From Brachypterus glaber (Eukaryota; Arthropoda; Insecta; Coleoptera; Kateretidae): DNA of 64,000 nt. The notes below the pieces were generated by a model. It did not search any database. It had not been told where the DNA came from and saw only the letters and a program-made list of their open reading frames with translations. The translations under genes were made by a program, and so were the position numbers. The first letter of the stretch is position 1. Each line of letters opens with the position of its first letter. Where the stretch lies: positions 28,755,265 through 28,819,264 of the forward strand of contig OY294051.1 in the NCBI GenBank assembly GCA_958510825.1, given 5' to 3'. Shown here in pieces: positions 1-64,000 of this stretch.

Positions 1-985
1 GTTTTTTACCGAATTGCTTTTATTATTAGTTATTACCAGTCATTGGCGAATTTCCAGGCGCCGCGTCGATTCTATCGTTGACGCGAGGTTTTAAATATTT
101 ACATTTTTATTTTCTTCGAAAAACATCGATATATTTACATATTTATAGTTAATATGTATATTCAATATTGTTGTGTGTAACAAATTAGTCGTCAAATGTT
201 TCGATTTAGTGACCTTTATAAAAATTTCCCTTATAATTCGGCAAAATTATTCCGTAAGCCTATGTTTCTGTGTTTATTTTCAACGTTGATGAGTCATAAC
301 TGAATTTATTCCGATTAATGATTATTACTAATGTGTAACTTACATTAGTTTACAAATTTCAACTTTTGTTTTATGCGCAACTTTATTCTTATATAACTGT
401 TGATAAAGAATCCAAATCCGTCAAGAAAAAAAATCGTTGGTTCAGTTTTCGAGATAATCCACCCCAAAGTTTTTATAAGGAAATATTATAAAAATCGTTT
501 ATGTTCGTTTAATATTTAAAAAAAATGCTATCTGGGGGTTTTCGCATTCAGCGCCATTTTAATTATTTTCCAGATGTAGGAAAAAATATGTTGTCCCCAG
601 TTTTTTTAGTATGAAGGGGTTGGCCAAAAGTCTAGAGACGTCCCTGATAATCTTTAACTTTAACGACTAGTTTGACATCGAAGAGTTAATATAATCTTAC
701 CTGCAAAACGTGTTTTACAAAACATAATGTTTATATTATAAATATAATTATTACTATATTTTATATGATTTTATTGACATTATTACCATATTTATTTTAA
801 AATTTATTGTTCTATATTTTATTTTTGTATAGGATAGGGTTCCGTATACGCGTTTTCTATATGCCAAAACAATGTATGCGTTTTATTGTGGCGATTGCCA
901 CGGTTTTATACATACATAAAATCTATAATTTATTTGAGGCGTATATACATTTATATTATTATTATTTTGCCTAAATAATTATTTC
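1..985. other. No feature recognised
   Basis: AT-rich, with a GC-richer patch at 50-90 and a small hairpin TTGTGGCGATTGCCACGG near 886. No exon, RNA gene or complete repeat that I can support. Confidence 0.4.
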
Positions 986-1108
986 TGTGGCTTGGTTCTA
1001 AAAGGGCCAATGTCACTTTGTCAATAGCAGCCTTTTCACGTCAACTCTGATGTAATATTTTGAAAACGCTGAAAAAGTGATATTGGCCCTTTTAGAACCA
1101 AGCCACAG
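986..1108. mobile_element. 123-bp palindromic MITE, copy 1
   Basis: Inverted ends TGTGGCTTGGTTCTAAAAGG and its complement enclose about 60 bp. A second copy is at 22052-22166, which proves mobility. No coding capacity. Confidence 0.85.
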
Positions 1109-1126
1109 ATTTAAGTCAATAATACT

Positions 1127-1916
1127 ATATTACATAACTAGTGTGGAAAGTGGCATATTTCACGCGAGTGGGAAGGTTTACGAACGAGCCCCCAGGCGAG
1201 GGAGGAAACCCCACGAGTGTATGAAATACACTTTCCAACGAGTTATGTACACTATTTTTCCTACGATCCCGAAAAAATATGGAGTTTCTTATTTTAAAGT
1301 TTTCTAATTTTTATTAATTTTTAAGAAAAGCAAAGCACAAAATATGTCAAACAGGAAATATGATTTTCCACTACCTTTAGTTTTCTTTATATTTACATAG
1401 CTGTTTAATGGGTTGCCTATATGCTCCTAAATGAATGAAAAAGTCCAAACTTGACAGTTTGTGTTCTGTGGTTTGCTAGTTAAATTAGATTTCTGTTGTT
1501 ATGCTGCCATATAAGACTGTAAATTGTACTGTTTTACATTTCATGAGAAAAATAGTGTGTATTTTGATGTTTTTTATAAAATGTAAGGTAACTAAATCAA
1601 AATTAAGTAATTTTTATAAAATCTAGACAGTAATAAATAAAATAGTAACGTTATAAGTATAGTTTCTATTTTTGACATGAAAAACAGAAATATTTGAATT
1701 AAAAAGCATAAAATTTATCAAAAAAGGCTGTGGTGGAAGGTGAATAAAATTCATAGAATCTACTAGGTAAATATCTAAATAAAATCAGAAACCCTTCATA
1801 CATAAATATCACACTAGGGTGATATGAAAATATCAAACTAGTGTGATATAAGGCGTTTTCTAAAGAACAAAAGACTGTGCTAAATGTCATTTTCATAGAG
1901 GATCGTAGGAAAAAAT
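1127..1916 (-). mobile_element. Helentron-like hairpin element, family 4
   Basis: Left end 1127-1253 is a GC-cored hairpin: ACTAGTGTGGAAAGT pairs with ACTTTCCAACGAGT. Next to it ATTTTTCCTACGATCC (1254-1269) pairs with GGATCGTAGGAAAAAAT at 1900-1916. Body is AT-rich without genes. This is the layout seen in families 1-3 with different sequence. A fragment of the same end (GTACACTATTTTTCCTACG) is near 37577-37596. Confidence 0.6.
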
Positions 1917-2349
1917 CTAAAACAGCAAACAAACTTATAATCCGGCGCACCTTTTAGATGCATTAGTAAGGTTAAAATAATACTTATCTGCTTTATTTTA
2001 TTCTTCCAAAAAATCTTGGTTTGTCAGTACCTTACTTGGGTTAAAAAATTGCGCCTAGATAAATAATTATTAACAAAATTCTTAGGAAATTGTTAAAATC
2101 ACTAAATATGAAAGAAAAACAGATTAAAAGTCAACTTTCAACAATTCGGGATCTAATCCGGTTTTCAAAGAAAAATGCCAATTTTTTTTGAAGAATTTGT
2201 GGAATATTTGGCATTAGATATTATTTAACACACGGTTTGAAAGCTATCGTAAGAAGACGACAAAAATGAGAAAGAAATATACTTCAATATAAAATCTAAC
2301 TAAAAACTCGTTCACGTTGAATTCGCTTTAATCGGACCATCAGATTATA

Positions 2350-3456
2350 CAGGGTGATTCCGAAATAAGTTACTGGGTCCAAAAATATGAAAAAAAGTTC
2401 CTATAAAGGTTGGTCCGGAAATGAGTCCTAAGGGAGCTACGACCCTCCTAAGGGTATATCTGAAAAGTTTTTTTATTTAATATCTGTGGAACCCTATAAA
2501 CCACATTAACGAATTTTTGCACATGCCTTAAAATTGATAAAGGTTATCATTTTATGTAATTTTATTTGATAATTTTAAACAGAAACGTGCAAAATGGGGG
2601 GGTGATGTCACTTTCTTACCCCAAACTTTTTTATCTGTAGATTTTCTGTGATTTTCTCAATAAAATATTAATCTTTAATTAAAAATACATAAAAAAGGTA
2701 CTCTTTGTTTAACACCGTAGGGCCAACCGTTTTCGAGAAAATTGCAATTAAAGAGGCAATTTCACATTCTGAGCATCAAAAAAAGGAACTAAAAAATGCA
2801 CCAATAAAAATTTCAATACTGCAGGTCGATTCTACATCAAAAACTATAAAAAAAGTTCCCATACACAAATATCTACAAATCGCTTTTAAGGGAGCTACAG
2901 TCCCTTAAAAAGTGTTATTTTTTAAGAGGCCGTAGTACACTTAGAACTTATTTTCCAACCTAGATGTATAGGAGCTTTTTTTATAGTTTTTAATGTAGAA
3001 TCACCCAGCAGTATTGAAATTTTTATTGGTGCATTTTTTAGTTCCGATTTTCGATCTCAGAACGTAAAATTGCATCTTTAATTGCAATTTTCTCGAAAAC
3101 TGTTGGTCCTTCGGTGTTACATTCAGATCACGTTTATCAAAAAGGTTACAGATAAAAAAGCTTGGGGCATAAAGGTGACATCGCCCCCCATTTTGTACTT
3201 TCCTGGTTAAAATTACCAAATAAGAATTACATAAAATGATAACCTTTATCAATGTTAAGGCATCTGCAAAAATTAGTTACTTTGGTTTATAGGGTTCCAG
3301 AAATATTGAATAAAAAATACTTTTCAGAGGCACCCTTAGGAGGGTCGTAGCTCCCTTAGGGCTCATTTCCGGAACAACCTTTATAGAACATTTTTTCATA
3401 TTTTTGGACCTAGAATCGCCCCTTAAAATTTTATAACTTATTTCTGAATCACTCTG
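2350..3456. mobile_element. 1.1-kb palindromic element with TA duplication
   Basis: Two inverted arms of about 550 bp meet near 2910. Ends CAGGGTGATTCCGAAATAAG and its diverged complement, flanked by TA on both sides, as for Tc1/mariner-type MITEs. Arms carry repeated GGGAGCTAC/GTAGCTCCC. Arms have diverged, so it is old. Short reading frames inside are artefacts. Confidence 0.75.
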
Positions 3457-3966
3457 TATTAATCAAAATATTTTGATGTATACTGGGCTCATGGGATACA
3501 AGGAGTTAAGGTAAAAAATAAAATAAAATCTTTGATATTCTTTATTTTATTGATATTAAAAATATATAAAACATTTAATCTGGATATAAACAGATTAATA
3601 TAAGGTATTTTAAAATGTACACATACTAAAACTGTCATGGTTTCTATATCTATTTTTTTTTTCTTACACAAATATAAAATTATAAAATATATTGCAATTT
3701 ATTTATAGGTATGATTTTATGCAAATTCGACAACAGACCCGGCAATAATCTCTCCAATATGGCTGAAATTTGGCATGTGACCAGCAACTAACCCCCATAT
3801 AATACTAATTACACGATTTTTTTTCCAATTAAACGACATTAATCCAGAAAATTAAAAAAAATTCTACTTGTGGTAAAGTACCGTAAAATATCCTGAAGGG
3901 GCTTATACCAAACCTGTTTAAGAGTTGACCGAAAACTAAAAAAATCGAAGCTGGTTTATTTTTCAG

Positions 3967-4669
3967 AATAGTATATTCTATAACTAGTATGGAATAGACA
4001 ATATTCCGCGCGAGCGGAAAGTTTGTTGCCATACGAGCCGGCAGGCGAGTATGACGGTCCCTCGAGCGCGGAATGACTATTCCATACGTGTTGTAGACTA
4101 TACTTTTTCTTCGACTGCAAGTATGAAACACTGTATGGCTTTAAACTGCGGACAAGGTTAAAAACAATGTTTTTTTGTGACTCGACATTGTAAATGCAAT
4201 GAAACACATATTTTTAAATAAAGCAATTAATGTTATTTAATAATTTTATCAAATCAGATTTTTTTTTAATTTTAGCACATATTTACAAATTATATTGCAA
4301 AAATTGAAGGTTATGTCAGATTGTTGTGACATATATCAGGTTTAAATATTTAACAATAGATGGAGTAGTTTTAATACTTTGAACTAAATTGATAAAAAAC
4401 TGGTCAAATATTAAGAAAAGCTAATAAACTTTATGTAATTTTAACTCAAAACTTTAAATTGCATTAAATTATTTAATATTTCATGGTAAAATATTTTTGC
4501 TAATTTTGCTACAGTTTTCTTTACTTTTATAAACGAAAGATGCCACTACATGTGCTCATTCTAACACTTAATACGGAATATTCATACCGTATCTAAAGCT
4601 AGAATGGATTCATTCTGTGTTTGAAAAGTGTGTGTATTTGCTTACATTCTAAAGCAGTCGTAGAAAAAA
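3967..4669 (-). mobile_element. Helentron-like hairpin element, family 1 copy A
   Basis: Left end: hairpin from AATAGTATATT through ACTAGTATGGAATAG to CTATTCCATACGTGT (3967-4103) with a GC-rich core. Then TTTTTCTTCGACTGC, matched in inverse by GCAGTCGTAGAAAAAA at 4654-4669. AT-rich body. Small frames over the hairpin are its translations and not genes. Confidence 0.7.
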
Positions 4670-4876
4670 TAATTTTTAACGGTAAAAATGTTAAATATAT
4701 CACCTACTGACACATATATCACCCATAAAACAATGGTGCCGTACAAGTTATTTAAGGGGCATATGCACCACATATTTAGAATTGTTGACCAAAAAATAGG
4801 TGTTTTAAGAAAAAAGGAAATAATATTATACAGTCTATTCGGTTCTGGCCGCCATAATGAAGAAAGGGATATTTAA

Positions 4877-5010
4877 TTTTTAACCGACTTCCAAAAAAGG
4901 AGGAGGTTATCAATTCGACGTGTGACTTTGTTTTTTTATGTTTGTTCCCGCATAACTTTTGAACGGATGATGGGAATTTGATGAAACCTTTTGCTACTTA
5001 AAGAGGACAT
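4877..5010. repeat. Dispersed LINE-tail-like repeat
   Basis: ACCGACTTCCAAAAAAGGAG followed by GAGGTTATCAATTCGAC and GTTCCCGCATAACTTTTGAA. This wording is widespread in insect genomes, often at the 3' end of RTE-type LINEs, but no coding part is present here, so the source is an inference. Confidence 0.45.
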
Positions 5011-5546
5011 TCCTAAGGTGGTCCCGTTTTAATTTGACGCTCGGATAATGCCGGGTAAGCCGGATAATTAAGATAAATCTAATCGTTTTAACGCAATTTC
5101 ACTTAAAACCGGATTAATTTGGTTCTAATACCAACCAAATTTTTAGAAAATGATCGGACAACTCTGATAAGTCGGATAACTTAATTAAGCGATCACTCAA
5201 ATATTACGGCAGGCTAAAAATCTTTTAAATGCCGCTAAACTTGATTCTGTGGACCTGCAATATTAAAATACCAAGAGAAAATTACAAAATTTGTGATACC
5301 ATAAGGCGTTATTTGATTATTACTTAAAGCTTAAAGTTTTACAAGATTTTATTTAGTATTTCGTTTAAAATATGGTTGGTTGGACTCTTGGTCGCTGAAA
5401 TAATAAATCTTAAAAATTTATCTTTAAGATGATAACGCCAGAACGCACTAATAGTGCGTTGTGTCGTCAGCAGCTTGTCGAGATGGAAGGACACCTATAA
5501 TTTAGCTTAGATCTACAAGTTCTGTGTCTCTAAAAAGTAAAAAATA

Positions 5547-5744
5547 AAAACTTTTCGCAAAAAAAATGAACCGACTTCTGTCTCTAAAAATAAGTCGGTG
5601 CCAATTTCACAGCAAACAATTTAACAACATAAATGATTGTTAGTATTTAATTTAGGGAGTGGCGAAATTGGCACCGGCTTATTTTTTATTTTTTACTTTT
5701 TAGAGACAGAAGTCGGTTCATTTTTTTTGCGAAAAGTTTTTATT
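5547..5744. repeat. Foldback hairpin, about 85-bp arms
   Basis: CTTTTCGCAAAAAAAATGAA and ACCGACTTCTGTCTCTAAAA on the left recur inverted at 5658-5744, with GTCGGTGCCAATTTC next to the loop. Arms differ by a short insertion. No gene. Confidence 0.75.
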
Positions 5745-5906
5745 ATAGTCCACAGTTTAATAGTATTTAATTTGATGTAAGGATCAAGTCCTTATCTTTA
5801 TCAGAAGTTGAGTTATTTTTAACTTTCTGGAGTAATGTCGTTTAATTAGCGAAAATGGAATAAAAATGGCCTTCATTCAGAAAAAAGAAAATTATAGAGA
5901 AAATAC

Positions 5907-6676
5907 TAACACGTTCGGTGCCGACGAAAATTGTATAGAATGTAGCGGTGCGGCAGACATCTCTACTCTAAATTTCTCTACTCCCTAACATCCCTACTCC
6001 ATAACATCCCTACTCCACAACAACTCTACTCCGTAACATCTCTACTCCATAACATCTCTACTCCGTAACAACTCTACTCCACACTATAGACACTTGATAA
6101 GCCACTTGTCTTAACTCAAAAGAATATTTGTCATGCTAAGTCACTGTCAAAAATGAATTCAGTTTATTAATTACTTACATATTAGTGCATGTTAAGAGTA
6201 CGTCATTGTTGCTTTTAGAATAATTCATTTATGATTGTTCTAGATTTACATTTAAAGATAAACGTTTTCTAGGAAAAAAATAAAATAATCTAGAAGAAGA
6301 TTCTTTGAACTGATCATTTATTATTAAGTGGCTAATAAAGTGCATATAGTGTGGAGTAGAGTTGTTACGGAGTAGAGATGTTATGGAGTAGAGATGTTAC
6401 GGAGTAGAGTTGTTGTGGAGTAGGGATTTTATGGAGTAGGGATGTTAGGGAGTAGAGAAATTTAGAGTAGAGATGTTAGTCGCGTTCAAAATTAATTTAC
6501 CGCTTTATAAGTAGAGATAGGAAAGTGAATTTTATTTTGTTTAGGAATGTTTAGGCTTTAAAACGATGTAACTTTACTTATAATCAAGTCTACAGTGCCC
6601 GTCAGGCGGGCTCTCGTCATTGACTATGAATAGGAGATGGACCCACCAGGTGGGTTGCCGGCAGCGAACGTGTTAA
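5907..6676. mobile_element. Outer transposon with TAACACGTTCG ends
   Basis: Ends TAACACGTTCGGTGCCG (left) and the complement TTAACACGTTCGCTGCCG (right). A TTAA-like edge on the right hints at a piggyBac-type MITE, but the left flank is only CTAA. The foldback 5957-6476 is nested inside. GC palindromes (CCCACCAGGTGGG) lie near the right end. Confidence 0.6.
5957..6476. mobile_element. Foldback element with tandem-repeat arms
   Basis: Inverted arms of 132 bp, 5957-6088 and 6345-6476, almost identical to each other. Each arm is an array of about eight 16-17-bp units of the form TAACATCTCTACTCC. The 256-bp centre has no gene. This is the structure of FB-type foldback transposons. Confidence 0.85.
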
Positions 6677-8377
6677 ATGTACTATAATAATAATCGTCAA
6701 TCGTGAATTTAGCTATTTTACAATAGATCAGTTATCTCATATCGTGTTATATTTAAATCTGTGGATGTTATTTAAAGGTCACATGCCAAATTTTAGCCAA
6801 ATTGGAGAGGTGAGCGTGAGTTGTCGAAATTACATGGAATCATACATAGATATAATAGTACGTTTACTTAAAAATTATTTTCTAAATCTAATGACTAAAT
6901 ATTACATGAAGGGAATGAAAAGTCACAGAAATGCTCATTGATTTAGCAATGCCCATTTTTCGTGAATTTGTTAATCATTTCGGCAGGGTAAACTGGGGCA
7001 ACAATAAATCGGGAGGATCAATCAGAATATAGTTTGTGCAAAAACTACAAGTCTAATCTAGTAAACTTTACACTACGATATTTCAAGAATGCTTTGACAT
7101 AGAGATTTTAAATTTGTTCCTAAGATACAGTAAAAAAACTTTGTTATAAATTTCAAGTCTTTACATCAAAGCGTTCTTGAAACAATGTAGTGTAAAGTTG
7201 TTCCGCAAAAACTTGCATATGTAATCTGACTGTATAAAAAAAATTAAAACAACTAACAGGCTAAAAAAATATTTTTTGTAAATTAAAATTCTGAAATTAG
7301 TTTAAAAGTTATATTTTAAAAATTTGTATTTACCCCTTCAACCCTAATTTAAGTTTTGCTTTTACTGCTTCTCCTTTGCTCCCTTCATTTATTTTCTTCA
7401 TTAAACTGAAGAAACCTTACTAATGAAATAATGTACAACAGAGGAAAAATTGTAATCCTAAATATACACGTAATTTCAAAATATTTCATTTAGATCATTT
7501 CGAGGATCATTTCATATTTCAAAAATAAATAAATAATATGAACACAATTGTAATAAAGCGTAATTTAAAAAATCTGTTGATTTTTTACTGTATGTATGCT
7601 CTTTATGAAATATTCTCAAGTACTCTCCCAGACAGCACATACCATCTAATAGAAATTCATTACAGATATTTATTAAACTTTTAAATTCACATACAACGTC
7701 TATAGCTATTAACCGGATATTTAAAATGTCGTATTAAAACGTATTAAAAGACATTCAGATGATTCCAAAAACGTATTAAAAATTACTTTTAAATACGCAT
7801 TTGGAATCGTCTTTATGTATTTCAATACGTTCCATTAATACATTTTTTATAGGGAGGTGGACGTCTTTTAGATGTTTTGTGCTTTATATAACATAAATAA
7901 ATTAAGGATTAAAAATTATATCTAATTAAACTAAATAATAGTAAATTTAAACTAAATTATACATATAAAATATTCTTGATAATCAAATTGCAAAATATAT
8001 ATAATCATAATAAAAAAGCTTCTTTTTATATCACAGTGATAAAAGCATATTGTATTGAATTTGATGTGGTGATCTTTTAATTAATATAGTTAGAGCAAGT
8101 TTATCACAAAAAATATTTTGAAATCTGTTCGATTTCAAAATGGTATTAAACGTTTTAATTTATAATTTAAAGTGTACTTTAAATTACGCCTAATGTTATT
8201 GGTTAGAACACATTTGAGAAAAAAATATATAATGGCTAGAACACATTTTGAGGAAAAACTATTATAGTTAAGGCAGTAATAACAATTTATCATACAGATT
8301 ATTTGTTTTATGTTTTCTTTAATTCATGTTTAAAACCTCTCCTTTTCGAGACAAATAAGCTATATTATTATATAAGT
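6677..8377. other. AT-rich, minor repeats only
   Basis: Apart from the inverted repeat at 7060-7198, about 7620-7860 has repeated CGTATTAAAA words and a small hairpin (GATTCCAAA with TTTGGAATC). Nothing coding. Confidence 0.4.
7060..7198. repeat. Imperfect inverted repeat, about 40-bp arms
   Basis: AAACTTTACACTACGATATT and TCAAGAATGCTTTGA on the left; the complement with small differences at 7154-7198. Probably a MITE remnant. Confidence 0.6.
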
Positions 8378-8599
8378 ATGACGAAAATAATAATAATTTT
8401 CGCCTTTTTATGGCTCTTTTATCTCGAAAACCTGATAGGGGTAGATTCTGCGACTAAAATCCATCCCATCCAATCCCCATCTGCTGAAATAATTTTTTAC
8501 CTGAGCACAATTGAATTGAAGTCTAATACGACGGTGTTTAACTATTTTGTGATGACGTTAGTCCAAGTAGCTGTGAATATGACTCTATATTTATTTTAA
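8378..8599 (+). CDS. Small open frame with signal-peptide-like start, unproven
   Basis: 73 codons from ATG at 8378 to TAA. The first 20 residues are MTKIIIIFAFLWLFYLENLI, a plausible signal peptide or membrane anchor; the rest has no motif I recognise and a second hydrophobic stretch near the end. No neighbouring exons or promoter seen. It could be a chance frame in AT-rich DNA or a relic. Confidence 0.15.
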   Translation: MTKIIIIFAFLWLFYLENLIGVDSATKIHPIQSPSAEIIFYLSTIELKSNTTVFNYFVMTLVQVAVNMTLYLF

Positions 8600-9439
8600 C
8601 TATGAAGATACCCACAGTTTGGGACAAAGGCATCTGGATATAGTAATGAAATAAAAAAAATCGGTTCTATTTGTTTATTGGTTTATAGTCGTTTTGGTGC
8701 CATTTTGTTAATATTTTTCTTTTTCCTCAAATAGTTTTACATCATGTTGTAAGTGGCAGTGCAAATAATAATTATATTGTTCAAATCAGTCTTTAAATAT
8801 ACATAAGGCCCATAATGTTTTGACTACTATTTTTTTAACGGAAATGTTGAATATCTCAGAACATTTTATAGAAAAAATATCGTAATCCAATTATTTTATA
8901 TTTATTGTAATGATTATGACTAATTTTGAGATACAACACCTCTGTTTGTTTAATTGGAGTGTGAAATACAGGGGTGCTCCGAAGAGATTTTAATGGGGGG
9001 GTGGGGGTCGGACAAAATATTTACCAACTTAAAATTAAGAAATTTCTCAACTTCCATAAACCAAAAAAGCATTTACTCCTGCAAAAAAATTTTATGACTA
9101 AAAAACAGCTCCTCACCTCCAATTTTTTTTTACCCCTGACCCCCCTGACCATAAATGTTTCTCTTATTTTTTTTTGTTAAAAAGCAGGGTCAGGTATTAA
9201 CTTCAATATTAATATTTTTGAACACTCAACAATATGTTTACAATAAACAAAAAAAAAATAATAAAAATACGTGGCGTCACGGCCCACCTGTGGGTTCATA
9301 CTCCCTCTCCCCCCCATCACACTTCGCCTCGCTAGAGACTACCCTCTATTTTGGCGTGACTTAATTAATAGATGGCCTCTAAGATAAAACCTTGCTACAA
9401 AAAGCAAATTTTTCCAAATAAAAAAAAAATAGATGTTGT

Positions 9440-9445
9440 TTTATT
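9440..9445 (-). promoter_or_regulatory. Candidate poly(A) signal of the MMP gene
   Basis: AATAAA on the minus strand, about 220 nt after the TAA stop at 9667. It is the first canonical hexamer I saw downstream. Cleavage site not determined; in AT-rich DNA such hexamers are common, so this is only plausible. Confidence 0.4.
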
Positions 9446-9666
9446 TAACAAATAACCCTGTAAGTGCTAAGGATAAATTGGTTTTTGAATCTATATATTA
9501 TCTATTATTGTGTAGAATTTGTAAAATTAAACATTATCGGACTTTTTTACAAAAATATTTTCAAAAATATTACGATTATTTTTGCTTTTCTCACTCTACA
9601 TCCTCATAAATTCGCTACAAAATTAAAACAATTAAAAATAAATACCTATTTGTTTCGGCATACTAT

Positions 9667-29638
<19,972 letters not shown>

Positions 29639-30349
29639 CTGAAAAAAAAATTAACTTTAATTATACTATATAGGGCGATTCAAAAATGCGGTACCAAATA
29701 TTAGAGGATAATTCTACCTAAAAACATATAAAAAACAAGATTCGCATTCCATAGTATGCTCTATAAAGTGGCTAGTATATTGCGTTTTCTCTCAATATTA
29801 TTATACCAAAATTAAAAAATATACAGTCGAATAGAAAGTTTTATATAAAGCATATATATGCTTTAAAATGATGTGTCACACGACCCCCTTATCATTAAAA
29901 ATCCCCCCATGCCCCCAGCCCAAATTTTAAGAGTTAAAAATATCAAATATATGGAAAAAATAGTACCAAATTTAAAGTCTATATTTCAACTCGATCAAAA
30001 GTTAAGAGGATGACTTTTTGGCCGCACTGTATACTATGGAATAGGAAGCATAGGATATCTTCACGGCTTGTTCTGCATTTAAATTTATAAATGCTTGAAC
30101 CCTCATGTATGGTAATTAAAAACATTTAACTGCGTTTTAGTGTCATAAAATCCACCCTTCTTCAGAGTATCCCAATTTATTTAATCAGTCCTAATATATA
30201 TTAAATTGGAAACAATTTCACAGAATTTTGGACGGATCAATCCAGTTTTGCTGTAAGTACATTTTTATTTGATTATAAAATAATTCATATAAATAAGGTT
30301 TTGTTTATCAATATTTTAGACTTACTAATTTCAACGTTCTTATTAATTG

Positions 30350-31130
30350 TTGAATTAGAATTAGAAATCTTTATTTGTACTACTGCCACCGTAAGATGGA
30401 TATACATTGTCAGACATAATAAATAAAAACACGAATAGACAAATATACAAATAAATAAATAAATAAGTTGACATTAATCTAAAGTTATATCTTCTAAGTA
30501 CTCTTTGACTGTGTGATAACTTTTATTTGCAAGAAACTCTTTTACCATATATTTAAATATATTTGGACTACGAATTTGTCTCAAGTAAAGGGGTAGTTTG
30601 TTATACAGGGTGATACCGCTATAGGTTGGAGAGGATCTAAACAATGCAGATTTATGCTTCGGAATAGTCAAAGTTTTACTGTGTCTCGAGACAACGCCAT
30701 GCTTTAACTCCGAGTTTTTCTTGGTTAGAAGCAGTGTTTTAAACATATAGATGCATGGAAGGGTCAGTATATTATATTTAGTAAATATTGGCTTGCAAGA
30801 CTGCCTAGATTTTAGACCAAACATTAGTCTAATAATGCGCTTCTCCAAAATAAATGCTCTGTTAATAGTAGAAGCATTACCCCACAGAACCACATTATAA
30901 GTTAAATGACAAAAACCAATGCATAGTATATATTAATAAGACCCTGAATGTCCAACATGGACTTGACTCGAGAGACAGCGAAAAATGATTTTTTTTAATT
31001 TTTTACATACTAGATCTATATGACTGCTCCATTTCATATTACTGTCTAGAAGGATTCCTAGGAACTTTGCATTATTTTTTGGGCTTATAACGATATTTTC
31101 CACAAATATATCTTTCTTGATCTAAAAAAT
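30350..31130 (-). mobile_element. 5'-truncated LINE remnant
   Basis: Minus-strand remnant: broken reverse-transcriptase C-terminus (31130-30474) followed by a short UTR with (AAATA)n-like DNA at 30450-30470, AATAAA near 30372 and a terminal repeat of AATTAG/ATTCTA at about 30350-30365. The tail pattern resembles non-LTR elements of the jockey/CR1 group. Confidence 0.7.
30474..31130 (-). pseudogene. LINE reverse transcriptase C-terminal domain, broken
   Basis: The last 139 codons (30893-30474) are open and read as the LINE C-terminal domain: WGNAS, RIIRLMFG, KPIFTKYNILTLPCIY, then YNKLPLYLR and a stop. Upstream, between 31130 and 30900, the same family continues (NNAKFLGILLDSNMKWSSHI) but is interrupted by a stop and at least one frameshift near 30925. 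It is not the same family as the LINE at 19316-20482. Confidence 0.75.
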
Positions 31131-31164
31131 TTATGTAGAAAGCGTGCATCTCTAATATTTTATT

Positions 31165-31850
31165 ACTAAATTCCGACTTGACAATATTTTACTTAAATTC
31201 CACTTTAAGGAAAATTTTACTTAAGTCTCGACAAGTTGGAATTTTAGTTATAACTAAATAGGAATTTATAAATTCCGACTTCTAACGAAGATAACTTAAA
31301 TTCTGACTAAGTCGGAATTTCACGAAAACTAGTCGGAACTTTAGATAAAATTGGGCCGCGTTAAGCAGAAACCTACCAACCCACATTGTGAGATGACAGT
31401 AAATTGTTGAACATTTTCCCTAATAACTTTTAAACGTTTTGACTAAAACACTTAAAATTAAACATGTGTTTCACTTGTTCATGTATCAGAACATGTACAA
31501 AGTATGTAAACTTTTATTCAATTCCTGTAAAAGATAAAATGTTCCATAAACTACTATCATCTCACAATGTGGGTTGGTAGGTTTCTACTTAACGCGGCCC
31601 AATTCTGACTCTAAGTTTAAATTTAAGTCTAAGCAGTAGTAAATACAACATTTTGTTATTAAGACTTGTTTTTATGCATAAGTAAAATTTTAACTTAAAT
31701 TCCGACTCTATATTAAAATTTGCCTAAATTATAATTATGACTCAAAGTCAAAGTTTTACTAAAAGTCCGACTAAAGTAAGAAGTTTACTTAAACTATGAA
31801 ATTTTACGAAAGTCGGAATTTAAGTAAATATAATTTAACTTAATATAAAA
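31165..31850. repeat. Cluster of AAATTCCGACTT motifs on both strands
   Basis: About ten variants of AAATTCCGACTT or AAGTCGGAATTT within 700 bp in mixed orientation, interrupted by the MITE at 31352-31607. Looks like a subterminal motif array or a degraded satellite. Confidence 0.6.
31352..31607. mobile_element. 255-bp MITE with about 48-bp inverted ends
   Basis: Ends TTGGGCCGCGTTAAGCAGAA and its close complement; ACCTACCAACCCACATTGTG is perfect on both sides. No target duplication resolved. Inserted within the AAATTCCGACTT cluster. Confidence 0.8.
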
Positions 31851-32254
31851 CCACCGTAAGACCAAATAGGTTAAAAAGTTTTTCTGGAAGATTTTGACTA
31901 TTTAATCGCTCACTCAAGGAGGTTGTGAGGATTTCAAAAACACATCACACCCAGGTTGAGTGAGTCAACAAACAGCCATACATAAATGTGGATTTTTCTT
32001 TTCTTCTTGATTATTATTATTATTATAAATTTAAATTAAAAGTATTAGAAATAATTTAAAAATATAACCAGCCACTCGAATGAGCGAGAATACTTTCTCA
32101 TAAAAAAGTTATGTTTAGAAACAATTTATTACATTTTGGGAAAAGGGGGGTGTCATATTTTTTGTGTAAATTTATTTTACCTTTTAATGTATTTAAATAT
32201 ATTTTGTTGACTTACCATATGTACAATGTATCAAAAATGGTTAATAAATTAATA

Positions 32255-32480
32255 TGAATATGAATATTAAAGAGAAAGTTTCACGTTCTGAGCATCAAAT
32301 CAAAAAATGCACCAATAGGTAAAAATACAGTAGAGTTAGTTATTCTATATTAAAACTGAGAAAAAAAGCTCGTATACATCTAGGTTCTAAAATCAGTTTA
32401 AAGAGTACTACTTCCTTTTAAAGAATAGCAATTTAAGGGACCGTAGCTCCCTTCATTTTCAGTTTACCATTCTATTATAA
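32255..32480. repeat. Fragment related to the palindromes at 2350 and 62811
   Basis: Shares TTTCACGTTCTGAGCATCAA, AAATGCACCAATA and GGGACCGTAGCTCCCTT with the arms of 2350-3456. Partial and diverged. Confidence 0.6.
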
Positions 32481-32830
32481 TTCATGTTGAAAGACGGAGA
32501 TCGTAGGAAGATATACAAAAAGCAATAAAACATTATTTTTAATATTTTGATGCGTTGCTTGCGAGATAAATGGCAAGGATGTATAAGGTAAAAACAACAT
32601 TAAATTGTTATATGCTTGGCAGTAAAAAGAAACAGATTGAAAGATGGCTTTGCAATACCGTTCTTCTTGTATTATGGAGTAGTAAATTTAGTTTGGTTCA
32701 ATAAAAGCTCCAAACTCCGACCGTGAAGTGCCTTCAATCTACTCCAATTCACGTCAAATTTAAACTTACGAAGCTATCCTGGGTTAGGGTGGACCGCAGG
32801 ATAATATATTTTATTTCCCTCTAGTACACT

Positions 32831-33030
32831 GATAATTCGTTGTCGTAGTAAATACTAAACCTGTTTGCCTATTTGGAACCCCAGGCAACATTTGTTATTA
32901 ATTACAAGTTTTACAGTAAAACAACAGAACAACGTTATTTTTTACTGTAACAACTTGTAATTAATAACAAAGGTTGCCTGGAGTTCCAAATAGGCAAAAA
33001 CGTTTAGTATTTACTACGATAACGATTCTC
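32831..33030. mobile_element. 200-bp palindrome
   Basis: Arms of about 95 bp: CGTAGTAAATACTAAAC, GCCTATTTGGAACCCCAGGC and TTGTTATTAATTACAAGTT are each repeated in inverse. A relative of the inner part occurs at 27325-27430 inside the piggyBac-type element. Confidence 0.75.
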
Positions 33031-33059
33031 AGGGTAAGGAAATAAATTATTTTTTTTAT

Positions 33060-33301
33060 TGCTTGTTTTACATTTTTAGACGTTTTATATACAAAAATAG
33101 TATATTCTATAACTAGTATGGAATAGACAATATTCCGCGCAAGCGGAAAGTTTGTCGAGCCGGTCGGCGAGTATGACGGTTGCTTGTTTTACATTTTTAG
33201 ACGTTTTATATACAAAAATAGTATATTCTATAACTAGTATGGAATAGACAATATTCCGCGCAAGCGGAAAGTTTGTCGAGCCGGTCGGCGAGTATGACGG
33301 T
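33060..33301. repeat. 121-bp tandem duplication
   Basis: 33060-33180 and 33181-33301 read identical by eye. It spans 36 bp of flank plus the outer hairpin half of family 1 copy C. Confidence 0.85.
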
Positions 33302-33893
33302 CCCGCGAGCGCGGAATGACTATTCCATACGTGTTGTAGACTATACTTTTTCTTCGACTGCAAATATGAAACACTGTATGGCATTAAACTGCGGACAAGC
33401 TTAAAAACAATGTTCCACATTGCAAATGCAAGAAACACATATTTTTAAATAAAGCAATTAATGTTATTTAATAATTTTATCAAATCAGTACTTAAAAAAG
33501 ATGTTTATTTAATTTTAGGACATATTTACAAATTATAATGCAAAAATTGAAGGTTATGTCAGATTTTTGTGACAGATATCAGCTTTAAATATTTAACAAT
33601 AGGTGGAGCAGTTTTAATTTTTTGAACTAAATTGATAAAAAACTGGTCAAATATCAAGAAAAACTAATAAACTTTATGTAATATTAACGCAAAACTTTAA
33701 ATTGCATTAAATTATTCAATATTTCATGGTAAAATACATATATTTTTGCTAATTTTGCTACAGTTTTCTTTACTTTTATAAACACTACATGTGCTCATTC
33801 TAACACTTGATACGGAATATTCATACCGTATCTAGAGCTAGAATGGATTCATTCTGTGTTTGAAAAGTGTGTGTATTTGCAATCGTAGAAAAA
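33096..33893 (-). mobile_element. Helentron-like hairpin element, family 1 copy C with duplicated end
   Basis: Same family as 3967-4669, but the outer hairpin half together with 36 bp of flank is duplicated in tandem (33060-33180 and 33181-33301). Ends with ATCGTAGAAAAA near 33893. Confidence 0.7.
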
Positions 33894-34180
33894 GATAATT
33901 ATCTCAAAAATCCTTGATACAGGTTTATTTATTACAATAAACAATTTTGTTATGGTATATCAAACGCATATAGCTCGGAAATTGTTTGAGTGCGTGCACT
34001 GCATGAGAAAAATTTCCTTAAAGCAAAATGTTTTTGATATACCAGAGGAGCAATTCGAACGTATGTTGACGTGATGTGGTATCATCACCGGTGAACGGGC
34101 TATCGAACGTTCACTTGCGGATAGGTGGCGTGATGTAAATACATCACATTACACGAATGATATTTTCACAGAATATTTCA

Positions 34181-34715
34181 TAATATAATATTAAAGTACT
34201 AGTTTCATAATACACGTTTTTAGCGCACGAGTACAAGTTTAGAAAACGAGCCGCTTGTGGCGAGTTTTCTAAAGTACTAGTGCTCTAAAAACGTATGTTA
34301 TGAAACTAGTACTTTATACAATTTTTTCTATTTTGCTCTAAAATTTAAAAAACTTACATTTAAATTGATGACTGATTTAGGGATTTTTGTTTTGGGTTGG
34401 CATTACAGTTTACACTATGTTTAAAATTCTAGAAACAAATGATATTTTGATATATTTTACAGTCATCTCTTCTTTTTTCACTGCAATTAACCAGTCCACA
34501 ATTTTAACACGGTAAAAAATAACCCAAATACAAAATTTTGTAAAAAATTAAACTTTAAATCGACATTGACATTTGTACGCAAAACGTCAAGAGATAGGCT
34601 TTTGTATGTTGCCAACCCAACAGAAAGAAAAGTAGAGACCTCTTATGGGCCTATAAGAACACGCAAAATGCGTGTGATTATGAGCTTATAAGAGTCGCAA
34701 AATAGAAAAAAAAAT
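34181..34715 (-). mobile_element. Helentron-like hairpin element, family 2 copy B
   Basis: Same family as 10141-10635 with a longer hairpin core (AGAAAACGAGCCGCTTGTGG) and ends GTCGCAAAATAGAAAAA. Body alignable by eye over its length. Confidence 0.68.
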
Positions 34716-34813
34716 TAACAAGGTGAAAACTGCGAAGTAACAGTGTAATATCTACCTATGAAATATGTAGTAAAAAAATCTATCTATGCGTCGGTATGTT
34801 GGTCTCTCTGGTA

Positions 34814-34971
34814 TAACTTGTAACTACGATAACTCGAGAACGCTTTAAGATAAATACTTCTTTGGAATATTATCGAAAGTTTTCGGCTGGGTTAACTTGT
34901 AACTACGATAACTCGAGAACGCTTTAAGATAAATACTTCTTTGGAATATTATCGAAAGTTTTCGGCTGAAA
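34814..34971. repeat. 79-bp tandem duplication
   Basis: TAACTTGTAACTACGATAAC to GTTTTCGGCTG occurs twice with 79-bp period (34814 and 34893), practically identical. Confidence 0.85.
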
Positions 34972-35408
34972 TTATTTTTGGTAACAATATGGGTGGGGGG
35001 TAAGTGAAAGGACAAAAGTTATAAAAAAACTTAAAATTTTGTCCTTTTTCGAAAAAAAAAACTACACGTATAATACACGTAGAAAAATGTTGTGCCTACC
35101 ATTTTGTTTTTTATGGATTTTTATGAGTACTTGGTACTTTGTAGTCGGTTTATTTTGTCATGTACAATACGCCTTCGCCAAAATTTTAAATAATTATAAT
35201 TCGTAAAATATTTATACTCTAATTAAATATTTTTTTTTGCTATTTTTTGAAACACCCTGTAAATATATGATTTTTTTCAGAATTTTACTGTAATTTCATA
35301 TACACACTGCGATAATACCTAAGGTTGTTATAGTTGGTTTGGTAACTGGTAACTGTAACAATCAGTGAATGTTTACTAGACTTTCGTATATGCAAAAACG
35401 TTCAGTAT

Positions 35409-35912
35409 GGGAACGTTCAAGTATTACGTAACGCAGAATTTGGCCATTTTTGACCCCCACCCCCTATGTAACGCGGCGTAGCATTTTCGAGACCCTCCTA
35501 TTGTTACGTAATTTTTTTTACAAGAAGTAAAAAAAATTGGAAGGAAATTTTTCTTTATGGTTTAAACCAGTTTTTAACCGGTTATTGCCTCCGTGTTTTA
35601 ACCCAAAACCGGTCTGATGTAATTTCGGCAACCGGTTAACCAAAAACCGGTTATTGGCTATGGTTTTTTATCTCTAATTTGTTTTTGTTTAGAAGATTTA
35701 GTGAACTGTTAACCACGCCGTGTGCAATAAAAGTTGCAAGGAATCAGTCTCTTTAGGCCTAGATCATTGTTAAAAATGTGATCCAATAAAAATTTTATGA
35801 GTTTATAATTTTTTAAGTGTTACGTAACATTTTTACTGACACCCATCCCCCTCTGTAACGCAGCGTAACGTTTTCGAGACTCCCCAGCGCGTTACGTAAT
35901 ACTTGAACGCTC
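35409..35912. mobile_element. Harbinger-like MITE, longer copy
   Basis: Ends GGGAACGTTCAAGTATTACG and GTTACGTAATACTTGAACGC; interior repeats CCCCC-tract plus TGTAACGCrGCGTA and TTTTCGAGAC on both sides. Same family as 55512-55646. Confidence 0.6.
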
Positions 35913-35996
35913 CTTATGTAGTAGAGTAACGGATTCCCAGTACATAAGTACCTATCCATAAAATCTGTTAATTGACATTTCTTAAATTTTTTGCAG

Positions 35997-36056
35997 GTAC
36001 AGGGAAAACAAAAAATGGCCCACTCTACTTGAACCTGTTCAAGCCTCGATGTAAAG
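35997..36056 (+). CDS. Orphan exon candidate, 60 bp
   Basis: Pyrimidine tract and TTTTTTGCAG before, GTAAGC after; the frame ACA GGG ... TGT AAA is open and reads TGKTKNGPLYLNLFKPRCK. Phase 2 in, 1 out. I recognise no family and no partner exon. Good splice sites in AT-rich DNA can occur by chance. Confidence 0.25.
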
Positions 36057-36120
36057 GTAAGCACTATTAACTCAATTCTTGACCATTCTTGATCATTTTA
36101 TACGTAAATTGATCTTACAA

Positions 36121-36205
36121 GCATGTCACGTGACTATATGTCTCTCACACTTTGTGTTAACAGTCACAAAGTGGGATAGAGCGCGCACAGTAACGTGGCA
36201 TGCCT
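36121..36205. repeat. Short imperfect palindrome
   Basis: GCATGTCACGT at the left and ACGTGGCATGC at the right, with CACTTTGTG and CACAAAGTG inside. About 85 bp; MITE-like. Confidence 0.55.
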
Positions 36206-36302
36206 GATGAAAAAATACAACTCTATACTTACAATTTTCCATATGGTCCCTATATGGAAAGTACGAAACTAACTTATTCACCAATATTATTTTGTTAAGA
36301 AA

Positions 36303-37483
36303 TAAGGTAAAGTTGGTTAACTGGGGTAACTTGAACATAGCTTTATATCTTTTTTTTGGTGTAAACTATTTATTTTCAAACTTGGTATATTGGTCCTACA
36401 TGCTACCCTGCTCCCTGTGCATGTGGCCAAGGTCAGCCATTTTCCGTCGAAGTAAACATAAACAAAATTTATTTATCCAATACATACAGATAATGAGACA
36501 ATTACCAGCTTTATTTTAAATAGATAAACTCAATAATAACCCCCGCGTGGCTTTTGCTTTATTGACTGGATAATTATTTATTTTACCCACTCAACTGTCA
36601 CTTGTCAAATTATTTTCTTGTAAATGTCATTTAAATTTTTAATAAAAATATGAATTTCTAAGCTATTTATTGGATAAAACCTTGTATGGCACTCATGGGT
36701 AAACCGATATTGCCCTCTCGAAAATTAACCTGCTTGGCAATATCTTACTTTACCCACTAGTACCATAAATAACTATTTTTATGATCAATTACAATACTTT
36801 ATAGACTTTTTTTTTAATTCACTGTGAGTAAGATTTTGACTACATTACAGTTCAACATACAAATATACATGTATAAAATTAAATATGTATTCTTAAATTC
36901 CTTTATGGTATTTTGTGGTTAGGAATATGCGTTCTAGTTTAAATGCGTATGACCCAATTACCCTGAATTATTCTGTACCTGGGGTAACTGGAGTATAAAA
37001 TTTTTCTAAAGAAAACCTTGCTAAAGAAAATAACTAAAAAGGATATTAGAGTTAAAACTACCAGTAGCTCTTCTGAGGAAGACGTCTGAAATGAATTTGA
37101 AGATGTGACGAAGTCGGCCTAACAGTAATTGAAGGAGATGAATCTATCTGTCTAATAAAAAATTCTTCTTTGGAGAGAACATATTAAAATAGTTACTCTA
37201 CATCTCAGATAAAAAATATTACATGTTACCTTAATAGTATTGAAGTTACACGCGTCTGTTTCAGTTACCCGGGGTAACGTACCCCATATTTCCGGGTAAC
37301 TGGAACAGGCGGTAATCAAAGGAAACTAAAAACAAAAGTAGAGCGTAACATCAACTTGGAACAAATGTTGTGTATTCAACCTTTAGAGAAACGATGAAAG
37401 ATTAAGTAAAAAAATGTCATACATTAAAAGTTAAGATAAAATCACATGTAATTTTATGTTCCAGTTAACCAACTTGACCTTAT
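36303..37483. mobile_element. Second TA-flanked element with GGTAACTGG motifs
   Basis: Ends AGGTAAAGTTGGTTAACTGG and CCAGTTAACCAACTTGACCT with TA outside. Inner copies of GGGGTAACTGGA or its inverse at about 36955-36995 and 37258-37310. Same design as 23405-24214 with other sequence. Contains the family 3 hairpin element at 36475-36780. Confidence 0.65.
36475..36780 (+). mobile_element. Helentron-like hairpin element, family 3 copy 1
   Basis: Inverse copy of 37950-38295. Starts near TTATCCAATACATACAG, ends in a hairpin whose core is GAAAATTAACCTGC, with GGGTAAACCGATATTGCC pairing with GGCAATATCTTACTTTACCC and ACTAGT at the outer side. Lies inside the TA-flanked element 36303-37483. Confidence 0.62.
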
Positions 37484-37949
37484 AATTTTACCATAATTAG
37501 TTTGAAACCCTAAGAGGTTAATAGCATATTAACTAACAAGCTAAGAATGTAACTCTGACATGTACTTAGCGAGTTAGGTACACTATTTTTCCTACGCCCC
37601 CTATTAATAAATTAATTACAAAAACTATTTAAAGAAGTATTTAAAGAAAATTTATGCAAATTAAAATTTATTATGTGAGTAAAATTATCTTGAGAAAGCC
37701 CTGCTGTCGACAAGGATAAAATTTTCTGTATTTCAGTGTATTTTTGGTAAAAACTGAAAAACAGAAAGATCCATTTCTTTAACTCTAAAACTCTTGATGT
37801 GCCAATTTCAGTAAGATTTGGTGATTTTATTTAATTTTGGGAAAATTTTAAACAAACGTTACCAAAGTTACCAAACTTAGGTTAGTATACTAACTACTAA
37901 TATAGTATATATAGTTTATTTGTAGAAATGTTAAATTTTCTATTAGATC

Positions 37950-38295
37950 GTAGAAAATAGTTATATATGGTACTAGTGGGTAAAGTAAGATATTGCCCAT
38001 GAGAAAATTAACCTGCGAGGCGTCTGCCAAGCAGGTTAATTTTCGAGACGGCAATATCGGTTTACCCATGAGTGCCATACAAGGTTTTATCCAATAAATA
38101 GCTTAGGAATTCATATTTTTATTAAAAACTTTAATGACATTTACAAGAAAATAATTTGACAAGTGACAGTTGAGTGGGTAAAATAAATAATTATCCACTC
38201 AATAAAGTAAAAGCCACGCGGGGGTTATTATTGAGTTTATCTATTTAAAATAAAGCTGGTAATTGTCTTATTATCTGTATGTATTGGATAAAATA
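37950..38295 (-). mobile_element. Helentron-like hairpin element, family 3 copy 2
   Basis: Outer hairpin: ACTAGTGGGTAAAGTAAG pairs with GGTTTACCCATGAGT around a core containing ACCTGCGAGGCGTCTG; then TTTTATCCAATAAATAGC, matched in inverse by TGTATTGGATAAAATATT near 38280-38295. Same architecture as families 1, 2 and 4. Confidence 0.62.
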
Positions 38296-39045
38296 TTTTT
38301 TTTATTCAGGGACGCTAAATATGACGGCTGTCACATTGGATTCTTATCAAAGGGGCGCGCCTGGGCGTATGATACGACATGTATTATATTTAATCACGTA
38401 TCCCATTTAATCAGATGTTGACTTAAGACATCAAAATATATAATTTTGAACTTCTCAACAACAGGGCAACGCGTGGTTGTACTCCTCGCAGCTTTACAGC
38501 AAAGGACCCAGAAAACCAGCTTAAAAGTCTAGTATATAGCATTCTAAACTTGCTAGCAAGAAAAATGGAATAAATATTTGGACGTTCAAATTATTTCCCA
38601 AAAATTAAATGAAAAATTAATACTACAAATGACTGAATTTATGTCGAAAATATATGGTTTAATTGAGATCGTGCTAATAATGAACTATTTTATAGCTCAA
38701 AAATTTACTTTATTTCGACATAATAGATCAAAAATATCGACCTAAAATAGTTCTTGATATAAATATGATTAAAAATAACATGCCATTTTAGGTTTCTGAA
38801 TGGATAAACAAATAGGAATAAAAATGGGAGCTATATTATCAGTGCTTGTTGGGTGCATGTAAATGCATTTGGGGACATTTTAAGAATTTTTCTGGCAGAA
38901 TTTAATCGCTTATTTAGTATACTTGTTTCAAGCTTTTTGTGGTTTTCTGGGGGATCAGGTAGGCTACGAAAATTCTCCAACTAATAAAACTAAATTTTAC
39001 AACTATTAAAAAATTGATGACAAAAAAAAGGCCATTACACGGAAA

Positions 39046-39443
39046 AAAAATTATAGCTAGGAGCGCTATAACACACATACCAAGCAAATTATAATCGCTT
39101 ATTATATAAATACAAGGCTTTCTCTTACAATTATGGCAGTCAGTGTAAAAATTTATATGAAATACTTTAATTGTTTAGTGAATAATAAAATATAACAAAT
39201 AGTATGGCATTTATAGCTTAAATAGATTTAATTATTGTCCGTGCTAATAATTTTTATAATATAATAAAATTTCTGTAAATTTATAATAGTGCCTGTAATA
39301 ATATATATAATCGTTTCCAATTTATTTTTAACATTATTAGTTATTGTGTCCCTTATAATCTATAGCTTAAATCACTATAATTTGCCACTGTTACCAAATA
39401 TCTTATAATGTATAGCGCAGAGCCCACTAATTTCTTTCCGTGT
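39046..39443. mobile_element. MITE with TACACGGAAA ends
   Basis: TTACACGGAAAAAAAATTAT at the left, TTTCTTTCCGTGTA at the right, about 400 bp; the inside repeats TATAATnGCTTATTATA-like words. No gene. Confidence 0.65.
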
Positions 39444-40974
39444 ACCTCTCCAGATTTGGAAAAAAACTTTTAGGACATGTTAAGTGGTATTTCTAACTTG
39501 GAAGTTCATACTTGGACTTCTTAACCGAGTTCTTAACTTTGCTAGTAATTTGATTATAGAATAACAAAATAGTTTATGAGAACATTATATCTACAATGGA
39601 ATAAAAAAATAGACAACTTTGTCCCAACTTTTAAAATATAGCCCAGATTTTTCAACTTTAGATAGTTATATACAATTGAAAACAACTTTTTAAAATGCCC
39701 GTCCGTCTTTCTGTTCGTTTGTCCGTCCATCCGTTTTTATGTTAAACTCAAGAAAGTAATATCCAGTCGAAGTAACATTAAGTGTTACTTCGACTGGACT
39801 TTTCTTCCACTATCTTCGATTTTCCTAAATTTTTAAAAAATCGAAGATAGTCGAAGAAAACTCCGATCTACTTTTTTCAGGAACTTTTATTAAAAAAGCT
39901 TAATCGTAGCTTTGACAAAAGAGCCCCAAAAAACAATTTATAAGGAGCTATTAAAGTAATTTTTCAGGAAAAAAATACTTTATTAAAAGAACCAATCCTA
40001 CCAAATTTAAAAAACATCTAACAAAAAAGTTTAGCTTAAAACTTCACCACACTCTAAATTTGTCAATCTTACAGTAGTTTTAACTGTAATAATTAAAGCA
40101 AATTTACAATCTCAGAATGTGAATTTACAATATTCATTAAATTAACCTCAATATTACTGGGTTTAGTAAAATCTCAGCTCTTTTCCTGTCGGTACAATAA
40201 TTTTGCATTAAAATTCATGCTAGTGGTCCAAAAAGCCGGCACTTTTTTTCCGAAAATTACAAGAGCCCGTAATACTGCTTGAAATACACATTAAATTCGA
40301 TGCTTAAATTACTGTGAAATCACAGGTAAAAATTCACATTTTTACAGATATCTGTGAATTTACAGTACTGATTTAAATTTATCACTTTCTTTGCTGGCAA
40401 CATATGACCTACTTTATTTGCTGTAAAATTACCATATTTGCATTTACAGTGCAGGAAAAAATTTACAAGTGCGAGGAGTATATGTACTATAGAATGCGAA
40501 GCATTGTTCATCTTCACGGATTGTTATACCTAACATTCTGTCGCAGCTTTATAATTTAAAATATGCAAATATAGAGCAACTAAGCTATAGTAAAGCTGAC
40601 ATAGTTACTTTCTAATTACTCTACGAGAAAATTACCATACGGGCACAAAATCACTGTATCGCACAGACGGCATTTTTTTAAGTAAATAATAGCTGTTGCC
40701 CTACTGCCCCAGGGCAGTAGACTGCCATCCATTTTTTGCAATGGTATACCTGTGTTGATAATTTCAACTGTGTATAAAATAACGGTTTTGTTTGACGTTT
40801 GAGAATTAATTCGAATTTTGAGGTTATATTTGTCGACAGTTACAGTTGTATCAGTAGGTACAGTTAGGGACCCTAAATAAAGTGAGATTAAACCTCACGT
40901 GTGACGTTTAATGTCATTAGTTATAGGGTCCATAGGTATAGTTATCTTTTGGTAATTCTTTACTCACTTAACTA

Positions 40975-41258
40975 ATGTTAAAACCAAAATATTATATAAA
41001 GCTAAATACTGACCTTGCAAAAGCATAGGGAAATTACCCGCACTTCCCTTATATCCATTTTAGATTTTTGTCATAAATATTTTGTCTAATATAATAGGGC
41101 TGTACAGTACGCATGTATACCTAATTCAAAACAAGAAATATAAATAAAAATATAAATCTAAAATGGATGTAAGGTAAGTGCGGGTAATTTTCCTATTCTT
41201 TTGTAAGGTCACTATTTAGCTATAGGTAAAATTTTAGTTTTAACATTAATAAACCTTA
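40975..41258. mobile_element. Foldback element, about 100-bp arms
   Basis: Left arm includes CCTTGCAAAAGCATAGGGAA, TTACCCGCACTTCCCTTA and ATCCATTTTAGAT; the right arm is the complement with a few changes. Centre is AT-rich. Confidence 0.75.
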
Positions 41259-41892
41259 ATCTCATTTTAATCTTCAAATATCAAATACGCGTATTATTGA
41301 TCGAGGAAAACAAATGAATATATAAGTACTTATAATAATCAATAGGCTTATTTTCGACTATAAATGACGTCATGGAGGGGTAAGAGTGAGAAACGTAACA
41401 ACACGAAAGAATGATTTTTTTAATTAAAAAAATTATTGCTATTTTTACCTTTCATGTACAATATGAAAAACAAAAAGTTCAGTAAAAATTAAAAAAAAAA
41501 TATTTATACTGTTTTTATTTTCTTAAAAAAAGTCAATTTTTTTGGGTAAAAAACTAAATTTAAAGTATGGGAGAAAATATGCAAACGGGTCCAGAATTGG
41601 AAATTGTCAGTCAGGTAACGTATTTTCTGAACAAGCTAGACGGGGGAGTAAAATATTCAAAATTAATTAAAATTTCTAAATATAATAATATGTCATGATT
41701 TGTTGTGATGGCCGGAAACAAAAATATTGATAGAGCTTTTAATACAAAAATGCGGATAAATTATCTTTATCATTTACATCCTGTTTTCATCAAAGATATG
41801 TCTTTACAAAATGAGACAAAAGCATGAAGATATTTCTAAAAAAAATATTTGTATAATTTAATAGGTTGCTTTTAAGGTTGATTTACCCAATC

Positions 41893-41992
41893 ATTAACAC
41901 TAAACTAACTAAGAAATTAACCAATGAAATAAAAGTGAAATAATTCTGTCGTTTCATTGGTCAAGTTCTTGGTTAGTTGAGTGTTAATGACT
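41893..41992. repeat. 100-bp hairpin
   Basis: CATTAACACTAAACTAACTA and AATTAACCAATGAAA pair with TTTCATTGGTCAAGTTC and GGTTAGTTGAGTGTTAATG. Confidence 0.7.
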
Positions 41993-42489
41993 GGACAAAC
42001 CATGCAATAATCGACCAAAGGTTCTGAAACAATATTATGCTGCTTACCATATATGGTATCCATTATTTTTCCCTAGAAATGTGCTGGATGTAATAAAAAA
42101 AGCATTATAGAAAACGTACTTGGAAACTTTTAGAGTTAAACTAAATTTACAAATTACAGAACTAAATAAAAACTAGAAAAATTATGACATCACCATCAGC
42201 ACCAGTTTTCAATTTCCGGTCGCCAGCCATCCCACTAAATACCAAGGGCGTCATTTCGTCGTAGCAGGGGGTCACCCCCCGGAATTTTAGAATTAGGCCA
42301 TTCGGTCTCAAAAATTAAGAATGTTTAAAGCAATAAATATCTGGGGAAAATATTAAATATCTTTAAACAACAGGGAATTTTGGTAAAAAGGTTTAATTAC
42401 TTTTTTATTTTATTTATTAAATTTTGTATTTTGTAATTTGTGAGGTAATTTATATATTGCGTGCTCAAGTGCTCAATAGACCTTTAAAT

Positions 42490-43235
42490 TCATAAAAATG
42501 TTGGCCTGCGGCGCTAGATCTTTCTTACATTTTGGTGTAATTTGGAATTGTAAAACTGTTTTAATATATTAAAATAAAAGTTTGTAAACAAAATGTCTAT
42601 GGCGCTAGGGCTCTCTTACGTTTTTTTATTTTATTTAAGATTGTAGAACTTAAGCGTGACATTTCCAAAAAGTTTCTTGCATTTTTTGTGAAATTTAGAA
42701 TAATAAAACTGTGAAAATTAAAATAGACCATCAAGTTTTTAAAAAATTTCGCCTGTGGCACTAGGCGTTCTTACGTTTTTCTCTATTTATGATTGTAGAA
42801 CTTAGGCGTAAAAGTCGTAAAAAAATTCGCCGTTGGCACTAAAGTTTCCTGAATTTTTTTTAACTTAATTTAAATTTAACAACATTTAATCTGTAAAAAA
42901 CTTCGTCTGCGGCTCTAGGGCTTTCTTTTTTTTTTAATTTAAGATTGTAGAATTTAAACGTGAAATTCTCTTGCATTTTTTTGAAATGTAGTATTTAAAA
43001 GTGTTTAAAATTTAAAGTAGGCTATCAACTTTGTAAACATTTTCGCCGGCAGCGCTAGGGCTCTCTTTCTTTTTTTATTTAAGTTTCTCAAACTTAAACA
43101 GAAATTTTTTAAAAATTTCCGCTTACGGTGCTAGAGTTTCTTGCATTTTTGTAAAATTTGAAATTAAAAACGGATTTAAAATTGACTATCAAATTTCTAA
43201 AAATCTTCGCCTGCGGCGCTAGTGCTTTCTTACGT
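42490..43235. repeat. Diverged tandem array around CGCCTGCGGCGCTAG
   Basis: Eight variants of CGCCTGCGGCGCTAGGGCTT near 42505, 42594, 42750, 42831, 42907, 43045, 43120 and 43209, spaced about 75-155 bp, separated by T-rich DNA with AAGATTGTAGAACTTAAGCG and TTTCTTGCATTTTT. Old satellite-like array or modular transposon interior. Confidence 0.7.
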
Positions 43236-46030
43236 TTTTTATTAATGTAATATTTTAATTACATTCTTAAATAGGGCTCTGATTAAGAATATATTTTTTG
43301 TTTTCAATTATTTTGTTGACGAAAACATTGTAAGATACGACTTTCTTGATAAGAAGGGCATAATACAGATGGCTTATGTCTCCTCGGTCGTAAACCTTTT
43401 AACTTTGAATCTAGCCTGCATTTAAATCAATTAAATACGAATTTATATAAATGAAGACTACACTGGAGTAACGATACAATCTCATGAATCATTTAGAGTT
43501 TATAAATCTAAAAAAAAACTTTTTTCCACGACCAGCTATGAAAACACGATTTCGCGAGTAGGGAAGTGTCATATTTCATACGTGTACAAAAATAATATCA
43601 TACCGTGTGGAAAAGCAAAGCTAATATGATTTATATTTAAATATTTATTTATTTATAAGATGTTTTTTCATTACATTTTTATGTATCTGAGTATATAGTT
43701 TTCCCACTTTCCCACTTTTCCAGTTTTTTATTAGATACGATAATTTTAACTGTCAAAGTCTAATCTAAGAAAACAAACGAAATCTACAAGAGACCAAGGT
43801 GGAGGTGAAGTTGACGCAACCAGGTTCGGGCATTTTATCAAATCTGCACCTAGATTCCTTATTTTTCTGTGAAGTAATGGTATTTTTTAAATAGTTACTT
43901 AATTTTATTTCTCTTTTTTTTAAACAAAATAATATTTATTTTAATACCTAATTATATTTTTGCTAAGGCCCTAGGAAAAGTAGTGTACTTAGCTTGTCGG
44001 AAAGTATATTTCTTGCATGCGCGATTAAAACAAAAACTCTGCAGAAAAAGTTTGGCTAATACAGTGAAAAGGCTCCCTTCTTTTAATAGCTTCTGGTTAA
44101 ATTAAATAGTTGCCAAATAAAAATTCCTCATAATAACATTATATCTTCAAGTTTTACAAAATACACTTTTAAAAGTTTTATTTCGTAAAGATTTTAGGTA
44201 TTCCACAGAACTACTCTACACAGAATTAAATATTTTAAAAATTAGGCAAATTTATGTTTTTCGTGCTATTTTATATAACTCTTCCAATTTAAATAAACCC
44301 TCTCACCCCCATTTAACAAGACATTTAAATAAAAATTTAGCCCCAATTCCACTTTTTAAAAGATCCTTTATTTAAAAAACAGTTTTCTATTTTGGTCCTA
44401 ACATTTTTAATTTGTTACCTACTAATGTCAGATGTATCACACCTCTAAAAAAAACTTGTAAAAGAACTTAAAGTTTTCCTTTTAAAAAATCCAATTTTTT
44501 TAATCAATGTTTTTATTAGTGAAAAAACTTTATTAATTTTATTAATAATTTTTTCTCTGGTACTCCCAGTCACAAGTTGCTACAGTTAAACGAGGCGTTT
44601 TATAGATATCTAGATATATATTTTTTTGTTACTTTATCATCAGTAAATAAGTAAATAATTTATTGTCCTCTGTAAAATGAACAAATTAGTTTTTTGAATC
44701 AAATACATTTTTTTTATAATACTTTTTATATTAGTTATATTTTGATTAACTGTATTATAATTATTTTTTTTATAATTCACTAAATTCAAAATTTAAAATG
44801 TATTTTTTGCTCACAAACCTAGGTTTAGGCAAAAAAAAACAAAAATATGTATTAATAATTTTGTAATTATAATTATATAAAATTTAAAAAAATATATATA
44901 AATTATATGAATGTTAGGTGCAACAACTCGTTGCTCGACACATCTTCAGGGGTGCTGCAGCTGGAGCGCTACAGAATGCTGTAGCGCTCCAGACCAATGT
45001 TAATACGATTATTTTAAATATTTTTTTTATTAAGATTCACCCTGAATCAACCTGTACGCATTTATAAACTAAAAGGTAATTTTAAACTGTCTTAGATCAT
45101 TATTCCTGTGTTGTCTTTAAATGTTTTAAGTGCCTGTTAATTTTTAAAAACATTTTTAAATGTCTACATGTACGTACTTAAAAGTCTATGTACTTACAGA
45201 GTAATTATTTTTGAGTCATTAGCTTTAGCTAAATAAAAATTCTAGAAATTTAGGTAGGTAGTATACTTACTAGTAAATTAAGAAAAAAAATTCTTTTTTC
45301 ACTACTAGCTTTAGAACATACCATTATTTATCATGTTTTCAGACTGTGAAATCAATTTTTTCTACTACCTAATTAAGTGCTAGCTTACATATTATCTACC
45401 GTTGTCAAGGTTTGTTTACGTTGACAACCAATAAAATCAGTGAAGTCATTTATCATTGACCGTTGTTAAGCATTGTTTATGGACGACGGTCAATAATGAA
45501 AAAAGTTAAGACAACTTTTAACTTTTTTCAACTTACTTGTCAAACTGACAGCTATGTCAAAATAGTTTTTAAACTACATTAGTAACTAATATTTTGAGTT
45601 ACTACCTTTAGATAGTAGAAAAAATGGTATATGCACCACGTATGCGAACTATCTTAAGCGTTCTCGACTGATTTTTTGTCTCAATTTTATAAACAGTTGA
45701 TTTCTGTCACTTTAGATGTTTCAGTTCTTTGTGCAATTTTTACTTATTAAACCCAAAAAAATAGCTTTAAATAACTATTTGTTTATAAAATATAATTAAT
45801 TATAATTATTACCAATTAATACAATCAATAATTAGCTAAATATGATGAAAAAATTTAAACAAAACTAAATGTTTAAACGTCAGTTTAAAGTATTTATTTG
45901 AGCAAATGTTATTGATCAAGGCTACTTGATTCTTATAAAAATTTCAAGAAATATCATTTCTGTTAATTATTTTTTTTTATTATTTGAATAAAAATAATTA
46001 AATAGTGCTAGTAGTGAAAAAACTAATATA
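43236..46030. other. AT-rich, no gene seen
   Basis: Very AT-rich DNA, with one possible hairpin-element start TTTTTTCCACGACCAGC at about 43522 and the short hairpin at 44959. No frames above background. Confidence 0.4.
44959..44992. repeat. Short perfect hairpin
   Basis: CTGGAGCGCTACA pairs perfectly with TGTAGCGCTCCAG around a six-base loop. Just upstream lies GCTCGACACATCTTCAGGGG, a LINE/Penelope-tail-like phrase. Confidence 0.7.
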
Positions 46031-46033
46031 TAA

Positions 46034-46135
46034 ACTACGGTAGAGAAGACTATTATAGCCTCGCACTCTTAAATCCCTCGCTCGGGATGTAATACGCTCG
46101 GCTATAAAAAATTACTTCTCTACCTTGGTATATAA
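46034..46135. repeat. Hairpin of the same general design
   Basis: GGTAGAGAAGACTATTATAGC pairs in most positions with GGCTATAAAAAATTACTTCTCTACC around a core containing CCCTCGCTCGGGATG. No subterminal partner identified. Confidence 0.45.
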
Positions 46136-46228
46136 TTACTATTCATACTGAATAAAATATTAGAGAGCACATTAATTTCAATTTATATAAAAAACATAGA
46201 ACGAGAGTTAATTTTATTATGTAATTAA

Positions 46229-46796
46229 TTTTTTCTACGACTGCTTTAGAATGTAAGCAAATACACACACTTTTCAAACACAAAATTAATCCATTCTAGC
46301 TCTAGATACGGTATGAATATTCCATATCAAGTGTTAGAATGAGCACATGTAGTGCCATCTCTTGTTTATAAAAGTAAAGAAAACTGTAGCAAAATTAAAA
46401 ATTAAAACTGCTCCATCTATTGTTAAATATTTAAACCTGATATCTGTCACAACAATCTGACATAACCTTAAATTTTTGCATTATAATTCGTAAATATGTG
46501 CTGAAATTAAATAAAAATCTTTTTTAAGTACTGATTTGATAAAATTATTAAATAACATTAATTGCTTCATTTAAAAATATGTGTTTTGTTGCATTTACAA
46601 TTTCGAGTCACAAAAAACATTGTTTTTAACCTTGCCCGCAGTTTAAAGCCATACAGTGTTTCATATTTGCAGTCGAAGAAAAAGTATAGTCTACAACACG
46701 TATGGAATAGTCATTCCGCGCTCGCGGGACCGTCATACTCACCTGCCGCTCGCGCGGAATATTGTCTATTCCATACTAGTTATAGAATATACTATT
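46229..46796 (+). mobile_element. Helentron-like hairpin element, family 1 copy D
   Basis: Starts TTTTTTCTACGACTGC and ends GAATATACTATT; has an internal deletion in the body and a shortened hairpin core compared with copy B. Confidence 0.7.
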
Positions 46797-46899
46797 TTGT
46801 ATAATGAAGAGCCTCTACCACAAGTTTATTTGGTGCTCCCCAAGACCGTATTTACTAGAATATAAATACGTAACTAAATACTAATAAAAAATAAATAAA

Positions 46900-49110
46900 G
46901 AATGGGAAGGGCTCGGTTTCCTTTGGGTTAGTTACGGCCCTTTCTATGGGTTATTAAAATACTAAAAGTTTTAGGTTAATGGTGTTATTTTGAATGTTTT
47001 ATATTATAAAATTTTAATGTATTTTTATAGAAAATCGGTTTTAAATTGCATCAATTTGTTTCAACTAAAATGTAATTATTGAGAAAAACCAAATTTAAAA
47101 ACATCCTGTCAAAGGAAATCAAGTGGAAATTATTTTTAAATGAAATTCCAAGAAGAATAAATAGATGAAGGAAGATTTTCCCGATTTTTCAATTTTAAAT
47201 TATTACTTTTATAGGTATAATTTGTTCAGTAATAATTTATAATTTTTTCAATTATATTTTATCAGTAGTAATATAATTTTCTTTCAGAAAAAAAATCGAA
47301 AAAAAAAAATCTTGGTTATTTGCTTAATATTAATATTATAATAAAAGCATAAGTGCACTTAGTGCATGAAAGACATTCTGTTAATGCATACATGCATGTG
47401 TTAAGAGAAAAAACAAATTTTTGAGATTTTTTCAATTTTTTTTTTGCTTGTGGAGTGGATCTTAAAACTCGAAGAAGTTCTAAAGTTCATGGGTTAAAAA
47501 TATAAAAGTTGTAATTTTAGCAGTAGTGGTAACGTTTTACTTTTCAAGTCATCAACTTTTTTGTCGGTGGTATAAAAGTTGTAATTTTAGACTAAAAAAA
47601 GTTGTGATTTTCGACCTTCTCCCCCCACTAAATCTTCTTCTCTACGCCCTAAATGGTACCTACTACTAGTGAGTCTGGGTTGTCCCATCACCCCACTTCA
47701 CCCCACCTTAGATCTGTCACTGTTCGAGATCACCCCCTTTTACGGTACACAAATGCTATATAAAAAAAAGTCCAAACCATTTTAACTATTTAGTAAAAAA
47801 TGGAACTTTATTTTATATTTTGTTTCTACACAGAACACTTATATTATATTTTCTGATAGTAGAGAGGAAAATAAAAATATAATATAAATATTCTCAAATG
47901 TTATTTTGTATCGCGAAACTAAAGCTGTTAGGGTGGCATAATAAAATATATATGTAAGTAACCGAACCAAACTTTAACTGCAATGTTTGCATGTTATGGC
48001 ACCATATGTTGCCATAATTTTGCTATGTTTTTCTCTTATAAATTGTAAAAAAATGACAAAAGAAATTGAGGAAAAAATGTAGAAACATAATTATTAAAAA
48101 AAAAGAACTTTGACACCGAGAAGTTTGGAATTGTACCCATTATCTTAGTTTAAAGTTTTTTAAGCATTCTCAAATTATCGTGGTACGAATTTTAATAACG
48201 AAGTCCAAACGAAGTGCTGAAGCTTTTGTGATTTTTTTTCTATTTTGGTTCTTGCATGGCAAAAAACTATAATTTCTTAATTTAAAATTTGGAATTTTTT
48301 GTTTTAGCTTCGTGAATGTTGGCACTGATTTATAATAATTAAAAGTTACTTCAATTCTTTAGATATACGAACACAGAAAAAAAACAATAATATTTTTAAT
48401 GCCATAAAATGAAACCTTATAAAACCCATATAAAGTTGTATATGGAAAATAAACAAAAAAATATATACAAAAAAATTAAAAATACAAAAAATAAAAAAAT
48501 CACAAAAATAATTATTATAATCTAAAAAATTGAAAGGTCTAGGCAAAAAAAAAATAAAACTCCTTTGAATTTTAAAAGCGTGGAGTTTTTTCCGTTTTGC
48601 TTTTATGCATTTTTTTAGTTCTCACATTGCAAAAAAAAAATTCGTTTTAGCTTCTTGAATATTGGTGACATTAACTTATAACAATTTAATGTTAGTATTA
48701 GCGACAATTTGGCAGAAAAACAATAACATTTTGAATGCAAATGAACACCAATTTGGGTTACAATTTTAAAAACAAAAAAATAATAACTCTAAAAAAATCA
48801 AGGCATAAACAAAACAAATAAAAAATACCTTATTGAATTCTAGAAGCGCCTCACTAAGCTCGAAGCTTTCACGAAGTTCTGAAGCTTTCTCACAGCGATG
48901 TGGTGTTGATATTTAACCGACTGAAACGCTCAAAGCGCGACTTACATTTATAAGCTTTCATGAAGTGATACTCCGCTGCGTGCGCAGCTACATGTCATGT
49001 TAAAGAAAAAATCTAATTAAAAATGTTCGTGAACTATTTTTTTTTTTGATTATTATTTATTTACATAACTATATCTATTGATTGGTGTTACACTTTAATA
49101 GTGACGAAGT
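46900..49110. other. AT-rich, no gene seen
   Basis: Long A and T runs and short frames only. I recognise no repeat boundaries. Confidence 0.4.
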
Positions 49111-49114
49111 ACGA

Positions 49115-49800
49115 TGAGGGGGTGAGGGTGATATCGCACCCGTTACAGAACAGGGTTATAATATAAAATTTAAAAAAATGTATTTTTAGTTTAATTACTG
49201 CTCTTATTAGGATCTACCGATCTGTATAACTGGCATATTACACAGCGCCGGCCTTTGCATTTCAGCACCCTGAAGCAAGCAAGCCTTAAACTTTGCGCCC
49301 CTAGCAAAAAAAAACACCCTAAAAAAAAGCTTTGTCCCTGACGGTTTCTAGCAACCATGGCTCCCGTAGCAGAAGAAAAAAGCTTTGTCCCTGACCCCTG
49401 ACGGTTTCTACCAAGGCTTGGCACCCCTAGTAAAAAAGCTTTGTCCCTGACGACGGATTCTACCAAAACTTGGCGCCCCTCGCAAAAAGAAGCTTTGTCC
49501 CTGACGATTTCTACCAAAAACAAAAAAGAAAACCCAAGTTTTTAAAGACTGCAAAACAAAAAAAAAGAGCTCAAGCCTCAGCGGCGCCCCTCTAGGCTCG
49601 CGCCCTGAAGCAGGGGGTTCACTTGATTCATACAAAGGCCGGCTCTGATATTACATATAACTAACTAGCATAGTTATATGTAATATGCCAGTTATACACT
49701 TAAAACACCTTTTTCAAAATTTTATGTTATGACACTGTTCTGTAACGGGTGCGATTTTTTTATTTTTTGCAGATTTTTAAACTAAAAATATTAATAAACC
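49115..49800. mobile_element. Foldback element split by a hAT MITE
   Basis: ATCGCACCCGTTACAGAACA at about 49132 is inverted at about 49735; arms continue through GTATAACTGGCATATTACAT to a central palindrome. The hAT-type MITE 49243-49647 lies in that palindrome. Confidence 0.65.
49243..49647. mobile_element. hAT-type MITE with 8-bp target duplication
   Basis: Ends CAGCGCCGGCCTTTG and CAAAGGCCGGCTCTG, flanked by ATATTACA at 49235-49242 and 49648-49655. Eight-base duplications and CAGnG ends are diagnostic of hAT. Inside, AAGCTTTGTCCCTGACGGTT is repeated about four times at roughly 60-70-bp spacing. The minus-strand frames here are by-products. Confidence 0.88.
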
Positions 49801-50149
49801 TATGCTCCATTTAAAACATTTTCTGTTTTTATTTAGTGACGGGGGTAACTGATAACGTAACGTAATTATTTGGGGGAATGCCGGCCAGCATGACGAACAC
49901 GATGAGGAGGGCGTCAAAAAAAATGGTCAAAACAAGAAGTATTTAAAGGATCCGCCTAAGAATATCTTAGAAATCTTCTTGATTCTCTTTTTAGTTTTAA
50001 ATTAAAAACAATTGCCTAATGTAAATTTCCCGAGGGCTTTCCCGAATTTTTAAAAATTTTTAAAATGGGAAGGCAAAACCAGAAAATCAAGTTTGTAAAA
50101 TGCAAATTTTTGTTATCTGTATTCTTTCTTGTATCGTTTGTAGAAAAAA

Positions 50150-50225
50150 TCGTGTATATAATACGTGCGAAATTGAGTTTAACTGTTCACGTTGTTTCCC
50201 CCTCGTGCGGTGCGTAAAACACTAT
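50150..50225. repeat. Possible further Helentron-like hairpin end
   Basis: TGTAGAAAAAATCGTGTATA then ATACGTGCG, and after a C-rich core CTCGTGCGGTGCGTAAAACAC. Follows the pattern of families 1-4 loosely; no partner repeat identified. Confidence 0.3.
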
Positions 50226-50404
50226 CATTTCACAAATTGTTATATATTTATAAGTATATAACTATATTTTTGCCAAATATAATTTAGTTGTCAACTTTTC
50301 AAATGTCTGTTCGTCAATCTGTAAGTCATAAACAGTAGTACTATTATTACTGTAATAATTTCAATCATTTCAGAACAACAAAAGGTTTATGCGAAGTTGC
50401 AGAA

Positions 50405-50488
50405 GTTCCTTTTAAAAGGAAACAAGTTCCTTTTAAAAGGAAACAAGTTCCTTTTAAAAGGAAACAAGTTCCTTTTAAAAGGAAACAA
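50405..50488. repeat. Four copies of a 21-bp near-palindrome
   Basis: GTTCCTTTTAAAAGGAAAC plus AA, four times at exact 21-bp spacing, identical by eye. Confidence 0.9.
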
Positions 50489-50928
50489 AAATTCAACAAA
50501 AAAAAAATTAAAGAATGTGCACCTTTCCGGCTCGTCATTTTATAATTTTTTTTTGCACGAATAAAATGACAATATTACTTCTTTTTAAAAGCTAAAGCTA
50601 TGCATTTATTTTATTATAAAATTCTTATATCCACTCTTAATACTAATAATATTAAAAATGCCTCGTATTATCTTTTAAAATAAAAATCTTACAAATTGAG
50701 TTCCGTTGAATCAATCAAAGATTTATTCGAATAAGAAATATTAATTGCTGCATTAGTATAAGAATTTAATTTGACTCGTTTTAAAAAATTAATACCTTTA
50801 ATTTATCAGTGCACTTCTGTAGCTTTCATCCTTATAACGGCGAGTCGAGAAATTTGGCATTTTTTTATATTGTATTTTTATACCTTATATTGTATCATAG
50901 TTTATATGATTTGATCGATATTTTCCTA

Positions 50929-51710
50929 TACACCCCCCCCCTAGGAGCGTTACGTAATACTTGAACGTTCCCCAATCTTGGAGATAAGAAAGTATTGTTG
51001 TGGCAAAAAAAAAACAGTTTTTCAAATTTTGATGTATTTTTGCTTTCCCATTTTGAAAATTTTCTAAATTTCCTTGAATTCGTGCAAAAATTTTCAAATT
51101 TTTTGCGTATTTTTGCGTTTTATGACGTTTTATGTCAATATAAATCAATTTCAAGCAAAAAAAATTATCGGTCCGTCGATCGGTTTGTCGGAAATCTTGT
51201 GAGAAAAATTTGAAAATTGGTATATAGGTTTTTGAGGTTGCTGAAATTAAATCTGATAATAAATTTTTTCTAACTCCACTCCCAAGGGGGTGAGGGGCTA
51301 AATATTTTTAAATATTTTCAATATTTTCGTCTTAATTCGTATATAGGGGTTTTTGGGGTCGACGATGAATCTGATAATATTTTTTTTTCTAATTTCACCC
51401 TCTGAGGGGTGGGGGGTAGTTTTTGTGAAAACTGGTATGTTGGGGTTTTTCAGATTGCTAAAAGTGAATCTGATAATAAAAAAATTCTAAATCCACACCC
51501 TGCTGGGTGGGTAGTTTTTGTAAAAATTGGTATGTTAGGGTTTTTCAGGTTGCTAAAAATGAATCTAATAATAAAAAAAATTCTTACTCCACCGCCTCAG
51601 AGGGGTAGTTTTCTTGAAAATTTATATATTGGGGTTTTTGAGGTCGCTTAAACTGAATCTTATAATTTTACCCCCTGAGGGGAGGGGGGCAAATGGGGTA
51701 AAACCTATTT
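50929..51710 (+). repeat. Dispersed repeat X, copy 2, with about 5 internal tandem modules
   Basis: Same order as 25573-26400. From about 51225 to 51690 a unit of roughly 90-110 bp repeats imperfectly: GGGGTTTTTGAGGTCGCT, GAATCTGATAAT, then CCCTCTGAGGGGTGG. A repetitive reading frame here is a by-product. Confidence 0.65.
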
Positions 51711-52123
51711 TTTAAATAATATAAATTTTTTTAATTTGTTTTTTGTTTTACGAGAAAAGGAACTTTTTTTGTAGAATTTTATTTTGTTGGCAGCAGTTTT
51801 TTTTTCGTTCCATGTAAAAGTATTTGAATGTCAGTTGATGATAAAATTCAAGAGCTGCCTTAATTGCATTATTGTACCCTCGGGATTTCTCGCATTCCCG
51901 ATCCACAAGGGGGCGTAAATTGTATTAAATATCATTTTCCGTTGACATACGTTTAATAACAGACAAATAGGAAATTATATCTATGCACGATATTACATCG
52001 GCACTTAGTGCTACTAAGAGTGCCGATGTATTGAAATCTTTCCCGAAAATTCAAAATCTTTGACCACGTTTTTTCAAATTTCTCGACGTTTTAGGCCAGT
52101 CGAAATCAGTAAAAAAAAAATTG

Positions 52124-52128
52124 CGTCC

Positions 52129-52212
<84 letters not shown>

Positions 52213-52213
52213 G
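52124..52213. repeat. (TCTG)n microsatellite
   Basis: About 22 uninterrupted copies of TCTG. The Cys-Leu-Ser-Val repeat frame over it is not a gene. Confidence 0.95.
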
Positions 52214-53132
52214 GGTATATCGACTTGCGGTTTTTTGCATTTTGTTTCTTATCGTATTCCGAAGAGCTGATTAGATTTTGCGGGTAAACGATTGGGGGTA
52301 AGGGGGTAAAAATAGGGTAAATCTTGTATTTTTATCGTTTTTTGTTTATAATTAAGGCAATTATTATTGTATTTGGTTAATTTAGCACATATAAAAGATA
52401 ATTTTAAATTGGTCAAAAAATGTTATAAACAACGTTTTCCTAAAACGCATTGTTTTTGAGATATTGGCGTTTAAAGCAGTAAAAGGTTTTTTTAGCATAT
52501 CTCACATATTTATAACCCGATTTCAAAAAATTATATTTTAAATAAAAGCTCTTTTTAAGCCCTATAAAAAATGTTATATACACCTAGAATATAATGTTTT
52601 AAAGATACAGAATTTAAAATCTAACAAAACACCTTGTTTGAAATTTGCAAACTAGATGGCTCTAGTGTACAATAGTGCCGATGTTTTGACAGGGTGCTTG
52701 CAACGTTTCATCTAGTTTTATTACTTGTTTTTCGATTTATTTTAAGTACCATCAACGATATTTACGGAGAATTTGCTAAAATTTTTATAAGTAGGTTTAT
52801 CATTCCATTTTTTCCCCAGCTTTAGCAAAAAAAAATGCAAGGCTCTCTTCTCTTCAAGATCTGTTTCACAGTGACCCCAGAAAGGAAATAACCAAAAGGA
52901 GGATGTTAGGTAACGGCGATTTTTGGCCTCGCTGCGGAACTTTTCTTATAAAATCATTGTTTGGGTCATCAGAAGACAGAAAATAACCATCATTTCCAGA
53001 AACGCACAGTAAAGTTGAAAAACCAAAAGTCTTTCAAAAATGTGAATTTTTACAGACGACTATTTTTTATAGCGCTGATTACGGTGGTCATTTTTTTTTT
53101 GGTTTTCGTGTGATTTTGATAAAATTTGGAAT

Positions 53133-53397
53133 GGGAGGTATTGGTTATTGGTCTAACGCGTCTGTATGACAAGTCCACTAGCCAACTAGCGTAAGTTCAA
53201 TTCTCACTGGCGCCGATTTGCCTTTTTCAGTTAATTAATAACTGAAATTTGGCAAAGGCGATAAGTTAAGCGGACACTCCCTATAAACTGGTTCGAAAGT
53301 CAGTATAAGCCGGTGGTTCCCTCTACAACTAGCCCACATAAGTCATGGACTTAGGGGATGCTTAATTAAGTAGAACAGTATGAGTTTAACCAAACAA
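53133..53397 (+). mobile_element. tRNA-derived SINE, copy 2
   Basis: Same family as 18500-18744: degenerate head beginning GGGAG, a B-box-like AGTTCAATTCTCACTGGCG, then the shared body (CTTTTTCAGTTAATTAATAA, GCCGGTGGTTCCCTCTA, GGACTTAGGGGATGCTTAAT). The head is more diverged than in copy 1, while the body is close, so the family has at least two ages of insertion. Confidence 0.8.
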
Positions 53398-53737
53398 ATA
53401 AACAATGCAGGTTTCTTGTGATGACATATGTATAGATCCATACCCATAAGTCCAAAATTCCAAATGACCTAGGAAATATGGCAAAAAAAGTTAATTAAAC
53501 AAACCGAGGTAGGAAAACAGCCGGCAAAAAATTTAACTTCCTCTTAATTTCATTTTTTTTTAAGCGGTTGCTTCTACAGTGTTACGCTATATGACATTTT
53601 TTTATGTATTTTTACTCAAGCAATCTATATTTTTTAAACTAAATTAAATTGTTTGATATTTACAAATTTAAAAGATCTATATAAAACATTTTACTATTCC
53701 TTAAAACGACTTTTGTTTGATTAACGCAGTCGTCCCT

Positions 53738-53792
53738 CCGAAGTGACTGATCGATTTCGTGCTTTTTAGCACTCTTCAGAGCCACATATCGG
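53738..53792 (-). ncRNA. Hammerhead ribozyme (type I), copy 1
   Basis: On the minus strand: CCG/CGG outer stem I, GTGGCT pairing with AGTCAC (one G-U), core CTGAAGA, stem II GTGC-TAAAAA-GCAC, core GAAA, a three-pair self-complementary stem III (ATC/GAT), and cleavage expected after GATC. All conserved core bases are present. Stem III has no loop, so cleavage may need a dimer, as for Penelope and newt hammerheads. Confidence 0.8.
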
Positions 53793-54173
53793 TAGTAGGG
53801 ACAACCACGAAAATCAAAACCTTTCCATATATCTCTATATAGAGTTTAAAAATCGTTATAAGGAAAAGCAAAAACAACTAGCGACATCTACTGCTAAAAG
53901 CAGAGACTGGATAAACCTATCGACAGTCCAAAAAAGGAAGCAGTTATTGGTTTCAAGAACCTATTGCACGCTGTCGATAGGGGGCAGATTAATCAATGCC
54001 ACGGTGGACATTGCCGCCAATTGAATCCTAAACGCTAGGAGGTCACCTTTTACAGTGGTATCTGAATTAATAAACTAAATTAAATTGTTTGATATTTACA
54101 AATTTAAAAGATCTATATAAAACATTTTACTATTCCTTAAAACGACCTTTGTTTGATTAACGCAGTCGCCCCT

Positions 54174-54228
54174 CCGAAGTGACTGATCGATTTCGTGCTT
54201 TTTAGCACTCTTCAGAGCCACATATCGG
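54174..54228 (-). ncRNA. Hammerhead ribozyme (type I), copy 2
   Basis: Exactly 436 bp from copy 1 and identical to it over 55 nt, although the flanks differ at several positions. Confidence 0.8.
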
Positions 54229-54547
54229 TAGTAGGGACAACCACGAAAATCAAATCCTTTCCATATATCTCTATATAGAGTTTAAAAATCGTTATAAGGA
54301 AAAGCAAAAACAGCTAGCGACATCTACTGCTAAAAGCAGAGACTGGATAAACCTATCGACAGTCCAAAAAAGGTTCTTGAAACCAATAACTGCTTCCTTT
54401 TTTGGACTGTCGATAGGTTTATCCAGTCTCTGCTTTTAGCAGTAGATGTCGCTAGCTGTTTTTGCTTTTCCTTATAACGATTTTTAAACTCTATATAGAG
54501 ATATATGGAAAGGATTTAATTTTCGTTTGGACTTTTTGTCCCTACTA

Positions 54548-54602
54548 CCGATATGTGGCTCTGAAGAGTGCTAAAAAGCACGAAATCGATCAGTCACTTC
54601 GG
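54548..54602 (+). ncRNA. Hammerhead ribozyme (type I), copy 3
   Basis: In the inverted copy, on the plus strand; same 55 nt. Core CTGAAGA at 54561-54567, GAAA at 54582-54585, predicted cleavage after C54591. Confidence 0.8.
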
Positions 54603-54699
54603 AGGGACGACTGCGTTAATCAAACAAAAGTCGTTTTAAGGAATAGTAAAATGTTCTATATTTTTTACTCAAATTCCAAAAAAAAATAGAAAAAAGTTG

Positions 54700-54972
54700 G
54701 GGGCAAAAATGTGTTAACCGCACATTTTATCCGTCTGGATATATTTAAAAAAATAAATTAACATAAATTTATTGCACTTATGCAAAACCTCCTCGTTCTA
54801 TCTCAAAGGGTACCAGAGTTATTAACTTAAAACCTTATTTTAGTACAATTTTAAAGGTTCGTTACTCTCTTAGGGTTCGTTTCCGGACCTATGTTCCTAA
54901 TCAGGTTTTTCATGTTTTTTGATGTAGAATCAAACTTTTTAATATATGCCATAAGACTGTAAACACCGTGTA
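54700..54972. repeat. Fragment of the 62811-63817 palindromic family
   Basis: Shares GCAAAACCTCnTCGTT, TCTCAAAGGGTnCC, GAGTTATTAA and the end ACACCGTGTATA with that element. Half of the palindrome only. Confidence 0.6.
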
Positions 54973-55511
54973 TATAATTATTTTTCAGAATATTTTGTTT
55001 GGGCGAAAACAAAGGATATTGGAAATGGTACGAGTTACATAAGTTTCCCCTATTGATAAAAAATTATCTAAAATTGTTAAAATCTGTTCAATATATCAAA
55101 ACAATTAAACTCAATTTTTGTCAATTAACATCGAATTAATGTATCATCAAATCTTGACAATAATTGAAATATAGGTGTTCAAAATTCGGGTTTAAAATCG
55201 TTCTAATTTATTTGACAAAGAGTAAAATAGAAATCCAATTAGTTTTTTACGTGTGTGTGGCGCTGACATTTGAATAGTTCAACATTCATAAGGGCCCAAG
55301 TAGCATAATCTTTAGTTTAAAGGAGAAACGAAAACATAAGTAGGTATATATATTTCAGTTTGGTTTTAAAAATTTTAATTTTCAGCTTTTTTTTTGTAAC
55401 AAAGTGAAAATTTATAGTCCAAACTTTCAGTCTAGCATTTTTTTGTAATTTAAACCACTTTTTTGATAAGAAGAAATAAAACAAAAAGAACATTTTAGCC
55501 AAAACTGTTAA

Positions 55512-55646
55512 GGGAACGTTCAAGTATTACGTAATAATTTTGGACACCTACCCCCCCTGTAACGCTATTTTCCTATACCATTAACATGGGCGTAACACTC
55601 CAAAATGACCCCTCCTAGGAGCGTTACGTAATACTTGAACGTTCCC
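55512..55646. mobile_element. Harbinger-like MITE, 135-bp complete copy
   Basis: Ends GGGAACGTTCAAGTATTACG and its complement, flanked by TAA at 55509-55511 and 55647-55649. A three-base TWA duplication and GGG-start ends fit PIF/Harbinger. Ends of this family also occur at 25573-25616, 35409-35912, 50929-50973 and 59777. Confidence 0.75.
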
Positions 55647-56029
55647 TAATTGTAACCTTTTTTCACACATTTTTTTTCCTTTTCCAATTATCCAATCAAC
55701 TTACGCAGTAACTATAGCGATAAAGAACTTGACGTGTAACTGATTTTATGCAAAAACCGCAATTCGAAAAAAATTTTGCTTGGGCCCTTATGAATGTTGC
55801 TCTTTTCATATAACACCAATTGCCCAAATGAAAAAAATTAATTGAAATTAATTGTCCAGTTGTATATAGTAAAAGTAGCTACTCGAAATGTACGTTTACC
55901 TGACTGGACCAATACGTGTCACAACCATGTATGAGGACATTTCAAACGTTGATGGGATTAAATTTTTTCCCTGAACTAGAAGAGCCCTGCACTGTAACAA
56001 GAGTATGTTGATTTACATTATTTCTAATT

Positions 56030-56353
56030 TAGCTTTTTGATTTTTGGGGAATAGGGCTTTGGATCTGACTAAAATTGTTATCTAATTTTGCTGTGACGTT
56101 TCGACGATGGATTTTCGTCATTTTCGAACAAAGAATTAAAGCCAAAGATTAGTCATTGTCACTAACAGTAAACACTCACATAAACAAAACATTATTTAAA
56201 CAAATAAATAACAGTTAAAAAATAAAATCATGACAATGTACTTTACTATACGCAGCAACCGAACCTACTATAGGTTCGGTTGCTGTCACAGCAAAATTAG
56301 ATAACAATTTTAGTCAGATCCAAAGCCCTATTCCCCAAAAATCTAAAAGCTAA
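56030..56353. repeat. Inverted repeat with about 70-bp arms
   Basis: TTTTTGGGGAATAGGGCTTT, GGATCTGACTAAAATTGTTA and TCTAATTTTGCTGTGA at the left, complement at 56284-56353. The left side also has GTTTCGACGATGGATTTTCG, a phrase like Penelope/LINE tails. A 9-bp hairpin CCGAACCTA-CTA-TAGGTTCGG lies before the right arm. Confidence 0.7.
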
Positions 56354-56977
56354 ATTATACAAATCGGGCAAAAACTTTCAATTCATTATTTGTAATGTTA
56401 TATTACAGTATTTTAAAAGGTTATTTTTAATTTTATACAAAAAAGTAGTATTACCATATTTTTAAAGTAAATATTCATTTTAGGAGTAATTTTACTATTA
56501 TTAAGTGGTTTTTTCGTATCTTATGTAATTTTAAAATATATTAATACAAATATTATATTAGCCCTATGGTATTATAACATTATATATAATAAAATAATAC
56601 ACAATATTTACATCCGACGAGATGGGTCATACCATACACTAGATTGGTCCGAAACGGCTCACCTAGTATACATCTATTCTTGTTACGGTGTGCGTTAGGA
56701 AAAATAAATATTTTTTTCTTCAAGCGTATTAAAATGTTCATATTTTATAACTGAACACACTAGATAGAAGTGATCTATTTTTTTACAGTAAAAAAATGAG
56801 TTCATTGTTGTACGCCGTAAAAAAAAGTTAGCAAAACCACCACTGGCGGCAGCACTCTTTGACTTTGATGACAGCCATACTCAAACTTGTTTGTTTGTTA
56901 TGTAAACAGGTGGTTGACTCGAGATTCTGTGCAAAAACCTTCTGTGAAATTGATTAAAAATTATTGAAAAAGAATAA

Positions 56978-57088
56978 ATGGTTTATACACCTACAAATCT
57001 CTCCGAAATTGCAAATGCTACATTAGACAAGTTACCATCGAAATCGCGAAAAGTGTTCGATTTAGCCAATGAAAAAAATTTAAAATGA
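56978..57088 (+). pseudogene. Start of a tyrosine-recombinase-like transposon frame, truncated
   Basis: 36 codons: ATG, then LDKLPSKSRKVFDLANEK and a stop. The LP-KSR--Y/F---Y--F pattern resembles the beginning of Crypton-type or related insect transposon proteins. The frame is cut short and nothing downstream continues it. Weak, by eye only. Confidence 0.25.
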
Positions 57089-57744
57089 GCTAAGGAAGGT
57101 TTAAGTTTATTTCAAAAGGGTTTTATTGGCCTATTTTAATACAAAAAACATACTTTATTACTGAATAAATTAAATTCAAAAATTATTATTTAAAAAAATA
57201 TATATATAGGATGCTTAAAGAAAAAATAGTATCTTTCCCTCAGAGGAAAAGTGCTTTTATTTACTCGTCTGTAGTTTCTGTAAATTCTACGGACTAGTAA
57301 AAAAAGCTTCACTTTTCTTCTTAGTAAAACCATATACTATTTTATTGCTGTTCTTTACGTTTCTCCACGTTTTATTTTTAGGTCGATTTCAATACTTTCT
57401 TTTTAGGAAAAATAAATAAATGTTTTATATTTGAAATTGTCTATTAGCATCTCAATTTTAATTTCCCCCGTTACGCACTAAATGTCGTTAAAGAAAAAAT
57501 TTGGCTTGTTAATCCCATTAACAGTTAATAAATTGCAAGTAATTTAAAACCCGGTAGATATACTTTTCTCGGGTTTTAGATGGCTGCGCCTTTGCAGTTC
57601 CCGTCAGCAACGCCTTTTCGCACGTTGGCTAGTTTTTAATAATTGAACTATTTTTAAACTTGAAATATTTTTAAAATTTGAAATGATAACATTAGTTTGG
57701 ACTTTTTTCTTGCGCGCCATTCTTTATTTCCGTTTACAACTAAA

Positions 57745-57836
57745 TATAGTATATTCTATAACTAGTATGGAATAGACAATATTCCGTGCGAGCGGAAAGT
57801 TTGTCATACGAGCCGGCAGGCGAGGATATATAGTGA
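57745..57836 (-). mobile_element. Helentron-like family 1 fragment E
   Basis: Only the outer hairpin arm: ATAGTATATTC, ACTAGTATGGAATAG and the GC-rich core up to GCAGGCGAGG; the inner arm and body are missing. Confidence 0.65.
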
Positions 57837-58408
57837 ACATGCATTTTTCTTTATTTCGTGTACACTAGGTCGCACGAAAATAAATATTGTATTTAAATAT
57901 TATGTCTTTCAATATACTTGACAAATTTATAAATTCAAAAGTTAAAGTAGGCGTAAGGTATAACGTAAGATACATGTATTGTAGCTAAAAATAAATATAT
58001 TGCCCAAATTGGCGAGTTAACAATCCCTTAGTTGTTATTACCATAATTTTTAGATCTAGATTTTTTAATAAGAAATCTATAGTTTGATCTTGAAAACCAA
58101 AATTTGCAAGCTTCCGACAGATCAGGGAAATCAGGGAATTAAAAAGGACTTTCTGGACATCACAAAACATGAAAAATCAGCATAAGAGCATACAACAAAC
58201 GCAAACACCGTGTATAAAACAGGGTTCCAACTATTTTAATAATAATTGTAGAAACGCTGTTTTATACATAAATTGTGTTATGAAATAATATGCAAACCTA
58301 CTGTTTATTTACCGAACCTAAAACCCAAGAAATAATAAACAATTTCAAAAAAGGTTAATGAACAAGAATAATTTAAATTAAGTAATATGTTCAACAACCT
58401 ACTGTCGA

Positions 58409-58507
58409 AATGATATCGTCATGTGAGGATTATAGTGTTCTATATCCATTGGATTTGCTATGGATATAGAACACTATAATTCTTACATGACGATATATCA
58501 TTTCACA
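58409..58507. repeat. 99-bp near-perfect hairpin
   Basis: GAAATGATATCGTCATGTGA and GGATTATAGTGTTCTATATC pair almost perfectly with the right half. Directly precedes the element 58520-59449. Confidence 0.8.
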
Positions 58508-58667
58508 ATGGGAGTTATAGTCGGGGAGCCCACGCCCAGTAGAATTTTTTTTATACCTCACCGTTGAGACATTGTATATGTGTTCTTTATGTTCAATCAA
58601 ATAACTTCTTACATAAGAAAATTCTCGGTAGCGGGGCATTTTTTTTTTGGGACCAACCCTTAACTTT

Positions 58668-59098
58668 CCTATCGCTTGACGTTTGCCATGCAATTGTGAA
58701 CGTCGCTTTAAAGTTTAATTTTCTACAAAATTTTGTGTTTAGGTTATGTTTTACCGTGTTAAAATTGTGGCTTGGTTACTTGCAGTGGAAAAGAGAAGAA
58801 ATGACTATAAAATATATCAAAATAATATTCGTTCTTTGAATTTTTAACATGGCGAAAACTGTAATGCCAATCCGAAACCAAAATCCCTAAATCAGACATC
58901 AATTAATTTTTTTTTTTTAATTAAAAAGTTTTTTAAAATTTTAGAGCAAAATAGAAAAAAATTTATAAAGCACTCGTTTCATAACACGTTTTTAGCGCAC
59001 TAGTACTTTAGAAAACTCACCGCAAGCGGCTTGTTTTCTAAACTTGTACTCGTGTGCTAAAAACGTATGTTATGAAACTAGTACTTTAATATACTATT
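58668..59098 (+). mobile_element. Helentron-like element, family 2 copy C, nested
   Basis: Opposite orientation to copies A and B; lacks the 5' end, keeps the inner repeat AGCAAAATAGAAAAAA and the hairpin, ends AATATACTATT. It lies between the long inverted ends of the element 58520-59449, so it inserted into that element or was captured by it. Confidence 0.65.
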
Positions 59099-59105
59099 CT
59101 TAAAC

Positions 59106-59225
59106 AATCCTGAAAAAATTAGCTGTGAGGTGCTAAATGTTATAACGTCATAACTTTACTATGTTAGGTTAGTTATGACGTCATAACATTTAGCACTTCA
59201 CAGCTGATAATTTCAGGATCGTTTA
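59106..59225. repeat. 120-bp hairpin
   Basis: ATCCTGAAAAAATTAGCTGT and GAGGTGCTAAATGTTATAAC pair with the right half (GTTATGACGTCATAACATTT and beyond). Confidence 0.8.
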
Positions 59226-59742
59226 ATAAAAATATTTAAAATCAAGTGGTAACCTTGTCCGATAAAACTTTTCTGGCAATACCGTTGTCGGACGCCCTAA
59301 AGATAAGGGTTGATTCCCAAAAAAATAAACGCCCCGCTACCGAGAATTTTCTTTTGTAAGAAGTTGTTTGTCTGGACATAAAGAACACATATACAATGTC
59401 TCAACGGTGAGGTAATAAAAAAAATTCTACTGGGCGTGGGCTCCCGGACAATTACATATTATTGCAAAACACATTTAAAATAGTAGTTTTTAGCTTAAAA
59501 TACCTAAAAGTTCGTCTACCGTGCGCTTTTACAAGACATTAGAAGCTGCGTTTTCGTGTTCGTCGTGAAAATTGAAGCATCCTCCTTAATCTATTTAACG
59601 TTCAATCTATGTTTTATTTCCCTACTAATTTACATCAGCCTCACTCCATTAATATTGGCATCATCGACAGCCAATGATAATATCGTTCTATTTGACTTTT
59701 ATTTAGTTTTACGTGATTTTATTTCAAAACTTATACGGAAAT

Positions 59743-59940
59743 AGTATATTAAAGTACTTTAGAAAACTCGCCGCAAGGGAACGTTCAAGTATTACTTAGC
59801 GCAAATTTTGATCATTTTGGACTTTTACATTACATTACAATTTTCGCCATGTTTAAAATTCAAAGAACAAATGATAGTTTGATGTATATTATAGTCAGCT
59901 CTTTTATTTTTCACTGAAAGTAGCCAAGCCACAATTGTAA
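59743..59940 (-). mobile_element. Helentron-like family 2 fragment D, rearranged
   Basis: Begins AATAGTATATTAAAGTAC, then a broken hairpin arm, then GGGAACGTTCAAGTATTAC (a Harbinger-like MITE end) and a piece of the family 2 body. Reads as a mosaic of two repeat families. Confidence 0.5.
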
Positions 59941-60660
59941 AGTTTAGTTTATACAAAAATTAACGAAGCCAACGAGATATACAAGTAATTTTAGGTCTAT
60001 ATGTCTATAGTCTATACTGCGCATGCTTAGTAATATTTAACGAACTAACTATAGTCCGTCCAATTATGCAAGATAGTAGTTTAAAATTCCCGCGAATTTT
60101 AAGCTACATCATTGGTTAAAAACGCGTAGCTTTTAGCATATAAAATATTGTGACATTTTTTGTCTATGACAATGATTGACAGTCGTTAAAGCTAATAAAA
60201 GAAGAGAAAGTTACATAAAAAAATGGTTATACTTAATGTTATTTTGTATGTATTGAAAAGGGTACTTTTTTGGTTTATTCTTCATATACACTCACACTAA
60301 ATTAGCATATTCTACATACTGTACAAACGTAAATTATATTGAACACAAGGAAAACGTCTAATTTTTAGGTTACAATTACATCGTAAGGCCTAACCAGAGT
60401 CTCGCATTCTTATGTACTATGCTTGTTATGCGAGTCTTTGGATAGGCCCTTTCCAGGAAAACAGTACCGACATCTTTAAATTTTCGATACACTACGATTT
60501 ATGCATAATTATGCTATTTATGCGCTCTGTGGTGTAAATCGGGCCGTGTCCCTTACTAACTTGCATAACTGGATGAAGTATAGAAATAAAATTAATTTTA
60601 CTCTGCGCATGCGTAAGTAAAACTGGGTGCCGTATTACAATATAGTCTCTTTAACTAACA

Positions 60661-60801
60661 TTTTACTGTTAAAATTTTACTAACTGGCATCTGGCCGCAA
60701 TGTTTGGAATGCAAGGTCGCCAATAGAACACACAATATTTTACCTCCTCTCTTTCCCTCGCCTCGGCTCATAGGTGCCAGTTAGTAAAATTGTAACAGTA
60801 T
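60661..60801. repeat. MITE-like inverted repeat, 28-bp ends
   Basis: TTACTGTTAAAATTTTACTA and ACTGGCATC versus GGTGCCAGTTAGTAAAATTG and TAACAGTA. Confidence 0.6.
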
Positions 60802-60897
60802 GTTTGAACTCAAAAATAATCAAAATTTTAAACAAATCTTTATATCACTGGTAGCGCCTTCGCCATAATTGTAAAAGCCAAACCAAAATAGCACTTT

Positions 60898-61560
60898 AGG
60901 GGCTGTCCATATATTACGTAACGCAATTTTTCAAAAAAATTGACCCCTCCCCTCCCCCTGTGTAACAAACTGTCACATTTACCAACACCCCCCCCCCCCC
61001 CTGTGTAACGCGTAACAGTATAAAATTTTTGTTTCGCAATAAATTTAACTGTATTCTCACTATTGATTCGTTTTTCTCGAAAAAACAAACATGAACCTAA
61101 AATATAGTATAACATAACCTTAAAAAAAAATTACACGAAAAAATCACTCAAACTTTAAAAAAATATTCATAATCAATATCACACAGGGAAAAAATACTAG
61201 GTACCTCTTTTTACACTGAGTGTCACATATAACACGTATATTATATATACATAGGTACACAAAATAGTACACACATTGGTATTCTGTGAGTTCACATTCC
61301 GCGCGAAAATGTATCATCGCCGATGATTCATCGGCAAGATCACGCCAGAACAGGGCCGTAAGATTTTTTTATTATTATTTAAATATGCATAGTTTCGTCA
61401 ATTTTTGTGTGAAAAAGGGAATTATGGGCCACTAAATAGTAATTTATGTTGAAATAAAAATACATCTGCCAAGCTTAGGAAATAAACATTAAATTTACTA
61501 AATTCCGTTACGTAACGTTTACCTAGACCCCCCCTCCCCTCTGTCACAAACTGTAACAAT
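60898..61560. repeat. Transposon ends of a GGGCTGTCCATA family
   Basis: GGGGCTGTCCATATATTACG preceded by TTA, then ACGCAATTTTT and CCCCTGTGTAACAAACTGTC; similar CCCCTCTGTCACAAACTGTA near 61530. Likely a Harbinger-like element, boundaries uncertain. Confidence 0.4.
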
Positions 61561-61933
61561 TTATCTGGAGTCTCTGTAGTGATGTTTGCGCAGACGCCAA
61601 ATTATAAAAAAAATATCTTTAAAATTTATAAAAAATTGACTTTACATGTTCAACAGTTCCACGTTAAAATTTAACATCACACAATAATAAAACATAAATA
61701 TTCACGATTCACTTAAAACTATACTATTAAAGTAATATTTTCACGAAACAACATAAAATACAATTAATCAAGTCCTGTGCATATCAATGATAGCAATGCT
61801 GATGCTGGAGTAAATCCGCCAAAGCGGTCACACCCGTCCCTTACAAATAACACGCTGCGACTCACACATGTAATTTGTGACATCTAATGTCAAAACATAG
61901 TTACCAACAAACAAATAACAATTTTCACCAGAT

Positions 61934-61939
61934 TTTATT
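61934..61939 (-). promoter_or_regulatory. Poly(A) signal of the 62-kb exon
   Basis: AATAAA on the minus strand 110 nt after the TAA at 62050, in the sequence GAGACAATAAAATCTGG. Supports a real 3' end. Confidence 0.45.
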
Positions 61940-62049
61940 GTCTCCACTCTGTTCCTTTACAGGAAACCTCACATTAAGGCTCTCTAATTATAATGTAACA
62001 TTAATAATAATAATAATAATTTATATTATTAATGTTTGCCTAATCTTTT

Positions 62050-62262
62050 TTAATAATTATCATATTTGGCCAGTGTAACAGGAATCACAGTCACTGCACA
62101 CAGAGAAATAATTACCAAAAACAAGAACGTAATATTCAGACCAATACTTAAACCAATAGGAAAACTTGTATCACAAAGATGAGATAATAAAATTTCCTGT
62201 TTTGACTTTAATGTGTTTATATCAAGTATTTCTCGAGGTATTTCTTTACTTGCAATAAATAT
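62050..62262 (-). CDS. Last-exon candidate, ninjurin-like
   Basis: After an acceptor GTGTCAG (62269-62263) the frame runs 70 codons to TAA at 62052-62050. It begins IFIASKEIPREILDI and ends TLAKYDNY, with one hydrophobic segment (GLSIGLNITFLFLVIISLCA) between. Ninjurins have ASKK...MLDI, a first membrane helix, then KYD at closely similar spacing; the second helix of the family is missing here. A start at TTG is not real: the coding part enters from an upstream exon not found in the window. It could be a degenerate ninjurin exon, a paralogue or coincidence. Confidence 0.35.
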   Translation of the reverse strand: MFIASKEIPREILDINTLKSKQEILLSHLCDTSFPIGLSIGLNITFLFLVIISLCAVTVIPVTLAKYDNY

Positions 62263-62810
62263 CTGACACAATTATCAAAAATACTTCATATTAGAATATT
62301 TTTCTTTGTGTGCACAAAGGTAGAAAAGCGATAAATAACTTAAACAGGCTTTGCTTTTTAGGTGCCATTTTGTCAACCGAAGTTTAAAATATTTATCGAA
62401 TAATTAATTTTTCCAAATACCTATTTTAGCGTAATGCAAGCAATTAAAACACGAGACAAAAAATACTCCAAATCAATTTTTTACAGTCTAGATGAATGTT
62501 TAAATAGACCTACGGTGTCTGGGAATAAAGATATAGTTCAACTTTCGAATAATTCGAATATTCAAGTGGTATAATTAAAACGATCTATAAAGAATTTTTT
62601 TTTTGGTCAAAATTTTTAAAATTATAACAAAAAATAGAGTTTGTTAAATATACTGATTTTGGACCACTCTGTTAATATTCTTTTAAATTTTAAAGTAAGG
62701 AGGTAAAATCGTCTATATTTAGGAATACACTGATATAACAATAGCGTAATTAATAACGTAATTAGGTTATAGTATACAACAATAAATAGTTGTATATGCG
62801 CCAACCACTA

Positions 62811-63817
62811 CACACGGTGTATTTGAAATAGGGTATTAAGGGGTGATTCTACATCAGAAAATATGACAAAAAGTTACTATAAACATATGTTTAAAAATGC
62901 TTCCTAAGGGTGCTACGCCCCTTTGTGCGAAACAGGGGGGGCTTATCAGTTTTTTGTCCCAAACTTTTTTCTGTGTAACTTTTTTGCAATTTTATTTTTG
63001 AAATATGATTCCTCAGGTCAAAATACATAAAAAAGGTATACTTGTTGTAATACTGTAGGATTAACCGTTTTCGATAAAAGTTCATTTGAAGGTGAAATTT
63101 CACGGTTCGAGGACGAAAAATTAAATACTAAAATGTCGAAAACCAAAATTTTAATGATGCAATGTTATTCTACATCAAAAACTAAGAAAAAAAGTTTCCA
63201 TACATGTAGGTCGAAAAAACGCTTTTAAAGCTACCATAGCCCTTTAAAAATGGTGCATATTTAGGAGACCATAGCTCCTTTAGGATTGATTTTTGGAAGT
63301 ACTTGTATATGAGGTTTTTTTCTTAGTTTTTAATGTACATTCGCCCTGCATCATTAAAATTTTGGTTTTCAACATTTTAGTATTTAATTTTTCGTCCGCG
63401 AACCGTGGAATTTCACCTTCAAATGAATTTTTCTCGAAAACGGTTAATCCTAAAGTATTACAACAAGAGTACCTTTTTTATGTATTTTGACCTGAGGAAT
63501 CATATTTCAAAAATAAAATTGCAAAAAAGTTACACAGAAAAAAGTTTGGGACAAAAAACTGATAAGCCCGCCCCGTTTCCCACACCCCTGGTTGAAATAA
63601 ATACATGAAATTGGTAGGATTAGTTGACGTGCAAAACCTCGTTAATATATCTCAAAGGGTTCCTGAGTTATTAAATAAAAATTTTTTTAGCCACTTTCAA
63701 AGGGGCGTAGCTCCCTTATGACGCATTTTTAGACATATGTTTATAGGAACTTTTTGTCATATTTTATCATGCAGAATCACCTGTTAAAATTTCCTACGCT
63801 ATTTCAAATACAACGTG
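62811..63817. mobile_element. 1.0-kb palindromic element with TA duplication
   Basis: Ends CACACGGTGTATTTGAAATA and its diverged complement, TA on both sides. Arms meet near 63235; the left arm has a deletion. Arms share AAATTTCACGGTTCG-like and GGGGCGTAGC words. Related to 2350-3456 in layout and in the phrase TTTTCGAGAAAA. No gene. Confidence 0.7.
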
Positions 63818-64000
63818 TATGAAAGATAAGTTAAAAATCGTTTCCAGACCGGGGTGGTAGATATTTCCCCCTTCCTTTTGGTATGCGTATTATAATTACG
63901 CCTCATACCATTAGTGTAAAAAAGAAATATTTATAATTTTTTTTATATACATTTAAGTAAATTAAAGACATTTTTCCCCCCTTATTATATTTTATTTTTA

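Follow-up and report, generated by a model that had tools for sequence, protein, structure and literature searches.

A young family of predicted hammerhead units in the beetle Brachypterus glaber with Penelope-type insertion edges at two fixed positions

Metazoan non-LTR retrozymes, as characterized in the accessible part of their description, consist of AT-rich monomers in tandem, each bearing a type I hammerhead, occur as dimers to multimers, show target duplications longer than 4 bp, and give RNAs of about 170–400 nt, with repeats of 150–450 bp also mentioned (PMC7229834). One of them, the axolotl HHR_Amex1, has a weak stem III made of a single pair and a palindromic tetraloop, and is said there to work mainly as a dimer (PMC7229834). 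As the mover of animal retrozymes, Penelope-like elements (PLEs) are named a strong or likely candidate in two papers, on the grounds that the two kinds of element have hammerheads and tandem copies in common and occur together (PMC7229834, PMC7761336). In a typical Penelope insert two direct pLTRs enclose an ORF and an inverted pLTR lies next to them; the published example has a target duplication of 9 bp, one of the inverted pLTRs may carry a 31-bp tail, and head-to-head is the commonest arrangement (PMC3846280, available text). According to the available text of an in vitro study, the anole PLE protein cleaves both target strands and extends them, favours AT-rich DNA, and begins reverse transcription from two sites inside the RNA, which explains the tail; published PLEs carry hammerheads as well (PMC11167929). 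An insect precedent is the pDo500 satellite of Dolichopoda cave crickets, a hammerhead-bearing repeat of about 500 bp for which single or double-hammerhead folding has been proposed; it differs from the element described here in being a satellite, reported to make up about 5% of a genome, and no insertion edges are described for it in the accessible portion (PMC2837043).

The 64-kb stretch of Brachypterus glaber DNA analysed here (the window) contains a single insertion of 1,020 bp at 53635–54654, between target duplications of 11–13 bp. The left duplication, TCTATATTTTTT(A), occupies 53624–53636, with its last 2 bases possibly belonging to the element, and recurs as a 13-nt direct repeat on the right at 54655–54667, such that the expected empty site is a single TCTATATTTTTTA. 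Read in the ribozyme sense, which is the minus strand, the insertion runs from an inverted piece through a 5′-truncated unit to a full 436-nt unit. The full unit lies at 53635–54070 (minus strand, GC 0.367); the truncated second unit, at 54071–54373 on the same strand, covers unit positions 134–436; and the inverted piece, at 54374–54654 on the plus strand, covers unit positions of about 112–385 and stands head-to-head with the second unit. The first-pass annotation had read this region as a direct/inverted 436-bp repeat, and the direct copies are indeed spaced by 436 bp and differ at 4 of 303 aligned bases, but the inverted copy falls short of a full unit: it is a 281-nt piece fused to the truncated one. 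Wherever all three copies can be aligned, each difference occurs in a single copy, in agreement with the expectation that all three were identical at insertion. No further copies of the unit were found elsewhere in the 64-kb window. Several miRNA-type Rfam matches at 54285–54484 all fell under their cut-offs and represent the palindrome of the inverted junction. A circular fold of the unit is strong (z −7.1 to −7.9), yet 2 of 40 random windows lie at or below −7.1, and we dropped strong self-pairing as proof of a retrozyme because these controls fold equally well.

Other features of the window include a mir-67 family microRNA precursor on the minus strand at 31898–31975, above the Rfam cut-off at 66.3 bits, an intact 1481-aa Gypsy-type ORF on the plus strand at 11883–16328 with RT, RNase H and integrase domains, and a hemopexin-type exon. 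Two perfect tandem duplications of 121 bp and 79 bp lie about 1.5 kb apart at 33059–33301 and 34814–34968, and two inverted repeats are foldback or MITE-like, one at 56025–56357 (73 nt at 99%, arms 187 nt apart) and the other at 40968–41253 (100 nt at 87%, arms 86 nt apart).

Each part of the insertion contains one predicted type I hammerhead, and sequence comparison showed that the three 55-nt segments at 53738–53792 (minus), 54174–54228 (minus) and 54548–54602 (plus) are identical, with coordinates, strands, core bases, stem I, stem II and GATC site all as first annotated. Specifically, the 55 nt read CTGAAGA, a stem II of GTGC(T)/(A)GCAC closed by an A-rich loop, GAAA, and GATC preceding the cut, and the type I core is present as C3U4G5A6-N-G8A9, G12A13A14, A15.1-U16.1 and H17, with stems I–III and open at stem I. 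Cleavage is predicted between 53749 and 53748 in the first hammerhead, 114 nt before the unit 3′ end, between 54185 and 54184 in the second, which is the same site shifted by 436, and after 54591 in the third, placed by position within the identical 55 nt. A type I hammerhead descriptor run over both strands of the 64-kb window matched only these three sites and gave 1 match in 60 shuffled windows, ruling out a chance hammerhead. Seven bacterial matches to a hammerhead pattern had stem I pairing of 2 bp or less, and a stricter pattern gave zero matches in viral contigs.

Scored with Infernal against Rfam, as the first-pass annotation had proposed for the Hammerhead_1 model, the three sites find their best model in Hammerhead_HH9 (RF02275) but remain under its gathering cut-off of 52, at 28.4, 28.4 and 27.6 bits (E 1e-4 to 1.8e-4, 1.1 kb searched); a single site as query aligned over the whole model, 1–77, with E 1.1e-5, and a default Rfam scan of the window returned no hammerhead reaching the gathering score. 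The unit ribozyme resembles Hammerhead_HH9 in its A-rich loop II and differs from it in that its stem III loop leaves 5 model positions unfilled. An internal loop in stem I and the A-rich loop II, candidate partners for a loop I–loop II contact, are both present, and in the predicted fold of a 739-nt transcript with two ribozymes stems I and II have pair probabilities of 0.9–1.0. Stem III consists of nothing beyond ATCGAT, a 6-nt palindrome, which fits action as a dimer and parallels the stem III of HHR_Amex1, the palindromic tetraloop being UCGA in the unit (PMC7229834, accessible part). The fold calculation itself does not show a dimer hammerhead, since two copies together reach −42.8 kcal/mol vs −20.2 for one, hardly above twice the single value.

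In the host assembly of 648 Mb the unit forms a young family with dispersed copies. A 101-nt query around the ribozyme found at least 40 genome matches, and the whole unit gave 1,006 first-look candidates, the best 40 of which, once scored, held at least 141 matches in 40 clusters, most of them, full units included, at 97–100% identity, with up to four complete units per cluster. Two sets of loci were drawn from these searches. The first comprises 24 other clusters fetched from the 101-nt search plus the window locus, and includes five older clusters (L035–L039, 72–91% identical) that were excluded from edge counts, leaving 20 young loci (the window and L016–L034); the second comprises the 40 scored clusters from the whole-unit search, which were classified by coordinates and, being picked by high score, are biased towards full-length units. 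Target duplications of 9–16 bp flank 18 of the 20 young loci of the first set, with none at L018 and L029, and no poly(A) was present at the 3′ edges read.

The most regular property of these insertions is that the unit 3′ end often faces outwards at both edges. Such double-ended insertions account for 39 of 59 young loci, comprising 16 of 20 in the first set, as we read the alignments, and 24 of 40 in the second, with one locus common to both; in the second set, coordinates identified 21 and reading of the upstream side three more, and in the first set L016 is counted as double-ended with an inverted piece of only 9–14 nt. In all 39, one edge lies at unit position 434–436 and the other at 385–419. 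The second edge narrows to 385–402 in the 16 fetched loci once the target duplication is removed, and spans 390–419 in the remaining double-ended loci, where the duplication was kept and the higher values probably include chance matches into it. Projected onto the window's full unit, the two putative reverse-transcription start sites lie on the minus strand at 53635–53637 (unit positions 434–436) and 53669–53686 (unit positions 385–402). No pair of edges from the same site was seen, whereas free choice of site by each strand predicts about half, which suggests a pairing rule of one edge of each kind per insertion. At the window locus, the unit RNA at the start of the inverted copy could base-pair for 7 nt, including one G-U, with the 3′ terminus of the second target strand, and such pairing is possible at 2 of 436 unit positions. 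The unit contains two copies of the 9-mer ATCAAACAA, at positions 350 and 414, one ahead of each insertion edge, and these could mark reverse-transcription start sites.

The other 20 of the 59 loci fall outside the double-ended count, 13 of them as classified from match coordinates. In the first set, L018 and L027 have a single orientation with the edge at 436, L031 a single orientation with the edge at 396, and L029 is head-to-head with one edge at 256 and no target duplication. Nineteen clusters of the second set were first called single-orientation, and their 3′ edges fall at 435–436 in ten and at 388–403 in nine; six were then read upstream, where three proved double-ended, two remained single and one was complex. 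At C2:93428533, among the other 13, an antisense piece stands at the cut edge. Ten of the 19 clusters appeared to start exactly at unit position 387, an artefact of the trimming of search matches, as the junctions show the element continuing.

The unchanged core of the three window copies had been taken as a suggestion of selection, which does not follow from the window itself, where 4–8 changes in 258 bases give a chance of 0.15–0.38, not significant, for finding none in 55 nt; some divergent copies in the genome do bear the suggestion out. Among young copies, changes number 12 in 2324 positions within the 55 nt vs 163 in 10543 outside, 19 of 372 sliding windows show no more change than the 55 nt, and variable sites number 7 of 55 vs 95 of 371 (p 0.04), so the ribozyme is little varied there, though not uniquely so. 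Older copies, pooled over the six of eight segments that span the whole 55 nt, changed at 24 of 330 hammerhead positions vs 185 of 883 outside (Fisher p 2.5e-9, with cells that are not independent). A divergent relative at 1444–1624 of L035, perhaps a second family, keeps 55 of 55 hammerhead positions while 30 of its 125 other aligned positions differ, and L038 and L039 together show little sparing (16 of 165 vs 29 of 199). From these alignments, hammerhead sparing appears convincing only in older copies, with L038 and L039 adding little.

Copies within one insertion resemble each other more than copies from different insertions, the mean unit difference being 0.0088 vs 0.0128 (42 segments; 9 of 2000 label shuffles as low). 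This likeness comes from opposite-strand pairs (0.0068), whereas same-strand pairs, at 0.0120, are near the between-insertion value. The pattern is what a single RNA template for both arms would give, whether that RNA was a circle or a multimer.

PLEs resident in the same genome have a similar insertion anatomy. A search for GIY-YIG domains, in which the best 150 of 419 candidates were scored, gave at least 31 matches, and in 12 stretches fetched around such matches the ORFs of L060 (716 aa), L064 and L066 hold both RVT_1 and GIY-YIG. At L060 and L063, PLE repeats stand about 3.0 kb apart with 98–99% identity and form tandem PLEs. Six PLE loci were tested for edges: L064, L066 and L068 have head-to-head ends, target duplications of 15–18 bp and one edge that is longer by 23–31 nt, a range that depends on how the overlap is assigned, and L065, L070 and L071 have no clear target duplication. 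L059 is also head-to-head, and an inverted repeat at L071, a rejected candidate, does not enclose the GIY-YIG match of that locus. The unit likewise combines a head-to-head inverted copy, a target duplication and unequal ends, its edges being 32–51 nt apart, and it shares with published PLEs direct and inverted copies, ends that differ in length by some tens of nucleotides, an AT-rich target and a hammerhead close to where reverse transcription starts. The described PLE tail measures 30–40 bp (available text of the PLE papers), and the distance from hammerhead cut to edge is 114 and 63–80 nt in the unit vs 85–92 nt in the anole PLE by stated positions (PMC11167929, available text).

The resemblance does not extend to sequence. 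The descriptor found no hammerhead in 20 short or 12 longer GIY-YIG stretches, Rfam found none in two stretches, and a hammerhead-like CTGAGGA in L066 did not survive the Rfam check, so a shared ribozyme forms no part of the argument for PLEs. Alignment of the unit 3′ region with L060, L064 and L066 gave scores within those of shuffles, the best, for L066, being equalled by 11 of 200. One candidate for shared 3′ sequence, 72 nt at 560–630 of L059 with 68% likeness to unit positions 364–435 (E 3e-4), beat 141 control windows but was set aside because it lies about 160 nt outside the PLE. The unit thus has the insertion anatomy of the resident PLEs without their end sequence.

Taken together, these features support the original suggestion of a Penelope long terminal repeat or a retrozyme, in that an apparently non-coding hammerhead tandem monomer occurs in insertions of Penelope layout. 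The unit is probably a non-autonomous member of the metazoan retrozymes, with PLE enzymes mobilizing it in trans. It forms tandem monomers in which no protein genes were found, each with a hammerhead, its GC content is below 50%, its target duplications exceed 4 bp, and its length falls in the 150–450 bp range of monomers; at 436 nt it is longer than the RNAs of described metazoan retrozymes, which measure about 170–400 nt. It also has frequent head-to-head insertions with two fixed edges, for which no counterpart was noticed in the accessible description of metazoan retrozymes (PMC7229834). A rather unlikely alternative is that the unit is the pseudo-LTR of an autonomous PLE, surviving as solo or tandem pLTRs after coding loss, with no separate retrozyme family. 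Its layout, target duplications and tail do match Penelope pLTRs, PLE pLTRs carry type I hammerheads according to the available text (PMC11167929), and the minimal stem III is as described for PLE ribozymes in the accessible sources. Against this, the linked reverse transcriptase with GIY-YIG that the first-pass annotation asked for did not turn up: none of 64 unit places (24 fetched, and the best 40 of 1,006 scored) lies less than 40 kb from any of the at least 31 GIY-YIG matches listed among the best 150 of 419 candidates. Pfam gave no match for four ORFs tested in the insertion, and hence no RT and GIY-YIG ORF was found there, the unit making up the whole element; stem II, which holds the start of the ORF in the anole PLE, has no ATG. 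Lacking the coding part that defines PLEs, the unit is not filed as one.

Twin priming as practised by L1-like elements makes inverted 5′ ends together with target duplications, and a LINE-type RT fragment is present in the window, both of which would be expected if a LINE moved the retrozyme and the inverted piece arose by ordinary twin priming. Twin-primed inverted ends begin at variable internal points, unlike the 39 of 39 double-ended loci in which the end lies at one of two places, and with 3′ edges that lack poly(A) where read, we regard a LINE as an improbable mover. Spread of a satellite-like or inert repeat with a fossil hammerhead by duplication at the DNA level would account for the tandem units and for the changes that some genome copies carry inside the 55 nt, but scarcely for dispersed insertions each with its own target duplications, edges confined to two places and several divergent copies that spare the hammerhead, and we give this account almost no credence.

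On the preferred reading, a retrozyme moved in trans by PLE enzymes, tandem copies would be transcribed and the hammerheads would cleave the transcripts at GATC, probably most efficiently when two of them share the palindromic stem III, after which 436-nt monomers may be closed into circles, perhaps by a host ligase. A PLE protein would then nick both strands of AT-rich DNA about 9–16 bp apart, and in a single event reverse transcription would start inside the RNA from both broken ends, at unit position 434–436 and about 32–51 nt upstream. The two cDNAs would grow towards each other, sometimes through several rounds of the unit, and join head-to-head. We put at about even chances the broader proposition that animal retrozymes are to PLEs what SINEs are to LINEs, and that these insertions record a PLE enzyme pair that uses both target strands simultaneously as primers on a single circular ribozyme RNA, each strand always at a different one of the two fixed sites. 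For the anole PLE in vitro, no strand-dependent difference of start site was observed according to the available text (PMC11167929), which gives a strict strand rule no support.

What is new here is the insertion shape, with the 3′ end at both edges and at two fixed positions; among the titles and abstract openings listed in literature searches, we recognised no report of a retrozyme with insertion edges of the Penelope type. Here, within one genome, a young family shows the Penelope-type insertion signature at fixed positions, and the resident PLEs show the same signature. The family also supplies a large set of natural insertion products that may show how the two cDNAs of a PLE are joined, a later step still to be validated according to the in vitro work on the anole PLE (PMC11167929). 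The question of what moves retrozymes thereby becomes testable by counting edges in any retrozyme-bearing genome.
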